Assembly: GCF_000735135.1 (NCBI RefSeq)
Contig: NZ_JPLZ01000007.1
Coordinates: 1 to 64,000, forward strand
DNA length: 64,000 bases
Origin: Chryseobacterium sp. FH1
GTDB lineage: Bacteria; Bacteroidota; Bacteroidia; Flavobacteriales; Weeksellaceae
Reading direction: 5' to 3'
The notes under the pieces were generated by a model. The model saw nothing but the letters and a program-made list of their open reading frames with translations. It had not been told where the DNA came from and made no database searches. Both the position numbers and the translations under genes were made by a program. Shown one piece after another: positions 1-64,000 of the stretch (its first letter is position 1; each line of letters begins with the position of its first letter).

Positions 1-19
1 TCCTTTTGTACGAACAGCC

Positions 20-128
<109 letters not shown>

Positions 129-135
129 TTTTTTC

Positions 136-170
136 AAACGCTCATCATTCACTTGATGGGCGTTTTTTTT
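136..170 (+). terminator. Rho-independent terminator of the rRNA operon
   Basis: AAACGCTCATC (136-146) pairs with GATGGGCGTTT (155-165) around a short loop and is followed by a run of eight T. It lies about 10 nt after the 5S rRNA. Confidence 0.9.
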
Positions 171-200
171 GTGCATAGTCAAAAGTGATCAAATCGAATC

Positions 201-446
201 TTGATAAGATTTGAAAAATGTAAAGGAAACCTTGATCAGTTTGAGGAAACTGAAATCGCTACTTTTATGAAATTCTTTTGGTTCCTTGGATCTAATTATT
301 TTTCAGAACTTATTACCGAGATTTACGATCTGCTCAAAAATAAGGTAGATTTGTATCAGAACGTTTCAAATTTTAAGTGCTTCTTAAATCAAAAATATCA
401 TGGAATAGTTTATTTTCCAAAGTCAAAATCCATAGTTCTTGATTAG
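201..446 (+). CDS. Doubtful small hypothetical ORF (81 aa)
   Basis: This is an open frame in the spacer between the rRNA operon and rnpB. It can only start at TTG (201) or at an internal ATG at 267. No clear ribosome binding site is seen. The translation has a hydrophobic/aromatic stretch (MKFFWFLG) and a Lys-rich end, but I recognise no family. It could be a real small gene, a decayed remnant or chance. Confidence 0.25.
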   Translation: MIRFEKCKGNLDQFEETEIATFMKFFWFLGSNYFSELITEIYDLLKNKVDLYQNVSNFKCFLNQKYHGIVYFPKSKSIVLD

Positions 447-567
447 GTTGTCTTGCTTTATTCGAGTGTAATTAAAGAATGCTGATTTAGAATATTACCT
501 AGAGTATGTAGATATTTTCTTAAACGAAATGTTTAGTTGAAGAAAGATAGCTAATAGAAATAAAAAA

Positions 568-860
568 GAGAAGCGCTGTAAGCCGGATTCTGTCGAGACT
601 TGTTATTTATCTGCGCTCTATATTACTATAAAACTTTAGCTGCTTACCCCTCATCAATGCCCGAGCCGAACTTAACTGATGATATACTTAGCATTGCACC
701 GCATAGAGTTTACCTGGTTTCACTACAGCCGAACTGTACTTGCTTTCTGTTGCACTTGTCCTACTCTCACGAATGACGGATGTTATCCGCTATGTTGCCC
801 TATGGTGTCCGGACTTTCCTACCCAAAATGAATCTGGATCAACAAGTCACGCTTCTCTGA
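568..860 (-). ncRNA. rnpB: RNase P RNA, bacterial class A
   Basis: Catalytic RNA of ribonuclease P, which matures tRNA 5' ends. On the minus strand the molecule begins GAGAAGCGTGACTTG (858 downward) and ends with AGAATCCGGCTTACAGCGCTT (592-572), the classical 3' end. Inside it are the conserved GGAAAGTCCGGACACC (about 822-807) and GGTGCAATG-type P7/P11 region segments. The 5' and 3' ends pair through GAGAAGCG/CGCTTCTC. The length of about 293 nt is slightly short for class A, as seen in Bacteroidetes. Confidence 0.93.
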
Positions 861-916
861 GGTGCAAATGTACAAAATATTGTTTGAGTTTCTAATGGAA
901 TGTGAATGTTCTTCCT

Positions 917-1027
917 TGCGAAGCGCATCCCGGATGGAACGGCCTGTTTGAGCTCATCCTGAAAATAGCTTCGGAATTAGCTTTGGCTTTTCAGGATAGC
1001 GAGTAGTGAGAGCCGGTTAAGATGCCC
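917..1027. repeat. Intergenic hairpin repeat between rnpB and the sigma factor gene
   Basis: Nested dyad symmetry. An inner stem CCTGAAAA (958-965) pairs with TTTTCAGG (988-995) around a 22-nt loop, and outer GCATC (925-929) pairs with GATGC (1021-1025). It is more GC-rich than the surrounding DNA and has no coding frame. The architecture (conserved-looking arms around a central hairpin) resembles the elements at 4785 and 15961, but the sequence differs, so I treat it as a separate family seen once here. Confidence 0.5.
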
Positions 1028-1092
1028 AAATCTTTATCAAATCAATATTATCTTCTATTATTTTTAGTAAAATCCCTATCTTCGTTCGCGGA

Positions 1093-1587
1093 ATGGAGAA
1101 CAAACAGAGAGCTTTTTCTAAATTAATGAAGGACAACCAAGGACTTATCATCAAAGTCTCGCGCCTTTATACCCATTCTCTGGAGGATCAGGAAGATCTT
1201 TTTCAGGAGATCGTGTTACAACTTTGGAAATCGTACGACTCATTCCAAGGTAATTCTAAAATTTCGACGTGGATGTACCGTGTTGCTTTGAATACAGCGA
1301 TCACATTGTTCCGAAAGAAAACCAGACAACCTCAGACGGATGAACTTCAGGATTTCCACAGCAAAGATTTCCTTGAAGATAATGATGAAAAGCAACAGCA
1401 GATCTCATTGCTGTACAAAGTAATCAAACTTTTGCCTGACGTGGAAAGAGCCATCGTAATGATGTATCTGGATGATGAGCCTTACAAAGAAATTGCTGAA
1501 ACGCTCGGTATCACAGAAGTGAATGCTCGCGTGAAAATGAACAGACTTAAGAAAGTATTAAAAGAATTAATGATAAAGCATGCCTAA
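1093..1587 (+). CDS. ECF-family RNA polymerase sigma factor
   Basis: Alternative sigma factor of 164 aa, a usual length for the extracytoplasmic-function group. Sigma-2 region is about residues 10-75 (DLFQEIVLQLWKSYDSF, then STWMYRVALNTAI). Sigma-4 helix-turn-helix is about residues 105-155 (EIAETLGITEVNARVKMNRLKK). A TATCTTCG element at 1077-1084 is a plausible -7 box just upstream. Its stop overlaps the next gene by 8 bp, so the two are translationally linked. The membrane protein downstream probably sequesters or modulates this sigma factor. The target regulon is not visible. Confidence 0.92.
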   Translation: MENKQRAFSKLMKDNQGLIIKVSRLYTHSLEDQEDLFQEIVLQLWKSYDSFQGNSKISTWMYRVALNTAITLFRKKTRQPQTDELQDFHSKDFLEDNDEKQQQISLLYKVIKLLPDVERAIVMMYLDDEPYKEIAETLGITEVNARVKMNRLKKVLKELMIKHA

Positions 1588-2266
1588 CGAAGAAGATTTT
1601 GATATCGATTCTCTGAAGAAAACTTGGCAAGATCAAGAGATTGCTGATGGCTATGATCAAAGTGAAATCGAATCTATGCTTAATAGAAAATCGAGGAATT
1701 ATGTAAAATATATCCTTTGGATCAGTATTGCCGAATTTGTGATTTTTGGTTTTATTAATTTTTTGGCTTTGTTCTCAGCAGATTTCCATACTGATTTTAC
1801 AAGCATCTTGGACAAGCTTCATATCCGAGATCAAAGTGATGTTGAAATTTCATTAGACAGAATTTACTATTGGATGAAGATTTTCAGCTTGATCATCACT
1901 GGCGTTTTTGTTTGGATTTTCTATCGAAATTATAGAAAAATCAATGTGGAATCGAACCTTAAGAAATTTATAACGCACATCATTAGTTTCAAGAAGACGG
2001 TGAATTTGTTTATTTTCAGTAATATCTTTCTGCTGGTCTTGTTCATTGGCAGTTTTGCGAGTTTCCTAGCCATTACGATTAAAAAGCAGAATATTCATAT
2101 AGACAATCCAACATTTTGGGGATTGATCACTGGTGTTGTTTTCAGTTTATTGATCTGCATTATTTTGATCTTGCTGTATTACAAATTGGCCTACGGAATA
2201 TTACTGAGACGACTTTCCAAAAATCTCACCCAACTTGAACAAATCGATTCTGAGAAAGCTGAATAA
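1580..2266 (+). CDS. Four-TM membrane protein, probable partner of the ECF sigma factor
   Basis: 228 aa. An acidic soluble N-terminus of about 45 residues (EEDFDIDSLKKTWQDQEI) is followed by hydrophobic segments near 45-66, 95-116, 143-168 and 178-203. It starts inside the sigma gene (8-bp overlap), the arrangement typical of a sigma factor with its membrane-bound regulator in Bacteroidetes. I see no zinc-binding anti-sigma motif (HxxxCxxC) and recognise no named domain. Anti-sigma function is inferred from position and topology only. Confidence 0.8.
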   Translation: MPNEEDFDIDSLKKTWQDQEIADGYDQSEIESMLNRKSRNYVKYILWISIAEFVIFGFINFLALFSADFHTDFTSILDKLHIRDQSDVEISLDRIYYWMKIFSLIITGVFVWIFYRNYRKINVESNLKKFITHIISFKKTVNLFIFSNIFLLVLFIGSFASFLAITIKKQNIHIDNPTFWGLITGVVFSLLICIILILLYYKLAYGILLRRLSKNLTQLEQIDSEKAE

Positions 2267-2316
2267 ATGTCATACAATATTGATTATCATTAGACTGAGA
2301 TTTATAACATTTTCCT

Positions 2317-2324
2317 TATCTTTG
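2317..2324 (+). promoter_or_regulatory. Probable -7 promoter element for nusB operon
   Basis: TATCTTTG matches the Bacteroidetes housekeeping -7 consensus TAnnTTTG and lies 21 nt before the nusB ATG. No good TTG -33 element is seen at the expected spacing. Confidence 0.5.
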
Positions 2325-2345
2325 CACCCATAAAAGATCTTTGAA

Positions 2346-3251
2346 ATGCTGGGAAGAAGACAAATCCGTGAAAAAGTTGTAGAATCGCTATATGCTTACT
2401 ATCAAAACCCGATTAGGTTTGAAGTTGTTGAGAAAAATATGTTCTCAGAAATCAACAAAATCTACAATCTGTACATCTACACGCTCAACTTTATGGTGGG
2501 TTTGAAGAGTTTGACAGAGGATCAGATAGAAATTGGGAAAAACAAATACATCAAAACCACGGAGAACGAAAATCCAAATCAAAAATTAGTTAGAAATCAA
2601 ATTCTGATTCAATTAGAGGATAACGAAGAGAGAAGAAGTTTCTCTAGCAGGCACAAGGATCTTATATGGGATTCCAATGATCCTATTTTGGTAAAGACAT
2701 TTCAACGCATCAAAGCAGGGAAACGATACCAAGACTATATGGAAGATAGTGAGATCTCTTTCGAAGACGATCAAAAATTCATCGGAAAGCTTTTCTTGAG
2801 ATATGTTGCAGAGAATAGTGATCTGCACGACAGATTCGAAGAAAAAGAAATGTCTTGGGCAGATGATCTGCACATCTCCAACTCTATGATTCAGAAGACC
2901 ATTGGTTTTATGAAGCAAGACGAGCCTTCTCACACACTTATCAAAATGCTGAAGGATGACGAAGACGAGGAATTTGCAAGAAGACTTCTAAGAGCTTCTC
3001 TGAACAATTGGGAAGAATCGGAGAAAAAATTGCAGGAACGTTTGGTGAATTGGGAATTGGACAGGATTTCTCTTTTAGACAGAATCGTCCTCATCGCAGC
3101 CATTACGGAACTTGACAATTTCCCGTTGACAGCTTCCAGAATTATCATCAATGAATACATCGATATTTCTAAAGTTTACGGAACCGAAAAATCCAATATC
3201 TTTATCAACGGCGTTCTGGACAAGTATACAAAAGATACAAACCGAGTATAA
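2346..3251 (+). CDS. nusB: Transcription antitermination factor NusB (long form)
   Basis: RNA-binding factor that, with NusE/S10, binds boxA in rRNA transcripts and promotes antitermination. At 301 aa it is about twice the usual 140 aa. The NusB helical fold maps to about residues 160-300, ending in NWELDRISLLDRIVLIAAITEL and INEYIDISKVYGTEKSNIFINGVLD. The N-terminal half begins LGRRQIREKVVESLYAYYQ, itself NusB-like, so an extended or duplicated fold is possible. It heads a run with DUF1573 and yajC; gaps are 23 and 9 bp. Confidence 0.93.
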   Translation: MLGRRQIREKVVESLYAYYQNPIRFEVVEKNMFSEINKIYNLYIYTLNFMVGLKSLTEDQIEIGKNKYIKTTENENPNQKLVRNQILIQLEDNEERRSFSSRHKDLIWDSNDPILVKTFQRIKAGKRYQDYMEDSEISFEDDQKFIGKLFLRYVAENSDLHDRFEEKEMSWADDLHISNSMIQKTIGFMKQDEPSHTLIKMLKDDEDEEFARRLLRASLNNWEESEKKLQERLVNWELDRISLLDRIVLIAAITELDNFPLTASRIIINEYIDISKVYGTEKSNIFINGVLDKYTKDTNRV

Positions 3252-3274
3252 TTTCAAATAAATAATATTTACAT

Positions 3275-3781
3275 ATGAAATCAATCAAAATATTAGCAGT
3301 TGCGGCACTTTGCACATTCGCTTTGTCTTGTAACAAAAAAGAGGAAACTTCATCAAATCACGTTCCGGGCGTTGATTATGATTCTGCGACAACTGTTGTA
3401 GGTGCACTTTCTCAAGAAGCTGTAAATCCAGATGATGCAGCATTGGTAAAAGAAGCGCAAAGCAAACCTTTGACAACTATAGCATTCAGCGAAACAGACC
3501 ATAACTTTGGAGAGATCAAAAAAGGTGAAAAAGTGGAGCACATCTATGAAGTGACGAACACAGGAACCAATCCTTTGATCATTTCCAACGTAAAACCTGG
3601 ATGTGGATGTACAGTACCAGATTACACCAAAGAGCCAATCTTACCTGGTAAAAAAGGAAAGATCACCCTTCACTTCGATTCTACGAACTTTGACGGAGCA
3701 GTAAGCAAAGCTGCTGATGTTTTCGTTAACGTGGAAAAAGCGCCAGTTAGATTAACTTTCGCAGCAAATATTACTCAATAA
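3275..3781 (+). CDS. DUF1573-family lipoprotein
   Basis: 168 aa with a lipoprotein signal (MKSIKILAVAALCTFALSC, lipobox cysteine at 19), so it should be anchored in the envelope. Residues 70-165 form the Ig-like DUF1573 domain: HNFGEIKKGEKVEHIYEVTNTG, then the conserved KPGCGCTVP. The family is abundant in Bacteroidetes and its function is not established. It lies between nusB and yajC on the same strand with short gaps. Confidence 0.9.
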   Translation: MKSIKILAVAALCTFALSCNKKEETSSNHVPGVDYDSATTVVGALSQEAVNPDDAALVKEAQSKPLTTIAFSETDHNFGEIKKGEKVEHIYEVTNTGTNPLIISNVKPGCGCTVPDYTKEPILPGKKGKITLHFDSTNFDGAVSKAADVFVNVEKAPVRLTFAANITQ

Positions 3782-3790
3782 TATAAAATT

Positions 3791-4123
3791 ATGCTAACAA
3801 TATTTTTACAAGCCGCAGCGCCTCAACAATCTATGATGCCGACAATGATTATGATCGGTTTGATGGTCGTGGGATTTTATTTCCTAATGATCCGTCCACA
3901 GATGAAGAAGCAGAAGCAGGAAAAGAATTTCCAAGAATCGCTAAAGCCAGGTGCAAAAGTGATCACCACTTCTGGGATGCACGGAACTATTTTTTCTATT
4001 AGTGATGATGGCGTAGTTCTGGAAACGCTTAGCGGAAAATTGAAGTTCGAGAAAGCAGCGATTTCAAAAGACTTTACCGCAGCAAGATTCCCGGAAACTT
4101 TCGGAGAGGTTAAAAAGAAATAA
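3791..4123 (+). CDS. yajC: Preprotein translocase subunit YajC
   Basis: 110 aa accessory subunit of the SecDF-YajC complex in the inner membrane. A single TM helix (about residues 18-36, MIMIGLMVVGFYFLMIRP) is followed by the conserved cytoplasmic stretch RPQMKKQKQEKNF, then GAKVITTSGMHGTI. It is the last gene of the nusB cluster and is followed by a bidirectional terminator. Confidence 0.95.
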   Translation: MLTIFLQAAAPQQSMMPTMIMIGLMVVGFYFLMIRPQMKKQKQEKNFQESLKPGAKVITTSGMHGTIFSISDDGVVLETLSGKLKFEKAAISKDFTAARFPETFGEVKKK

Positions 4124-4140
4124 TTAAGTTTATTAAATAC

Positions 4141-4177
4141 AAAAAGGCGCAGAATTCAATATTCTGCGCCTTTTTTA
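4141..4177. terminator. Bidirectional terminator between yajC and the TlpA-like gene
   Basis: Perfect 11-bp stem AGGCGCAGAAT (4145-4155) / ATTCTGCGCCT (4161-4171), with A5 before and T6 after, serving the converging genes. Confidence 0.9.
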
Positions 4178-4206
4178 TGGTCTATATTTTCTAAGCAAAA
4201 AGCCAA

Positions 4207-4764
4207 TTACTTTGTAACGTTGTCGATAAACTCCAAGATCGAATCCTTGCTCCAATCCATCGAGCTATCTTCCTTTTTCAAGATCCTCCCATCTTTCCCA
4301 ATCAAATAAGTGGTAGGAAATGCAGAAGGCAAAATTTTCGGATCCAAAGGACTTTCCGCAATATAAACCGGAACCGTGTAATTATTTTCCTTCAAGAATT
4401 TTTTCACATCTTCCTCTTTGTCCTGCATCGCGATCAGCGCAAATTCCACTTTGTCTTTTTTCAAATCGTAAAGTTTTTGGATTGTCGGCCATTCCGTTCT
4501 GCAAGGCGGACACCAAGTTCCCCAAAAATTGAGCAACAAAACTTTCCCGCGCAGGCTTTTCAGATTCGTGCTCGTCGTGTTGATACCTTTCAAATCGATA
4601 TTCAAAACATCGTCAGAAAGCATCGTCTCATTGTTGACTTTCTCCACAGTCGGGCTCATCGCCATTTGTTCCGTCACAAAATCCCGGACCGGTTTTATCA
4701 ACATCACAGCCAACAAAACAATCAGCAAAACGAAGTAGACAATATTTTTTTTAAGAAAATTCAT
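4207..4764 (-). CDS. TlpA-like membrane-anchored thiol:disulfide thioredoxin
   Basis: 185 aa from ATG at 4764 (MNFLKKNIVYFVLLIVLLAV). The N-terminal TM anchor spans about residues 6-22. The thioredoxin fold follows, with active site WGTWCPPCRTEWP near residue 85 and a cis-Pro segment at AFPTTYLIGKDG. It probably reduces disulfides in periplasmic proteins or apocytochromes, as TlpA/ResA proteins do. The frame stays open upstream to 4869, but that extension lies in a dispersed repeat (4785-4911) and is not protein-like, so I place the start at 4764. Confidence 0.9.
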   Translation of the reverse strand: MNFLKKNIVYFVLLIVLLAVMLIKPVRDFVTEQMAMSPTVEKVNNETMLSDDVLNIDLKGINTTSTNLKSLRGKVLLLNFWGTWCPPCRTEWPTIQKLYDLKKDKVEFALIAMQDKEEDVKKFLKENNYTVPVYIAESPLDPKILPSAFPTTYLIGKDGRILKKEDSSMDWSKDSILEFIDNVTK

Positions 4765-4784
4765 AACAGCAATTTTAAAAATTT

Positions 4785-4911
4785 GGGCGTATCCCTCGCC
4801 AGCACAAAGGCCAACACCCCGGGTCGGGCTATCCACTACTATCTTCTGCTTGCCTGGCAAGGCAAGCAAAAGGATATCCGTTTCTATCCCTTACGCAGGA
4901 TTCGTCTTCAA
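4785..4911. repeat. Dispersed intergenic repeat, family A, copy 1
   Basis: Shares with the reverse complement of 15961-16100 the blocks GGGCGTRTCCCTCGCCA, CGGGYCGGGCTATCC, TACTATCTT, AAAGGATATCC and CTATCCCTYACGC in the same order. The centre differs: here it is a perfect hairpin TGCTTGCC-TGGCAA-GGCAAGCA (4848-4869). The block lies just upstream of the TlpA-like gene and creates a spurious N-terminal extension of its frame. Confidence 0.8.
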
Positions 4912-4919
4912 TAGAACAT

Positions 4920-5486
4920 TTACAACAAGTTGAGAAGTTCCTCTATCGTATCGAAACCTCTGTTTTTTGCATAGTAAGTTTGAAGTTCAACATAGAATTG
5001 GTCTCTCGTAAATTCCTCCGGATTCGCTTTGTGCTTTTCCAAAAGTTCGGTGCCGTGTTGTGGTCTCGGTCCCCAATGCGCAATCTCGTTGAAGTTCTCA
5101 TCAAGGAAAATCACGATCGGAATCGACTTTCCGCCGTTTACCAAATAATCATCAATCAAACTTGGTTCCTGATCACGATAAGAAATTCTGATTTCAAATT
5201 GTTCAAAAAACTTCACAACCACAGGCAAAACCTGACTCGCATCGCCACACCAAGCCTCAGAGATAATCAATATTTTCCCATTGAAATTCTTGTTTGCCAA
5301 AGTAGCCACCTGCTCAGAGTTTGGAAGATATTTTTCCCACATTCTGTTCATTCTTTGGATTCCCAATCTGTAATATTCCGCATATTCTGCTTCTTGAGAA
5401 TTCTTTGGATTTCCCAGTCTTTCTCCTGCATTGGTAAGATATTCGGTGTAGGAAACGGCGTTGTCCCAAAATGATTTGATGTCCAT
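4920..5486 (-). CDS. Thioredoxin-family protein with a CxxA active site
   Basis: 188 aa, no signal peptide, presumably cytoplasmic. A helical N-terminal region (about 1-60) precedes a thioredoxin fold: FNGKILIISEAWCGDASQVLPV, then cis-Pro GGKSIPIVIFLD. The active-site motif is WCGDA, so only the first cysteine is kept, as in many Bacteroidetes/Bacillus members of this subgroup. Disulfide exchange would need an outside resolving thiol. The start codon overlaps the aroC stop (TAATG at 5484-5488), indicating co-translation with aroC. Confidence 0.85.
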   Translation of the reverse strand: MDIKSFWDNAVSYTEYLTNAGERLGNPKNSQEAEYAEYYRLGIQRMNRMWEKYLPNSEQVATLANKNFNGKILIISEAWCGDASQVLPVVVKFFEQFEIRISYRDQEPSLIDDYLVNGGKSIPIVIFLDENFNEIAHWGPRPQHGTELLEKHKANPEEFTRDQFYVELQTYYAKNRGFDTIEELLNLL

Positions 5487-6547
5487 TATATTTTTCTGGT
5501 TTTATTAATTAAATACATATCTGCCAACACAAACGAGGCAAGACTTTCCACGATCGGGACAGCTCTCGGGACCACGCAAGGGTCGTGTCTTCCTTTGCCT
5601 TCTACGGTCACAGATTCGCCATCTTTGTTGATGCTTTCCTGCGGACGAAGAATCGTAGCCACAGGTTTGAAAGCCACTCTGAAGTAGATATCCATTCCAT
5701 TCGAAATTCCACCTTGGATTCCGCCAGAAAGATTGGATTGCGTTGTTCCATCTTCATTGAAAAGGTCGTTGTGTTCGCTTCCCGTCATCTTCGTACCACA
5801 AAATCCACTGCCATATTCAAAGCCTTTGCAAGCGTTGATGTTCAGCATTGCTTTTCCAAGTTCCGCGTGTAGTTTATTGAAAATCGGCTCGCCCAATCCA
5901 ACCGGAGCATTTTTGATGACACAAGTTACCGTTCCGCCAATCGTATTGCCTTCTTTCTTAATTTCCTTGATTCTCTCAATCATTTTCTCCGCTGTTTCCT
6001 CATCGGGACAACGAACGATGTTGTTTTCGGTTTTAGAAAAATCCAAATCCTGATAAGGTTTCTCACAGAATATTTCGCCTACAGAAGAAACGTAAGCATT
6101 GATTTCAATCTCTGGAAGAAGTTGTTTGGCTAATGCGCCCGCAACCACCCAATTCAAAGTTTCACGAGCGGAAGATTTTCCGCCACCACGATAATCTCGG
6201 ATGCCATATTTTTGGTCATAAGTATAATCGGCGTGACTCGGGCGATAAGCTTGAGCGATATGGTCGTAATCTTTGGAACGTTGGTTTTCATTTTCTACGA
6301 TGAAACCGATGGGCGTTCCAGTCGATTTTCCATCAAAAATTCCGGATAAAAATCGAACTTTATCGCCTTCTTTTCTTTGTGTTACAATAGCAGATTGTCC
6401 TGGTTTTCTGCGGTCAAGCTCAAGTTGAACTTTCTCGATATCGATTTCCAGACCAGCTGGAAAATTGGTGATAATTCCGCCGTAAGCTTCTCCGTGACTT
6501 TCGCCGAACGAAGAAAGCGTCAAAAAGTTTCCTAAAACATTAAACAT
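5486..6547 (-). CDS. aroC: Chorismate synthase
   Basis: 353 aa. Last step of the shikimate pathway: EPSP to chorismate, using reduced FMN. Signatures seen: [18 protein letters not shown] at the N-terminus, [39 protein letters not shown] and [16 protein letters not shown]. The length matches the family. It is first in a two-gene minus-strand unit with the thioredoxin-like gene. Its leader contains a TCTA-rich tract (6558-6587) found upstream of three other genes in this window. Confidence 0.97.
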
Positions 6548-6557
6548 AAATGAAAAA

Positions 6558-6690
6558 TTAGATAATAGACTGATAGATGATAGATTATTTTTTAGACTAA
6601 CAACTACCGTTACAAATTTACTGATTAAAAACTTATTTTTGAATAAATTGCTAGTCTATTATCCATCTGTCTATTATCTGAAAATCTATC
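6558..6690. repeat. Inverted pair of TCTA-rich tracts between aroC and the SDR gene
   Basis: The block AGATAATAGACTGATAGATG (6560-6579) reappears inverted at about 6662-6680, read on the minus strand as CAGATAATAGACAGATGGAT. Because the flanking genes are divergent, both copies have the same orientation relative to the gene they precede (TCTATTATCT reading toward the start). The 70 bp between them is AT-rich with no recognised gene. Confidence 0.65.
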
Positions 6691-6698
6691 TTTACAAA

Positions 6699-7427
6699 AT
6701 GAATTCTAATAAAACAGTCTTGATTCTCGGTGCCAATTCTGATGTGGCGAAACAATGTATTTTGCAATACTTGGCAAAAGGCTTTTCCATCATTGCATCT
6801 TCCAGAAACTTCCAGTCTTTGGAAAATTTCACCAATGAAAATCAATTAGACGAATCAAAAATTGAAATCAAGTATTTTGATGCTACAGATTTTTCTTCTC
6901 ATCAAAAATTTTATGATGAATTATCCATCAAACCAAATATCGTGGTTTACTCAGCAGGTTTTTTAGTGGAGAATCAAAAAGCTTTGAGGGATTTTTTTGG
7001 AACTTTTGAAATGATGAAAACCAATTACATCGGCGCAGTTTCTATTCTGAATATTATTTCAACGGATATTAGTAATAAAAATTTGGAAAGAATCATCGGA
7101 CTTTCCTCGCTTTCCGGAGTTCGTGGACGGAAAAGTAACTTCGTTTATGGAAGTACGAAATCTGCCTTCACACAATATTTAGCCGGACTTCGACAGGAAT
7201 TGAATTCGAGAAAAATCACAGTGAATGTTCTGGTGAGCGGTTATATCAATACTAAAATCAATGCTGGATTGGATTTGAACAAATCGTTATTAATGGAGCC
7301 TGATTATGTGGCCAAACATATCGTGAATGCTGGAAATTCTTTCACCATCGTTCCCAATTGGAAATGGAAAATTATCTATTGGATTTTGAAATTGTCGCCA
7401 GAGTTTTTAGTCGCGAAGTTGCCCTAG
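6699..7427 (+). CDS. Short-chain dehydrogenase/reductase
   Basis: 242 aa from ATG at 6699; an earlier in-frame TTG (6639) lies in the repeat tract and is unlikely. Rossmann fold with the nucleotide-binding stretch LILGANSDVAKQ (a variant of TGxxxGxG), NYIGAVSILN, catalytic Ser in GLSSLSG, and the YxxxK pair in VYGSTKSAF. A hydrophobic C-terminus (WKWKIIYWILKLSPEFLVAKL) suggests membrane association, as in DprE2-like or lipid-acting SDRs. The substrate cannot be read from the sequence. Confidence 0.88.
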   Translation: MNSNKTVLILGANSDVAKQCILQYLAKGFSIIASSRNFQSLENFTNENQLDESKIEIKYFDATDFSSHQKFYDELSIKPNIVVYSAGFLVENQKALRDFFGTFEMMKTNYIGAVSILNIISTDISNKNLERIIGLSSLSGVRGRKSNFVYGSTKSAFTQYLAGLRQELNSRKITVNVLVSGYINTKINAGLDLNKSLLMEPDYVAKHIVNAGNSFTIVPNWKWKIIYWILKLSPEFLVAKLP

Positions 7428-7451
7428 AATTGAAATTTTAACTCATACTTG

Positions 7452-7483
7452 TTTGGTATGAAATTAATTTATCTCTACTTTTG
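7452..7483 (+). promoter_or_regulatory. Promoter of the cupin-like gene
   Basis: TTTG (7452-7455), 20-bp spacer, TACTTTTG (7476-7483): both elements of the Bacteroidetes housekeeping promoter. It fixes the downstream start at ATG 7502, because the alternative TTG at 7481 would overlap the -7 box. Confidence 0.7.
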
Positions 7484-7501
7484 TTTCTTCAATCATCTAT
7501 T

Positions 7502-8413
7502 ATGAAGTTAAAAGAAATTGGCAGAATTAGAAATTATAATTCGAAAGAGTTTACTTCGAAGTTTATGAAGCCCAATATTCCAGTGATCATAGAGGATTTT
7601 ATTGATGCAGAAAGTCCTGCTCTCAGAAAATGGAGTTATGATTACTTCAAAGAAATCGCCGGAACTAATGAAGTGGATGTGTATGGAGAGGAGATCCATT
7701 CTCTTGACAGAGCGGCAAGTAAACCTTTGTCCAAAATGAAATTTTCTGAATATTTGGATTTGATTAGCCGAGAAAAAACAAAATACAGACTGTTTTTATT
7801 CAATCTTTTGACCATCAAACCGGAACTCAAAAAAGATGTGATTTACAAAGATATTACGAAAGGCAAAGTCTTGTCTTGGTTGCCATTTATGTTTTTTGGA
7901 GGTGAGGGTTCCAATACTAGAAACCACGTCGATATTGATATGTCACACGTTTTTCTGACTCAATATCAAGGCATTAAACGGGTTTGGTTGTTTCCGCTAA
8001 GTCAGTCAGATTTGATTTATAAATTGCCTTATAATTTTCATAGCATCGCCAATTTGAAAACTTCATCTCAGGAGGAATTTCCGGGACTCAAATATCTAGA
8101 TGGTTATGAAGCCGTTTTGAAACCTGGACAAACACTTTATATGCCTTCTGGATGGTGGCATTTTATTCAATATGAAACAGAAGGTTATTCTATTTCCGTT
8201 CGAGCTTTGCCTTTTCAGCTAATCGAAAAATGGAGAGGTTTTAAAAATCTCGTCATCACACAACATTTTGATAATCTGATGCGAAAACTTTTCAAAGAAA
8301 AATGGTTTGATTACAAAGTTTCCGTTGCTAAAAAACGTGCTCAAAATGCAATTGATAGAATTGAAGGTAAACACATTTTGGATGATATTCCGGATATTCC
8401 AATTCATTTTTGA
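7502..8413 (+). CDS. Cupin-like (JmjC-type) domain protein, putative 2-oxoglutarate/Fe(II) dioxygenase
   Basis: 303 aa. The N-terminal stretch KPNIPVIIEDFID is typical of the cupin_8/JmjC-like family. The HxD metal pair is in NTRNHVDIDMSHVF, followed by LTQYQGIKRVWLFP and, about 85 residues later, the distal histidine in LYMPSGWWHFIQYE. All three Fe(II) ligands are therefore present, consistent with a protein or small-molecule hydroxylase; the substrate is unknown. It stands alone between its own promoter and terminator. Confidence 0.85.
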   Translation: MKLKEIGRIRNYNSKEFTSKFMKPNIPVIIEDFIDAESPALRKWSYDYFKEIAGTNEVDVYGEEIHSLDRAASKPLSKMKFSEYLDLISREKTKYRLFLFNLLTIKPELKKDVIYKDITKGKVLSWLPFMFFGGEGSNTRNHVDIDMSHVFLTQYQGIKRVWLFPLSQSDLIYKLPYNFHSIANLKTSSQEEFPGLKYLDGYEAVLKPGQTLYMPSGWWHFIQYETEGYSISVRALPFQLIEKWRGFKNLVITQHFDNLMRKLFKEKWFDYKVSVAKKRAQNAIDRIEGKHILDDIPDIPIHF

Positions 8414-8435
8414 ATCAGTAATAACAACCAAATAT

Positions 8436-8470
8436 AAAAAGCCAAAGATTTCCGAATCTTTGGCTTTTTA
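8436..8470. terminator. Bidirectional terminator
   Basis: Perfect 15-bp stem AAAAAGCCAAAGATT / AATCTTTGGCTTTTT with loop TCCG, between converging genes. Confidence 0.9.
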
Positions 8471-8482
8471 TATTTATTAGAA

Positions 8483-8964
8483 TTATTTAATCCCCACTTT
8501 ATCAAGATAAACTTTTTGGATCGCAAGAATACTGTCAGGTTTCGACTTTAATTTTTTGAAATTCTCTTCTACGAGTTCATAATAACCCTCTCTCATTCGA
8601 GGGTCAGATTCGGTGAAAAAGTCTTTGGCAGCCTGACCTTGAGCGTTGACATCATCTATGTAATCGGTGGCAGCCAAGTAAAATGGCATCGCTTCGGGAC
8701 TTACCGAAGTGCCTGCAATATTCTTCAAACCTGCACTAGCGTCTTCGGATAGCTTGATAGCATCTTTGACCTCGATGGCAGTTTCTGCAGAAGGAGCCTT
8801 GGCTAATTCGCTGGAATCCGAAAAATATTTCGCTTCAAATTCGTCGAGCGCATTCATTTCCTTTACAAATTCATTTGCTACTTTTTCATTGAGTGCAAAT
8901 TCGTCGCCCTTTTTACAACCTACCAAAAGAAGAATTGGTATCAAAAAAATCGTTGCTTTTTCAT
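8483..8964 (-). pseudogene. Small exported lipoprotein with a frameshifted start
   Basis: The main frame (8483-8944, 153 aa) reads from a TTG as MIPILLLVGC-KKGDEF, a truncated lipoprotein signal with lipobox LVGC. A natural ATG sits at 8964 but is one base out of frame. With one more A in the A5 run at 8957-8961 the protein would begin MKKATIFLIPILLLVGC, a standard signal. The body is acidic and helical (a DUF3829-like look, unverified). Either the homopolymer is a real or phase-variable deletion, a sequencing error, or TTG 8944 is used. Confidence 0.6.
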
Positions 8965-9009
8965 AGTTTGTCTTTTTTATAAAATTAGCAAAATTTCATA
9001 TTCAAAATA

Positions 9010-9041
9010 TAAAAGGAGATAAAAATATTTCGCTCCTCTTT
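9010..9041 (-). terminator. Candidate terminator of recQ
   Basis: AAAGAGGAG / CTCCTTTT imperfect stem on the minus strand with a 14-nt A/T loop and trailing TTTT, overlapping the recQ stop. Confidence 0.4.
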
Positions 9042-11214
9042 ATTGCTGAGATTGGTGATAAGCCATCGCAATACGAATTTCAAAATAAGAAAAACCTTCG
9101 CCTAATTCATCTTTGATAGCTTTCAGTGATGGAATTGTCTGGGATTTTGCAATTTCGATAATCGGTTCTATTTTGCTCATATCCATCAATTCGTCAGCTT
9201 CTATTTTCCCAGTTGCTACAAAATTGGCTAAATGATTTTGAATGGTGTTGATAGACAGATTTCTGATTTTAGCGATTTCTTCTACATTGTTTCCTTCTTT
9301 GTACAATTCAAAAGTCGTCGCAAAAGTTCCAGATGTCTTGGGATTGGTTTTTTTTGGTTCTCTTTTCTTCTTCGGTTTTTTCTCGATGATTTTACTAGTT
9401 AAACTATGAATATTACAATAATCTGTAATGGGAGTCAAAAATATCTCGCCATATTTTTCAATTTTAAAAGCCCCGAAACCGCTAATTTGACTTAATTCCT
9501 CTTTGGAGTTTGGAAGATAAGTTGATAATTCCAACAAAGTTGCATCAGAAAAAATCACGTAAGGTGGAACATTTTCTCGTTCGGCGATTTCTCTTCTCAA
9601 GGTTCTTAGTTCTGCAAATAAATCTTCATTTGCATCAAAGTCTGGAGCTGAATAATCGGTTTCAACTTCAGCAACAATCACGGCTTTGGCTTGTTCTTTT
9701 ACTTTTCGGAAGGTGACTTTTTTATCTTTAAATAAAACCAATTTGCTCTCTTCATTCAGTTTTAAAACCGAAAATTCCTCATTCGATTCACTCAAAAAAC
9801 CATTAATCAATAATTGTCTTATCAAGTTTTGCCAATAATTTTTATCGTGATTATTTCCAATGCCGTAAGTCGGCAAACTGCGCATCGAATCTGTAATTTT
9901 CACACTTTTGGAACCTCGAAGAAAATCAATAATCAAGTTTTTTCCGTATCGTTCTTTCAACCTAAAAATAGCACTCAATAATTTTTGAGAATCGGTTGTT
10001 ACGTCCCAAGTTTCAAATTCGCTCAAGCAAAAATCGCAGGAATTGCAGTTTCCGTTGTGCGATTCTCCGAAATACTCCATTAAATATTGTCGTCGACATT
10101 TTTGCATTTCGGCAAAGTCGGACATTTGTTTCAGCTTTTGCAACATCAGTTCAGATTGCTCCTCGTTGCCTTCTATCATTGCAAATCTCCTCAATTTTAT
10201 CACATCAGCAAATGAATAAAACAAAATCGCTTCACTCGGCAAACCGTCTCGTCCGGCTCTTCCCGTTTCTTGGTAGTAACTTTCGATATTTTTGGGCAAA
10301 TCTGCGTGCATCACAAAACGGACATTGCTCTTGTCGATTCCCATCCCGAAGGCAATCGTAGCGACCATTACTCGAGTTTTATCCTTTAAAAAATCTTCCT
10401 GAACTTTCGCTCTTTCCACGGAAGAAATTCCGGCGTGGTAAAATGCGGAATTGATGCCATTTTCTCTCAAATTATTTGACATTTCTTCTGTTCCTTTTCT
10501 CGATAAACAGTAGATAATTCCCGAATCGTTTGGATGTTCATTGAGATATTGAATGATATTCTGAAGAACAGATTGTTTCGGCTGAACAAAATATTTGATA
10601 TTGGCTCTATCAAAAGAAGAAATTAAAACCAGCGGATTTTGAAGATTCAATTGTTTGATGATGTCTTTCCTCGTGATTTCGTCTGCACTTGCCGTCAGTG
10701 CGATGATTGGGACTTCTGGAAATTGCTTTTTAATTCCATTTAAAAACAAATAATCCGGACGAAAATCGTGACCCCAATGCGAGACACAATGCGCTTCATC
10801 TACCGCAAACAGGGAAATGTTGACTTCATTCAGCAATTTTAAAAACGCACCATTATCTGCACTCAATTTTTCCGGCGCAACATATAAAAGTTTGAGCTGA
10901 CCGTTTTTTAATTGATTTAAAGTTTCATTTTGCTCAAAAGAAGACATCGAAGAATTGATGTACGAAGCAGAAATTCCGTTCACTCGCAAAGCATCAACCT
11001 GGTCTTTCATCAAGGCAATCAACGGTGAAATAACGATGGCAGTTCCGTCCAAAACCAACGCCGGAACTTGGTAACAAAGCGATTTTCCACCGCCAGTTGG
11101 CATCAAAACAAATGTATCTTTTTTTGCAATTACATTTTCAACTGCGTTGGCTTGCTCGAGGCGGAAATTGTCGTAGCCGAAATATTGTTGTAATATTTGT
11201 GATGGAGATTTCAT
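9040..11214 (-). CDS. recQ: ATP-dependent DNA helicase RecQ
   Basis: 724 aa 3'-5' helicase in recombination and repair. Order of domains: helicase core (about 1-340) with Walker A MPTGGGKSLCYQVPA, DEAH box in AVDEAHCVSHWGHDFRPDY, and motif VI YYQETGRAGRDG; zinc-binding domain with cysteines CRRQYLMEYFGE..CNSCDFC (about 375-395); winged helix; HRDC (about 525-600). A C-terminal helix-turn-helix region (YKEGNNVEEIAKIRNLSINTI) follows, as in longer RecQ proteins of Bacteroidetes and Firmicutes. Apparently monocistronic. Confidence 0.96.
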   Translation of the reverse strand: MKSPSQILQQYFGYDNFRLEQANAVENVIAKKDTFVLMPTGGGKSLCYQVPALVLDGTAIVISPLIALMKDQVDALRVNGISASYINSSMSSFEQNETLNQLKNGQLKLLYVAPEKLSADNGAFLKLLNEVNISLFAVDEAHCVSHWGHDFRPDYLFLNGIKKQFPEVPIIALTASADEITRKDIIKQLNLQNPLVLISSFDRANIKYFVQPKQSVLQNIIQYLNEHPNDSGIIYCLSRKGTEEMSNNLRENGINSAFYHAGISSVERAKVQEDFLKDKTRVMVATIAFGMGIDKSNVRFVMHADLPKNIESYYQETGRAGRDGLPSEAILFYSFADVIKLRRFAMIEGNEEQSELMLQKLKQMSDFAEMQKCRRQYLMEYFGESHNGNCNSCDFCLSEFETWDVTTDSQKLLSAIFRLKERYGKNLIIDFLRGSKSVKITDSMRSLPTYGIGNNHDKNYWQNLIRQLLINGFLSESNEEFSVLKLNEESKLVLFKDKKVTFRKVKEQAKAVIVAEVETDYSAPDFDANEDLFAELRTLRREIAERENVPPYVIFSDATLLELSTYLPNSKEELSQISGFGAFKIEKYGEIFLTPITDYCNIHSLTSKIIEKKPKKKREPKKTNPKTSGTFATTFELYKEGNNVEEIAKIRNLSINTIQNHLANFVATGKIEADELMDMSKIEPIIEIAKSQTIPSLKAIKDELGEGFSYFEIRIAMAYHQSQQ

Positions 11215-11364
11215 AGAATTTGTGTTTTAGTAAAAATAATAAATTTGGCTTGGAATCAAAAATGATAATTCCTGTAACATTTTCGTCGGCAAAAGAAGTG
11301 TTTCTATCGGTAAAGTTTTCAAATCGTGGCAACGTACGATAAATTTGACAAAAAATTAATAGAT

Positions 11365-12102
11365 ATGTCATTATTTACGCCACTTATTTGGATTCTCATC
11401 ATCGTTCCATTTATTGCTTTAGCCATTTTTAAGTCAGAAAAGGTCAATCTAAAATATTTAGGATTGTTCGTCCTTTATTTTTTAACGGATTCCTACATTC
11501 AGCATTTGTCGAAACTTTATTTTGATTTGGAGTTTATAGGATTGAAATTCGCCTGGATTGGTAAAATTTTGAGTTTGTGTTTTGGTTTGATTGTTATTTT
11601 TTCTGTTTCAAAAAAAGATAGACAAGAAATTGGATTTACGACGAAAACAAACTCAAAAAGTCAAGTGAAATCTGGAGTTTTAATTTTTCTCGGATTTTTG
11701 GTTTTCGATTTTATATTCAAAATGATTTTGTTTCCAAAAGGCGGTGATTTCGATTTGGAAACGTTTGCATTCCAAATGACAATGCCTGGTTTGACGGAGG
11801 AATTGGTTTTCAGAGGAATTTTATTTTGGCTTTTGGACAAAGCTTTCGAACCGAAATGGAATTTCAAAGGCGTTAAATTCGGTTGGGGATTTGTCATTAT
11901 CACGATACTTTTTGCGGAAGCGCACGGTGTGATGCTTACAGAAAATTATGACTTCAAGTTTGACATCATCACCATTCTTTACTTAACGGTTATTTCCTCT
12001 CTCAGTGTCGGGATTTTGCGTAAACTTTCAGGGAATCTTATTTTTCCAATTCTGGGACATAACGCCATCAACACGATAAACGCCATCATTAGAATTTTGT
12101 AA
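11365..12102 (+). CDS. CPBP-family intramembrane glutamic endopeptidase
   Basis: 245 aa from ATG 11365; a GTG at 11326 is possible but adds a charged, non-conserved leader. Several TM helices. The three CPBP motifs are present: TEELVFRGILFW (EExxxR), FAEAHGVML (FxxxH) and GHNAINTINAI (HxxxN). The family includes Rce1-type CAAX proteases and bacteriocin-immunity proteins. The role here is unknown. Confidence 0.88.
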   Translation: MSLFTPLIWILIIVPFIALAIFKSEKVNLKYLGLFVLYFLTDSYIQHLSKLYFDLEFIGLKFAWIGKILSLCFGLIVIFSVSKKDRQEIGFTTKTNSKSQVKSGVLIFLGFLVFDFIFKMILFPKGGDFDLETFAFQMTMPGLTEELVFRGILFWLLDKAFEPKWNFKGVKFGWGFVIITILFAEAHGVMLTENYDFKFDIITILYLTVISSLSVGILRKLSGNLIFPILGHNAINTINAIIRIL

Positions 12103-12131
12103 AAAGCACTAATCAAACAGCTTCAAAAAAC

Positions 12132-12139
12132 TATCTTTG
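12132..12139 (+). promoter_or_regulatory. Probable -7 promoter element of the LytS/LytTR operon
   Basis: TATCTTTG. It overlaps an alternative TTG start at 12137, which supports ATG 12164 as the histidine kinase start. Confidence 0.5.
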
Positions 12140-12163
12140 GAGCTGTTTTTTCAATTAAAAATT

Positions 12164-13327
12164 ATGCAAAAAATATCTTCAAATTATGTTACCAAACGCA
12201 TTGGTGAATTTGATTTTGAACAATTTTACACCCAACAGAAACGATTGATTTTCCATTCTTTGATGTGGTTGAGTTTTGCTTTTTTATTGTTTTTGAGTTA
12301 TCGATTAGCTTATCATCTCACGTATTTCAATAGTTTCATCCTTACACTTCGGATGTGCGTTGTGAATATGATTGTGTTCTATATTTTCTTTTATCTACTT
12401 CTGCCGAGAATTTTAAAACTATCATTCGGATTGGCGATTTTTAATTTGATTATAAGTTTTCCTGTGTTTGTAATTGTTTGGTTGCTATCAACTTACTTGT
12501 TTTCTATAATTTATCACTATTTTGGATTCGAAATTTTAGAAGGAGAATTGAAAGGTGCGATTACGGCGAGTGCAAACCAGACTTTTTTGGAAACCATTTC
12601 TATTAACAGAATAATTTCTCAGTCAATTATCTTCATTTCACTTTTGTCGCCTTTCTTTTTTGTTAAAATCTTATTTGAAATTTCCAAACTTTACAGCCGA
12701 ACCATTAAAATTCAAAACCAGAAAAATCTGCTGGAAATCCAGAATATCAATATTGAAAAAGACTTTCTAAAATCTCAGCTCAATCCACATTTTCTATTTA
12801 ATACTTTGAATAATTTATACAGTTTGAGCCTTAAGAAAGACAATGCGGTTCCCGAAGTGATTCTCAACCTTTCCGACACAATGAGTTATACGTTGTACGA
12901 ATCGAACAGTGAAAAAGTAGAATTGTGGAAAGAAGTAGAATTCGTTAAAAACTATTTCGAGCTCGAAAAAATGCGCTACTCTGCGGATAAGAAAATTCAT
13001 TGCGAATTTCCTACTGAGACAGATTGTAAAGGTTTAATGATTGCTCCGCTTTTGACTTTCACCTTCATAGAAAATGCTTTTAAATATGGTCTGAAATCAA
13101 AAGAATTAGCTTTTTTGAATCTTAAAATAAAGATTGAAAATGGGAAGTTTATTTTTGTGATAGAAAATGATTTCGAGGAAAACAAAACCAAAAATATTCA
13201 CGGCGGAATCGGAATAGAAAATGTACGTAAACGTCTCCAGTTAATATATCCAAACGATTTTCAATTAGAAATTCTCGATTCACAAAATATTTTCAGCGTG
13301 CAGTTAACAATCAATCTAATCAAATAA
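12164..13327 (+). CDS. LytS-type sensor histidine kinase
   Basis: 387 aa from ATG 12164. Four hydrophobic segments in the first 190 residues form the membrane sensor. Next comes a coiled linker, then the His_kinase domain with the phospho-acceptor in KSQLNPHFLFNTLNNLYSL (about residue 210) and ATPase elements IENAFKYG and GGIGIENVRKRL. The input signal is unknown. Its stop overlaps the start of the response regulator (TAATG at 13325-13329), so the two are co-translated. Confidence 0.95.
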   Translation: MQKISSNYVTKRIGEFDFEQFYTQQKRLIFHSLMWLSFAFLLFLSYRLAYHLTYFNSFILTLRMCVVNMIVFYIFFYLLLPRILKLSFGLAIFNLIISFPVFVIVWLLSTYLFSIIYHYFGFEILEGELKGAITASANQTFLETISINRIISQSIIFISLLSPFFFVKILFEISKLYSRTIKIQNQKNLLEIQNINIEKDFLKSQLNPHFLFNTLNNLYSLSLKKDNAVPEVILNLSDTMSYTLYESNSEKVELWKEVEFVKNYFELEKMRYSADKKIHCEFPTETDCKGLMIAPLLTFTFIENAFKYGLKSKELAFLNLKIKIENGKFIFVIENDFEENKTKNIHGGIGIENVRKRLQLIYPNDFQLEILDSQNIFSVQLTINLIK

Positions 13328-14031
13328 TGGAAAAAATAAATTGCATCATTATCGATGACGAACCACTTGGAAGAGACGTCGTAGAATCCTTCGCCAAAGA
13401 AGTTTCTTATCTAAACATTCTGGGGATTTTTGAAAACCCTGTGACAGCTTTATCTTTTCTTGAAGAAAATTCCGTCGACTTAGTTTTCAGTGATATTGAA
13501 ATGCCCAAAATCAATGGTTTAGATTTCCTCCGAACATTAGAAAACCCGCCCATTTTTATTTTTATTACCGCTTATCGCGAGTTTGCTTTAGACGGTTTTG
13601 ATACAGGCGCGACAGATTATTTGGTGAAACCGGTTAGATTTGATAGATTTTTGAAAGCCGTGCAAAAAGCTAAAAATCAGATAGATTTAAAGATAAATTC
13701 CAACAGCTCACAAGAGCACAACGACAAAATCTTTATTAAATCAGAAGGAAAAATTATTAAGATTTTGTTGACCGAAATTTTATATATCGAAGCCCAAGGC
13801 GATTATTTGAATGTGATGACAACATCGGAAATCTATTCGACCCAAATGACACTTACCTCAATGGAAGAGAGTTTACGAAATAAAAAATTCTTTAGAGTTC
13901 AGCGTTCCTTTATTTTGAATCTTGATTTTGTAAGAAGTATCCACGGAAATATGGTGGAATTGCTGAACGGAAAATCTATTTCTGTTTCCGTGAATAAAAA
14001 GGAGGAACTTTGCAAATTTTTGGGAATGTGA
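13327..14031 (+). CDS. LytTR-family response regulator
   Basis: 234 aa. The receiver domain is residues 1-120: acidic pair IIIDDEPLG, phospho-Asp in VFSDIEMPKING, switch Thr in FITAY, Lys in DYLVKPVRF. The LytTR DNA-binding domain is about 135-234 (ILYIEAQGDYLNVMT, FFRVQRSFILNLDFV). The partner kinase is directly upstream. Target promoters cannot be named from this window. Confidence 0.96.
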   Translation: MEKINCIIIDDEPLGRDVVESFAKEVSYLNILGIFENPVTALSFLEENSVDLVFSDIEMPKINGLDFLRTLENPPIFIFITAYREFALDGFDTGATDYLVKPVRFDRFLKAVQKAKNQIDLKINSNSSQEHNDKIFIKSEGKIIKILLTEILYIEAQGDYLNVMTTSEIYSTQMTLTSMEESLRNKKFFRVQRSFILNLDFVRSIHGNMVELLNGKSISVSVNKKEELCKFLGM

Positions 14032-14041
14032 ATTTTTTAAA

Positions 14042-14070
14042 TAAAAAAAGCGAGAAATAATCTCGCTTCT
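14042..14070 (-). terminator. Terminator of aspS (convergent with the response regulator gene)
   Basis: Stem AAGCGAGA (14048-14055) / TCTCGCTT (14061-14068). On the minus strand it is followed by a run of seven T. Confidence 0.8.
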
Positions 14071-14073
14071 AAT

Positions 14074-15828
14074 TTATGATTTTAAATCTAATTTCAATTC
14101 TAACTCCGTCAGCTGTTCCTGATGAATCGGTGCCGGCGCATCAATCATCACATCTCGCCCAGAATTATTTTTCGGGAATGCGATGTAATCTCTAATCACT
14201 TCATTTCCATCCAAAATCGCTACCAATCGGTCAAATCCGAACGCCAAACCACCGTGAGGCGGAGCGCCATATTTAAAGGCGTTCATCAAAAATCCGAATT
14301 GGGCTTCTGCTTCTTCTTTTGAGAATCCTAAAAGGTCAAACATTCTAGACTGTAAATCTTTATCAAAAATCCTGATAGAACCGCCACCAATTTCGTTTCC
14401 GTTTAAAACCAAATCGTATGCGTTGGCTCTCGCTTTTCCTGGGTCAGTTTCCAAAAGGTGGAAATCTTCGGTTTTCGGAGAGGTGAAAGGGTGGTGCATT
14501 GCGTGGTAACGTCCGTTTTCCTCATCAAATTCCAACAGTGGGAAATCTACAACCCAAAGTGGTGCAAATTCGTTTCCTTTTCTCAGCCCAAGACGGTTTC
14601 CAAGTTCCATTCTCAAAGCGGAAAGTTGCGTTCTCACTTTGTCTGCGTTTCCGGACATTACGAAAATTAAATCGCCAGCTTTTGCGCCGAATTCTTCAGT
14701 GATTTTCTTTAAGTCTTCTTCAGAATAGAATTTATTGACAGACGAAGTTATAACGCCATCGTTTTGGAATTTAATCCAAACCAATCCTGTTGCGCCAATT
14801 TGTGGGCGTTTTACCCAATCCACCAATTCGTCGATTTGTTTTCTGGTGTAATCTGCAATGCCTTCAACATTGATTCCGACAACCAATTCTGCATCGTCGA
14901 ATATTTTGAAATCTTTCCCTTTTGTTAAGTCATTCAGTTCGTGAAATTCCATTCCGAAACGGATGTCCGGTTTGTCGTTTCCATATTTCTGCATCGCATC
15001 GGCGAAGGTCATTCTTGGGAAATCTCCGAATTCGTTTCCGGTAATGTCTTTCAAAAGAACTTTTGTCATTCCTTCGAAAACATTCATAATATCTTCCTGC
15101 TCTACAAATGCCATTTCGCAATCGATTTGGGTGAATTCCGGCTGTCTGTCAGCTCTCAAATCCTCATCACGGAAACATTTCACGATCTGAAAATATCTGT
15201 CCATTCCGCCGACCATTAACAACTGTTTGAAAGTTTGTGGTGATTGTGGCAATGCATAAAACTGTCCTGGATTCATTCTGCTTGGAACTACGAAATCTCT
15301 CGCTCCTTCCGGAGTAGATTTGATTAAAACCGGCGTTTCAACCTCGATGAAGCCTTCTTCTGAAAGATAATTTCTAACTTTCTGCGCCATTTTGTGACGG
15401 AAAATCAGTTTGTCTTTTACCGGATTTCTTCTGATATCCAAATATCTGTATTTCATTCTCAATTCTTCGCCACCGTCGGTTTCGTCTTCTATTGTGAAAG
15501 GTGGAAGTTGAGATTCATTTAAAATGATTAGATTCTCAACTAAGATTTCTACGTCCCCAGTTGCAATCTTTGGGTTTTTGGAAGTACGTTCGATAACGGT
15601 TCCTTCTATTTTGATGACGAACTCACGGCCTAATTTTTTGGCGGTTTCCAAAAGTTCTTTGGAAGTTCTGTCCTCGTCCAAAACCAATTGTGTGATGCCG
15701 TAACGGTCTCGCAAATCTATCCAAATCATAAAACCTTTGTCGCGGATGGTTTGTACCCAGCCGGAAAGTGTTACTTTTTCATTCAGATTTTTCAGCGTCA
15801 GTTCGCCGTTTGTGTGTGTACGGAACAT
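14074..15828 (-). CDS. aspS: Aspartyl-tRNA synthetase
   Basis: 584 aa class II synthetase charging tRNA-Asp, bacterial type. The N-terminal OB-fold anticodon domain (1-100) begins [25 protein letters not shown]. Catalytic motif 2 is [21 protein letters not shown] and motif 3 is [12 protein letters not shown]; the GAD insertion lies between (about 285-400). The length is usual. The leader contains the TCTA-rich tract at 15832-15876. Confidence 0.97.
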
Positions 15829-15831
15829 TTT

Positions 15832-15876
15832 TTTAGATGTTAGATGTTAGACTTTAGAGATTAGACATTTAGTCGT
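15832..15876 (-). repeat. TCTA-rich tract in the aspS leader
   Basis: On the minus strand, toward the start codon: ...TGTCTAATCTCTAAAGTCTAACATCTAACATCTAAA then the ATG. The same kind of tract precedes aroC, the SDR gene and lpxB. Confidence 0.55.
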
Positions 15877-15960
15877 CCAATTTCCGAGTGCAAAGATAAT
15901 AATATGAATAGAGAATACGACAAATATGTACATAATTGTCCATATTTGATGTAATTAATT

Positions 15961-16100
15961 TGAATCGAGGCGAAGCGCGTGAGGGATAGTAGTGGATATC
16001 CTTTTTTTAGCGGAGGGAATTAGCGAATGGGAAAAAAGATAGTAACGGATAGCCCGGCCCGAGCGGTGGGAGAAGCGTTGGCGAGGGACACGCCCTAATT
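15961..16100. repeat. Dispersed intergenic repeat, family A, copy 2
   Basis: Inverted relative to copy 1 at 4785-4911, with the same ordered conserved blocks (GCGTGAGGGATAGTAG, GGATATCC, AGATAGTA, GGATAGCCCGGCCCGAG, GGCGAGGGACACGCCC). The central 35 bp differs from copy 1. It is richer in GC than its surroundings and lies between aspS and the THX gene. No coding frame is convincing. Confidence 0.8.
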
Positions 16101-16155
16101 GTTGGTAGTCTCGGAAAATTGTTGTAATTTAGTGGAAATCAAATATTTAATTATT

Positions 16156-16341
16156 ATGGGAAGAGGAGACCAAAAATCTACCAAAGGAAAAATCGCGCGA
16201 GGAAGTTATGGAAAATCCAGACTTAGAAAAACCTCGAAACCTGTAGTAGTGGCGGAAAAGCCAGCAAAAGAAAAAGCAGAACCAAAGCCGAAAGCAACGA
16301 AAGCGAAGGCTGAAAAACCAAAGGAAACGGAAGAAAAATAA
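16156..16341 (+). CDS. 30S ribosomal protein THX-like
   Basis: 61 aa from ATG 16156. The N-terminus MGRGDQKSTKGKIARGSYGK matches the short basic THX family (GKGDKKTKRGKI.GSYG.), which binds at the top of the 30S head in Thermus. The tail is a Lys/Ala/Pro/Glu-rich low-complexity extension (KPKATKAKAEKPKETEEK). The frame opens earlier at 16099, but that part is unrelated and overlaps the repeat. Confidence 0.85.
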   Translation: MGRGDQKSTKGKIARGSYGKSRLRKTSKPVVVAEKPAKEKAEPKPKATKAKAEKPKETEEK

Positions 16342-16377
16342 AAAATCGGGCTCGTAAATTTTACGGGCCCGATTTGT
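16342..16377. terminator. Bidirectional terminator after the THX gene
   Basis: Stem AAATCGGGCTCGTAAA (16343-16358) / TTTACGGGCCCGATTT (16360-16375), one mismatch, flanked by A- and T-rich ends. Shared with the convergent DUF937 gene. Confidence 0.8.
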
Positions 16378-16394
16378 ATTTGTAGTGTAATCTT

Positions 16395-17045
16395 TTATTT
16401 TCCGAAAAGTCCGCCTAGCAATCCACCAAGTCCGCCTTGTTGAGATTGTTTTTGCTGACCTCCGCCAAGAACGCTTCCAAGAATGTCGCCTAATCCACCT
16501 CCGGAAGATTGCGTTGCGCCACCAAGTACGCTTCCTAAAATATCACTCAAAGGATTGTTGGATGCCTGCGCTTCCTGAGCTGAACCACCAAGAATTCCGC
16601 CAAGCAAATCACCCAATCCACCGCCAGAAGTGACGTTGTTGGCTTGCTTCTGCTGACCGATATAGCCCATAATGACTGGTGCCAACATTGCCAAGATTGG
16701 TCCAATCTTGTCCATGGAAATTCCAGTATTTTGTGAAAGTTGGTTTTCTACATTTGCCTTTTCGCCTCCGAAGATGTGACTTAGGATCGAGTCGCCTTCT
16801 TGCTCTCTTTCTAATGCTTGAGCAGGATTGTTTAAGATACTTCCGTCGTGGTGTTTGTCGAGGGTTGTATTTAGTTTGTCTGCTTCGTCAGTGTTTTCTG
16901 ATTTTTTCTTCAAATAGCTGATGACCAAAGGTGCTGCAACTATCAAAAGTGCGATGATTTGATTTTTGCTGATTCCGAATTTATTCTCAGCCTGTTCTGC
17001 AACCTGGTTGCCTGTACTTCCTGTAATAAGGTCTAGTAAACCCAT
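16395..17045 (-). CDS. DUF937 domain protein with Gly-rich C-terminus
   Basis: 216 aa. The N-terminal part (GLLDLITGSTGNQVAEQAENKFGISKNQIIALLIVAAPLVISYLKK) and the following LSQNTGISMDKIGPILAMLAPVIMGYIG are two DUF937-type helical repeats. The last 80 residues repeat LGDLLGG/ILGSVLGG units, a flexible Gly/Leu-rich tail. The biochemical function of the family is not established. No signal peptide. Confidence 0.85.
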   Translation of the reverse strand: MGLLDLITGSTGNQVAEQAENKFGISKNQIIALLIVAAPLVISYLKKKSENTDEADKLNTTLDKHHDGSILNNPAQALEREQEGDSILSHIFGGEKANVENQLSQNTGISMDKIGPILAMLAPVIMGYIGQQKQANNVTSGGGLGDLLGGILGGSAQEAQASNNPLSDILGSVLGGATQSSGGGLGDILGSVLGGGQQKQSQQGGLGGLLGGLFGK

Positions 17046-17086
17046 AATTTATGTTTTTTGTTGATAATCAAAGATAAAAATTTTGA

Positions 17087-18355
17087 TTACATCTTTTTAA
17101 TTTCTTCCAAAGAATTTTTTTCTTTTCTGAGTTTTAGGAATTCTTGACAGTTGTTGTACATAAAATCTGAGGTATCGGCAGGTGTTTTCTCGTCAAGATA
17201 ATATTCCAAAACGCCTACATTATCATTCATCCAAGGGAAAAGATAGTAAGATAGTCCGCCTTTGTGGGATTTTTCTTTGTCAAAGTTCTGACCTTGAGGT
17301 GTTTTTGAAACGATGAAAAAACTTAATAAATAAAATACCGGTACACAGAAAACAGAAAGTGACATTGCTTTGTAAATTTTAGGCTGAGAGATTTTGATGT
17401 CAATCAATCCTTCGATAATGAAAAATACAAAAAACAAATAAGCGTTCAGGAAGAAAACGTAATTGTCGGAGACATTATATATAGTCGCAAATCCGAATGG
17501 AACTATAAAACTTAAAAGATAAAACAGATTTTGTGAATCTCTGAAAGTCTTTGCTTTTTTGAAAATGATGACAATTGCTGGTATAATAAAAATCCAAAAG
17601 TTATAAATCAAATAGCCAATTGCTACTGCAATGTCTTTTGCAAAGCCAGAAATAGATTTTTGCAAACTTCCTTCAACCCAATTTGAATTGCTGGAACCAT
17701 AAACGGAAGCTGTTTCATAGCCATTGAGATAAGCCAGAAAATACAGACCAAAAGCAAATACAAAAAAGATTGAAATGCTTGGTAATATATTGATTTTGAG
17801 ATTTTTAAATGAACTAAAACAGAGAATAAGCCAAGCCGGAATCAGCATCATATTTTGGACGTGAGCCCACAAAGACAATCCTAGAATCAAGCTTGCAAGA
17901 AATAGAAATTTAGAATTTTTAACTTCCAAAAACTTAATACTAAAATATATGTAAAGCGCAATCCAAAAGCTATTGAACGTATAAACCTCAATAATCTCCG
18001 TCTGTTTCCAAAACGTAAAACTAAAAGCAAAAATCAAAGTTCCAAGATAAGCCCAAATCTCTTTTCTGAACTTCAGTTTCAATCCAAAAAACAAAACCAC
18101 CAAAGTCAAAACCGAAAAAATCAGATTGAAAAACCGCGTGGCAGGAATAGAATCCAATCCAAAAACGTTTTTGAATCCAATCAATAAATTAGTGTAAAGA
18201 AACTTACCGAAAACTGTAGTATTATCTGTGAATTCATTGAGTTCTGCTATGTTCACAAAGCCTAAGGCATCACCAAAAGGCACTTTTGTAAAACTAAAAA
18301 ACCAGTAGAAGACAAACAGAAAACCAAAAAATAGGACTCGGTAAAGATGCTTCAT
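17087..18355 (-). CDS. Multi-TM GT-C-like membrane protein (DUF2723-like)
   Basis: 422 aa, about 10-11 TM helices. An early loop FGDALGFVNIAELNEF and the segment SFTFWKQTEIIEVYTFNSFW resemble the DUF2723/GT-C group, which transfers sugars from polyprenyl phosphate carriers. The C-terminus (about 345-422) is soluble. The catalytic residues cannot be assigned with certainty. The stop-to-start distance to the DUF2480 gene upstream is 6 bp, so they form one unit. Confidence 0.7.
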   Translation of the reverse strand: MKHLYRVLFFGFLFVFYWFFSFTKVPFGDALGFVNIAELNEFTDNTTVFGKFLYTNLLIGFKNVFGLDSIPATRFFNLIFSVLTLVVLFFGLKLKFRKEIWAYLGTLIFAFSFTFWKQTEIIEVYTFNSFWIALYIYFSIKFLEVKNSKFLFLASLILGLSLWAHVQNMMLIPAWLILCFSSFKNLKINILPSISIFFVFAFGLYFLAYLNGYETASVYGSSNSNWVEGSLQKSISGFAKDIAVAIGYLIYNFWIFIIPAIVIIFKKAKTFRDSQNLFYLLSFIVPFGFATIYNVSDNYVFFLNAYLFFVFFIIEGLIDIKISQPKIYKAMSLSVFCVPVFYLLSFFIVSKTPQGQNFDKEKSHKGGLSYYLFPWMNDNVGVLEYYLDEKTPADTSDFMYNNCQEFLKLRKEKNSLEEIKKM

Positions 18356-18361
18356 CCGAAA

Positions 18362-18871
18362 TTAATTTTTGAAAATCGGAACATTGCTACACGCTTCCCC
18401 AAACATCAAAGATTTCACCAGCGGTTTCAATTGTTCCACCAATTCCACGTACGCATTGTTCGGAATCGATTCGTCGCTACAACCCTTTACCAGAACACGT
18501 TTGTCTCTCAGTTCAGAGAAATCGTAGGTTTGAATCGCATTGTGCATTAGCAAAACTTCCAAATCCTCACGGTTTCCAAAAACCACTTTTTTCGCAGGGT
18601 CTGTAACTTTGGACGTTATTAGGAAGTAGGCCCACAACGGAATAATCACATCCTCAGAGCAATAGATGTAAACATAAGCGTCTCTATAAACCTCCGCATC
18701 GACGTTAGCAATTTTTTCACGGAAATCTTTTTCCTTCAAAATCATCCCTTCCCAAAGGAAATCCTTGATGTCGATTCCCAACCTTTTTCCCTTCGGATAC
18801 AGGTCGGTTATATCAAAATTCACCAATCCGCTATTTGCAACCTTATTCTTAATTTCAAATTCTTCTGACAT
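18362..18871 (-). CDS. DUF2480 family protein
   Basis: 169 aa, soluble, no signal peptide. The opening NKVANSGLVNFDITDLYPKGKR and the later KGCSDESIPNNAYVELVEQLKPLVKSLMFGEACSNVPIFK match what I know of the Bacteroidetes-specific DUF2480 family. The conserved cysteines (KGCSD and GEACSNVP) could bind metal. Function unknown. Confidence 0.8.
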   Translation of the reverse strand: MSEEFEIKNKVANSGLVNFDITDLYPKGKRLGIDIKDFLWEGMILKEKDFREKIANVDAEVYRDAYVYIYCSEDVIIPLWAYFLITSKVTDPAKKVVFGNREDLEVLLMHNAIQTYDFSELRDKRVLVKGCSDESIPNNAYVELVEQLKPLVKSLMFGEACSNVPIFKN

Positions 18872-18916
18872 TTTTCAAATTTTAGTAATTGTTAGGAGCT
18901 TAATCCCGCTAGTAGT

Positions 18917-19005
18917 TTATCCTGAGCAAAGTCGAAGGGCTATATCTTTTTTTGCCGAAGCTTTCCCCCAAGCAAAAAAAGGATGTCGCTACTATCGGGG
19001 CTATG
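18917..19005. repeat. Composite repeat: REP-like motif plus partial family A element
   Basis: First a TATCCTGAGCAAAGTCGAAGG motif (18919-18939). Then GGGCTATATCTTTTTTTGC (18937-18955), a spacer, GCAAAAAAAGGATGTCGC and TACTATC (about 18974-18999). The second part carries the central hairpin and one conserved flank of family A (copies at 4785 and 15961). It fills the gap between DUF2480 and lpxB. Confidence 0.6.
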
Positions 19006-19119
19006 GGTTTTGTCATCCAATCAAATTTTGTCAACAATTCCACTTTCCCAATTCTAATAAACCAAAATGATTTATTTTTGTTCAAAGTTAGGAATTTCAC
19101 AGAAAAAACTTAATTTTAA

Positions 19120-19157
19120 AAATCTATCATCCAATCTCTATTAATCTAAAATCTAAC
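19120..19157 (+). repeat. TCTA-rich tract in the lpxB leader
   Basis: AATCTATCATCCAATCTCTATTAATCTAAAATCTAACC ends 2 nt before the lpxB start. Same orientation relative to the gene as the tracts before aroC, the SDR gene and aspS. Confidence 0.55.
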
Positions 19158-19159
19158 CC

Positions 19160-20266
19160 TTGAAATATTACATTATTGCAGGCGAGGCTTCCGGCGATTT
19201 GCACGCTTCCAACCTGATGAAGGCCATCAAACTGAAAGACCCAAAAGCAGATTTCCGTTTTTGGGGTGGCGATTTGATGCAGAAGCAAGGCGGAACTATG
19301 GTCAAACATTACCGCGACTTGGCGTTTATGGGTTTTCTGGAAGTGGTTCAAAATCTAGGGACCATTCTCAATAATATCAAAATTTGCAAAAAAGACATTC
19401 AGGAATATAAACCAGATATGTTGATTTTGGTAGATTATCCAGGATTCAATTTGAGAATTGCGAAGTTTGCGAAAGATTTGGGAATCAAAGTGGTTTATTA
19501 TATTTCGCCACAACTTTGGGCTTGGAAGGAAGGTCGAGTGGAAACCATCCGGAAATATGTGGACGAAATGCTTGTCATTCTCCCATTCGAAAAGGATTTT
19601 TACAAGAAACACGACATAGAAACACATTTCGTAGGTCATCCGTTGCTTGATGCGATTGAAGGCTTGCAACCTGTTGATATTCAAAAATTTAAAGCGGAAA
19701 ACAATCTCAACGAAAAAGAAATCATCGCACTTTTGCCTGGTTCGAGGAAGCAGGAAGTCACAAAGATGCTGGAATTGATGTTGTCTGTAAGAAGTCATTT
19801 CACTGATTATCAATTCGTAATAGCTGGTGCGCCGAGCTTGGAAAAAGATTTCTATGAGCAATTTGTAGATGCTGATGTTCATTTCGTTTCCAACAAAACT
19901 TATGATTTGTTGAGATGTTCCAAAGGTGCTCTGGTAACGTCCGGAACCGCAACTTTGGAAACGGCTTTGCTCAATGTTCCAGAAGTCGTTTGCTACCGAG
20001 GAAGCCGAATTTCCTACGAAATTGGAAAACGGCTCATTAAAAATATCAAATATATTTCGCTCGTCAATCTGATTATGGACAAGGAAGTGGTGACGGAATT
20101 GATTCAAAATGAACTGAATACAACTAATTTAGTTAAAGAACTTAATAAAATACTCAAAACAGAAAAACGCGAACAAGTGTTGAATGACTACGAGATTTTA
20201 CGTTCAAAATTAGGCGGAAGTGGCGCGAGCAATAACGCATCGGAAATCATCGTAAACTTGAAATAA
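19160..20266 (+). CDS. lpxB: Lipid-A-disaccharide synthase
   Basis: 368 aa. Joins UDP-2,3-diacylglucosamine and lipid X to make the lipid A disaccharide at the inner face of the cytoplasmic membrane. Signatures: KYYIIAGEASGDLHASNLMKAI at the N-terminus, YISPQLWAWKEGR, FVGHPLLD and ALLPGSRKQEV. The conserved N-terminus begins exactly at the TTG at 19160, with no ATG nearby, so TTG is the likely start. The stop overlaps the next start (TAATG). Confidence 0.96.
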   Translation: MKYYIIAGEASGDLHASNLMKAIKLKDPKADFRFWGGDLMQKQGGTMVKHYRDLAFMGFLEVVQNLGTILNNIKICKKDIQEYKPDMLILVDYPGFNLRIAKFAKDLGIKVVYYISPQLWAWKEGRVETIRKYVDEMLVILPFEKDFYKKHDIETHFVGHPLLDAIEGLQPVDIQKFKAENNLNEKEIIALLPGSRKQEVTKMLELMLSVRSHFTDYQFVIAGAPSLEKDFYEQFVDADVHFVSNKTYDLLRCSKGALVTSGTATLETALLNVPEVVCYRGSRISYEIGKRLIKNIKYISLVNLIMDKEVVTELIQNELNTTNLVKELNKILKTEKREQVLNDYEILRSKLGGSGASNNASEIIVNLK

Positions 20267-20724
20267 TGGATAAAATCGAATTACAACTTCAAAAGATAGA
20301 ATCACTTTTATCCCAAATTGTCGTTACAAATGAGAAGGTTTCCAAAGCTTCGGTTGGTTGGCATCTCGAACATTTGTTGTTGATTCTGAACAGCAGTTTG
20401 AAAGGTTTAACGATGACGAATCCGAAAGATTACCATCCGAAATTTAGTTTGAAGAAATTTGTTTTCCTCAATTTTGGAATGATTCCAAGAGGAAAGATAC
20501 GCGCGCCAAAACAATTCATTCCATTAGAAGTCCCAACTCAGGAAAGTATTTTGAAACTGATTAATCTGGCAAAAGAAAGATTGAAAGCTGTGGAGAACCT
20601 TCCTGAAAAATCATTTATCACACATCCTTTTTTAGGCGATTTTGATAAGAAAACAACGCTTAGGTTTTTGTGGCTTCATAGCAATCACCATTTGAAAATT
20701 GTGGATGATATTTTGAGAAATTGA
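20266..20724 (+). CDS. DUF1569 (DinB-like four-helix) protein
   Basis: 152 aa, helical. Histidines in SVGWHLEHLLLIL and LWLHSNHHLKIVDDIL are spaced like the metal ligands of DinB/YfiT proteins, and the overall pattern fits DUF1569. It overlaps lpxB by the TAATG junction, suggesting co-translation, though no direct link to lipid A synthesis is known. Function unknown. Confidence 0.75.
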   Translation: MDKIELQLQKIESLLSQIVVTNEKVSKASVGWHLEHLLLILNSSLKGLTMTNPKDYHPKFSLKKFVFLNFGMIPRGKIRAPKQFIPLEVPTQESILKLINLAKERLKAVENLPEKSFITHPFLGDFDKKTTLRFLWLHSNHHLKIVDDILRN

Positions 20725-20802
20725 TTTTTTTTGACTTAATTTTAGTAGTAAATAATCTGGATTTTTTAAATTAATTTAGAAAAGCTTTAAAGATATTTAT
20801 AG

Positions 20803-20840
20803 TTTTTCTCGCAGATTTTGCAGATAAGGCAGATTTTTAT
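20803..20840 (+). repeat. Left inverted repeat of the GxxExxY cassette
   Basis: CTCGCAGATTTTGCAGATAAGGCAGATTTTT (20808-20838) matches the reverse complement of 21296-21326 with only two substitutions in the core (A/T and A/G). It lies 35 bp before the GxxExxY start. Confidence 0.75.
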
Positions 20841-20874
20841 GAATTTATTTTTAAATTTATAAAAACATAACATA

Positions 20875-21255
20875 ATGACTGAGAATGAGATTTCATATTT
20901 GGTTCGAAAAGCGATTTTCAATGTTTATAATGGGTTAGGTCCAGGTCTATTGGAGTCGGTTTATCATAAAGTGTTGGTGTATGAACTTGAGGATTTAGGA
21001 TTAGAGGTCAAATCTGAGTTGCCAGTTTCTGTGATTTATAATAATGTTGTTTTCGATTGTGAATTTAGAATAGATATTTTAGTTGAAGATAGCGTGATTG
21101 TGGAATTGAAATCTGTGAAAGAATTGGAGAATGTTCATTTCAAACAAGTCTCAACTTATTTAAAATTGTCAGATAAAAGACTGGGGATTTTGGTTAATTT
21201 TAATACAGATAATATTTTAGATTCTATAAAAAGAATAGTAAATAAGTTAGAATAA
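20875..21255 (+). CDS. GxxExxY family protein (PDDEXK-type nuclease fold)
   Basis: 126 aa. The signature GLGPGLLESVYHKVL gives the GxxExxY motif. A later FRIDILVEDSVIVELKSV carries D and ExK residues in the PDDEXK arrangement, then QVSTYLKLSDKRLGILVNFN. The family is sporadic across bacteria, often in several copies per genome, and its function is not established. Inverted near-identical repeats bracket the gene (20803-20840, 21260-21326), suggesting that gene and repeats move or are maintained together. Confidence 0.9.
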   Translation: MTENEISYLVRKAIFNVYNGLGPGLLESVYHKVLVYELEDLGLEVKSELPVSVIYNNVVFDCEFRIDILVEDSVIVELKSVKELENVHFKQVSTYLKLSDKRLGILVNFNTDNILDSIKRIVNKLE

Positions 21256-21259
21256 TTCT

Positions 21260-21326
21260 CTCGCTGATTCTGCATTTTGGCAGATTAATATGATGAAAAA
21301 TCTGCCCTATCTGCAAAATCAGCGAG
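21260..21326. repeat. Long imperfect palindrome after the GxxExxY gene
   Basis: Left arm CTCGCTGATTCTGCATTTTGGCAGATT (21260-21286), right arm AAATCTGCC..TGCAAAATCAGCGAG (21298-21326). About 27 bp per arm with few mismatches and an 11-nt loop. The right arm is the inverted counterpart of the copy at 20808. It could act as a cruciform/hairpin end or as a terminator, though no T-run follows directly. Confidence 0.8.
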
Positions 21327-21347
21327 AATAAAATACCACAGAAAGAC

Positions 21348-23141
21348 GTGAACAAACAACCTTTGCTCATTTTAGTAATCTGTCTCATACTTGGAATTCT
21401 TCTCCAAGAGTATTTGATTTTGAGCAAATTAACTGTTTTTAGTTTGTTGATTTTCGCCGGAATTTCTTTAATTTCAATCCTCATCAAAGCTCCATTTTTC
21501 CAGAAGACAAAATATTATTTTTTAGGTTTTTTCTTTTTCTCGATTGGAATTTTCATCCATTTTCAAAATTCTCACAAACCAGCAATTCCAACTTTAAAAG
21601 AAAAAGAAAATATTGTTTTTCAACTCAGCAAAAAACTGAATTCCAATGAAAAGAACAGAAGATATTTCGTTGAAATCTTAGCAATTCCTTCAAACGAAAT
21701 TAAAGATTTCTCTCCAATCAAAACAGTTCTCAGCATTCCGAAAGAACAGGAGCAATTGGATTTTGACCATTTTTATAATTCCGAAATTTACATTCATCAG
21801 CCAGAAAAAATTAACAATGATTTTCAGTTTGATTATAGAAAATATCTCGCAAGACAAGATGTCTTTCTGCAAGCTTATTTACCAAATGAAATTCTGAAAA
21901 CTGCGAAAACTGAAGTTTTCTTTCCGGATAAAATTCGACAAAAATGTCTTGATATTCTCAACAAAATTAATCAAACGCCACTTTCTCCAAAGATTCAGGA
22001 ATTTCTGAAAGGCATTATTTTGTCAGATAGAACTGAGATGGACAAAGAAACGGTCAACGATTTCAATCAAACTGGTTTGGTGCATTTGCTGGCGATTTCT
22101 GGCTCGCATATGGTGATTATTTTCTGGATGACTTTGTTTGTTTTGAATCAAATCATCCCTGTCAAGTTTCGGAAGCTTTCAATTATTCTCAGTCTAGCTT
22201 TGATTTGGGCTTTTGCTATTTTTATAGATTACGGAAGCTCTGTGATGCGGAGTTGTCTGATGATTTCGTGTTATTACGTGATGGTTTTGTTGCAACGGAA
22301 GTCGGATTTGTTGCATTCTCTGGCGTTGTCGGCCTTCATTCTTTTAATTGTCGATTCCAATCAGTTTTTCGATGTAGGATTTCAATTGAGTTATGTCGCG
22401 GTTTTGGGAATTTGGTGGTTGTCTGGACCGATTAAAAAGCTTTTTCGAAAACCAAGATATTGGCTGGAAGATTTCATTTACAGCATCACGGCGATGACTT
22501 TTTCTGCACAGATTGCGACTTTGCCATTGGCGATTTATTATTTCCATCAATTTTCGTTAGTGTCCATTTTTGCGAATTTGCTCATCATTCCACTTTCCGA
22601 AATTATCATTATCTCATCCTTGTTAATGGTAATTGCAATCGCTTTTGGAATGAAATATCTCTTGATATTTCAGATTTTCGATGCGTTTATCCTTTATGTC
22701 TTGAAAGCTATTCATTGGTTTTCCAGCTTCGAATCGTTGATGAATAAAAATATTCCGTTAAATATTTTGGAAGTCGGTGCTTTACTTTTGGGAATTTATT
22801 TCTTGAAATTTTTAATCAAAGATTTGTTTAATTTGAAATATCTGCTTCGATTCAGTTTTTGTCTTCTGTTGTTTTTCGGATTGAGAATCGGTTTTAATTA
22901 TTATAATTTTGAGAAAGAGGAAGTTCTTGTTCATCATTTTTATAAAGAAAAAATCATCAGCATTAAAAAGAAAAGTCAAATTGTTTTCTGGCTTAAGGAA
23001 AATAAAAATGAAGAGAAAATTAAAGATTTTGTGATAACTCCATATTTGATTTCTAGGCGAATTTCTGATTTTGAAATCAAATACTATCCTGAAGATTCTG
23101 AAGCTTTTGTGTTTGAAGGTAATAAATTTGAGTTAAAATAG
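21348..23141 (+). CDS. comEC: ComEC/Rec2-family competence protein
   Basis: 597 aa polytopic inner-membrane protein; in known systems ComEC forms the DNA uptake channel. The start is GTG at 21348 (MNKQPLLILVICLILGILLQ), right after the palindrome. The N-terminal DUF4131-like region is about 1-180. The Competence domain is about 195-480, with GLVHLLAISGSHMVII and SVMRSCLM. No C-terminal metallo-beta-lactamase domain is evident, which is common in Bacteroidetes. Confidence 0.9.
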   Translation: MNKQPLLILVICLILGILLQEYLILSKLTVFSLLIFAGISLISILIKAPFFQKTKYYFLGFFFFSIGIFIHFQNSHKPAIPTLKEKENIVFQLSKKLNSNEKNRRYFVEILAIPSNEIKDFSPIKTVLSIPKEQEQLDFDHFYNSEIYIHQPEKINNDFQFDYRKYLARQDVFLQAYLPNEILKTAKTEVFFPDKIRQKCLDILNKINQTPLSPKIQEFLKGIILSDRTEMDKETVNDFNQTGLVHLLAISGSHMVIIFWMTLFVLNQIIPVKFRKLSIILSLALIWAFAIFIDYGSSVMRSCLMISCYYVMVLLQRKSDLLHSLALSAFILLIVDSNQFFDVGFQLSYVAVLGIWWLSGPIKKLFRKPRYWLEDFIYSITAMTFSAQIATLPLAIYYFHQFSLVSIFANLLIIPLSEIIIISSLLMVIAIAFGMKYLLIFQIFDAFILYVLKAIHWFSSFESLMNKNIPLNILEVGALLLGIYFLKFLIKDLFNLKYLLRFSFCLLLFFGLRIGFNYYNFEKEEVLVHHFYKEKIISIKKKSQIVFWLKENKNEEKIKDFVITPYLISRRISDFEIKYYPEDSEAFVFEGNKFELK

Positions 23142-23180
23142 TTTTAATATTATAAAGACTTTAACCAATTCTTATATTTA

Positions 23181-23453
23181 ATGAAAGACAAAATTTTATT
23201 AATATCGTCAGTTTTATTGTTTACTATCGCGATGGTGATAGGTTTTCATCCAGGTGACTCGTCCAAACTTTTACTTTTTATTTTATTATTAATTTTTATT
23301 TGTGGATTAAGCATCTCCTTTATGGTCTTTGCATTGTCGAAAGAGAATTCTAAATCTGCCTTTTCAGAAAGCTTAAAATATTCTTTTGGGTTAAGTTCAT
23401 TAGTTTTGATTATTGGATATCTTGTTTTTTCTCTTTACCCAATAATTTTTTGA
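23181..23453 (+). CDS. Small membrane protein (90 aa), unrecognised
   Basis: Three predicted TM helices (about 5-20, 28-50 and 68-88) with a short Lys/Ser-rich loop (SKENSKSAFSESLKYS). No family recognised. The stop is 4 bp before the next gene, so the two are probably co-transcribed. Confidence 0.65.
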   Translation: MKDKILLISSVLLFTIAMVIGFHPGDSSKLLLFILLLIFICGLSISFMVFALSKENSKSAFSESLKYSFGLSSLVLIIGYLVFSLYPIIF

Positions 23454-23456
23454 TTG

Positions 23457-23840
23457 ATGAAAATCTTCTATAAAATACTAGCATCGGTCTTGCTGTTTTC
23501 ATCAATTTTTATGACATTTATGATGGGAGCTATTCTTACAAGTGAAGGTATAAATGTATTTTCACCTTACATTGATACGCAGTTTGCACCACAATATTCT
23601 CCGGAAAAGTTTGAATTGATAAAAGTGGGTCAATCCATAAAAGATGTTGAAGCCATCGTTGGAAAACCATTGCGAAAAACTATAGATTCTACAGTGCAGG
23701 AAACTCAATATTGGTACACGATGGACAGTAAATTACACTTTAACAAAAAAAGTGGGGATTTTGCTTGGTATGTGTCTATAGTATATTTTGACTCTGAGGG
23801 ATATGTTAAAAATATAGTTAAACAATGGGCTTATGATTAA
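23457..23840 (+). CDS. Small exported protein with a BamE/SmpA-like fold
   Basis: 127 aa from ATG 23457. The N-terminal hydrophobic segment (about 5-27) is a signal or anchor. The region ELIKVGQSIKDVEAIVGKPLRK resembles the I-xxGMT-xxEV-xxxLG-P motif of the SmpA/OmlA (BamE) fold, followed by a WYTMDSK strand. It lacks a lipobox cysteine. A structural role in the envelope is inferred weakly. Confidence 0.6.
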   Translation: MKIFYKILASVLLFSSIFMTFMMGAILTSEGINVFSPYIDTQFAPQYSPEKFELIKVGQSIKDVEAIVGKPLRKTIDSTVQETQYWYTMDSKLHFNKKSGDFAWYVSIVYFDSEGYVKNIVKQWAYD

Positions 23841-23868
23841 GCTTATGTATTTTGACTAATGAAACAAG

Positions 23869-23901
23869 AACCCTTTCAGAATTTCAAACTCTGAAAGGGT
23901 T
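23869..23901. terminator. Hairpin between convergent genes, likely terminator
   Basis: Perfect 12-bp stem AACCCTTTCAGA / TCTGAAAGGGTT with a 9-nt loop. The following T-run is poor on both strands. Confidence 0.6.
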
Positions 23902-23923
23902 AAATTGAAATATCATTAATTTC

Positions 23924-24943
23924 TTATCTCACTACTGGCGCTACTTTATCTCCAAATAATTCTATGGATTTCATCATCACATCGTGCGCCGGATCGCCCA
24001 CATCCATATGTCCGATGAATCTCGTCAAGCCAAATAATTCTTTCATTTCCGCTATCTTATCGGCTACTTCATTTGGACTTCCGATGAAGAGTGCGCCATC
24101 TTTGCTTCGTCCGCCTTCGTATTGGTCTTTGGTGTATGGCGCCCATCCACGGCTTCTGCCGATTCTGTCCATCTGAGATTTGTAATTGAAAAAATATTGG
24201 TCGATATCCTTTTGGTCGTCACTCACAAAAGAGTGAGAATGGATGGCGATCTGCATTTTGCTTTCGTCGTATCCCGCTCTTAGATATTCTTGTTTGTAAA
24301 AATCTATCAAGTTTTTGAACTGTCTTGGCATTCCGCCGATGATGGCAACTATTAGAGGTAAACCTAGTTTCGCTGCTCTCAAAACAGATTCCGGCGTTCC
24401 GCCAACTGCAATCCAGATTGGCAATTTCCCTTCGTTGTAAGCTCTTGGATAAACGGTTTGATTCTCCATTGGTCTTCTCAATATTCCACTCCAACTCACA
24501 TTTTCCTCGTTATTGATTTTCAATAATAGGTCCAATTTCTCTTCAAAAAGTTGATTGTAATCTGAGAGGTCATAACCGAAAAGCGGGAAAGATTCTATAA
24601 AACTTCCTCTTCCAACAAAAATCTCTGCGCGCCCTTTGGAAATCAAATCGATGGTGGAAAAGTTTTGATAAACTTTCACAGGTTCCGATGAACTCAAAAC
24701 CGTTACACCGCTTGCCAATTTGATGTTTTTCGTGATACTTGCCGCAGACGCCAACAAGATTTCTGGAGACGATACCGCATAATCTTCTCTGTGATGTTCG
24801 CCCATTGCGAAAACATCAAGTCCAACCTCATCCATCAGTTTTACCTGCTCAAGGATTTCGTTTAGTTTTACGCTTGCGTCTCTATATTTTCCGGTTTTGG
24901 TATCGAAAGAAACATCTCCGAACATTCCTATTCCTAATTCCAT
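23924..24943 (-). CDS. Luciferase-like (LLM class) flavin-dependent monooxygenase
   Basis: 339 aa TIM-barrel of the bacterial luciferase superfamily. MELGIGMFGDVSFD at the N-terminus, then VGLDVFAMGEHHREDYAVSSPEILLA (the typical GEHH), SSSEPVKVYQNFSTIDLIS and GRAEIFVGRGSF. This is the common LLM oxidoreductase of Bacteroidetes/Firmicutes; the substrate is unknown. Apparently monocistronic. Confidence 0.9.
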   Translation of the reverse strand: MELGIGMFGDVSFDTKTGKYRDASVKLNEILEQVKLMDEVGLDVFAMGEHHREDYAVSSPEILLASAASITKNIKLASGVTVLSSSEPVKVYQNFSTIDLISKGRAEIFVGRGSFIESFPLFGYDLSDYNQLFEEKLDLLLKINNEENVSWSGILRRPMENQTVYPRAYNEGKLPIWIAVGGTPESVLRAAKLGLPLIVAIIGGMPRQFKNLIDFYKQEYLRAGYDESKMQIAIHSHSFVSDDQKDIDQYFFNYKSQMDRIGRSRGWAPYTKDQYEGGRSKDGALFIGSPNEVADKIAEMKELFGLTRFIGHMDVGDPAHDVMMKSIELFGDKVAPVVR

Positions 24944-25064
24944 AATAATCTCATTTTTTGATAGTACAAATTTACAGCTTCAAGATTTGGCTGGCATTGA
25001 TGTAAGTTAACTATGGAATAGAGGTTAAAATTGATAATGATTTATAGAATGAAAAAATTAGTCT

Positions 25065-26138
25065 TTACGCTTTCTTTAATTTAAGAAATTGTTTTTCGAA
25101 AAGATGGTAAGAAAGATATGATAATAAAACGGTGGACGAGAATGATGATAAAATTACCACAAACCAATGCAGTTCGTACATTGCTCCGATTTTATTAAAA
25201 AGCTGGACGCATATTGCATGAATTAGATAAAGTCCGTAAGTGTATTTTCCCAATTGAGCCATGATTCCATTGTCTGAAATTTTGAAAGCATTTTTTTTTC
25301 CTAATGTTGACAAAATCATTACCGAAAACAATATCGCAAGAATGATAGAGCTTATTTTTTTATCTGTGATGATCGCGAAATTAGTAATCATAAAAATAAA
25401 TAACAAAGTAAAAACGGCAAAAGTATATTTATACAATACTGATATTTTCTCAGTTTTCTCAATTATTTCTTTATGAAAAACAAAAATATATGCGGGCACA
25501 GCTCCAAAAGCGAAATATTGAATATTACTAAGAATATCTAATGATGGGATGCCACGCTGTTCATAAATTATTCTAGAAATAAATGAAATTAAAATACAGA
25601 TGACAATGAGTTTCGGGATGTTCTTGATAGAGATAAAATAAAAAATCAATCCCCAAATTATATAAAAGTGTTCTTCTACACAGAGTGACCACATTACATT
25701 GATTGGCGAGACATTAGGCACCATATCTTTATACATCGCTACATAATTTTCTAGAAAAGTCATCGTAAAAATCCACCTTGGTTGATAACCTTCATTTGAA
25801 TAAGGAAGCTTTAAAGCAGAAAGGATAAATGGTGTACACATCGCAAATAAAACCATCGCGTAATAGAGTGGCCAAATTCTCAGGGTCCTTCTTAGAAAGA
25901 AATTCTTCAATCGTACTCTGTTTTGATTATTTAGCTTTTCTAGCAATAATATGTAGGTAATAAGAAATCCACTTAAAACAAAAAAGAAAGAAACACCAAT
26001 CTTGCCAGCTTTGGAAAAAGAATGTAAAAAATTACTCTCAGGAATTATGCAATGAGATAAGAAAACCAGCAAAAAAGATAAAAATCTCAGTGAATCGAAG
26101 GTGTGGAAATGTATTCTTTCTATTTTTACAATGCTCAT
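25065..26138 (-). CDS. Acyltransferase family 3 membrane protein
   Basis: 357 aa, about 10 TM helices. Signature elements of the acyltransferase_3/OafA family: FDSLRFLSFLLVFLSH near the N-terminus, KAGKIGVSFFFVLSGFLI, RRTLRIWPLYYAMVL, and MWSLCVEEHFYIIWG. It probably O-acylates a surface glycan or lipid. It stands apart from the polysaccharide locus that holds its relative at 53084. Confidence 0.9.
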   Translation of the reverse strand: MSIVKIERIHFHTFDSLRFLSFLLVFLSHCIIPESNFLHSFSKAGKIGVSFFFVLSGFLITYILLLEKLNNQNRVRLKNFFLRRTLRIWPLYYAMVLFAMCTPFILSALKLPYSNEGYQPRWIFTMTFLENYVAMYKDMVPNVSPINVMWSLCVEEHFYIIWGLIFYFISIKNIPKLIVICILISFISRIIYEQRGIPSLDILSNIQYFAFGAVPAYIFVFHKEIIEKTEKISVLYKYTFAVFTLLFIFMITNFAIITDKKISSIILAILFSVMILSTLGKKNAFKISDNGIMAQLGKYTYGLYLIHAICVQLFNKIGAMYELHWFVVILSSFSSTVLLSYLSYHLFEKQFLKLKKA

Positions 26139-26257
26139 TTTATTTTATCCTTGCTTAGAAATTTGTCTTTTGCGAAATTACTATTTTAATGTCATTTTTG
26201 TCATAAAATTGCGCGTCTGTAGTTAAATAATCTAAATTCTATGCATTGCAGTTAATC

Positions 26258-26285
26258 AAAAAGCCCCAGAAAAATCTGAGGCTAA
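26258..26285 (-). terminator. Terminator of the type IX cargo gene
   Basis: Minus-strand stem AGCCTCAGA / TCTGGGGCT with a 4-nt loop, followed by TTTTTGATT. Confidence 0.75.
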
Positions 26286-26315
26286 ATCAAAAACATTTAA
26301 AAGAAGAAAAAAGAT

Positions 26316-29300
26316 TTATTTTACAATGACTCTCTTCACATCGCCATCTGAAGTTTTCACCACATAAACGCCAGTAGAGAGTTTTGATGTCTTAATAGTT
26401 AAGACATTAACACCTTTGTCGAGTAATTTTCCTGACATATCGTACAATTTGTAACTCTTAGCTTTATTGAAGTATAATGTATTTCCCTTGTTAATAGGAT
26501 TTGGGAAAATGTTGAAACTTACTTTTTCGGATTTCACATCGCCAGTTGAAAGTTCGGGTGAAACAACGACTTCGTACATAGACAAAGTTCCGCTGATTTC
26601 GTTAGCAACAATTACATAGCCTTTTCCTGTCGTTGAGTTTTCAGGGGCAATGTAAGTGATGCCTTCCGGACCGTTGTCACCACCATAAGCAGTTGTCATT
26701 CTGGAATGTTTGTAATCTGTGAATGTCACATTGTTAGGATCTGTCACATTGTAAACCATCACACCGCCAGTTCTTTCTAAAGTAATGAAGGCGAAAATCT
26801 GTCCATTGATTTTTCCAAGAGTTACACCTTCTGGTTCAGGACCTTTTGCACGGCTTCTCACTTTGATACCGTTTGCTTCATTATCTGCATTGAAGATCAG
26901 AGGATGGTTTTCTGCAACGTGTCTTTCGAACTGGTCACCACTGTCAAAAACGATCTGTTTAGAATCTGCATTGAAAATCGAGAACGATCTTGCACCCAAT
27001 TCGTGGATCTCTTCAAATTGTGAATCTCCATCTGTATTTCCATTAACATTCGTCACTCGGAATCTTCCTAAATTATGAGATGCTTTCAGTACAGAAGCAT
27101 TTGGGAAAACAGTTGGGTCTAATGCATATCCGTTCGCGCCAACCGTAGTTCTCTCACTGAAGCCACCAAGATCTTTCTCGTCTCCTTCGTTCGCAGTCAC
27201 AATATAATTGGTGTTTCCAGCTTTGTAATAAGCCATTGCATCTGGATTGTAATAGGCTTTCACTGGCCAGTTTGCGATTAGAATTTCACCATTGTTGTCA
27301 GATGCGTCGAAGCCATTTCCTGGAAAACTCATATCTTTTTGGCCTAATCCCCAGATTCCAATGATAGATTTCGTTGCTAGATTAACCTCAATCACAGCAT
27401 TGTTTTCCTGACAAGACACCCAGGCTTTTTGGCTGTCTTCACTTATTGCAATATATTCTGGTTCCAAGTCTTGTGCTAAAGTGCTTGTGGATTTTACTTT
27501 TCTTACTCCAGATGCTAATAAGGACGCTTCTTGACCGTTGAAACCTGCCAAAGAAAGTGTTGTCACGTTCGATTGCAGTAGATTGGTGATGCCTCCCGTG
27601 ATGTCGATAATGCTGATAGAACCTTCCGGATCTACTGTGTAACTGTCATTTGGTTCACCTTCGTTGGCTGTCATTACTTTTGTCCCGTCTGGTGTGAATG
27701 TGATCATATCTGGTAAAACACCAACAGTAACTTGTTTAATGAAATTGCCATCGATATCGAAGAAAACAACGGAGCCATTTTCCTGTGCATTGGTTCCATT
27801 TGGAGAAGCCACAGCGATGATTCCGTTTTTCACAGCTACACTTGTGATTCCGCCATAAGGCAACATATTCACAGTTTTGATGACATTCGGAGTGGTAGGA
27901 TTGCTGAAATCGATAATGTCAAAAACATCTGTCAAAGAACTGATCGTGAACAATCTTTGCGTTGCAGGATCGTGAACCACAATTTCTGTAGAACTGTTGT
28001 TATTTCCTGAAGGATCAAAGAAGCCCAGATAATTGAGTTCAATTTGTTTTGATGCAACCGGAGCTTGTTTGTCATTGTCAACGATATAAATGGTAGAAAA
28101 AGCGTCGCCGGAAATAGTTGCGCCAACCGGATTTTCAAGACCTAGAACAAAGTATTCAGCTTGTTGCTCTTCCAAAGTGTCATCAATGATTGGAATGTCT
28201 ATATTAACGCTCGTGGTAGAAGGTGTAATATTAATTGTTTGATTTGATAAAGTGAAATCGTTGCTGTCCGCTGTACTGAAAGGTGCAGGTTTCACAACTA
28301 AATTTACAGTTGCATTTGAAGGATTTGCTACATTAATTTTGAAAGCTAATGTTCCTGCGTTTTCATTAACCTTAATAAAAGTCTTGTCAAATGAAATACT
28401 CGTTCCAGCTGTTGTGAAAGTGGAAGAGGTGGATGAAGTCACTGCATTATCACTTGTATCTTCAACTACATTCGGTTTTAAAGCCAAATAGTAAGCTTGA
28501 TTCGGAACCAAACCGCCAGTTGGAATTACTGTAATCTTATTATCGCTGAAAGTCGTTGTGAAAGGAACTGTATTTCCTGTGGCATTAGTTAGTCTTAATT
28601 CGACCAAATTCTGCGCATTTGCATCTGTTATATCAGAATTGTCAATGAGTCTTACATTTTCGTTAAATGTAATAGTTGGGTTTACAGTCGTAGATGCATT
28701 ATTGACATTGTTTGCAGGAGTGTAAGTCACTGTCGGTGCCGTTGTATCTGTGCCTCCAGTCGGATTTGCATCAACGGTAAAATTATCAAAACGGTTATTT
28801 CCGCCAACACCGCCGCCTGTCGCCACAAATTCAACTTTCAATTTGAAGTTGGGATTATTTGCAACACCGTTTACTGCTGAGAAATCTAATGTGATCAGTT
28901 GTGGATTAGCATCTTGCGGATTTACGGTTTGATAACTTGTGAAATTGGTGCCATCCGTAGAATATGACCAAGTTTGTGTTCCCGCCCCTTGTCCGGATCT
29001 TCTGGTTGTGAATTTCACTACAACATCCTGGTAGCCTGTCGTTGGCAAATTGAACTGAATATTACCGTTGATTGGCAGATTGTATCTCAAATGCGTTCCG
29101 GAAGCATCACCATTTCTAGCGTTCAAGTTACTGACATTGAAGTTTTGCCCAGTTCCTCCGGCGAAATTAATGAAAGTGTCAGTGTCCTCATTTGTTCCTG
29201 TAGAAACTGCAGTCATCGATCCGCTCAAAAGCGTGGATGTTGGAGTCGTAATTGTGGCTACGCTTGCATTGTTGTTGAAATTCCAGTAGTGGATCAAAGT

Positions 29301-29372
29301 TTGTCCCGAAGCAAGACCGTGAAATAACACAGCAATCGGCAAAAGACCTCTGAAAAGGTATTTGTTTTTCAT
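26316..29372 (-). CDS. Secreted choice-of-anchor I family protein with type IX sorting domain
   Basis: 1018 aa. Signal peptide (about 1-23, LLPIAVLFHGLASGQ); a jelly-roll-like region (25-205); SbsA-type Ig-like domain (DTTAPTVTYTPANNVNN, about 207-320); Calx-beta-like domain (about 325-430, IDDTLEEQQAEYF); then a large propeller-like region (about 445-930) with MTANEGEPND, TANEGDEKD and GPEPEGVTLG, the choice-of-anchor I/PhoX-like core. The C-terminus is a type IX sorting domain (FNIFPNPINKGNTLYFN, STGVYVVKT, VKRVIVK). Enzymatic activity is unknown. It sits downstream of the polyphosphate genes. Confidence 0.88.
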   Translation of the reverse strand: MKNKYLFRGLLPIAVLFHGLASGQTLIHYWNFNNNASVATITTPTSTLLSGSMTAVSTGTNEDTDTFINFAGGTGQNFNVSNLNARNGDASGTHLRYNLPINGNIQFNLPTTGYQDVVVKFTTRRSGQGAGTQTWSYSTDGTNFTSYQTVNPQDANPQLITLDFSAVNGVANNPNFKLKVEFVATGGGVGGNNRFDNFTVDANPTGGTDTTAPTVTYTPANNVNNASTTVNPTITFNENVRLIDNSDITDANAQNLVELRLTNATGNTVPFTTTFSDNKITVIPTGGLVPNQAYYLALKPNVVEDTSDNAVTSSTSSTFTTAGTSISFDKTFIKVNENAGTLAFKINVANPSNATVNLVVKPAPFSTADSNDFTLSNQTINITPSTTSVNIDIPIIDDTLEEQQAEYFVLGLENPVGATISGDAFSTIYIVDNDKQAPVASKQIELNYLGFFDPSGNNNSSTEIVVHDPATQRLFTISSLTDVFDIIDFSNPTTPNVIKTVNMLPYGGITSVAVKNGIIAVASPNGTNAQENGSVVFFDIDGNFIKQVTVGVLPDMITFTPDGTKVMTANEGEPNDSYTVDPEGSISIIDITGGITNLLQSNVTTLSLAGFNGQEASLLASGVRKVKSTSTLAQDLEPEYIAISEDSQKAWVSCQENNAVIEVNLATKSIIGIWGLGQKDMSFPGNGFDASDNNGEILIANWPVKAYYNPDAMAYYKAGNTNYIVTANEGDEKDLGGFSERTTVGANGYALDPTVFPNASVLKASHNLGRFRVTNVNGNTDGDSQFEEIHELGARSFSIFNADSKQIVFDSGDQFERHVAENHPLIFNADNEANGIKVRSRAKGPEPEGVTLGKINGQIFAFITLERTGGVMVYNVTDPNNVTFTDYKHSRMTTAYGGDNGPEGITYIAPENSTTGKGYVIVANEISGTLSMYEVVVSPELSTGDVKSEKVSFNIFPNPINKGNTLYFNKAKSYKLYDMSGKLLDKGVNVLTIKTSKLSTGVYVVKTSDGDVKRVIVK

Positions 29373-29560
29373 TTTTACTTTTATTTAGATTGGCGTAAAG
29401 ATGAAATAAATTCCTGTCCGGTACTTTAAATGAATCTTAATTAATGTTTAATAAAGCTTGTAATAATGGTGGTTTTAAGGTGTTTTTTAAGTGAAAGTTA
29501 ATCAACAGTTATCATTAATATCATTGACTTCGTGTCAAAAGTTCCGCATCTTGCAAGTCC

Positions 29561-30445
29561 TTATTTTTGTTCAGTGACTTTTGAATAAATGCTATGAACC
29601 AATCCATCCGCTACAGAAATTTTCGGAACATAGATGTGTTTGATGTCTGCCCAAGTCATCACATTGTTAAAAATCGTAAGAGCTGGAACGATTACATCTG
29701 CACGGTCTTCGCGGATCTGGTATTCGTGCATTCTTTCTACCACGGACAATTTTTCCATTTCTTTCAGATATTTTTTGATGACAGTCACCGGCATTGGTTT
29801 GCCATCTTTGGTTTTGCTCATCGAGAAGATCTTATTGATGTTTCCTCCAGAACCAATGGCAACAACTGTTTTTTTACTTTTGATCTTGTCTTTGATCTCA
29901 TCTTTCATCTCGTCCCAAATCGTTTGTGTTACTAATCCATTTAATAGACGAATAGTTCCAATATTGAAAGAATGCTCATATTGCATCTCATTATTTTCGT
30001 AGAAAGTCAATTCTGTAGAACCACCGCCAACATCTACATACAAATAAGCAAAATCTTTGTCAAGTCCTTCTGCAACGTGATTTTCGTAAATTAGAGTTGC
30101 TTCTTCGTCGCCGGTGATGATTTCGATGTTAATGTCAGATTGCTCTTTTACAATGTCGATGATTTCCTGTCCGTTTTTCGCATCTCGCATTGCACTTGTA
30201 GCACAAGCACGATAATGTTCAACTTTATAGATTTCCATCAATTCACGGAAAATCGTCATCGTTTTGATGACCATTTGTTTTCTTTCTGCGCCGATCTCGC
30301 CTTTGCTGAAAACGTCAAAACCTAATCTGAGTGGGATTCTCAGAAGATTCAGCTTTGTGAATTCTGGTTTTCCATCAGTTTCTTTTACTTCATTGATGAG
30401 CAGTCTTGCGGCATTACTACCGATGTCTATAGCGGCGATTATCAT
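29561..30445 (-). CDS. ppx: Exopolyphosphatase, Ppx/GppA family (short form)
   Basis: 294 aa: only the two N-terminal actin-like ATPase domains, without the C-terminal HD domain of long forms. Phosphate-binding motifs are AAIDIGSNAARLLI and YLYVDVGGGSTELTF. It degrades polyphosphate or pppGpp, balancing the Ppk next to it. The start is 39 bp after the ppk1 stop on the same strand, so the two are probably one operon. Confidence 0.92.
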   Translation of the reverse strand: MIIAAIDIGSNAARLLINEVKETDGKPEFTKLNLLRIPLRLGFDVFSKGEIGAERKQMVIKTMTIFRELMEIYKVEHYRACATSAMRDAKNGQEIIDIVKEQSDINIEIITGDEEATLIYENHVAEGLDKDFAYLYVDVGGGSTELTFYENNEMQYEHSFNIGTIRLLNGLVTQTIWDEMKDEIKDKIKSKKTVVAIGSGGNINKIFSMSKTKDGKPMPVTVIKKYLKEMEKLSVVERMHEYQIREDRADVIVPALTIFNNVMTWADIKHIYVPKISVADGLVHSIYSKVTEQK

Positions 30446-30484
30446 TATTTGGATAGAATTAAAAATTAAATTTAAACTAAATTT

Positions 30485-32554
30485 TTAGTATTTCTGATTT
30501 TTCAGATAATTATAAGTCTCGATCTGTGATCTTTTTTGATTTGCATTATCACTTTCAACATATTCATTTCTCATGTTTTTATCTAGGATTCTTGCTTTCA
30601 CATTATCTTCCAATTGAATATCGAGAAGGTTTTTCAATTCTTTCTTCAGGTTTTTCTGCAAGATTGGCGTTGCGGCTTCTATTCTGTAATCTAAGTTTCT
30701 GGTCATCCAATCGGCAGAAGAAATGTACATATTTTCTGCACCTTTGTTGTAGAAGTACATCACTCTGGCGTGTTCCAAATATTCGTCCACAATACTGATC
30801 GCGTAGATTTTCTTTTTGAATTCTTTTTGATTGATGGCGCAATAGATTCCTCGGACAATCATTTTCACCGTCACACCTGCTTGTGCAGCGTCATAAAGTT
30901 TTTGAATCAAACTTTTGTCACTCAAAGAATTAACTTTGATGATCATTTCAGCTTTTCGTCCAGCTTTGGCTTCATCAATTTCCTTATCAATGTGAGCGAT
31001 GATTTTTTCTCTCATAAACTGTGGACAAACCATTAATGTCTTGCAACTTTTTAATGTAATTGTAGGATCTACTTTTGGTTTGTTGAGGGCAGAGAAGATT
31101 TTGTTGATGTCTGCCATTATTGCTCTATTGGATGTCATTACGAGATGGTCACCATAGATTTTGGCAGTTTTTTCGTTGAAGTTCCCTGTGCTGACAAAAC
31201 CATATTGAATCGTCTTGTTATGAACTCTTTTTTTGATGACGCAAAGCTTCGCGTGCACTTTTCTATTGGGAATTCCGAGAAGGACTTTTACGCCTTCCAA
31301 TTCCAGCTTGTCTTTCCAATAGAGATTGGATTCTTCATCAAATCTTGCTCTAAGTTCCAGCATTACAGTCACTTCTTTTCCATTTCGCACAGCATTGATC
31401 AAAGCATTCGCAATTTTCGAACTCGATGCCAATCTGTAAGCTGTAATTTGAATGGATTTCACATCTGGATCCATTGCCGCTTCTCTCAACAAATCGATGA
31501 CAGAATCATAAGAATGATACGGAAACGTGAGCAAAACATCTTTTTTGATGATGACATCTGTTACTCTTTGTTTGTTGGCAAATTCTGGATGGATAAAAGC
31601 TGTTCTTTCCACCGGTTTGTGGTAAGCTTTGAAAACATCGGGAAAATCCATAAAATGCCTGAAATTATGAATTTTCTGACCTGGAATGATGCTGTCCCGC
31701 TTGCTAAGGTTGAGTTTTTTAATCAGAAACTCAAGCAATGCTTTGTCCATTTCCTTGTCGAAGACAAATCTGGTCGGTTTGCCTTTTCGTCTGCTTTTGA
31801 TGCCTTTTTCTATCTTGTCTGCCAAGGTGGTTTTGATGTCGTTGTCAAGATCAAACTCGGCGTCTTTTGTCACTTTGAAACAATGCGCTGTAAAATCATC
31901 ATATCCAAAATAAGAAAAAATATGTGGCAGATTGTGAATGATGACATCTTCCAAAAGCATCACATCTTTTTGCGTTGGATCTTCTGTTGGTAGCAAAACA
32001 AATCTTCCGTTTGCAGTAACGGGAAGTTCGATGATGGCGTATTGACTTTCGTATTGCCACTCTTTTCTCCGCATTGCAATACCGATGAAAAGGCTTTTTT
32101 CTCTAAGGTAAGGCATCGGTTTGTTCTCGTGAATCAAAACCGGGATTACATTGCTTTCCACTTCCTCATCAAAATATTTGACAACAAATTCTTTTTGAGC
32201 CTCCGTAAGGTGTTTATGGTCCTTAATAAAAACCTTTTCCTTTGCCATTTCGCGCTGAACATCCTTCCATGTTTTTTCAAAATCCTCCTGCTGATGGATG
32301 ACAAGCTTGTTGATCTTCTGAAGGATCTTCGAAGGCGCATCGTAAAAAGACTCTGCAAATATTTTTTGCTTAAAGTCCATTGCGCGTTTCAAACCGGCAA
32401 CTCGTACGCGGAAAAACTCATCCAGATTGTTGGAAAATATTCCTAAAAAACGAATTCTCAGATGGATGGGAACACTTTTGTCCATAGCTTCCTGCAGAAC
32501 TCTGGCGTTGAAACCGAGCCAAGTGATGTCGCGTGGATTAAATTCTTGTGGCAT
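30485..32554 (-). CDS. ppk1: Polyphosphate kinase 1
   Basis: 689 aa from ATG 32554 (MPQEFNPRDITWLGFNARVL); an in-frame ATG 13 codons earlier is less conserved. Makes polyphosphate from ATP. The N-terminal domain has SNNLDEFFRVRVAGL. The catalytic half has ITAYRLASSSKIANALINA and the autophosphorylated His in NRKVHAKLCVIKKR (about residue 435), then YGFVSTGNFNEKTAKIYGDHL. The C-terminal domain has SADWMTRNLDYRIEAATPI. Transcribed toward ppx. Confidence 0.96.
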   Translation of the reverse strand: MPQEFNPRDITWLGFNARVLQEAMDKSVPIHLRIRFLGIFSNNLDEFFRVRVAGLKRAMDFKQKIFAESFYDAPSKILQKINKLVIHQQEDFEKTWKDVQREMAKEKVFIKDHKHLTEAQKEFVVKYFDEEVESNVIPVLIHENKPMPYLREKSLFIGIAMRRKEWQYESQYAIIELPVTANGRFVLLPTEDPTQKDVMLLEDVIIHNLPHIFSYFGYDDFTAHCFKVTKDAEFDLDNDIKTTLADKIEKGIKSRRKGKPTRFVFDKEMDKALLEFLIKKLNLSKRDSIIPGQKIHNFRHFMDFPDVFKAYHKPVERTAFIHPEFANKQRVTDVIIKKDVLLTFPYHSYDSVIDLLREAAMDPDVKSIQITAYRLASSSKIANALINAVRNGKEVTVMLELRARFDEESNLYWKDKLELEGVKVLLGIPNRKVHAKLCVIKKRVHNKTIQYGFVSTGNFNEKTAKIYGDHLVMTSNRAIMADINKIFSALNKPKVDPTITLKSCKTLMVCPQFMREKIIAHIDKEIDEAKAGRKAEMIIKVNSLSDKSLIQKLYDAAQAGVTVKMIVRGIYCAINQKEFKKKIYAISIVDEYLEHARVMYFYNKGAENMYISSADWMTRNLDYRIEAATPILQKNLKKELKNLLDIQLEDNVKARILDKNMRNEYVESDNANQKRSQIETYNYLKNQKY

Positions 32555-32755
32555 TATTGGGTTTTTGATTATCTCAAAAGTAATAAAATTCATCGTATTA
32601 ATTTGGATTCGAAAACTACAATGTTCTTTCGCATTGCTATGTTTCGGAACTGTAAACTAATTTTTAAATAAGTAAGGTATAAGGTTTTTTTTGAGGATTT
32701 GATAATTAATTTTAAAATAATTAATGCAATTTATAAATTATATTAAAAAATAATA

Positions 32756-32763
32756 TAGATTTG
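32756..32763 (+). promoter_or_regulatory. Probable -7 promoter element of the M43 protease gene
   Basis: TAGATTTG, matching TAnnTTTG, 27 nt before ATG 32791. It overlaps the alternative TTG at 32761 and so argues against that start. Confidence 0.45.
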
Positions 32764-32790
32764 CATTCCTTTTTAATTAATTATAAAAAA

Positions 32791-34026
32791 ATGAAGAAAA
32801 TTTTACTATTACTGTCAAGTGCTTTTTTTATTAGTGCTTACGGACAAAGAAGTTGTGGTACAGATCAAAAAATGGCAGATTTTTATGCCATAAATCCAGA
32901 AGCTAAAGCTAACAAAGAAGCTTTAAGAGATTTCTTGGTAAATAACGATTACATGACGAAGAAAGGTGCGAAAACCGTTGTGACAATTCCTATTGTTGTG
33001 CACGTTTTGTATTCTACAACTGCGATGAATATTTCTGATGCTCAGATTCTTTCCCAGATCAAAGTACTGAATGATGATTTTCGAAAACTGAATGCAGATT
33101 TCAATACCGTGGTTCCTGCAGCTTTCAAAGGTGTTGCGGCAGATATGGAATTGACTTTCTGCTTGGCTACCAAAAAGCCAGATGGAACATCTACCGATGG
33201 TATTGTAAGAAAATCTGTTGCAAGTAATTTTAATTTTAACAGTAATTATTACAGAACTTCAGGTTCACCATCTTGGGATACTACAAAATATTTGAATATC
33301 TGGGTTGGAAATATGACGCAATATCTTGGTTGGGCTTACCTTCCAGATAATGCTGGAGCTTCAGATGATGGATTGGCAATTGGTTACAGATATTTCGGAA
33401 CTACAGGAACTGCGGTTAGTCCATTTAATAAAGGAAGAACAGCAACTCATGAGATTGGACATTATTTTGGACTAAACCATATCTGGGGAGATGATGAAAA
33501 CGCTTGTGGAACTTCTGCAGGAAGTGATGGCTGTGCAGATACACCAGCAACTAAAAATCCATATTTTGGTGAGGATAATCCTGTTTTCCCAGACAATCAA
33601 TTTACTTGTTCTAGTAGTGCAAATGGTGCTATGTTTATGAATTATATGGATTATGTTTATGATGCACAAATGGCAATGTTTACAAACGATCAAAAAACCA
33701 TTACCCAGAATACAATGGTTGGCCCTAGAGCAAGTTTGTTGAACTCAAATGCTTGTTCGTCAATTTTAAGTATTGATGATTTTGAGAAAGGAAATTCAAT
33801 CAATGTTTTCCCAAATCCAGCGATTAATTATATTTCAATTGCTTCACCGTTGGTTAGAATAAATGAAGTTGAGATTTTTGCGAGTGATGGAAAACTGGTC
33901 AAAAAAGCAAACGTGAAAAACGAAACTGACAAAATTGATGTAAAACAACTTCCTTTGGGAACTTACTACGTGAGAACTTATAATGAAAGTGGTTTTGTTA
34001 AATCTTTGAAGTTTATTAAGAAATAA
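32791..34026 (+). CDS. Secreted M43 (pappalysin-like) zinc metalloprotease with type IX sorting domain
   Basis: 411 aa from ATG 32791. Signal peptide about 1-18 (KKILLLLSSAFFISAYGQ). The catalytic zinc site is TATHEIGHYFGLNHIWGDD (HExxHxxGxxH), followed by a Met-turn region MNYMDYVYD. Conserved cysteines (ENACGTSAGSDGCADTPATK) fit the cytophagalysin group. The C-terminus is a type IX sorting domain (INVFPNPAINYISI, LPLGTYYVRTY, KSLKFIKK). It would be exported across the outer membrane and degrade extracellular protein. Confidence 0.95.
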   Translation: MKKILLLLSSAFFISAYGQRSCGTDQKMADFYAINPEAKANKEALRDFLVNNDYMTKKGAKTVVTIPIVVHVLYSTTAMNISDAQILSQIKVLNDDFRKLNADFNTVVPAAFKGVAADMELTFCLATKKPDGTSTDGIVRKSVASNFNFNSNYYRTSGSPSWDTTKYLNIWVGNMTQYLGWAYLPDNAGASDDGLAIGYRYFGTTGTAVSPFNKGRTATHEIGHYFGLNHIWGDDENACGTSAGSDGCADTPATKNPYFGEDNPVFPDNQFTCSSSANGAMFMNYMDYVYDAQMAMFTNDQKTITQNTMVGPRASLLNSNACSSILSIDDFEKGNSINVFPNPAINYISIASPLVRINEVEIFASDGKLVKKANVKNETDKIDVKQLPLGTYYVRTYNESGFVKSLKFIKK

Positions 34027-34047
34027 TTTAATTAAAATATTAAATCT

Positions 34048-34078
34048 AAACTCTGCTTAAAGGCGGAGTTTTTTTTTG
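34048..34078 (+). terminator. Terminator of the M43 protease gene
   Basis: Stem AAACTCTGC / GCGGAGTTT with one G-T pair and a 6-nt loop, followed by eight T. Confidence 0.85.
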
Positions 34079-34082
34079 TTAA

Positions 34083-34095
34083 TGACAATTTGTCA
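34083..34095. promoter_or_regulatory. Palindrome upstream of dnaK, possible operator
   Basis: TGACAA-T-TTGTCA, a perfect 6-bp dyad, 78 bp before the dnaK ATG. Its right half supplies a TTTG that could be a -33 element. No CIRCE element is present. Confidence 0.35.
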
Positions 34096-34172
34096 CTTTT
34101 TTTGACGTGGTACAAATATTGAGAATTGCTCATTGTAAATATTAATAATAACAAAAAATAACATATAAAAAA

Positions 34173-36056
34173 ATGAGTAAAATAATCGGAATTGACTTAG
34201 GTACAACCAACTCTTGCGTTGCAGTAATGGAAGGTAAAGATGCTGTAGTTATCCCTAATGCAGAAGGAAAAAGAACGACGCCTTCTATCGTAGCGTTCAT
34301 AGAAGATGGTGAAAGAAAAGTAGGAGATCCTGCAAAAAGACAGGCGGTGACAAACCCTACAAAAACTGTATATTCTATCAAAAGATTTATCGGAACACAT
34401 TTCAAAGATGACGCTTCTGAAGTTTCAAGAGTGCCTTACGCAGTGGTAAGTGGACCAAACGATACAGTAAAAGTAAAAATCGACGACAGAGAATATACGC
34501 CACAAGAGATTTCTGCAATGATCCTTCAAAAAATGAAGAAAACTGCTGAGGATTATCTTGGACAAGAAGTAACAAGAGCGGTAATCACGGTTCCAGCTTA
34601 CTTTAACGATGCTCAAAGACAAGCTACTAAAGAAGCAGGTGAAATCGCTGGACTTAAAGTAGAAAGAATCATCAACGAGCCTACAGCAGCAGCTTTGGCT
34701 TACGGAATGGACAAATCTCACAAAGACCAGAAAATCGCAGTTTACGATTTAGGTGGTGGTACTTTTGACGTTTCTATCCTAGATCTAGGAGATGGCGTTT
34801 TCGAAGTATTGTCTACAAATGGCGATACACATTTAGGTGGTGATGACTTTGATGATGTGATTATCAACTGGATGGCAGACGAATTCAAATCTGACGAAGG
34901 TGTAGATCTTAAAGGTGATGCGATTGCATTACAAAGATTGAAAGAAGCTGCTGAAAAAGCAAAAATCGAATTGTCTTCTTCTCCTCAAACTGAAATCAAC
35001 CTTCCATACATCACAGCTACAGCTACAGGTCCTAAACACTTGGTGAAGACTCTGACTAAAGCTAAATTCGAGCAATTATCTGCTGACTTGGTAAGACGTT
35101 CTATGGAGCCTTGTAAAAAAGCGCTTTCTGATGCAGGTCTTTCTATCTCAGATATCGACGAAGTGATCTTGGTAGGTGGTTCTACAAGAATCCCGATCAT
35201 TCAGGAAGAAGTTGAGAAATTCTTCGGTAAAAAACCTTCAAAAGGGGTTAACCCGGATGAGGTTGTAGCAATTGGTGCAGCAATCCAAGGTGGCGTTTTG
35301 ACTGGAGATGTGACAGACGTTCTTTTATTAGACGTAACGCCACTTTCTTTAGGTATCGAAACTATGGGTTCTGTTTTCACTAAATTAATTGAAGCGAACA
35401 CAACCATCCCAACTAAAAAATCTGAAGTATTCTCTACAGCTTCCGACAACCAGCCAGCTGTAAGCATTAGAGTAGGACAAGGTGAAAGACCAATGTTCAA
35501 CGATAATAAAGAGATTGGTAGATTTGATTTGACAGATATTCCACCAGCACAAAGAGGTGTTCCTCAGATCGAAGTGACTTTCGATATCGATGCGAATGGT
35601 ATCTTGAGCGTTTCTGCAAAAGATAAAGGAACTGGAAAAGAGCAATCTATCAAAATCCAGGCATCTTCTGGACTTTCTGACGAAGAAATCGAAAGAATGA
35701 AAAAAGAAGCTCAGGAAAACTCTGCAGCGGATGCGAAGAGAAAAGAAGAAGTTGAGGTTTTCAACAAAGCTGACGGATTGATATTCCAAACTGAAAAGCA
35801 ATTGAAAGAATTCGGTGATAAATTGTCTGCTGACAAAAAAGCAGCAATCGAAACTGCTCACGCGGAATTGAAAACCGCTTTCGAAGCTAAAAACGGAGAC
35901 GATGTAAAAGCTAAAACCGAAGCTTTAGATGCTGCTTGGATGGCCGCTTCAGAAGAAATGTATGCACAAGGTCAAGGTGCTGAAGCAGGAACTCAACAAG
36001 GTCAGGCAAACGGAGCAGAAGATGTTCAGGATGCAGATTTTGAAGAAGTCAAGTAA
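34173..36056 (+). CDS. dnaK: Chaperone DnaK (Hsp70)
   Basis: 627 aa ATP-dependent chaperone, cytoplasmic. Signatures: [17 protein letters not shown] at the N-terminus, [31 protein letters not shown], and the substrate-binding domain (about 385-540: [18 protein letters not shown]). Helical lid and a tail ending [11 protein letters not shown], the classical C-terminal motif. grpE and dnaJ are not adjacent, so it is probably transcribed alone. Confidence 0.98.
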
Positions 36057-36080
36057 GCAGTTAAAACTGATTAAATATCA

Positions 36081-36112
36081 AAATTCCCAAGTGAAAGCTT
36101 GGGGATTTTTTT
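36081..36112 (+). terminator. Terminator of dnaK
   Basis: AAATTCCCAAG / CTTGGGGATTT stem with a 6-nt loop and a following T-run. Confidence 0.85.
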
Positions 36113-36157
36113 GTCTTAAATTGTAAAGGTTTATTATAAATTATCGCTTTGGGAATA

Positions 36158-37033
36158 ATGAAGAAACTGGAAATTAAAAAAAACATTCAGAAACAAGAGG
36201 ATAAAAACCTGTCTTTCCGAATTTTTGAGTTGAATGAAGAGAATCTCAATCAATACTTTAAACCGCATAAAAAAGATCATTTCTGCATAGTAGTTATTGA
36301 GAATGGAAAGATTAATATTCATATCGAGGACAAAATCCATTTTCTGAAAGCTGGAAAGATTTCTGTGATATTTCCAGATCAGGTCCATTTTGTCTCAGAT
36401 TTGAGCGAAGATTTGAGAGGGAAAATTATCCTCTTCGAAGAGATTTTGTTCTGTTCTGATATTTTGAAAAATGAGCTTAGTACCTATAATGTCAACCTTT
36501 CTACGCAACTCAATTGTACAATTCTTTCCAATGAAGATTTTGAACGAAGCTTAGATTCGATTAAAATTATCAAGGAAATATATCAGAAACCAAGTCTTAT
36601 AAAAAAAGAACAAGCAAGATTTCTGATCAAAATTTTTCTTTTAGGCTTGATTGAGTCTGTTCACGGTTTGCACCCTATTTTGAATCAGGAAACCGCTGAT
36701 AAACCAATTTATGTTCGATTTAAAAAACTGCTGAACGAACATTACAAAGAACATAGAACCGTTCAATATTATGCAGACGAATTGGTAATCACACCAAAGA
36801 AATTAAACTCGATCACAAAAAAACATTGTGGCGAAACAGCCATTCAGTCCATTCATAATAGAATTTTGATTGAGATAAAAAGGCAATTGATGTTTTCTGA
36901 CCTTTCTCACAAAGAGATTGCTTTTGACCTCGGTTTCAATTCTCCATCGGCACTCAACAAATTTGTGAGAGCAAAACTCCAGGAAACGCCAACCGAACTC
37001 CAGCAGGAATTGGCGCAAATGTATAACGCGTAA
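36158..37033 (+). CDS. AraC-family transcriptional regulator
   Basis: 291 aa from ATG 36158. The N-terminal half is a cupin-like sensor domain (FEDFHFCIVVIENGKINIH-type region, AGKISVIFPDQVHFVSDL). The C-terminal two-HTH AraC domain is about 190-285 (YYADELVITPKKLNSITKKHCG; LSHKEIAFDLGFNSPSALNKFVRAKL). It directly precedes the iron alcohol dehydrogenase on the same strand and probably controls it, like YqhC/YqhD in E. coli; that analogy is inference. Confidence 0.92.
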   Translation: MKKLEIKKNIQKQEDKNLSFRIFELNEENLNQYFKPHKKDHFCIVVIENGKINIHIEDKIHFLKAGKISVIFPDQVHFVSDLSEDLRGKIILFEEILFCSDILKNELSTYNVNLSTQLNCTILSNEDFERSLDSIKIIKEIYQKPSLIKKEQARFLIKIFLLGLIESVHGLHPILNQETADKPIYVRFKKLLNEHYKEHRTVQYYADELVITPKKLNSITKKHCGETAIQSIHNRILIEIKRQLMFSDLSHKEIAFDLGFNSPSALNKFVRAKLQETPTELQQELAQMYNA

Positions 37034-37068
37034 TCCTGTTTGTATAACATGGCCCGTCTAAGCTTATC

Positions 37069-37076
37069 TAATTTTG
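37069..37076 (+). promoter_or_regulatory. Probable -7 promoter element of the alcohol dehydrogenase gene
   Basis: TAATTTTG, 24 nt before ATG 37101. It overlaps the alternative TTG start at 37074, so the ATG is preferred. Confidence 0.5.
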
Positions 37077-37100
37077 TCCCATCAAAAATTAAATAAAAAA

Positions 37101-38267
37101 ATGAGCAAATTGTTTATTGCAGGAGAGGTTTTCCACGGAGCGGGAACTCTTGAAGAATTAAAAAATATCAAAGGAAAAAAAGCGGTGATCGTAACAGGCG
37201 GAAGCTCTATGAGAAAGAACGGAACACTTGACAAAGCCGTTGCTTACCTAAATGAAGCTGGAATCGAAACGAAAATTTTCGAAGGCGTAGAAGAAGATCC
37301 ATCCTCTGCAACTTGTGCAAAAGGAGCAGAAGTAATGCAGAATTTTGAACCAGACTGGATCATCGGTTTGGGAGGTTGTTCAGCGATTGATGCGGCTAAG
37401 ATTATGTGGGTGTTTTATGAATATCCAGATGCAGATTTTGAGGCGATGATCAAACCTTTCACTGTTCCGGTTTTAAGAAATAAAGCGAAGTTCATTGCTA
37501 TTCCTTCTACAAGTGGGACAGGAACCGAAACAACTGGTCTTGCGGTGATTACAGATAGACAAAAAGGTGTGAAATATCCAATCGTTTCTTACGAATTGAC
37601 TCCGGATATTGCTATCGTTGACGGTGAAATCTGTGCTTCGATGCCGGCTCACGTAACGTCTAATACAGGACTTGATGTATTGACGCATTGTGTGGAAGCT
37701 TATGTTTCGAATATCGATAATAATATCGCAGATGCACTTTCCAAAGGTGGTTTGGGAATCGTTTTTGACAATTTGAAAGAAGTGGTAGAAAACCCGGATA
37801 ACATCCAGGCTCGTCAGAATATGCACGATGCTTCTTTTATGGCAGGTTTGGCTTTCAACAATGCTTGGTTGGGAATAGTTCACTCGTTGTCTCATCAGGT
37901 TGGTGCGTTGTACGGAATTCCGCACGGTGCTTCCAATGCGATTTTCCTTCCGAACGTCATCCGTTATAATTCTTTGGCAACAGAGCGTTATCCGGATTTG
38001 GCAAGAGTGATTGGTAAAGAAACGACGGAAGAATTGGCTCAGGCAATTGAAACACTTCGGTCTGAAGTCAACAATCAATCAGCCATCAAAGATTTTGGAA
38101 TTTCGAGAGAAGATTGGGATAAGAATCTGGATTACATCGCCAACAATGCATTGATGGATCCTTGCACAGGTTTTAACCCAAGAGTTCCTTCTTTAGATGA
38201 GTTGAAGGCGATTTACAACGCTTGCTTTGAAGGTTTGGTTTACGCTGAAGAAGTTGTTGCAGGATAA
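37101..38267 (+). CDS. Iron-containing alcohol dehydrogenase
   Basis: 388 aa, group III metal-dependent alcohol dehydrogenase. NAD(P)-binding region GKKAVIVTGGSSMRKNG and IIGLGGCSAIDAAKI; AIPSTSGTGTETTGLAVIT; metal-binding histidines in HSLSHQVGALYGIPHGASNAIFLP plus the earlier LDVLTHCVEAY. It oxidises alcohols or reduces aldehydes; the substrate is not determined. It has its own promoter after the AraC gene. Confidence 0.94.
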   Translation: MSKLFIAGEVFHGAGTLEELKNIKGKKAVIVTGGSSMRKNGTLDKAVAYLNEAGIETKIFEGVEEDPSSATCAKGAEVMQNFEPDWIIGLGGCSAIDAAKIMWVFYEYPDADFEAMIKPFTVPVLRNKAKFIAIPSTSGTGTETTGLAVITDRQKGVKYPIVSYELTPDIAIVDGEICASMPAHVTSNTGLDVLTHCVEAYVSNIDNNIADALSKGGLGIVFDNLKEVVENPDNIQARQNMHDASFMAGLAFNNAWLGIVHSLSHQVGALYGIPHGASNAIFLPNVIRYNSLATERYPDLARVIGKETTEELAQAIETLRSEVNNQSAIKDFGISREDWDKNLDYIANNALMDPCTGFNPRVPSLDELKAIYNACFEGLVYAEEVVAG

Positions 38268-38310
38268 TCAATTTAATATTAATGAATTTCTTGAAATAAA
38301 AATGAAAGTA

Positions 38311-38345
38311 ATGTCCCTACAAGTGATTGTGGGGATATTTTTTTA
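38311..38345 (+). terminator. Terminator of the alcohol dehydrogenase gene
   Basis: TCCCTACAA / TTGTGGGGA stem (one G-T pair), followed by ATATTTTTTT. Confidence 0.75.
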
Positions 38346-38454
38346 ACTAATGATTAATCAAAGCTTCAGAATTAAGTGATTAATAATATAATAAATTGGT
38401 AATCGAAAAATTCCTAAATTCGTATGAAGATTAAACAATTTAAATCAATCATCA

Positions 38455-38970
38455 ATGAAATTTTCAAAAATAATTTTAGTCGCAGCATTATTGTTACTGC
38501 AATTTGGATTCGCTCAGGAAAAGGCAGATGTTGTTTTGAACAAAGCTTTGACTCAGGCAAAAGCAGAAAATAAAAATGTCCTTTTAGTATTTCACGCGTC
38601 GTGGTGTGGCTGGTGCAAACTGATGGAGAAGAATATGGAATTGCCGACTACAAAACCGCTTTTCGATAAAAGTTATGTGACCGCTTATCTCGATGTCCAG
38701 GAACGTGGCGAAAAGAAAAGCCTTGAAAATCCCGGCGGTCAAGAATTGATGAACAAATACAAAGGCGAAACAGCAGGTCTTCCATTTTGGTTGATGCTAA
38801 GTCCAAAAGGCGAAGTCTTAGCCGATTCCTTTGATGCAAAAGGAGAAAATATCGGTTCGCCTGCAAGTCCGGAAGAAGTCGCTTCGTTTCTCGTGAAATT
38901 GGAGCAAACTTCCAAATTGAATAAAGCAGAACTCCAAACCATACAAAAGGTTTTTGTCAAGAAAAATTAA
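38455..38970 (+). CDS. Exported thioredoxin-family protein (DUF255/DsbD-gamma-like)
   Basis: 171 aa. Signal peptide about 1-20 (KIILVAALLLLQFGFAQ). Thioredoxin fold with active site FHASWCGWCKLMEKNM near residue 50, then TKPLFDKSYVTAYLDVQERG and a cis-Pro region GLPFWLMLSPKGE. It is likely periplasmic, acting in disulfide reduction or stress. A candidate -7 element TAAATTCG lies at 38415-38422. Confidence 0.88.
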   Translation: MKFSKIILVAALLLLQFGFAQEKADVVLNKALTQAKAENKNVLLVFHASWCGWCKLMEKNMELPTTKPLFDKSYVTAYLDVQERGEKKSLENPGGQELMNKYKGETAGLPFWLMLSPKGEVLADSFDAKGENIGSPASPEEVASFLVKLEQTSKLNKAELQTIQKVFVKKN

Positions 38971-38972
38971 TG

Positions 38973-39005
38973 AAATTCCCGAGTGCTGACGTGGGAATTT
39001 TTATT
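38973..39005 (+). terminator. Terminator of the thioredoxin gene
   Basis: AAATTCCC / GGGAATTT stem with a 12-nt loop, followed by TTATTT. Confidence 0.65.
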
Positions 39006-39064
39006 TAAAAATATCCTAATAAATTGATTAGCTTTGTTTTAATAATCAATCAAACAGAATTAAA

Positions 39065-39568
39065 ATGAAAAATTTCAAAGTAATATTCAGTTTTATATTG
39101 TTAATGACAGGCGTTCTCGGTTTTTCTCAAAATGATGAAAAAGTAATTCAAGCGCAAGTGACCCAAATGGTTTCCGACTGGAACACGCACGAGTTCAAAA
39201 ATATGGATTCCTATATGACAGACGATGTGGAGTGGGTGAATATCGTAGGCATGTGGTGGAAAGGCAGAGCGGAAGTGAAGGCCGCACATCAGGGAAATTT
39301 TGGAGCGTTTTTCAAAGGTGTTCCGTTCAAGCAGAAAAGTTTGAAAACTAGATTTCTGACCAAAGATGTGGCTGTTGCAACTTTGATTTCCAGCGTGGGC
39401 GAATTTTTCCCACCAGACGGCATCGACCACGGAAACAACAAGATGCCCGCGAGCGACGATATTTTAACGTTGGTATTTGTCAAACAGAACGGGAAATGGC
39501 TCATTGCTTCCGGACAAAATACAGTGGTTGATACGAGAGCAGCGAATAATAATCCAGCTAAAAAATAA
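39065..39568 (+). CDS. Exported SgcJ/EcaC-type (SnoaL-like) protein
   Basis: 167 aa. Signal peptide about 1-21 (FSFILLMTGVLGFSQ). The rest has the NTF2-like pattern of the SgcJ/EcaC family: VTQMVSDWNTHEFKNMDSYMTDDVEWVNIVGMWWKGRAEVKAAH and LVFVKQNGKWLIASGQNTVVD. Members bind small ligands or act as isomerase-like enzymes. The reaction is unknown. Confidence 0.87.
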   Translation: MKNFKVIFSFILLMTGVLGFSQNDEKVIQAQVTQMVSDWNTHEFKNMDSYMTDDVEWVNIVGMWWKGRAEVKAAHQGNFGAFFKGVPFKQKSLKTRFLTKDVAVATLISSVGEFFPPDGIDHGNNKMPASDDILTLVFVKQNGKWLIASGQNTVVDTRAANNNPAKK

Positions 39569-39571
39569 AAT

Positions 39572-39600
39572 AGATCCCGAACTTAGGTTTGGGATTTTTT
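39572..39600 (+). terminator. Terminator of the SnoaL-like gene
   Basis: ATCCCGAAC / GTTTGGGAT stem (one G-T pair), followed by six T. Confidence 0.8.
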
Positions 39601-39673
39601 CTGTCTAAGTTTTTAAAATCAAAATCCATAAATTGCAGTGACACTAATTCAAATATTCAAAATAAAATTAAAA

Positions 39674-40153
39674 ATGAAGAAAGCAAACCCAGTAATTTTA
39701 GGATTAATAGGAGTTTTAATATGTTCTTGTCAGGAAAGCAAAGTCGAAGGTTCTGAGATTGCAAATTCTGAAAAGGCAACAATGATATTCGAAAAAGGTG
39801 ACAAAGTTCCGAATGACAAATTTGTAGGCAATGTTTACCAAGCGATTTTAAGTGATGAGGGAACTCGTGTCAGCAACGTCACTTTCGAGCCGAAAGGTCG
39901 TACGAATTGGCACAATCATCCTGGCGGACAAACGCTTTTGGTGACCGATGGTGTTGGCTACCATCAGGAAGAAGGGAAACCTGTCCAAATCATCAAAAAA
40001 GGCGATGTCATCAAAATTGGGAAGAACGTAAAACACTGGCACGGCGGAACTGCAGACCAAGCGATGACGCACATTGCGGTAAGCATAGACCACGAGAAAA
40101 ATCCTTCGCAGTGGTTTGAGCCTGTGAGCGAGGAAGAGTATAAAGTGAAGTAA
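39674..40153 (+). CDS. Exported cupin lipoprotein
   Basis: 159 aa from ATG 39674. The signal with lipobox (GLIGVLICSC, Cys 18) marks a lipoprotein. Single cupin barrel with metal ligands in GRTNWHNHPGGQTLLVTDG and the second motif KNVKHWHGGTADQAMTHIAVS, as in AraC-adjacent and carboxymuconolactone-associated small cupins. The earlier in-frame start at 39638 would precede the signal peptide and is rejected. Confidence 0.88.
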   Translation: MKKANPVILGLIGVLICSCQESKVEGSEIANSEKATMIFEKGDKVPNDKFVGNVYQAILSDEGTRVSNVTFEPKGRTNWHNHPGGQTLLVTDGVGYHQEEGKPVQIIKKGDVIKIGKNVKHWHGGTADQAMTHIAVSIDHEKNPSQWFEPVSEEEYKVK

Positions 40154-40162
40154 TTATTTCAT

Positions 40163-40486
40163 TTATAAGAACTTAATAATCTCAGAACAATTATTGGTAA
40201 TGTAAGTGACGAGAAAACGATTGTCGGAACTTTCAAAGAAAATGTACCAAGTAGTGCTGGGATTGGCTTTTTAGAAGATATATTTTGAGCCTAAATCAGT
40301 TAAATTTTCAGGTGTGCTTTTGTGAGGGAAAATTGGAAGATTGTGTTCTATAAAATCATAAATTTTTTGAACATAAATTTGAGCATCACTTTCGAATCCA
40401 AAATATTCATTTTTATATAAAATCAAAATGAGTTCTTCGAGATAATTTGTGACATTTTTCTGGAGAATAATTGTTATTTCTTCCAA
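40163..40486 (-). pseudogene. RelE/ParE-like toxin gene interrupted by an in-frame stop
   Basis: The intact part (40271-40486) encodes 71 aa with LEELILILYKNEYFGFESDAQIYVQKIYDF, typical of Bacteroidetes RelE/ParE-like toxins of about 105 aa. A TAA at 40271-40273 interrupts it, but the same frame continues as KANPSTTWYIFFESSDNRF and LVTYITNNCSEIIKFL to a second stop at 40163, which is the missing toxin C-terminus. The whole frame would be 107 codons. One substitution explains the defect. It overlaps the antitoxin-like gene upstream by 13 bp. Confidence 0.75.
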
Positions 40487-40692
40487 TCCAAAGATTTTAT
40501 AAAGTCGGAAGTTTTCTTTCTTGCTTCAGAAATTGAAATTCCTTCGATCCATTCCTTTTCGAAATCAAAAGATGTTCTTTTTCTGATTTTATTAATTTCT
40601 CCTATTAAAACTGGATTTTCCAAAGACTGAACCCATTTGATGATTTCGTTTTTTTCGGCAGACATATTCATTGTGCAAACTTTTCCTAACAA
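40474..40692 (-). CDS. Antitoxin-like small protein
   Basis: 72 aa, or 63 aa from the internal ATG at 40665 (MSAEKNEIIKWVQSLENPVL). Helical, with KNEIIKWVQSLENPVLIGEINKIRK followed by an acidic linker and ISEARKKTSDFIKSL. The pattern is that of the short antitoxin partner that usually precedes RelE/ParE-like toxins in Bacteroidetes. The reading frame is intact while the toxin is broken. No DNA-binding domain is clear. Confidence 0.6.
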   Translation of the reverse strand: MLGKVCTMNMSAEKNEIIKWVQSLENPVLIGEINKIRKRTSFDFEKEWIEGISISEARKKTSDFIKSLDWKK

Positions 40693-40747
40693 AGATAATT
40701 ATTTCTTTTTTACCTTAATTTTTTTCTAAATAAAATAATTCAAAACT

Positions 40748-40755
40748 TATCTTTG
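40748..40755 (+). promoter_or_regulatory. Probable -7 promoter element of the nucleoid-associated protein gene
   Basis: TATCTTTG, 19 nt before the ATG at 40775. Confidence 0.55.
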
Positions 40756-40774
40756 CAAACTCAAAAGATAAATA

Positions 40775-41803
40775 ATGTTTTCAAAAATCACAGTTCACAG
40801 AGTCGGGAATAAAATCAATGGAGAATCTTTAACGCTTTCTCAGCAGGAGCTTCAGCTGGATGAGGATATGACAGAATTGCTGGGAAATTACTTCATCAAT
40901 GCTTTCAAATCTGAGGAGCAATTTCAGTTTTACAGCGATTCTTATTTGGTCAATAATCCGGTTTACAGTTCTGTTTCCGAGATTTTTGAAGACAAAGCCA
41001 AGTTCCAATGGGAGTCTGAAAATATCGCCAAACACCTTTACGAAGCAGCGGAAAATCCGAGAGTTCAGGCAGGCGAACTGTTCGTTGTTTATTTTGAAGG
41101 CGAAGTTTTCGAATCCGCAGACGGCAAAAGTGAAAAGACAGATTCTATCGGGATTTTCAAGACTGAAAAAAGAGAAGGTTTCCTAAAAATCAATCCTCAG
41201 GACGAATCTTTTGAAATTGAAAGAGATTTCGGAATCAGCCTGTCAAAAATTGATAAAGCGGCTTTGATCTACAACAGCGAAAAAGAAAGCGGCTACGTTC
41301 TGTCCGTCATAGACAACAACAAAAACGGTGACATCTACTATTGGTTCGAGGATTTCTTGAAAGTGAAACAACGCGACAACGAGTATTTCCACACACAGGA
41401 AACTTTGTCCGTCTACAAAGATTTCATCACGCAGAAATTGCCTGAGGAATTTGAGGTTTCAAAAGCAGACCAAGCGGATTTTTTGAACAAATCCATCAAT
41501 TTCTTCAAAGAAAAAGAAGAGTTCAAATATGATGATTTTGTGAAAGAAGTTTTGGTGGACGATAGCGTCATAGAAAGTTTTTCCAACTTCAAATCCGACT
41601 ATGAGCAGGATATGCAAATTGCGATTTCGGAAGATTTCCCAATTAACAATCAGGCTGTTAAGAAGCAGCAAAGACATTTTAAATCCATCATCAAGCTCGA
41701 TAAAAATTTCCATATCTACATCCACGGCGACCGCGATAAACTGGAAACCGGACAAGACGACAAGGGGAAATATTACAGATTGTATTTCGAAGAGGAAAAA
41801 TAA
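40775..41803 (+). CDS. Nucleoid-associated protein (NdpA/YejK family)
   Basis: 342 aa. The N-terminus MFSKITVHRVGNKINGE, with the family pattern FYSDSYLVNNPVYSSVSEIF, ELFVVYFEGEV and the later DKAALIYNSEKESGY, matches NA37/NdpA proteins, which bind nucleoid DNA; the precise role is not settled. No neighbours in the same operon. Confidence 0.82.
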   Translation: MFSKITVHRVGNKINGESLTLSQQELQLDEDMTELLGNYFINAFKSEEQFQFYSDSYLVNNPVYSSVSEIFEDKAKFQWESENIAKHLYEAAENPRVQAGELFVVYFEGEVFESADGKSEKTDSIGIFKTEKREGFLKINPQDESFEIERDFGISLSKIDKAALIYNSEKESGYVLSVIDNNKNGDIYYWFEDFLKVKQRDNEYFHTQETLSVYKDFITQKLPEEFEVSKADQADFLNKSINFFKEKEEFKYDDFVKEVLVDDSVIESFSNFKSDYEQDMQIAISEDFPINNQAVKKQQRHFKSIIKLDKNFHIYIHGDRDKLETGQDDKGKYYRLYFEEEK

Positions 41804-41841
41804 TTTTGATTTAACATAATAATTAAAATACCAAAAAGTTC

Positions 41842-41849
41842 TACCTTTG
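41842..41849 (+). promoter_or_regulatory. Probable -7 promoter element of the zinc-uptake operon
   Basis: TACCTTTG, only 5 nt before ATG 41855, which would make the transcript leaderless or nearly so. Confidence 0.45.
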
Positions 41850-41854
41850 TGGCT

Positions 41855-42214
41855 ATGTTGAACGGGAGAAGTAAAACTTTCAAGAATTTCATTTCGGTAT
41901 TTTTTGCCGCGATGTATCTTTTTGTGGCTTTGTTTTCTTCCCAGTTGCATAGCCACGAAGGCGAATCTTTCTTCAGAGATTCTGGCTTCAAAAAGACGGA
42001 AAAAACTTTTTCATCCGACATTTCAAAAGGTCAATCCGGCGATTGTTTGGCTTGTCATTTCCTGGCAACGGGTAATTCTTTGGTTCCGGAGCAGTTTTCT
42101 TTCCATTTTGAAAATCACACACACGACACACAACAAACTTTTTCTGTACAGGAAAAAATATGGTCAGCGACCAAATTCACTTTTCAACTTCGCGGTCCAC
42201 CCGCCATTTCATAA
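41855..42214 (+). CDS. Small exported His-rich protein of the putative zinc operon
   Basis: 119 aa from ATG 41855. A signal/TM segment is about 12-32 (FISVFFAAMYLFVALFSS). The mature part has potential metal ligands: QLHSHEGES, GDCLACHFLATGN and HFENHTHDTQQ. It precedes a ZnuD-like TonB receptor, a common order in Bacteroidetes. The CxxCH is probably metal-binding rather than heme attachment, since nothing else is cytochrome-like. Function inferred from context. Confidence 0.7.
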   Translation: MLNGRSKTFKNFISVFFAAMYLFVALFSSQLHSHEGESFFRDSGFKKTEKTFSSDISKGQSGDCLACHFLATGNSLVPEQFSFHFENHTHDTQQTFSVQEKIWSATKFTFQLRGPPAIS

Positions 42215-42329
42215 TTTTTAGATTCTTTTCGGATTTTTACTTTGAATTTTTTGAGATTTAAATGATTCTTGATGGAAATTAATTCCATTATAATGACGTT
42301 TGATATTCTAATTTATTCAAAACTTAGCG

Positions 42330-42343
42330 ATGTAATTCTACAT
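42330..42343. promoter_or_regulatory. Short palindrome upstream of the TonB receptor gene
   Basis: ATGTA-ATTC-TACAT, a 5-bp dyad 106 bp before the receptor start. It could be an operator; it does not match a known Zur box and could be chance. Confidence 0.25.
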
Positions 42344-42448
42344 TGTAAAATCCAATTTTTTTAACGAAGCGTACTTTTTTAAAATTTGATTAGTCAATTA
42401 ATTATGATTGAATATCAATGCTTTGAAGTGCAAAATCTATCTATTATA

Positions 42449-44833
42449 ATGAAATTGATATATAGTTTACTGCTTATCTTTTGTGGATTTGCAATGACGA
42501 ACGCACAGAAAACCTACACGGTAGAAGGAACGGTTCAGGATTTTCACGATAAGACAATGCTGGAAAATGCCGTTGTCAAAATCGGAGAATTCACGGCGAA
42601 AACAGATAAAAAAGGGAAGTTTTCTTTCCGAGACATTCCCGCAGGTTCATATCAACTCATTGCAAAGCATCCTCTCTGCGATGATTATACTGAAAATGTA
42701 AAAGTCGACAGAGATGTGCATTTGGCAATCACGCTGGAACATCACATCGATGAGATTGAAACCGTAACCATCCACGTCGACCACAAGACCAAAGGTTCTG
42801 TGATTATGAGAACGCTCGACAAAACGGAACTCGAGAGAAACTCCACAGAAAATCTTGGAAATCTTCTTTCTCGAATTGCTGGCGTCACTGCTTTGAAAAC
42901 AGGGAATAACATTTCAAAACCCGTCATCCGTGGTTTGTATGGTAGCCGAATTTCTATCCTGAATAACGGCGTGAAAATGGCCGAGCAGGAATGGGGTGTA
43001 GAACACGCACCAAATGTGGATGTCAACGATTTCGAACACATCGATGTCGTGAAAGGCGCTTCCGCTTTGAAGTATGGGAATGAAGGCGTTGGTGGCGTTG
43101 TGGTTTTGGAACCCGCCATTTTACCAAAGAAAGATACGATTATGGGAAGTGTGAAACTTTCCGGAATTTCCAATGGCAGAGGAGGTGAGCTTGGTGCGAA
43201 CGTCGCGAAAGTTTGGGAAAACCAATGGTTTGTAAAAGCTGGCGGAAGTTATAAGAAAACCGGCGATCAGTACATCCCTCATCAAACGTTGCAGAATACG
43301 GGAATGGAATTCAATTCCTTCAATTTCTCTTTTGGGAAACATGGTTTTTTGCAAGGTTTTGATGTGTCGTACAGTGGCATCAATCAGGAATTTGGGATTT
43401 ATAGAGGTGCGCATTTGGCGAGTCCGGAGGATTTTTACAATGCGGTCAACTTTGGACAACCTTTTTATCTTGACAATTTCACGTATGATATTGATAATCC
43501 AAAACAGGAAGTGGCGCATCACATTGCAAAACTTTCGGCGTACAGACGTTTTGCGGATTTTGGAAAACTGACTTTTCAATATAGTTTTCAATTGAACCGC
43601 AGAAAAGAGTACGATATCAGACGAGGCGAGTTGAGCAATATTCCATCAATGGATTTAAGGTTGATCACACATTCTGCCAGTTTGGTACATTTGATCGAGC
43701 GTTCGGATTGGAGTTTAGAAAGCGGAATCTCAGGAAGTTTCCAAGACAATTTTCCAAATCCAGCAACCAAAGCGAGACGTTTGATTCCTGATTATTATCG
43801 ATATGATGCGGGCGCGTTTTCGGTTTTCAAATATCGATTCAATTCGAAGTTGAATGCAGAAGCGGCGGTTCGATATGACTTCAGCAGATATGACGCTTAT
43901 AAATATTATGATTCGGATAAATGGAATGCCAATTACGCAGACATTTTCCCAGAGTTTTTTGTGAATGAATCTGGAAGCAGGATTTTGACAAGACCAATTC
44001 TGGATTATCATAATTTCTCAGCGAATGTCGGCTTGGATTACAAACCAACTCAGAATTTGGAATTCAAACTAAATCTTTCCAGAGCAGACAGAACGCCAAA
44101 TGCGGCGGAATTGTTTTCAGACGGATTGCACCATTCTGCTGCGATCATGGAGGAGGGAAATCTGAACATTAAAAAAGAAACGGTTTACAATGTGAATCTA
44201 TCTTTGGCAGGTCATTTCAATGTGTTGAAAGGTCTTCACATCGAGGCAAATCCTTATATTATGATGTCTGATAATTTCGTGAATCAGATTCCGACAAGTG
44301 TTCTGAACACGAATCGAGGTGTTTTTCCGGTTTGGACCTATCAGCAGATTAAAGCGAGAATTTATGGTGTGGATGCAGATGCGGAACTTTCGATTTTGCA
44401 TAATTTGAAATGGAGATCGGGATTCAGTGTTTTGAGAGGTGACGATCTTTCGAATAATGAACCTTTGATTTTGATGATGCCAGCAAAACTTCGAAATTCA
44501 ATCGAAATCAGTCTTAGTAAACCTAAGAATTTCTATGTCACTTTAGAAAATGAAAATACCTTCAAACAAAATCGTTTTCCGATCAGAAATCTTCCGGTGA
44601 CTTTCATCAAAGACGGTGTTGAAAGAAATGAGATTGTCGATTTCAGTTCTACGCCGGCTTCGTTTACATTATTTCACGCTTCTGTTGGAGCAGACTTATT
44701 CAAAAATCTGAATTTTAATTTCAGGATCAACAACATTTTTAACACAGAGTACAGAGAATATTTGAACAGACTCAGATATTATATGTTCGAACCAGGAAGA
44801 AATTTCGTGGTGACTCTCAAATACAATTTTTAA
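42449..44833 (+). CDS. TonB-dependent outer-membrane receptor, probably for zinc
   Basis: 794 aa from ATG 42449 (signal LIYSLLLIFCGFAMTNAQ). Carboxypeptidase-D-like domain about 20-100 (TVEGTVQDFHDKTMLENAVV). Plug about 110-240: NLLSRIAGVTALKTG, SKPVIRGLYGSRISILNNG, VKMAEQEWGVEHAPNVD. The -WGxEHAP- loop resembles ZnuD-type zinc receptors. The beta-barrel ends in FVVTLKYNF with C-terminal Phe. Flanked by two His-rich exported proteins, supporting a metal substrate. The in-frame TTG at 42386 is rejected because it precedes the signal peptide. Confidence 0.9.
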   Translation: MKLIYSLLLIFCGFAMTNAQKTYTVEGTVQDFHDKTMLENAVVKIGEFTAKTDKKGKFSFRDIPAGSYQLIAKHPLCDDYTENVKVDRDVHLAITLEHHIDEIETVTIHVDHKTKGSVIMRTLDKTELERNSTENLGNLLSRIAGVTALKTGNNISKPVIRGLYGSRISILNNGVKMAEQEWGVEHAPNVDVNDFEHIDVVKGASALKYGNEGVGGVVVLEPAILPKKDTIMGSVKLSGISNGRGGELGANVAKVWENQWFVKAGGSYKKTGDQYIPHQTLQNTGMEFNSFNFSFGKHGFLQGFDVSYSGINQEFGIYRGAHLASPEDFYNAVNFGQPFYLDNFTYDIDNPKQEVAHHIAKLSAYRRFADFGKLTFQYSFQLNRRKEYDIRRGELSNIPSMDLRLITHSASLVHLIERSDWSLESGISGSFQDNFPNPATKARRLIPDYYRYDAGAFSVFKYRFNSKLNAEAAVRYDFSRYDAYKYYDSDKWNANYADIFPEFFVNESGSRILTRPILDYHNFSANVGLDYKPTQNLEFKLNLSRADRTPNAAELFSDGLHHSAAIMEEGNLNIKKETVYNVNLSLAGHFNVLKGLHIEANPYIMMSDNFVNQIPTSVLNTNRGVFPVWTYQQIKARIYGVDADAELSILHNLKWRSGFSVLRGDDLSNNEPLILMMPAKLRNSIEISLSKPKNFYVTLENENTFKQNRFPIRNLPVTFIKDGVERNEIVDFSSTPASFTLFHASVGADLFKNLNFNFRINNIFNTEYREYLNRLRYYMFEPGRNFVVTLKYNF

Positions 44834-44860
44834 TTACAACAACTTAAAATTTAAATCAAA

Positions 44861-45421
44861 ATGAAAAAATTCATCAATATTACATTAGTCCTTTTAGTTT
44901 CACTTTTCATCTTCTCTTGTAGAAATGACGACGACGCAGTTCCCGAAGATGTACACGAGCACGACGAGATCGGGAAAGTGGTTTTGACTTTGACCAACAA
45001 AAATAATGCTTCGGATGTTCAAACTGTGAACGTGATTTCTGGCGTGGCAGACGGACATTTGCATTTGCATGCTGGCGATACTTATTCCGCGGTTTTGGAT
45101 TTCCAGATCAAGCACGACGATCATTATCATTCTTCTGAAGAAATCGAGGAAGAGAAAGATCATCATTTCATCACTTTTGCACCAGCCAATGCAGATATTG
45201 TTGTTTTGAGATCTGCGAACGACATTGTTAGAACAGACGGGCAAAGATTGGGTCTAAGAACAGAGTGGACGGTTAATTCTGCACAATCTACTGGAAAAAT
45301 GAATATCAAATTAATTCATGGTCCCGTGACTGTCAATCAAAATTATCCATCGGCAACTAATCAGCTAGGTCAAACAACCGGTGGAGAAACTGATGTTGAT
45401 ATTACGGTTGATGCTCATTAA
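44861..45421 (+). CDS. His-rich lipoprotein downstream of the TonB receptor
   Basis: 186 aa. The lipobox (LLVSLFIFSC) marks a lipoprotein. The mature protein is unusually rich in His and acidic residues: DVHEHDE, DGHLHLHAGD, KHDDHYHSSEEIEEEKDHH. It probably binds divalent metal at the cell surface or periplasm and hands it to, or receives it from, the receptor; this is inference. It is the last gene of the putative operon, followed by a terminator. Confidence 0.78.
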   Translation: MKKFINITLVLLVSLFIFSCRNDDDAVPEDVHEHDEIGKVVLTLTNKNNASDVQTVNVISGVADGHLHLHAGDTYSAVLDFQIKHDDHYHSSEEIEEEKDHHFITFAPANADIVVLRSANDIVRTDGQRLGLRTEWTVNSAQSTGKMNIKLIHGPVTVNQNYPSATNQLGQTTGGETDVDITVDAH

Positions 45422-45449
45422 TCTGATATTTCCTCAATATTCTGAAATA

Positions 45450-45483
45450 AAGATGTCTTTTATAAGGCATCTTTATTTTTTTT
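45450..45483 (+). terminator. Terminator of the putative zinc operon
   Basis: AAGATGTCTT / AAGGCATCTT imperfect stem with TTAT loop, followed by a T-rich tract. Confidence 0.75.
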
Positions 45484-45527
45484 GCTCAAACTTTATGATT
45501 TTTTATAAAAATAGCAGGTGCAATTAA

Positions 45528-45559
45528 TTTTGAACTTCCTTATAATTTGACTACTTTTG
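45528..45559 (+). promoter_or_regulatory. Promoter of tig
   Basis: TTTTG (45528-45532), 19-bp spacer, TACTTTTG (45552-45559); both Bacteroidetes elements at the right distance, 20 nt before the start. Confidence 0.75.
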
Positions 45560-45579
45560 CAACCTAAAAATTTCAATTA

Positions 45580-46914
45580 ATGAACGTTACAGCTACAAAC
45601 CATGACGATGTAAGTGCATTGCTTACGGTAACATTGGAAAAATCTGATTATAAAGAAAAAGTTGAAAAGCAACTACTAAACTATGCAAAGAATGCACAGG
45701 TTCCTGGATTCAGAAAAGGGAAAGTGCCATTGAGTATGGTTAAAAAACAATATGAAGCTGGCATCGCTTTCGAAGAGATCAATAAACAGGTTTCTGAAGC
45801 GTTGAATGGTTATGTAAGTGAGAACAAACTTAGATTGGTAGGTCAGCCAGTTCCTCAGCCAGTAAACGATTTCGATCACAATGCAGAATCTCTTTCTGTA
45901 GCTTTCGAAGTAGGATACGAGCCAGAATTCTCTGTTGATCTTGCTAAATATGAAGCGCCTCATTACAAAGTAGAAGCTTCTGACAAAGAAATCAATACAA
46001 GTGTTGAGAACATGCAAAAGCGTTTCGCAGAGAGATTACCGGAAGATAAAATCGGTAAAGATTCTTACGTAGCTTTGGAAATTGCTCAAGTTGTGGAAGA
46101 AGGTGCAGAAGGTGAGCACAACCACGCCCCAAAAAACGTAACGATTTCTAAAGATCAGAAAGAAGCTTACGATTTGGTGAAAAAATTGAAAAAAGACGAT
46201 TCTGTAAAAGTTTCTAAAGAAGATCTTGCTTCTAAAGAAGAATTGGCAAAACAACTAGGTTTTTCTAAAGAAGAAGCAGAACACCTTCACCACAACGAGG
46301 TAGAAGTAACTGTAAAAGATATCTACGGATTGAATTTGGCAGAACTTGATCAAGAATTGTTCGACAAAGTGTACGGTAAAGACGTGATCACAACTGAAGA
46401 AGAATTGAAAGCAAGAGTGAAAACTGAATTGGACGAATATTTCCAACAAAATGCTGATGTTCATTTCGTAAACAAAATTCTAGAGCAAGTAAACGAGAAA
46501 GAAGAAATCAAATTACCTGAAGCATTCTTGATCAAATGGTTGTTGTTCTCTAATCAAAACATCACTTCTGAAGAGCAAGCAAAAGAAATCCTTGAAAACG
46601 AGAAAAATATTATCAAAGGTCAGATCCTAGAAGGAAAATTGATGAACGATAATGACATCCAATTGGATTATACTGAGGTTCTAGGACAAGCTGAGCAATT
46701 GGTAAGAAACCAATTGGCAATCTACGGAATCCACCACTTGGGTGACGATGAGGTTCAGAAATATGCAGCAGAAATGTTGAAAGACGAAAACCAAGTAAGA
46801 CAAATCTCTTCTGAAGTTGCTATGGCAAAATTGAAAGATGTGATCTTGGAGAAATCTAAAAAAGTAGAAACTACAATCTCTCACGACGAGTTTCTTGAAG
46901 TATTGAAGAAATAA
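45580..46914 (+). CDS. tig: Trigger factor
   Basis: 444 aa ribosome-associated chaperone. The N-terminal ribosome-binding domain has the signature NAQVPGFRKGKVPLSMVKKQY (about 35-56), near the usual GFRxGKxP motif. The middle PPIase-like region is about 150-245, with a His/Glu-rich loop (EGEHNHAPK). The C-terminal helical arms cover 255-444. The length is usual. Monocistronic with its own promoter and terminator. Confidence 0.95.
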   Translation: MNVTATNHDDVSALLTVTLEKSDYKEKVEKQLLNYAKNAQVPGFRKGKVPLSMVKKQYEAGIAFEEINKQVSEALNGYVSENKLRLVGQPVPQPVNDFDHNAESLSVAFEVGYEPEFSVDLAKYEAPHYKVEASDKEINTSVENMQKRFAERLPEDKIGKDSYVALEIAQVVEEGAEGEHNHAPKNVTISKDQKEAYDLVKKLKKDDSVKVSKEDLASKEELAKQLGFSKEEAEHLHHNEVEVTVKDIYGLNLAELDQELFDKVYGKDVITTEEELKARVKTELDEYFQQNADVHFVNKILEQVNEKEEIKLPEAFLIKWLLFSNQNITSEEQAKEILENEKNIIKGQILEGKLMNDNDIQLDYTEVLGQAEQLVRNQLAIYGIHHLGDDEVQKYAAEMLKDENQVRQISSEVAMAKLKDVILEKSKKVETTISHDEFLEVLKK

Positions 46915-46934
46915 TTTTCCTCAATTATAAATAT

Positions 46935-46965
46935 AAAGCGATCCATATCTGGGTCGCTTTTTTTG
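46935..46965 (+). terminator. Terminator of tig
   Basis: AAAGCGATCC / GGGTCGCTTT stem with a 6-nt loop, followed by T-run. Confidence 0.85.
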
Positions 46966-46997
46966 TGATTAACAATGTTGAGAATAGATTTTCATTT

Positions 46998-47020
46998 GTC
47001 AGTCTGAGGCTCTCGAAGAC
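46998..47020. repeat. REP-like motif, copy near the M23 gene
   Basis: GTCAGTCTGAGGCTCTCGAAGA resembles the motifs at 18919-18939 and 51209-51231 (TGAGC..GTCGAAG type). It lies just after the M23 stop. Confidence 0.4.
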
Positions 47021-47028
47021 ATATTAAA

Positions 47029-47913
47029 TTAAAAATTCAAAAACAACCTCGGATTGATCGGCTGATTGTTTTTGTGAACTTCATAGTGCAGATGAGGTCC
47101 CGTAGAACGGCCACTGTTTCCAGATTTTGCGATGATCTGGTTAGCCTTTATCCTGTCATTGGTTTCTACAAGTATCTCCGAAAGATGGCCGTAAAGCGTT
47201 GCCAAGCCATTTCCGTGTTCGATGATGACACAATTGCCGTAACCACCTTTCAAGCCTGCAAATATAACTTTTCCAGACGCAGCACCTTTCACCGGCGTTC
47301 CGTAAGCTACCGCAACGTCCAGACCTTTGTGAAACTGCATTTGGTCTTTTTCTGCCGGGGCGTTGCTGGATGCATTTTTATCTTCTTTTACGATCGCTTG
47401 TCTTTTGATCACGTTTCCAAGGCTGTCTTTTTCTTCGGCAACATTTGATTGTGCTACAGCTTTTGGATCTAATTTCGGAGGAATTGGATTTTTTCTGATT
47501 CCAAAATTCGAAGAAATGTAACCATCGGTCGGTATTCCCAATGGAACTTTTTGCAGTCTTTCCTCCAGATCAACCAAGTATTGGCTGTATCGGTTGCTCA
47601 CTTTTGCAAGGTAAACTTCATTTTGAAGGCTGTCTTTGGCGAGTTTTTCAATTCTAAGGTCTGAGACGTTTTTTGATTTCAAGAATCCATCGATGCTTCT
47701 GATGCTTTGATCAACGACTGCAAGGTCGGTTTTAAGTTGAAGGTGATCAACGCTGTCTTTTTCATTATTGATTTTTACAAGATTGACTTCATACACTTTG
47801 TCATCGGTTCCTTCATAAAGTTTTGCGATGACGAAAGCCTGAACAAAACAGATTAACAAAAGTAAAAGAAGCACTATGTTCGTTTTCTTTTTCGATTTCA
47901 GAAAATTGACCAT
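47029..47913 (-). CDS. M23 family peptidase (murein endopeptidase-like)
   Basis: 294 aa from ATG 47913 (MVNFLKSKKKTNIVLLLLL). TM anchor about 11-30, a coiled-coil region about 45-120, then the LytM/M23 domain with zinc ligands in FHKGLDVAVAYGTPV (HxxxD) and GPHLHYEVHKN (HxH). All four ligands are present, so it should be an active peptidoglycan endopeptidase in the periplasm. The frame is open 24 codons further upstream, but the TM segment argues for the shorter start. Confidence 0.9.
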   Translation of the reverse strand: MVNFLKSKKKTNIVLLLLLLICFVQAFVIAKLYEGTDDKVYEVNLVKINNEKDSVDHLQLKTDLAVVDQSIRSIDGFLKSKNVSDLRIEKLAKDSLQNEVYLAKVSNRYSQYLVDLEERLQKVPLGIPTDGYISSNFGIRKNPIPPKLDPKAVAQSNVAEEKDSLGNVIKRQAIVKEDKNASSNAPAEKDQMQFHKGLDVAVAYGTPVKGAASGKVIFAGLKGGYGNCVIIEHGNGLATLYGHLSEILVETNDRIKANQIIAKSGNSGRSTGPHLHYEVHKNNQPINPRLFLNF

Positions 47914-48099
47914 TAATGATGTTTTTAAAATGGATTGCAAAAATAAGGAAATTTTATTTTTCTCAATGTCAATCCTCATTATCAATGATTATTGGTTTAA
48001 TAAAAGTTAATTATTCTTAAAATATTGTAAAATGGAATTTAGATTTAGGTAAACTCACAAATTACATTAGATTTGTAATAATGAAATTGAAAGACAAGA

Positions 48100-49116
48100 A
48101 TGACTAAGAAATCGACAAAATCATCTAAAAATATACGTGTTGGCGTTTTAGGTAGCGGAAGTTTTGCAACGGCTATCGTCAAAATGTTGGTGGAGAATTG
48201 TAAAACCGTGCATTGGTGCGTCCGAAATGAATTCGTGAAAGGTGCCATAGAACAGCGTGGACACAATCCAACTTACCTGACAACGGTTTCCTTCAACTTA
48301 AAAAAACTTCAAATTACCACGGACATCAACGAGTTGGTTTCCAATTGTGACGTGATAATTTTGGCGGTTCCGTCCATCTATTTAGCAGAATCAATGGAGA
48401 AACTGACTTGCGATTATCAGGACAAACTATTCTGTTCTGCCATCAAAGGGATTGTTCCTAAGCATAATGACATCGTTGCGCATTATTTGAAAGACCAATT
48501 CAAAATTGGATTTAAAAATCAAGCGGTGATTGCTGGACCTTGTCATGCGGAGGAAGTGGCGATGGAACGATTGTCTTATTTGACAGTTGCTGTGGCAGGG
48601 AAAGAAGACGCTGATGTTTTGCAAAGTATTTTGTCGTCTTATTATATAAAGGTCAATACAAGTTGCGATATTCTCGGAAACGAATATTCTGCGATTCTAA
48701 AAAATATTTATGCAATTGGAGCTGGGATTGCAAGCGGTTTGGGCTATGGAGACAACTTCATCGCCGTTTATGTTTCCAATGCCATTCGCGAAATGGAAAT
48801 TTTCCTGGAGTCCATTTATCCTGAGAAAAGAGATGTGAATGAGAGCGCGTATTTGGGCGATTTGATTGTGACCGCTTATTCCTTGTTCTCAAGAAACAGA
48901 AACCTTGGAAACTTGATTGGAAAAGGATACACCGTGAAATCTGCCATCCAATCGATGAGTATGGTTGCGGAAGGTTATTATGCAACGCAAGGGATTTATT
49001 CTATTTGTGAAGAGAAAAAGCTGAAATTGCCGATTATCAATGCTGTTTATGATATTCTTTACGAAGGGAAAAATGCCGAGAAACAATTTGCAAAACTCAC
49101 GGAAAAACTGACTTAG
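48100..49116 (+). CDS. gpsA: Glycerol-3-phosphate dehydrogenase [NAD(P)+]
   Basis: 338 aa. Makes sn-glycerol-3-phosphate from DHAP for phospholipid synthesis. Rossmann motif GVLGSGSFATAIVKML, then KGIVPKHNDIV and the C-terminal signature SAILKNIYAIGAGIASGLGYGDNFIA. Length usual. Transcribed in the same direction as the DUF1232 gene 102 bp downstream. Confidence 0.95.
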   Translation: MTKKSTKSSKNIRVGVLGSGSFATAIVKMLVENCKTVHWCVRNEFVKGAIEQRGHNPTYLTTVSFNLKKLQITTDINELVSNCDVIILAVPSIYLAESMEKLTCDYQDKLFCSAIKGIVPKHNDIVAHYLKDQFKIGFKNQAVIAGPCHAEEVAMERLSYLTVAVAGKEDADVLQSILSSYYIKVNTSCDILGNEYSAILKNIYAIGAGIASGLGYGDNFIAVYVSNAIREMEIFLESIYPEKRDVNESAYLGDLIVTAYSLFSRNRNLGNLIGKGYTVKSAIQSMSMVAEGYYATQGIYSICEEKKLKLPIINAVYDILYEGKNAEKQFAKLTEKLT

Positions 49117-49218
49117 CATTAATGATTTAATTAACAAAACATTACAATTTTCTATGGATTGATTGGAATAGAATTTGTAAATATTGCTCCGTTAAAGTAA
49201 CAAACACAAAAAACAATA

Positions 49219-49557
49219 ATGAAATATTCAAAGTTAAAATTAGCTCAAGAAGCCATCAAACACAAAGGATTTCTCCAAAAGATTCCTTCTGTGATTCGGA
49301 TGTTCAAATTGTGGTACAGAGGCGAATACAAAATGAAATTCACCGATGTCCTGATTCCCGCGTTGGCATTAATCTATGTCATCTCGCCAATCGATATCAT
49401 TCCGGATTTTGTACCGGTTGTAGGGGCTTTGGATGATTTGGCAATTTTGGCTTTGGCCATTCCAATGCTGATGAAAGAAGTGGACAAATTCCTGCTTTGG
49501 GAAAGCCAACTCAGAAAAGGCAACCGCGAAATTCAGGATGCTGAAATAGTAGAATAA
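49219..49557 (+). CDS. DUF1232 (YkvA-like) small membrane protein
   Basis: 112 aa. Conserved core LIPALALIYVISPIDIIPDFVPVVGALDDLAILALAIPML, the hallmark of DUF1232/YkvA proteins, whose role is unknown. It ends at a terminator shared with Nfu. Confidence 0.9.
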   Translation: MKYSKLKLAQEAIKHKGFLQKIPSVIRMFKLWYRGEYKMKFTDVLIPALALIYVISPIDIIPDFVPVVGALDDLAILALAIPMLMKEVDKFLLWESQLRKGNREIQDAEIVE

Positions 49558-49595
49558 AAAAAATCCCGATTCAAAACTGAATCGGGATTTTTATT
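49556..49595. terminator. Bidirectional terminator between DUF1232 and Nfu genes
   Basis: Perfect 13-bp stem AAATCCCGATTCA / TGAATCGGGATTT, AAAC loop, A- and T-runs on both sides. Confidence 0.9.
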
Positions 49596-49596
49596 T

Positions 49597-49848
49597 CTAA
49601 ACGCTGATGACTTCTTCAATCTCCGGAGCGTGTTGCTTGATGGTGCTTTCCACACCCAGCTTCATCGTAGAACTGCTGATACCACAGCTGGAACAGCTTC
49701 CCAATAGTTTTACGAACACTTTCTTCTCCTGAACGTCAACCAATTCAATATCGCCACCGTCTTTCTGCAAAAACGGACGAATGCTTTCCAAAGCATCCAT
49801 CACCTTGGTTACCAGTTCTTCCTGAATTTGATTTGTATTATTATCCAT
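49597..49848 (-). CDS. NifU-like (Nfu) iron-sulfur scaffold protein
   Basis: 83 aa: the NifU C-terminal domain alone. IRPFLQKDGGDIELV at the start and the Fe-S ligands in LLGSCSSCGISSSTMKLGVE (CxxC). It carries a 4Fe-4S cluster to client proteins. It lies 70 bp downstream of the Mrp gene on the same strand, so the two are probably co-transcribed. Confidence 0.93.
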   Translation of the reverse strand: MDNNTNQIQEELVTKVMDALESIRPFLQKDGGDIELVDVQEKKVFVKLLGSCSSCGISSSTMKLGVESTIKQHAPEIEEVISV

Positions 49849-49882
49849 TTTATATATTTTCCTTTTTAAATTACCCCGATTT

Positions 49883-49921
49883 TAAGCCATTAGCAAAAAG
49901 CCAATCACCAAAAGCTAATTA
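49883..49921. repeat. Simple AAAAGC-type repeat between Mrp and Nfu
   Basis: CCATTAGCAAAAAGCCAATCACCAAAAGCTAATTAC has three AGC(C/T)AAT-like units spaced 10-13 nt. A related AAGCAAAAAGCCAATTAC occurs at 4194-4211, overlapping the TlpA-like stop. Nothing else recognised in this spacer. Confidence 0.3.
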
Positions 49922-51025
49922 CTTTTTCGGAGAACAACCCGCCATCGTTGTAATTTTCACGGCTTCGGTTGCAGGTAGATTTTTGTTTCTCTCAACAAGA
50001 CTTTCTACCATATTCTGAGCAGTCTTCACGTAAATCTCAGAAATCGTTGAGTTTTCTTGAAGCGCCGCCGGTCTTCCAACGTCACCAGCTTCTCTGATGC
50101 TCTGAATCAATGGAATCTCTCCCAAAACCGGAATTCCCAAATCCTCTGCCATAAACTGAGCACCTTGTTTGCCAAAGATATAATATTTATTCTCAGGTAG
50201 CTCTTCCGGCGTGAAATAAGCCATATTTTCTATCAATCCCAAAACCGGAATGTTGATACTTTCCATATTGAACATCGCGATTCCCTTTCTCACATCCGCC
50301 AAAGCAACGTGTTGAGGCGTACTCACAATCACCGCGCCAGTCACCGGAACTTCCTGAATGATAGATAGATGAATGTCACCAGTTCCAGGAGGAAGGTCAA
50401 TCAACAAGAAATCCAATTCGCCCCAATCCGCATCACGAATCATCTGATTCAACGCTTTCGAAGCCATTGGTCCTCTCCAGACAACCGCTTGGTTTGCACC
50501 TGAGAAATATCCGATGGACAGCATTTTCACACCGTAATTTTCAATTGGTTTCATCAGATTTCTGCCGTTTACTTCCACAGAGATTGGTTTTTGACCTTCT
50601 GTATCAAGCATTGTCGGGACAGATGGTCCGTAGATATCCGCATCCAGCAATCCAACTTTGAAACCCATTTTTGCCAACGTCACCGCAAGGTTTGCCGCAA
50701 CAGTAGATTTCCCAACGCCACCTTTTCCGGAAGCGATGGCAATGATATTTTGAATTCCAGCGATTTGCTTTCCTTTGATTTCGTTGGTCACCGGCGTTGC
50801 AGGCAATTCCGGAGACGTGATTTTCAATTTAAGATTCACGTGCTCTCCAAATTCCGAAGCAAAAGCCTGCTTCATAGCCACTTCCAGTTTCTTTTTCTCG
50901 TGCATTGCCGGAGAATGCGCCGTCATATCAATATAAATATCGTCTCCCATCACCTGAAAATTACTTACCAGGTCTTCCACTTCTATCTCTTTCAGGAAAT
51001 CCTGAACCTTTGATTTCGTCAGCAT
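49919..51025 (-). CDS. mrp: Mrp/NBP35-family Fe-S cluster carrier ATPase
   Basis: 368 aa. N-terminal DUF59/MIP18-like domain (1-80), then a deviant Walker A P-loop IIAIASGKGGVGKSTVAANLAV and LDADIYGPSVP, with VVWRGPMASKALNQMI and DLPPGTGDIHLSI. It is a scaffold/carrier for Fe-S clusters. Context with Nfu supports this job. Confidence 0.95.
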   Translation of the reverse strand: MLTKSKVQDFLKEIEVEDLVSNFQVMGDDIYIDMTAHSPAMHEKKKLEVAMKQAFASEFGEHVNLKLKITSPELPATPVTNEIKGKQIAGIQNIIAIASGKGGVGKSTVAANLAVTLAKMGFKVGLLDADIYGPSVPTMLDTEGQKPISVEVNGRNLMKPIENYGVKMLSIGYFSGANQAVVWRGPMASKALNQMIRDADWGELDFLLIDLPPGTGDIHLSIIQEVPVTGAVIVSTPQHVALADVRKGIAMFNMESINIPVLGLIENMAYFTPEELPENKYYIFGKQGAQFMAEDLGIPVLGEIPLIQSIREAGDVGRPAALQENSTISEIYVKTAQNMVESLVERNKNLPATEAVKITTMAGCSPKK

Positions 51026-51344
51026 AAAAATTTGATTCTTAATACTGCAAATTTACGGATTTTAAAATTAATTTAGAATCAATACGATTTGTGATTTTGT
51101 CTATGTTAATGATTTTTGGCAGGTGTGTTGGGTGGGAGGGTTGGAGTGTTTTAGTGATTTTGAGATGAACAGTGACAACTTTAATAATAAACAATGGTTT
51201 TATTAAATGTCAGGCTGAACGGCATCGAAGCCTCTTGCGAAAATCAGGATAATCGCAAAAAATCAGGACAATCATAAAAAACTAAAGACTTTCTAAAGTA
51301 TTATTAATATTTTTGACACTTAAAACCCCGAAACACAACTCAGG
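51026..51344. other. Gene-free spacer before the polysaccharide locus
   Basis: 319 bp without a supported gene. It holds a REP-like motif (51209-51231) and a tandem 19-bp repeat (51242-51279); the rest is AT-rich with no clear promoter found by eye. It separates mrp (minus) from the first locus gene (plus), so both promoters should lie here. Confidence 0.6.
51242..51279. repeat. Tandem 19-bp repeat
   Basis: Two head-to-tail units, AATCAGGATAATCGCAAAA and AATCAGGACAATCATAAAA, differing at three positions. Confidence 0.6.
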
Positions 51345-52694
51345 ATGGGAGAAAAATTACAATGGGCAACGCTGAAGAACTTTCCTTGGATGGTTTTTTT
51401 TGTTGCGATTTTTATCTGGATTGCCATTGCCGGTGCCAATTTTTATTATCAGATGCAGGGCGGTTTTACAGGAACTGGTCCGCTTTTCCCGATTTCTGTC
51501 ATCTATCCTAATCAATTTCTTTGGAGCGGATTTGTGTTCGCCTTTCTCTTTTTGCTAACCGGAGTTTACGCTTTCAACTATTCAGGAAAACTGAATGTTT
51601 ATCTTCTTTTTTTGGTTGCCATCATTCTTGTTGTTTTGGGGAATCTGAGCCAAGGGAACTTTGATATTGCCTTTCTACAGCCATTTTACTTGAAAGGACG
51701 ACAATATTATGCTGACGCGATTAATATTACAGATGGAACAGTTTGGTTGCGTGATTTCACGAAAAATTTAGAGCATTTTCAGCTTCACACCAGAACCCAT
51801 CCACCATTTGTCACGCTTTTGCATTATTGGATCTTAAATGTTTCAAATCTTGAAACTTTAGCCATTTCGTTTTTTGCGATCGGCTGTTTGTCTTTCTTTA
51901 TTTTATATAAAATTCTATATCATCTCGGTTTTGAAGAATCGAGAAGAAAGTGGATGTTGCTTTTGTTTGCGGTGATTCCAGCGGTCAATATTTATTTATT
52001 AGTCTCCATCGATTCTTTAGTTTTGACATCAACTTTGATTTTCCTTTTAGGATTTGCGAGGATATTTGATCAAAATAAAATCGACGTTTGGTCATTTCTA
52101 TTCATCTTTTCAGGATTGCTGTTAACGAATTTGATTACGTTTTCCGGATTATTTCTGTTTGCATTTTTAGGCTGTTTTAGTTTTTACTTTTTACTCAAAG
52201 GAAAATGGAATTTCGCTTGGTTGAGCTTGATGGCAACGGTTTTGTTTGTATTGAGTTTCCTTTTGATTTATTCCACAACAACTTACAATCATCTTGACAC
52301 ATTCTTACAAGCTTCACATTCCGAAAACCCCGATGGTTTCAGACTTTTTCATCAGCCTTTTATTTATTTTGTGACCAGGTTGGAAGATATTGGCGAGATA
52401 TTTTTGTTTTTGTCTTTTGGATTTTTGGCTGTTTTCTTCTCGAAGAGATCTGGAACGGAAGTTTTTGAAAATCCTAAAATCAATATTTTGTTTTTCTCAG
52501 CCATTTCCGCTTTATCGGCAATGCTTTTGACAGGCGCTTACGGGACGGGCGAAACGGCGAGGGCTTGCTTGTTTTTAGTACCCTATTTTTTGATTTTGCT
52601 GAAAAATATTGATTCAGACCAATTCAGAATTTTGTTTTATCTCTGTCTATTTCAGACGTTTGGAATGCAGATGATTGGTAATTTTTACTGGTAA
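51345..52694 (+). CDS. Multi-TM glycosyltransferase (GT-C type), polysaccharide locus
   Basis: 449 aa, about 11-12 TM helices. The periplasmic loop FQLHTRTHPPFVTLLHYWIL carries the (H)HPP motif seen in ArnT/DUF2723-like GT-C enzymes, and a late loop LLTGAYGTGETARACLFL is conserved-looking. It probably moves a sugar from a polyprenyl-phosphate donor. First gene of the plus-strand polysaccharide locus. Confidence 0.75.
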   Translation: MGEKLQWATLKNFPWMVFFVAIFIWIAIAGANFYYQMQGGFTGTGPLFPISVIYPNQFLWSGFVFAFLFLLTGVYAFNYSGKLNVYLLFLVAIILVVLGNLSQGNFDIAFLQPFYLKGRQYYADAINITDGTVWLRDFTKNLEHFQLHTRTHPPFVTLLHYWILNVSNLETLAISFFAIGCLSFFILYKILYHLGFEESRRKWMLLLFAVIPAVNIYLLVSIDSLVLTSTLIFLLGFARIFDQNKIDVWSFLFIFSGLLLTNLITFSGLFLFAFLGCFSFYFLLKGKWNFAWLSLMATVLFVLSFLLIYSTTTYNHLDTFLQASHSENPDGFRLFHQPFIYFVTRLEDIGEIFLFLSFGFLAVFFSKRSGTEVFENPKINILFFSAISALSAMLLTGAYGTGETARACLFLVPYFLILLKNIDSDQFRILFYLCLFQTFGMQMIGNFYW

Positions 52695-52698
52695 TTTC

Positions 52699-52728
52699 TT
52701 GGTCGGGTTGTTTTTTTACTTAATTTTG
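52699..52728 (+). promoter_or_regulatory. Promoter within the polysaccharide locus
   Basis: TTG (52699-52701), 19-bp spacer, TAATTTTG (52721-52728). It lies 14-17 nt before the PKD gene and could drive the genes from 52742 onward. Confidence 0.7.
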
Positions 52729-52741
52729 CAAAAAACAACTA

Positions 52742-53068
52742 ATGATGAAAACTTACACGGCAGTATTGCCGTTTCTTGTCCTATTTCTTTATGGGCAAAA
52801 ACCAATTTCCAAATTTACAGGTAATTATTGTTCTTCAGAAAGTTCTAATGTTTTTGGCTTTGTGAATGAAAGTACAAATGATCCCACAAATTATTTTTGG
52901 GAATTTGTGGGTGGATTGTCAGCTACTTCTACAATTGAGAATCCGGTCGTCACTTATCCTTCCTCAAGAACATATGTCGCAAAATTGATTGTTGGTAATG
53001 CTAATGGAAGTTCAACTTCTACTAGAACTATTAAAATAGCATCTAGCGCTTCTCCAAGATTTTTTTGA
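52742..53068 (+). CDS. Small secreted PKD-domain protein
   Basis: 108 aa. Starts ATG ATG at 52742/52745. Short signal peptide (about 1-19, FLVLFLYGQ). One PKD domain: SNVFGFVNESTNDPTNYFWEFVGG, then NPVVTYPSSRTYVAKLIVGN. Such domains usually occur in large adhesins; a single-domain protein is unusual and may be a truncated relic or a glycan-binding accessory. The next gene starts 16 bp downstream. Confidence 0.7.
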   Translation: MMKTYTAVLPFLVLFLYGQKPISKFTGNYCSSESSNVFGFVNESTNDPTNYFWEFVGGLSATSTIENPVVTYPSSRTYVAKLIVGNANGSSTSTRTIKIASSASPRFF

Positions 53069-53083
53069 ATAAAGGATATAATA

Positions 53084-54157
53084 ATGCTAAATAATCTTAC
53101 GGGTTTGCGATTTTATGCCGCTCTATGGGTATACTTATATCACGCTATTATTTATATTCAAGAATTGGATTGTCTTTTTTTACAAAGAGGTTACATCGGG
53201 GTAGATCTGTTTTTTATTCTGAGTGGTTTTATACTCACTTATGTTTACTTCAAAAGTTTCTTTGAAGAAGATATCACGGGCAAGAAGTACTGGAATTTTA
53301 TTGTAAAGAGATTTGCAAAAATATATCCAATGCATGTAATCAGTTTTATAATTGTTGCAATAATGCTGTATGTTGGTAAATATTTTTTTCATCAGAAAGA
53401 ACTGAAATTATTTCCAGAACTTATCCCATCAATTTTGTTGATGATTCATTCTTGGGGTATTAATGATGATTATAGTTGGAATGTTCCCTCTTGGAGTATC
53501 TCATCGGAATGGTTTGCCTATTTATTTTTATTTGTGCCATTTGCATTCATTTACAAAAAAAACAGAAAAGTATTTATAATGGCAATTCTATTTATAGTTA
53601 TGTTCTTTATTTTTAAATGGGCCAATACCCGAGATTTCAGTCTCGATAATACTGAAAAGCTAACTAACTTTGGATTAGAAAGGTTATTTCTAGAGTTTAT
53701 TCTGGGAATGCTTTTAGGTTACTGTAGATTGAATTTTGATATTTCTAGGAACATTTCATTATTTATATTTTCGTTTAGCATCATTTCATTTCTATTGCTA
53801 CTGTATGGGAATGTAGGTCTCAATGTTGATGCTTATTGTGTTATTCCACTGTGCGGGTTGATTTTCTCTTTGTCCTACCCAACTTATGTTGACTTTTTAT
53901 TTAATCATAAATTATTGATTTATCTAGGAAATATATCATTTAGCTTTTACATCATTCAGTTGATTCCGTTCTTTATACTCAAGATGCCTTTTCGCTGGTT
54001 AGATGCCAAAGATTTACCGCTTTATCCATTGGCAATATTCAAAACTCTCAGCTTAATAGGTTTCAATTTAATTTTGGCAGGAGCATTTTATAAATATTAT
54101 GAAGAACCTAGTAGGAAATTCATTGTAAGAAAATTTTTAATAAGCGGAAGTAAATAA
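53084..54157 (+). CDS. Acyltransferase family 3 membrane protein
   Basis: 357 aa, about 10 TM helices. NNLTGLRFYAALWVYLYHA at the N-terminus, GYIGVDLFFILSGFILTYVY, RFAKIYPMHVISF, and NVPSWSISSEWFAYL match the OafA-like family. It probably O-acetylates a sugar of the locus product. The RBS AAAGGA (53071-53076) supports the start. This gene and the next look more AT-rich than neighbours. Confidence 0.9.
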   Translation: MLNNLTGLRFYAALWVYLYHAIIYIQELDCLFLQRGYIGVDLFFILSGFILTYVYFKSFFEEDITGKKYWNFIVKRFAKIYPMHVISFIIVAIMLYVGKYFFHQKELKLFPELIPSILLMIHSWGINDDYSWNVPSWSISSEWFAYLFLFVPFAFIYKKNRKVFIMAILFIVMFFIFKWANTRDFSLDNTEKLTNFGLERLFLEFILGMLLGYCRLNFDISRNISLFIFSFSIISFLLLLYGNVGLNVDAYCVIPLCGLIFSLSYPTYVDFLFNHKLLIYLGNISFSFYIIQLIPFFILKMPFRWLDAKDLPLYPLAIFKTLSLIGFNLILAGAFYKYYEEPSRKFIVRKFLISGSK

Positions 54158-54175
54158 AACACAAAAACACAACAA

Positions 54176-55843
54176 TTGATGCAAAAAAAAACAAAGGGCT
54201 TTTGGCCCATTATTGCTTATCTATTACTAGCCACGCTTATCTATTATGTACTTAATACTAAATCTCTCATTGGTATAGATGATGCAAATATTTATTTTGT
54301 CTATATGAGAAACCTTGCGAAAGGCTACGGATTTGTATTCAACCAGGGTGGAGAGAAAGTAGAAGGTTTCACATCATTATTGTGGACATTGATTGGAGCT
54401 CTCTTGTTTAAGTTGTCTGAATATTATAACATCTTACTAATAGTATTCAATATCATTCTCATTAGTATTATATTGTTTAGGCTAAGAATTTTTTTTTACC
54501 AGAGATTTCCAACCAATGGGTTTAGCATTTTTCTATTTCTTCTCGCTGTATTATTAGTAATACCAGGATTTATAGAATGGACGATCTTATCATTGCTAGA
54601 GACAGGATTATGGTGTTTTTTGCTAGTTATGCCGGCAATTGACATTTTAGAGTTTAATGCAGAAGACAGGAGCATACATTATTCAAAATTGAGTATTTAT
54701 GTTATATTGATGACAATTTGTCGTCCAGAAGCTATGTTATGGATCCCATTTTTTATAATATTCAACACTTATAAAGAATTCCTGATATCCAGAAATAGCA
54801 AGTTTATTTTTAATAATATCGGTCTTTTACTGGTATTTGCATTTTCTTTATTCTTATTAGTCCAATGGAGGATTAATTATTTTGGATACCCACTTCCTAA
54901 TACCTACTATGCAAAAGTTTCCACAAATATTTCCCATAATTTGTATCTTGGACTTAAATATGTGGGAAGCTTTTTAATTTACAATCCAGTAATTACTGTT
55001 GTTTTGATGGTAGACTTACTCGGCTTTATCTATCTATGCAAAAATGAAAAGTTGAAAATGCTTATTAATAGAAAGAACTTTGATTTTCTATTTCTCTTTA
55101 GTATTTTTTTATTAAGTCTTTTTATTCCGTTTTATACAGGTGGCGATTATTTTGCCAATTATAGATTTATGCAACCTACGATTCCTTTGATTCTAATCTC
55201 GGTTTGCACAACATCATTATTTCAAAAACTAGAATCGAAGAGAATTAATGTCCTTTTTGCGATACCAGTTTTAGTTTTATTCGTCTTTTTTTCTTCATTT
55301 CATAATTATAATATTATTAAAAAGCATGAGTCCAAACTTGCCCACGAGTTTATTGTGGCAAAAGATGAGAGATTCCATTCGAGAGAACTCAATAAGTTGT
55401 TCTCAGTAATAAATGATTTTCCTTCGCAGGGCGTTATGGCGGCAGGTAGTTGTGGTTACGTTTATAATGGAGAAACAATCGATATGCTGGCTCTTAATAA
55501 TTTGAAAATGGCACACTCGCCACAAGAGTACGACGCAAGAGTGATGAAAAATCATGCGGCTTTTCGGAAAAAAGTATTTTTCAAACAAAAGCCAGATTTA
55601 TTTTGGATTGCAGGGGATTTTATCAACAAAAAACAAACGTTCCAAAATGTCAAAACAATTGAAATAGATGATTTTAATAAGATTGTTTTCAAACATATTG
55701 ATGATTTGCCCCAATTCAAAAAAGATTATGTATCGTGTATTATTACCATAAAAGGCTATGATAAATATCTCAGAATTTTTGCCAGCCGTGTGTTTTTAAA
55801 AACTCTTGATTCTCATATATTTCAAATCAAAATTAATCCTTAA
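54176..55843 (+). CDS. GT-C-type glycosyltransferase, polysaccharide locus
   Basis: 555 aa, about 10-12 TM helices in the first 410 residues, then a soluble C-terminal domain. The first periplasmic loop has LIGIDDANIYFVYMRNLAKG and GFVFNQGGEKVEGFTSLLW; the Asp pair and the VFN-x-GE-xVEG-T pattern are typical of a large bacterial GT-C group that includes mycobacterial AftB. It uses a lipid-linked sugar. The soluble domain (MAAGSCGYVYNGETIDMLALN) is paralogous to that of the gene at 57098. Confidence 0.8.
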   Translation: MMQKKTKGFWPIIAYLLLATLIYYVLNTKSLIGIDDANIYFVYMRNLAKGYGFVFNQGGEKVEGFTSLLWTLIGALLFKLSEYYNILLIVFNIILISIILFRLRIFFYQRFPTNGFSIFLFLLAVLLVIPGFIEWTILSLLETGLWCFLLVMPAIDILEFNAEDRSIHYSKLSIYVILMTICRPEAMLWIPFFIIFNTYKEFLISRNSKFIFNNIGLLLVFAFSLFLLVQWRINYFGYPLPNTYYAKVSTNISHNLYLGLKYVGSFLIYNPVITVVLMVDLLGFIYLCKNEKLKMLINRKNFDFLFLFSIFLLSLFIPFYTGGDYFANYRFMQPTIPLILISVCTTSLFQKLESKRINVLFAIPVLVLFVFFSSFHNYNIIKKHESKLAHEFIVAKDERFHSRELNKLFSVINDFPSQGVMAAGSCGYVYNGETIDMLALNNLKMAHSPQEYDARVMKNHAAFRKKVFFKQKPDLFWIAGDFINKKQTFQNVKTIEIDDFNKIVFKHIDDLPQFKKDYVSCIITIKGYDKYLRIFASRVFLKTLDSHIFQIKINP

Positions 55844-55891
55844 ATAATAATGAAGAATTAAGATCATTATAATAAATGCTGAAAATAAAAT

Positions 55892-55899
55892 TATCTTTG
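55892..55899 (+). promoter_or_regulatory. Possible -7 promoter element before the EpsG-like gene
   Basis: TATCTTTG, 31 nt before the ATG at 55930. No matching -33 element. Confidence 0.4.
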
Positions 55900-55929
55900 T
55901 CAAATCTAATTTCTATTTAAAAGAATTTA

Positions 55930-57057
55930 ATGATAGTACTACATCCAGCTTTTACAATTCTTTTTGTAATACTGATCATGTTCAGTTTTCAGGAAGTGTA
56001 TGGCAAAGGAGAAAAAAAATCATCTTTTACAATTTGGCTGGTGGCCATTATTATGATTTTACTTGCAGGAATGCGGGGGAATGTTGGTGCAGATTATCCT
56101 GTTTACAGATCTTTTTACAATTTATATTTTCCCACAATAGATTATTCCGAATTGGTAGATAAGATGCTGATGCGGAAAACAAGTTTGGATATCGAGTGGA
56201 TGTATGTTCTGCTTAATAAATTTGTCTTTTCATTTGGAGGTCCATTTCAGTCTTTTACATTTGTAAGTGCCTGTATCACGGTTGGTATAAAACTTTGGAC
56301 CTTTAGGAAAGACTCAGCTTATCCAGTGTTTTCCGCATTATTATTACTTATTCCAGGATATTTCATTGCAGACAGCGGACACATGAGACAGGCTTTGGGG
56401 ATGTCCGTTTGTATTCTTTCTTATCAATTCATCAAGGAAAGAAAGTTAGTTTGGTTTCTTCTCTGTCTTTACATTGCTTATGGTTTTCACAAGTCAGCGG
56501 TTATTTTTCTTCCCGCCTATTGGCTTGTGTTGATTCCACTGAATGCCAACCGGATTTTCTATGCGATTATCACTTGCGTTATCCTTTCACCATTTCAGGT
56601 TTATAACTTATTTTCAGGGTTTCTAAGCAGTCTAAACCTTCAAGAAGTTTCCAATGGTTATAATGGTTACATCGGCTATGAGGACAAGGCATCAACTTTT
56701 ATGGATGGCACTATGATTCTCAATGCTTTTTTACTGATCATGTATGATAAAGATGCCTGTAAAAGAGTCTGGTATTACGAATATATAAGGAATATTATGG
56801 TTGTCGGGGTTTGTCTGTACTTTATATTCAGAGATAATCCCGTATTTTCTACCAGATTGGTAGGTGTTTATATAGGATTTGGGTCATTGTTGATTCCCAA
56901 TGTTATTTTTGGTATGGAGAAAGTGAACACCAGAAGATTCTGGCATTTCTTTTTTGTGGCCTTTATGATATTTTATTATTTCGTTTTTGCTCAATATCAA
57001 GGTAGAGCGGGAAGATTTACACCTGATACATATATGAACTTCCTGTGGAGTTATTAA
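55930..57057 (+). CDS. EpsG-family polysaccharide protein (Wzy-like)
   Basis: 375 aa, about 10 TM helices. The EpsG signature LAGMRGNVGADYPVYRSFYNLYF lies near residue 50, and SGHMRQALGMSVCILSYQFI near 150 fits the family. EpsG/Wzy proteins polymerise exopolysaccharide units in the membrane, so this is a candidate polymerase for the locus. Confidence 0.82.
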   Translation: MIVLHPAFTILFVILIMFSFQEVYGKGEKKSSFTIWLVAIIMILLAGMRGNVGADYPVYRSFYNLYFPTIDYSELVDKMLMRKTSLDIEWMYVLLNKFVFSFGGPFQSFTFVSACITVGIKLWTFRKDSAYPVFSALLLLIPGYFIADSGHMRQALGMSVCILSYQFIKERKLVWFLLCLYIAYGFHKSAVIFLPAYWLVLIPLNANRIFYAIITCVILSPFQVYNLFSGFLSSLNLQEVSNGYNGYIGYEDKASTFMDGTMILNAFLLIMYDKDACKRVWYYEYIRNIMVVGVCLYFIFRDNPVFSTRLVGVYIGFGSLLIPNVIFGMEKVNTRRFWHFFFVAFMIFYYFVFAQYQGRAGRFTPDTYMNFLWSY

Positions 57058-57097
57058 GATTGATGCTTATGCGCGTTTGAAGATATTTATTTTAAAG

Positions 57098-58654
57098 ATG
57101 AAAAAAAACAAAATACTTTTATTCATATTTCTAATTCTTGCCTTATTGATTTTTTTCAATATCCAGGCGGTGACTGGTTTTGCAGGGCGATATATTTATC
57201 CGCTGGATGATGCTTACATTCACTTGTCTATGGCTAAGAACTTTGCAGAATTCAGTGTTTGGGGAATTACGCAATATGAGTTTTCTTCTACGACTTCCTC
57301 TCCGCTTTTCACATTTTTGTTAGCGATTTTGATTAAGGTTTTTGGAAATTGGGAATATATTCCGTTGGTTGCAAATACGATTGCTGGACTGTTTTTGATT
57401 TGGATTTCTCATAATTATCTGAAGCAGTTTTCAAAATTGACTTACACTGTTTTTCTGGCTTCAATCGTTTTATTAATGCCATTGCATCTGATGATAATGA
57501 CAGGGATGGAGCACGTTTTCCACACCTTGACAATGGTTTTAGTGTTGCTCGCATTCAAAAAATATTTGGAAAATGAAGCGCCGAGAAATTTCTCTAATCT
57601 GGCTTTGCTGGCGATTTTAGCAACAGGTTTCCGTTACGAAAGTTTATTCTTTATCTTTTTTATGTGCGTCTATCTTTTCTTTATCAAGAAAGAATATTTT
57701 CAAAGCATTGCATTGGGATTGTTTGCGATGACGCCGGTTTTGATTTACGGTTGGATTTCTGTCGATCACGGTTCGTTCTTTCTTCCAAATTCTTTGATTC
57801 TAAAAGGAAATACCAATGACGGTGTTGTCGGTTTTCTGACCAGAGTCGCGGGAAATGGTTACCGTGGAATTTCGATTTTAATATTAATACTAATTTTATT
57901 AGTACAGATTTTCATCAAATCAAAAAATCAAATTATTTTCATTGACAAAATTAAAAATAATGCGATTCCAATTGTTGTCTTTTGTGGATTTGCAATTCAT
58001 TTGTTATTTGCCAATTTCGGCTGGCTGATTCGGTATGAAGCGTATTTGGTCGTTGTGATTCTATTTGCAATTGCGCCTTTTGCAGATGATGTTTTTCAAA
58101 AGAAAGTCGGAAATCAAGTTTTGAAATTTACAACGGTAATTTTGTTATTAATTACATTCTCAATGCGATTTGTTCCGATGCTGAAACTTCAATCATTAGC
58201 TTCAAAAAATATTTTCGATCAACAAATTCAGCTCGCAGATTTTCTTCATAAATATTATAGAAATTCCAAAGTGGTAGCGAATGACATTGGTGCTATTACT
58301 TATTTCAACAATATTCATTTGCTTGATACCTACGGACTCGGAAGCATAGAAGTGGCGAAACTTCGAAAAGAAGACCACGGGAAATTTACCGATAACAAAA
58401 AACTTCAGGCATACATTTACAATACTGCGAAGTTGCAGGATTTTGAGGTCGCTTTGGTTTTTGATGAATGGGTGAAAATGCCTGATTATTTTTCGAAAGT
58501 GGGAACATTGACGATTCAGAACAATTATATGGCGGGAGGAACTACGGTTTCTTTCTATTCCATTAAAAAAGAAAATACAGATAAAGTAAGAAATCAATTG
58601 GTTGAGTTTTCTAAAAAGACGCCAAAAGATGTCATCATTAATATTATAAAATAG
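57098..58654 (+). CDS. GT-C-type glycosyltransferase, paralogue of the gene at 54176
   Basis: 518 aa from ATG 57098. About 10 TM helices (up to 370), then a soluble C-terminal domain. First loop YIYPLDDAYIHLSMAKNFAE, followed by FSSTTSSPLFTFLLA, with the same DDA-YI arrangement as the gene at 54176. The C-terminal VVANDIGAITYFNNIHLLDTYGL parallels that paralogue. Lipid-linked sugar transfer is inferred. Next gene is 5 bp downstream. Confidence 0.8.
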   Translation: MKKNKILLFIFLILALLIFFNIQAVTGFAGRYIYPLDDAYIHLSMAKNFAEFSVWGITQYEFSSTTSSPLFTFLLAILIKVFGNWEYIPLVANTIAGLFLIWISHNYLKQFSKLTYTVFLASIVLLMPLHLMIMTGMEHVFHTLTMVLVLLAFKKYLENEAPRNFSNLALLAILATGFRYESLFFIFFMCVYLFFIKKEYFQSIALGLFAMTPVLIYGWISVDHGSFFLPNSLILKGNTNDGVVGFLTRVAGNGYRGISILILILILLVQIFIKSKNQIIFIDKIKNNAIPIVVFCGFAIHLLFANFGWLIRYEAYLVVVILFAIAPFADDVFQKKVGNQVLKFTTVILLLITFSMRFVPMLKLQSLASKNIFDQQIQLADFLHKYYRNSKVVANDIGAITYFNNIHLLDTYGLGSIEVAKLRKEDHGKFTDNKKLQAYIYNTAKLQDFEVALVFDEWVKMPDYFSKVGTLTIQNNYMAGGTTVSFYSIKKENTDKVRNQLVEFSKKTPKDVIINIIK

Positions 58655-58659
58655 AATCA

Positions 58660-59730
58660 ATGAACTTCGAAGATTTTATTATTCCACCAAGAAAAGTCCG
58701 AACCGAGAATTGGCAGATCGGAGACAAGATTACCAACGAAATCAAGGAAGACAGCATTGTGTTGTTGTTTTTGTCCGATTACCGCGGTGCAAACGGCGAT
58801 GCCGACAGTCAGGAATTTACGCAAATCAGAAGAGAATTCTACAAATTGTCTCAACTCGATTTTGATATTCCAATCGTGGATCTGGGTGATTTGGTTTCTG
58901 GGAAGACGCCTCAGGATTCGCATTACATTTTGCAGGAGGTTTTGTCGGCTTGTCACTTCAAACACGCGATTCCTGTCGTGATTGGCGGAAGCAATGACTT
59001 TGCTTTTTCGCTTTTTTCCGCGCTCAGTTTTCATCAGAAAGACATCAATTATACTCAAATCAGCAATGTGGTTTCTCTGAAACAGGATGAAGAAATCCAC
59101 GAGTCAAATTTCCTAAGTAAGATTTTGGGTTCCAAAAATTTCTCGATAAAAAATTACCATCACCTTGGCTATCAGAAACATCTGAATGAATCTGATTCTG
59201 TGAAACTCATCAAGGAAGTTCAGTTCGATATTATCCGATTGGCAGAGATGATGAATTCCACAGAGAAAACTGAACCTTACTTCCGAAAAGCAGATCTTGT
59301 AACCATCAACTGTGATGCTGTCGAAAGTTTCAACGAGGCTTTTTCCATCAATCCGCAAGTGAATGGCCTTAATAAAAGAGAAGTTTGTGCCTATATGAAG
59401 GAAATAGGACTTGGCGAAAAACTGAAGTCGGTCGGGATTTTCAATTATAATATTTACTCTGATTCTCAGCTCAATCACCAACTTCTAGCACAAATGCTTT
59501 GGTATCTGATAGAGGGAATCAATATTCAAAGATCACATCCGAAAGAGAAGTCTTTTGAAACATTTTTTGTTTTGATCAAAGATGAGCAATATGCTTTCAA
59601 ACGTGATGTTTTCAGCAATCTTTGGTATTTTGGCGAGGATGAGAAGATTGACAATTGCATTCCGTGCTCGCGTTCGGATTTTGACGAGGCGAAAAGAGGT
59701 TTTCTAAGTCCGAGATTTACAAGAAATTAA
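58660..59730 (+). CDS. Arginase/formimidoylglutamase-fold protein with degenerate metal sites
   Basis: 356 aa, overall similar to the ureohydrolase (arginase) family. IPVVIGGSNDFAFSLFSALS aligns with the GGxH(S/D) metal motif but has Asn for His; where DAHxD is expected there is ISNVVSLKQDEE; where SxDxDxxDP is expected there is VTINCDAVESFNEAF. Most Mn ligands are therefore missing and it is probably not a normal hydrolase. The gap is 5 bp from the GT-C gene upstream and 3 bp to the GT2 gene downstream. Confidence 0.75.
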   Translation: MNFEDFIIPPRKVRTENWQIGDKITNEIKEDSIVLLFLSDYRGANGDADSQEFTQIRREFYKLSQLDFDIPIVDLGDLVSGKTPQDSHYILQEVLSACHFKHAIPVVIGGSNDFAFSLFSALSFHQKDINYTQISNVVSLKQDEEIHESNFLSKILGSKNFSIKNYHHLGYQKHLNESDSVKLIKEVQFDIIRLAEMMNSTEKTEPYFRKADLVTINCDAVESFNEAFSINPQVNGLNKREVCAYMKEIGLGEKLKSVGIFNYNIYSDSQLNHQLLAQMLWYLIEGINIQRSHPKEKSFETFFVLIKDEQYAFKRDVFSNLWYFGEDEKIDNCIPCSRSDFDEAKRGFLSPRFTRN

Positions 59731-59733
59731 AAT

Positions 59734-60741
59734 ATGAATCCTCAATTTCCTATCAAAGTTTCAATCATCGTTCCCGTTTATAATGTCGAATTATATCTGG
59801 AAAAATGTCTGTTGTCCTTGGTCAATCAAACTTTGAAGGAAATTGAAATTTTGGTCATCAATGACGGAAGTAAGGATAATTCTCAACAAATCATCGAGGA
59901 TTTTCAAATAAAATATCCGAATCGAGTTTTTGGTTTCATCAAAGAAAATGGCGGTCTCAGCGATGCGCGAAATTTCGGAATTGACAGGGCGAAAGGAAAA
60001 TATCTCGGTTTTGTAGATAGCGACGATTACATTTCGGAAACGATGTTTAAAGAGATGTACAGTCTTGCTGAAAAACATCAAGCGGAAATGACGATTTGTA
60101 ATCTTCAAAAAGTCGATGAGGTCGGAAACGTCACTCAAAAGTTGACCCAACTTCCAGGTTTTCCCGAGAAAATTGTTCTTGAAAATCATCTTTCTGTTTT
60201 TTCAGATATTTCCTATTTTGCCTGCAACAAGTTATTTAGGAGAGATTTGTTTAATGAAAAAAGATTCAAAAAAGGAATTCATTTTGAAGATATTGAGTTG
60301 ATTCCACAACTTTTGCTCGAGTGCAATGTTTTAGCTTTTACACCGGATTTTCATTATCAATATTTGGAAAGGCAAGATTCCATCAGCAAAAGTCATACGA
60401 TGAAAGGTCTTGATATTTTAAATGCTGTAGAGACCGTGGAGAAATCATTTCATAAAAGCAGATTTTCAAATCAAAAAGAAGCTCTTAAGAATTTTCAAAT
60501 TCTGGAAGGTATTTACACTTTTCTGGCTTATTTGGCCTTCGTAAAAAAAGATGAGGATTTTTATAAAATGTCTCAAAAATTAGACGATTTTATCGCAAAC
60601 AAAGGCTTGAAAACTAAAGAAATGTTACAATTTAATCGCTTTGGTAAGAATTATCTGTTATCTTTGCCACTGAAAAAAAAATTATATTACCTCTTATACT
60701 TTTTCGGGTTTAAGGGACTTATCCGGAGATTAATAAAATGA
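59734..60741 (+). CDS. Glycosyltransferase family 2
   Basis: 335 aa, cytoplasmic or peripheral. The N-terminal GT-A domain has VSIIVPVYNVELYLEKCLLSL, EILVINDGSKDNS, GGLSDARNFGIDRAKGKYLGFVDSDDYI (DxD motif in SDD). A C-terminal helical extension follows. It adds a sugar to the lipid-linked repeat unit; donor and acceptor are not predictable. Located 30 bp before the WecA-like gene. Confidence 0.93.
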   Translation: MNPQFPIKVSIIVPVYNVELYLEKCLLSLVNQTLKEIEILVINDGSKDNSQQIIEDFQIKYPNRVFGFIKENGGLSDARNFGIDRAKGKYLGFVDSDDYISETMFKEMYSLAEKHQAEMTICNLQKVDEVGNVTQKLTQLPGFPEKIVLENHLSVFSDISYFACNKLFRRDLFNEKRFKKGIHFEDIELIPQLLLECNVLAFTPDFHYQYLERQDSISKSHTMKGLDILNAVETVEKSFHKSRFSNQKEALKNFQILEGIYTFLAYLAFVKKDEDFYKMSQKLDDFIANKGLKTKEMLQFNRFGKNYLLSLPLKKKLYYLLYFFGFKGLIRRLIK

Positions 60742-60771
60742 AATTAAAATCCAGAAAAATTAAAAGCGCCA

Positions 60772-61878
60772 ATGAGTAATTTCGAAATATTTCTAGAAAA
60801 TCACGGAATATCTTTCTTTTATTTCAAGATGATTTTTGGATTTACATTCTCATTTTTGATTACCTATTTGGCAATTCCTACAATTATCAAAATATCACGA
60901 CGTAAAAATCTGATGGATGAGCCAGGAGCCAGAAGTTCTCACCTTCGCAAAATCCCCAATCTTGGTGGTATTGCGGTTTTTTTCTCACTTGGGGTTTGTG
61001 CTCCGATTTTCGCTTACGAACTTTTTGACCGTTACAAATTTCTTTTTGCATCATTGATTATCCTCTTTTTTGTTGGGATAATGGATGATATTATGGTTTT
61101 GCGAGCTTACAAAAAGTTGCTTGCTCAGATTTTGGTTTCCTCGCTGATGGTTATCTGTTCCGATGTTCGAATCACAAGTCTATTCGGGCTTTTCGGTGTT
61201 TATGAGATCAATTATTTTGTAAGTGTCATTTTTAGTATTGCTACATTTATCATTTTAATTAATGCTTTTAATTTGATTGATGGGATCGACGGTTTGGCAG
61301 GCAGTTATACAATCGTTACCAGTGCACTGTTCGGGATTAGTTTTTATCGATTGGGGAGTCTCAATTATCCACTGGTTATCCTTTGCGTCATTCTCATTGC
61401 CGCATCTCTGGGCTTCCTGTTTTATAATCTTTCAAATAAGAGAAGTTCCAAAATTTTCATGGGAGACACAGGATCTATGATTTTAGGTTTTCTACTGTCC
61501 TTTACTGCGATTTCTTTTATAGATATTTTCATTGCAAAAAAGGATGACGTCTTCTATCATTTAGAATCCGCCCCTGTGATCGCAGTAGCCATTTTAATTC
61601 TTCCAATTGTTGATACAATTACAGTGATTATCACTAGGTTATATCACGGGAAATCTGTCTTGTCTCCAGATAAGAACCACATCCATCACAAATTACTGAA
61701 CCTTGATTTGACACATAAACGCTCGACATCTTACATTATCGCCTATTATCTTTTCATAATTATAGTAGCATATTTTTCTCGACATTTGAATGTAAATCTG
61801 TTACTCTCATTGATAATGGTACTGGGTTTTGTGGGAGCTTATTTACCAATATTTCTATTGAGGTTCAAAAAAGATTAA
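60772..61878 (+). CDS. Undecaprenyl-phosphate sugar-1-phosphate transferase (WecA/TagO-like)
   Basis: 368 aa, about 11 TM helices. MraY/WecA family motifs in order: DEPGARSSHLRKIPNLGGIAV, AFNLIDGIDGLAGSYTI, KIFMGDTGSMILGF and DKNHIHHKLLNLDLTHKRS (the HIHH loop typical of WecA-type enzymes). It transfers a sugar-1-phosphate, usually GlcNAc-1-P, to undecaprenyl phosphate, the first committed step of polysaccharide synthesis. Confidence 0.93.
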   Translation: MSNFEIFLENHGISFFYFKMIFGFTFSFLITYLAIPTIIKISRRKNLMDEPGARSSHLRKIPNLGGIAVFFSLGVCAPIFAYELFDRYKFLFASLIILFFVGIMDDIMVLRAYKKLLAQILVSSLMVICSDVRITSLFGLFGVYEINYFVSVIFSIATFIILINAFNLIDGIDGLAGSYTIVTSALFGISFYRLGSLNYPLVILCVILIAASLGFLFYNLSNKRSSKIFMGDTGSMILGFLLSFTAISFIDIFIAKKDDVFYHLESAPVIAVAILILPIVDTITVIITRLYHGKSVLSPDKNHIHHKLLNLDLTHKRSTSYIIAYYLFIIIVAYFSRHLNVNLLLSLIMVLGFVGAYLPIFLLRFKKD

Positions 61879-61886
61879 AATTGTTA

Positions 61887-61894
61887 TATTTTTG
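61887..61894 (+). promoter_or_regulatory. Possible -7 promoter element before the export lipoprotein gene
   Basis: TATTTTTG, 14 nt before the start codon at 61909. It may give the export genes separate control. Confidence 0.4.
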
Positions 61895-61908
61895 CAAAAA
61901 ACAAATTG

Positions 61909-62763
61909 ATGAAAAAACGTTATTCATTTAACATATTATTACTGTTTATCCTAGTAGGCTTATCTTCTTGCATATCGCAAAAAGACATTAGATATTTGCA
62001 GCCAAGCGAAAGTCTTACCATCAATGAAGAAGGTTTGGTTCCTTACAACGTTCCGGAATATAGGATTACAAAGGGCGATATTCTTACTTTGAATGTAGTT
62101 ACAACTCCCAAAGGCGATGCGGCTCAATTTTATTCTTCCCTTAATGCATCATCTACTGGTACAGGCAATGTAGTTGGTAGTGGACAATCAGGTGGAGCCG
62201 GAGGCAGAGGAGGAAATCCAACATTTTACTTCAATGGTTTGAAAGTAGATTCCAACGGCGACGTGAATGTTTTTGGAATAGGCTATGTGAAGGCCGAAGG
62301 TAGAACGCTGGAAGATATGACGAAAGAGATCCAAGAACGGGTAAATGAAAACTTCCTCCAGGGAAAAGCTGAAGCAAGACTTAACTTAGACGGAATACGT
62401 TATTACATATTAGGCGATATGGAATCCGTGGAAATGACAGGTGAAAAAACAGCATATGTGACTCAGCTTAATATTATGCAAGCACTTGCAATCAATGGTG
62501 GACTCAACCGTACAGTGGACAGAAAAAGCATCACCATTCATAGAAAATATCCAGAAGGCATTAAAACGGCAAAACTAGATCTTACCAGAGAAGATGCGAT
62601 GAACTCACCATACTACTGGTTGCAAAACGGAGATATTATTTATTTGAATACCAATGGGAAAAGCATCAATGGATTTGGAAAAGAGCCAGTTCAGACTTTG
62701 ACTACAGGTGTATCTCTCATTACAACAGTAATGTCTATTTATTTAATCATAACGAGATTGTAA
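61909..62763 (+). CDS. Polysaccharide export outer-membrane lipoprotein (Wza-like)
   Basis: 284 aa (ATG at 61909; a TTG three bases earlier is possible). Lipobox LLFILVGLSSC. Poly_export domain about 50-160 (YRITKGDILTLNVVTTPKG; GIGYVKAEGRTLEDMTKEI), then an SLBB domain about 165-245 (YYILGDMESVEMTGEKTAYVTQ, ALAINGGLNRTV). A Gly-rich insert lies at 95-105. A C-terminal hydrophobic helix ends the protein. It forms the channel for capsule/exopolysaccharide. Confidence 0.93.
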   Translation: MKKRYSFNILLLFILVGLSSCISQKDIRYLQPSESLTINEEGLVPYNVPEYRITKGDILTLNVVTTPKGDAAQFYSSLNASSTGTGNVVGSGQSGGAGGRGGNPTFYFNGLKVDSNGDVNVFGIGYVKAEGRTLEDMTKEIQERVNENFLQGKAEARLNLDGIRYYILGDMESVEMTGEKTAYVTQLNIMQALAINGGLNRTVDRKSITIHRKYPEGIKTAKLDLTREDAMNSPYYWLQNGDIIYLNTNGKSINGFGKEPVQTLTTGVSLITTVMSIYLIITRL

Positions 62764-62764
62764 T

Positions 62765-64000
62765 ATGATTCCTGGTAAAAACGGAAATAGTCCGCAAGAA
62801 ACAGCGCAAGTTGCTGAGAAAATGGGATCATTCAATTTGTTTGATCCAGTTCATTTTGTGCAGCGAGTTTTACGGAATTGGTATTGGTTTGTTATTTTAG
62901 GGTTTCTGGGATATTGCATTTCTTATGTTTATAGTAAGTATTATGCACAGAGAGTTTATGCATCCAGCTTATCATTGAGTATTTCAAATAACACTTCAAG
63001 CTATTTCACGCCCAATCAATCCATTAATTTCATCTGGGGACAAGGTGGAAATCAGGATGGGGTTTATCTGAAAAAAATATTACTTTCTAGAAGCCATAAT
63101 GAATATCTGGTTAAGAAGCTGGATCTCAATACCAATTATACGACAAAGGGTCTTATCAAAACTACGTATTTGGATCAGGAAGATAGTCCAGTATTTTTGG
63201 AAATTGATAAAGATCATTTGCAACAGGTTAATTATACCATTACCCTTCTTCCAAAAGGAAAAGATAAATACGAAGTTATTTTGCCGGAGGAAGGACTTTC
63301 TACAAATCTGTACAACTATAATACAGAATCTGTAGAGAAGGTTCCTTCATATCCCCGACCTCAAAACAGAATACTATCTGTCAACGACTGGTATGAAACT
63401 CCAAATCTGAAATTCAAATTGGTTAAAAATCCGATTGCCAGTAATATTAGTTTGGACAATATCATGGTGACTCTGATTCCTATAAATCAAGCCGTAAATG
63501 GCATTATCGGAACTCTTGGAGTAGAATTTGACAAGGAATTGCCTTCTATTATGATTATTAGCAAATCAGGCTACAACTTGAATGGTACCGTTAATTTTCT
63601 TAATAATTCTGTTGATGAATTGGTGATCAAAAGACTCTCCGATCAAAATATGGTAGATCAGAATACCGTAAAGTATTTGAGTGATAATCTCTTGAGTATT
63701 CGCAAAAAACTTGACTCCAGTGCCACTGTTCTTAATAATCTTAAGATCAATAATCGCCTTTTTGATATGGCGAATATAGACTCCAAAACAATTGGAAAAC
63801 TCACTGATCTTGAGACTCAAAGAGCAGAGTTGATGACAAAAATCAATTCTCTTAATGATATCAGAGCTTCCGTTGGTACAAATAGTATTGAGAAGATCAT
63901 TAGTCTTAATATCGCAGGAATAGAAGATGGAAACTTCAATGCCTCTGTTTCTGAGCTCAAGATGCTGTATGCGAAAAGAAGAGAAATGTCGCAGATTTAC
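62765..64000 (+). CDS. Wzc-like polysaccharide chain-length/tyrosine kinase protein, partial
   Basis: At least 412 codons, open to the right edge. N-terminus MIPGKNGNSPQETAQVAEKM, then FDPVHFVQRVLRNWYWFVILGFLGY with the first TM helix at about residue 40-57, and a Wzz-type periplasmic region (VYASSLSLSISNNTSSYF, HNEYLVKKL). The later part is helical. The kinase domain, if present, is beyond the window. It starts 1 bp after the export gene's stop, so the two are tightly coupled. Confidence 0.88.
   Translation, partial: MIPGKNGNSPQETAQVAEKMGSFNLFDPVHFVQRVLRNWYWFVILGFLGYCISYVYSKYYAQRVYASSLSLSISNNTSSYFTPNQSINFIWGQGGNQDGVYLKKILLSRSHNEYLVKKLDLNTNYTTKGLIKTTYLDQEDSPVFLEIDKDHLQQVNYTITLLPKGKDKYEVILPEEGLSTNLYNYNTESVEKVPSYPRPQNRILSVNDWYETPNLKFKLVKNPIASNISLDNIMVTLIPINQAVNGIIGTLGVEFDKELPSIMIISKSGYNLNGTVNFLNNSVDELVIKRLSDQNMVDQNTVKYLSDNLLSIRKKLDSSATVLNNLKINNRLFDMANIDSKTIGKLTDLETQRAELMTKINSLNDIRASVGTNSIEKIISLNIAGIEDGNFNASVSELKMLYAKRREMSQIY

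Follow-up and report, generated by a model that had tools for sequence, protein, structure and literature searches.

The window, a stretch of 64,000 nt, carries a short gene of the GxxExxY family set between inverted arms (Table 1). The unit is built as arm, gene and then a hairpin of arm, loop and inverted arm, and it lies between DUF1569 and comEC with every gene on the plus strand. The sequence-only reading, a first annotation made from the letters alone, had placed lpxB, DUF1569 and comEC next to the unit, and the profile matches agree.

Table 1. Coordinates of the arms, the GxxExxY gene and the adjoining genes in the window
Feature	Position	Strand	Evidence and remarks
DUF1569 gene, upstream neighbour, co-directional	20266..20724	+	PF07606
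Upstream arm (TTTTTCTCGCAGATTTTGCAGATAAGGCAGATTTTT)	20803..20838	+	3 GCAGAT units, 9-nt spacing; inverted repeat I1, pairs with 21296-21331
GxxExxY / PDDEXK_3 gene, 126 aa	20875..21255	+	TIGR04256, PF13366; alignments; AlphaFold2 model
First, direct-oriented arm of downstream hairpin (CTCGCTGATTCTGCATTTTGGCAGATT)	21259..21287	+	Inverted repeat I5; direct match to upstream arm
Downstream inverted arm (AAAAATCTGCCCTATCTGCAAAATCAGCGAGAATAA)	21296..21331	-	Repeat, folding and simulation results
comEC, downstream neighbour, co-directional	21348..23141	+	PF03772

A repeat search pairs the upstream arm with the downstream inverted arm over 36 nt at 92% complementarity. The inverted repeats described in the sequence-only reading are therefore present, but with three mismatches in 36 nt and not the two core changes that it had counted. 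A second inverted pair (21259-21274 / 21312-21327) forms the hairpin downstream of the gene, where a third arm completing a palindrome had been proposed. Folding energies for this hairpin are -32.9 kcal/mol (z -7.8) as RNA and -19.9 kcal/mol (z -6.5) as DNA, and none of the shuffled sequences folds equally well in either form. The inverted alignment between the upstream and downstream flanks scores 57, whereas the maximum of 5000 first-order Markov simulations is 35. Simulation and shuffles together rule out a chance palindrome at the locus. A known structured RNA was also considered and rejected, the comparison of the hairpin with Rfam giving only sub-threshold matches to eukaryotic microRNAs. 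Elsewhere in the window, positions 18922-18937 hold a degenerate copy of another dispersed repeat, CTGAGCGGAGTCGAAG, which occurs in intergenic spacers of these genomes (e.g. locus L441 of G018).

The window protein is confidently predicted to be a Cas4-like PD-(D/E)xK nuclease with complete motifs. It matches TIGR04256 (E 2.6e-39, 134.2 bits against a cut-off of 35) and PF13366, PDDEXK_3 (E 1.4e-38), in line with its first description as a GxxExxY protein with PDDEXK residues. Alignments locate the full motif set at G24xxE27xxY30, D67, E77xK79, Q91xxxY95 and N108F109. G24xxE27xxY30 is invariant in the family alignment, and E27, D67, E77xK79 and Q91xxxY95, which make up the RecB/Cas4-like nuclease set, are invariant or nearly so. 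The AlphaFold2 model (pLDDT 94.9, pTM 0.88) has as its top PDB match the Cas4 protein SSO0001 (4ic1, Z 9.9 over 103 residues), with weaker structural matches to Hjc resolvases and another Cas4 at Z of about 7 and with lambda exonuclease among the Foldseek matches. By sequence, no relative with a solved structure was found. The 126-aa protein contains a single cysteine and hence would not hold an iron-sulphur cluster. A family query against phage records and viral contigs gave no match, and a phage or viral origin was rejected; a defence system was likewise rejected, since PADLOC yields only weak matches to PDC-M36A and Cas4.

Association of the gene with converging arms

The genome that contains the window (3.98 Mb) was screened for repeats by pattern search. 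It has five full-length GxxExxY genes, all five with inverted arms of distinct sequence: CACAAAGGCACAAAG with AAGGCACGAGGTTTAACTTCG; CGCAAAGGCGG; CCACATAGACACATAG; CTCGCAGATTTTGCAGAT, at the window locus; and CGCAAAGTGCGCAAAG. Among 59 related genomes the gene is found in 34, with 1 to 8 matches per gene-bearing genome in the genus of the window. Among 90 genes from the relatives, the inverted match between a gene's own flanks lies above the 95th percentile for cross-locus pairs in 69%; this control is conservative, as the loci have a repeat style in common.

For a second set, 80 contigs from named Bacteroidota records gave 77 usable genes. Here the cross-locus score failed as a control because the CACAGAG style is common to all loci, and an orientation-aware motif test with offset windows as controls was used instead, in which the tandem unit CRCNRRK-N(1-4)-CRCNRRK was sought within 300 nt of the gene. 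Units converge on the gene from at least one side at 95% of the 77 genes and from both sides at 62%; they diverge on both sides at 6%. By direction, 87% of the genes have forward units upstream and 29% reverse units upstream, while 70% have reverse units downstream and 13% forward units downstream. Converging units occur in 4% of offset windows of the same contigs, 1% of random window positions and 0% of PF05635 genes. Applied to the genus, the same strict regular expression detects 42% of arms, which is an under-count because arms of the CATAG, CACAAAAG and GCAGATTT types fall outside it. The sequence-only reading had taken the locus for a repeat-bounded unit of a nuclease and its own ends and had proposed surveying the flanks of GxxExxY genes; with the same repeat style beside nearly all of the named genes, the survey supports that view.

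Beyond this set, inspection of individual records revealed ACCGCAGAGGACGCAGAGG hairpins on both sides of a GxxExxY gene on a Gemmatirosa plasmid record, CGCGAAGGCGCGAGGACGCGAAG upstream of such a gene within fabD-fabG on a Sphingomonas plasmid record, and CACAGAG arms on Bacteroides and Bernardetia plasmid records. Treponema and Fusobacteria have inverted repeats or hairpins of different sequence, and the Prevotella and Persicobacter records have repeats in other styles. The converging-arm style thus recurs in Gemmatimonadota and Pseudomonadota, and Spirochaetota and Fusobacteriota have other inverted repeats or hairpins. Of 164 GxxExxY genes, 147 run in sense with the genes on either side and 5 run antisense to both (baseline of the window 31/52, p 4e-6). 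This bias suggests that the gene probably depends on host transcription.

Arm sequence tracks protein subfamily across genera. At two loci of other genera, with different neighbours (L070 and L083), the proteins are 76-77% identical to that of the window, and the minimal arm-gene-arm unit carries the same CTCGCAGATTT arms. Arm units take the form C-purine-C-N-purine-purine-G/T, or variants such as GCAGAT, CACATAG and CACAAAAG, repeated at about one helical turn. When the last base of the unit (T for GCAGAT-like and G for CACAAAG-like units) is mapped onto a quickly built tree of 60 non-redundant proteins, in which many branches are weak, it changes twice, compared with a minimum of 6 and a mean of 10.3 in 1000 shuffles. 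The two T-ending clades have SH-aLRT values of 90 and 99. For the full unit labels the tree requires 27 changes, and no shuffle needs fewer than 31. The tree test took the place of a Mantel test, for which context clustering had over-merged the loci (30 in one cluster). Units are spaced with a periodicity of 10.6 nt (vector strength 0.74, n=765), the peaks falling at 10, 20-21 and 30-31; in the window's own arms the spacing is 9 nt. Such a period would place the units on one face of duplex DNA and points to protein binding sites.

Gene-less copies and turnover of sites

Some further CTCGCAGATTT sites in the genome of the window are hairpins without a gene, e.g. L002, L004 and L005. The sequence-only reading had held that gene and repeats form no unit if the repeats occur mostly without the gene or the gene mostly without the repeats. 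Repeats do occur mostly alone, with 21 CTCGCAGATTTNGC sites to one such gene in this genome, but the gene is almost never found without repeats. Since the gene-less copies have the same ends as gene-bearing units, this is the pattern of non-autonomous derivatives and not of chance neighbours.

The shared ends are seen in the CATAG family. Its CCACATAGNCACATAG sites form plus/minus pairs about 75-110 nt apart, with zero cases of the reversed pattern. Each end of a gene-less CATAG unit has a ACCACATAGRCACATAG box followed 10-30 nt further in by AAGRTAAAATAGA, and both boxes recur next to the gene in the gene-bearing units of the family. Some gene-less CATAG units (L219, L220, L221, L230 and others), about 190 nt in total, contain in addition a third, outermost inverted repeat, AGAGCCTGTTTAAA ... 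TTTAAACAGGCTCT. The gene-less hairpins show no bias in the orientation of their neighbours.

Copy number appears to vary with the matching gene, to a degree that differs between families. The seven genomes with the matching gene have 16-45 CATAG sites and the other sixteen have 0-19 (Mann-Whitney p 1e-4, kinship ignored). For AAAAG-type sites (CCACAAAAG) the relation of counts to gene presence has p 0.026, again with kinship ignored, and for the window's own GCAGAT-type arms (CTCGCAGATTT) it is weak within the genus (p 0.07, kinship ignored). Across 13 other genera of the family, the two genomes with a matching gene have 9 (G028) and 14 (G033) GCAGAT-type sites, the other eleven 0 or 2. Many CATAG repeats are nevertheless found in G003, G018 and G022, in which no CATAG-type gene was detected, and G052, from another family, has 33 GCAGAT sites with no matching gene among those examined. 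Repeat-rich genomes of this kind call for a recent loss of the gene or another source of the repeats.

Nineteen gene-less hairpins of the genome of the window were located in four close relatives. Many of these sites are polymorphic. Some are cleanly empty, as at L221 in three relatives; at others the same position is occupied by a hairpin from a different arm family or by a hybrid of two, and at some a relative has an ordinary terminator. The hybrid hairpins at the L232 and L237 sites combine a CATAG arm with a CACAAAAG arm, which suggests exchange between arm families.

Four gene-bearing sites were compared in the same way. In relatives missing the gene, alignment of the coding flanks extends roughly to the stop and start codons, but the spacer between them is unrelated, often with another dispersed repeat. 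Comparison of occupied and empty sites at these four positions revealed no target-site duplication; the whole intergenic spacer is replaced, which is not the footprint of textbook transposition. The spacers that hold a GxxExxY unit at L007 and L010 contain, in G014, G003 and G020 (L440, L442, L443, L432, L433, L435), GTTGATGG / CAACAACCAAC repeats that resemble those beside PF05635 genes, and different repeat systems seem to swap within one intergenic slot.

The orthologous site in relatives was located with comEC as the anchor. Two distant species of the genus, G015 and G022, have an intact copy of the window's unit there; in G006, G008 and G009 the unit is interrupted or has decayed, the nearest relatives show no more than traces of its upstream arm, and others lack it altogether. 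This pattern fits a long vertical presence with repeated loss, and repeated gain is also possible. At the comEC site of G001 (L106) and of G014, G003 and G020 (L102-L104), the gene and downstream arm are gone and sequence like the upstream end and 5' leader leads into comEC, likely a deletion relic.

Interpretation and alternatives

We think it probable that the GxxExxY locus of the window is a gene-bearing form of a dispersed unit with palindromic ends, which resembles REPIN-RAYT systems but has an unrelated nuclease presumed to act on the arms. This reading draws on the unit itself, the co-specificity of protein and arms, the dispersal of gene-less copies with shared ends and the polymorphism of their sites; the nuclease would act on the arms and spread or maintain them. 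The GxxExxY protein would bind its own arms, recognising either phased sites on double-stranded DNA or a cruciform, and would cut at the bound arms or cruciform, and repair from another copy would then spread or restore the unit, gene-less versions included. Replacement of the slot without target duplication is a better fit to repair than to classical transposition. A gene reliant on host transcription would explain the sense orientation in operons.

An RNA-level selfish unit, comparable to the intervening sequences of 23S rRNA, is one alternative. Its arms would pair in the polycistronic mRNA, RNase III would cut the stem and the ORF would ride in the loop, with a protein inactive on the DNA repeats. 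The position of the ORF within the loop of a long stem, the sense orientation of GxxExxY genes in operons and the existence of an RNase III-cut Coxiella IVS of the same plan (PMC4990558) are all consistent with it. Gene-less hairpins, however, lie in every orientation to their neighbours, helical phasing and protein-arm co-specificity indicate recognition of DNA, and the predicted fold is that of a DNA nuclease, so that we regard this account as unlikely. Alternatively, the repeats may be older dispersed hairpins, serving as terminators or landing pads, into which the nuclease gene inserts in the fashion of a homing endonuclease. The large excess of gene-less copies over genes, the ordinary terminators at some sites in a relative and the occupation of the same slot by different repeat families in different species would all suit such an origin. 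It sits poorly with the tracking of protein subfamily by arm sequence over genera, with the apparently higher copy number in genomes that have the matching gene, and with the relatives that lack the gene at a site, which generally lack that hairpin as well; we give it a low probability.

A different mobile element, above all the RAYT (Y1) transposases of the same genomes, might mobilise the arms and carry the GxxExxY gene as a passenger. Of 23 genomes of the genus, 21 carry RAYT-type genes. At 20 RAYT loci, however, the repeats are classical REPs (e.g. GCTCCGTAGGAGCGACC), with no instance of the three arm families that were looked for, and G005 contains 54 CCACAAAAG sites yet no Y1 gene. The REPs and the G005 case exclude RAYTs as the likely driver, and a passenger role for the GxxExxY gene is very improbable.

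The preferred reading, of a nuclease unit that acts on its own ends, extends to a wider proposal that we offer tentatively, as possible but less than probable. GxxExxY units may be mobile elements that cross phyla, whose sole protein is a Cas4-like PD-(D/E)xK nuclease recognising helically phased end repeats, and which spread by cutting and repair into intergenic slots, replace the resident hairpin and give rise to much of the dispersed hairpin content of Bacteroidota. In the literature searched, which left most subscription journals and preprints outside, GxxExxY appears as an annotation only, with no flanking or dispersed repeats described. Within the same limits, work on dispersed or palindromic repeats of this phylum offers no link to GxxExxY and no precedent. 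The unit type is very common, yet apparently undescribed. It gives a large family with no known function a concrete, testable substrate, and it is a candidate source for dispersed palindromes (CACAGAG, CACAAAG, GCAGATTT) of Bacteroidota genomes, for which no explanation was found. If true, the proposal would also bear on the turnover between species of intergenic hairpins, which may double as terminators.

Comparison with known systems

The intervening sequence of Coxiella 23S rRNA carries an ORF as well as terminal inverted repeats; it is cleaved by RNase III and is presumed selfish (PMC4990558). In the window, too, the loop of a long inverted repeat contains a short ORF, but the unit lies between DUF1569 and comEC and not in 23S rRNA, and its PF13366 protein is unrelated to S23p (PF05635). 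Genes for PF05635 four-helix-bundle proteins, the 23S IVP family (L159-L186), have inverted flanks of another style (GTTGTCGGTTGTCGG, AGAATAAAGAGAAAAGA, TAGATAATAGACGG), and all 27 of the 27 tested are in the sense orientation between co-directional genes. These genes and their flanking repeats are possibly a sister system.

With Cas4 the window protein shares the predicted nuclease fold (4ic1, Z 9.9) and the E-x-K and QxxxY (Q91xxxY95) motifs, but it consists of the nuclease core only, without the iron-sulphur cysteines, and its gene adjoins lpxB, DUF1569 and comEC rather than cas genes or a CRISPR array. As in insertion sequences and their MITEs, non-autonomous copies share the bipartite ends of the gene-bearing copy; unlike these, the four gene sites have no target-site duplication.

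REPIN-RAYT systems comprise dispersed REPIN hairpins of 71 and 110 bp and repeat families each found near a specific protein, with repeats more numerous in gene-bearing genomes (PMC3116915, PMC8049555). GxxExxY units are like such REPtrons in pairing a small gene with inverted flanking repeats, in their dispersed intergenic doublet hairpins of comparable size (about 110 nt for CATAG doublets) and in having several repeat families, each near a specific GxxExxY protein. They differ in the enzyme: GxxExxY is predicted to be a PD-(D/E)xK nuclease, whereas RAYTs are HUH tyrosine transposases, and the only Pfam and NCBIfam assignments of the window protein are PDDEXK_3 / GxxExxY. Their arms consist of tandem units in helical phase and carry no GTAG tag, and the gene is multi-copy, with 1-8 in each genus genome that has it. 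The Y1 genes of these genomes lie at loci of their own, with other repeats. The RAYT genes of the genus (L400-L418) have their own REP families, GCTCCGTAGGAGCGACC, TTGGCTTTAGCCAA and GTCGC-GAGCGAC, and the two systems exist side by side.

In TIRtrons a gene is bounded by long terminal inverted repeats, which make up dispersed families (PMC3733652). The GxxExxY gene also lies within inverted repeats of dispersed families, whereas TIRYTs are tyrosine transposases without a PD-(D/E)xK nuclease. In architecture the unit is nearest to REPtrons and TIRtrons, but the enzyme that defines them is absent; if the proposal holds, GxxExxY would be a second, independent solution to the role of RAYT, provided by an enzyme of the Cas4/RecB fold.
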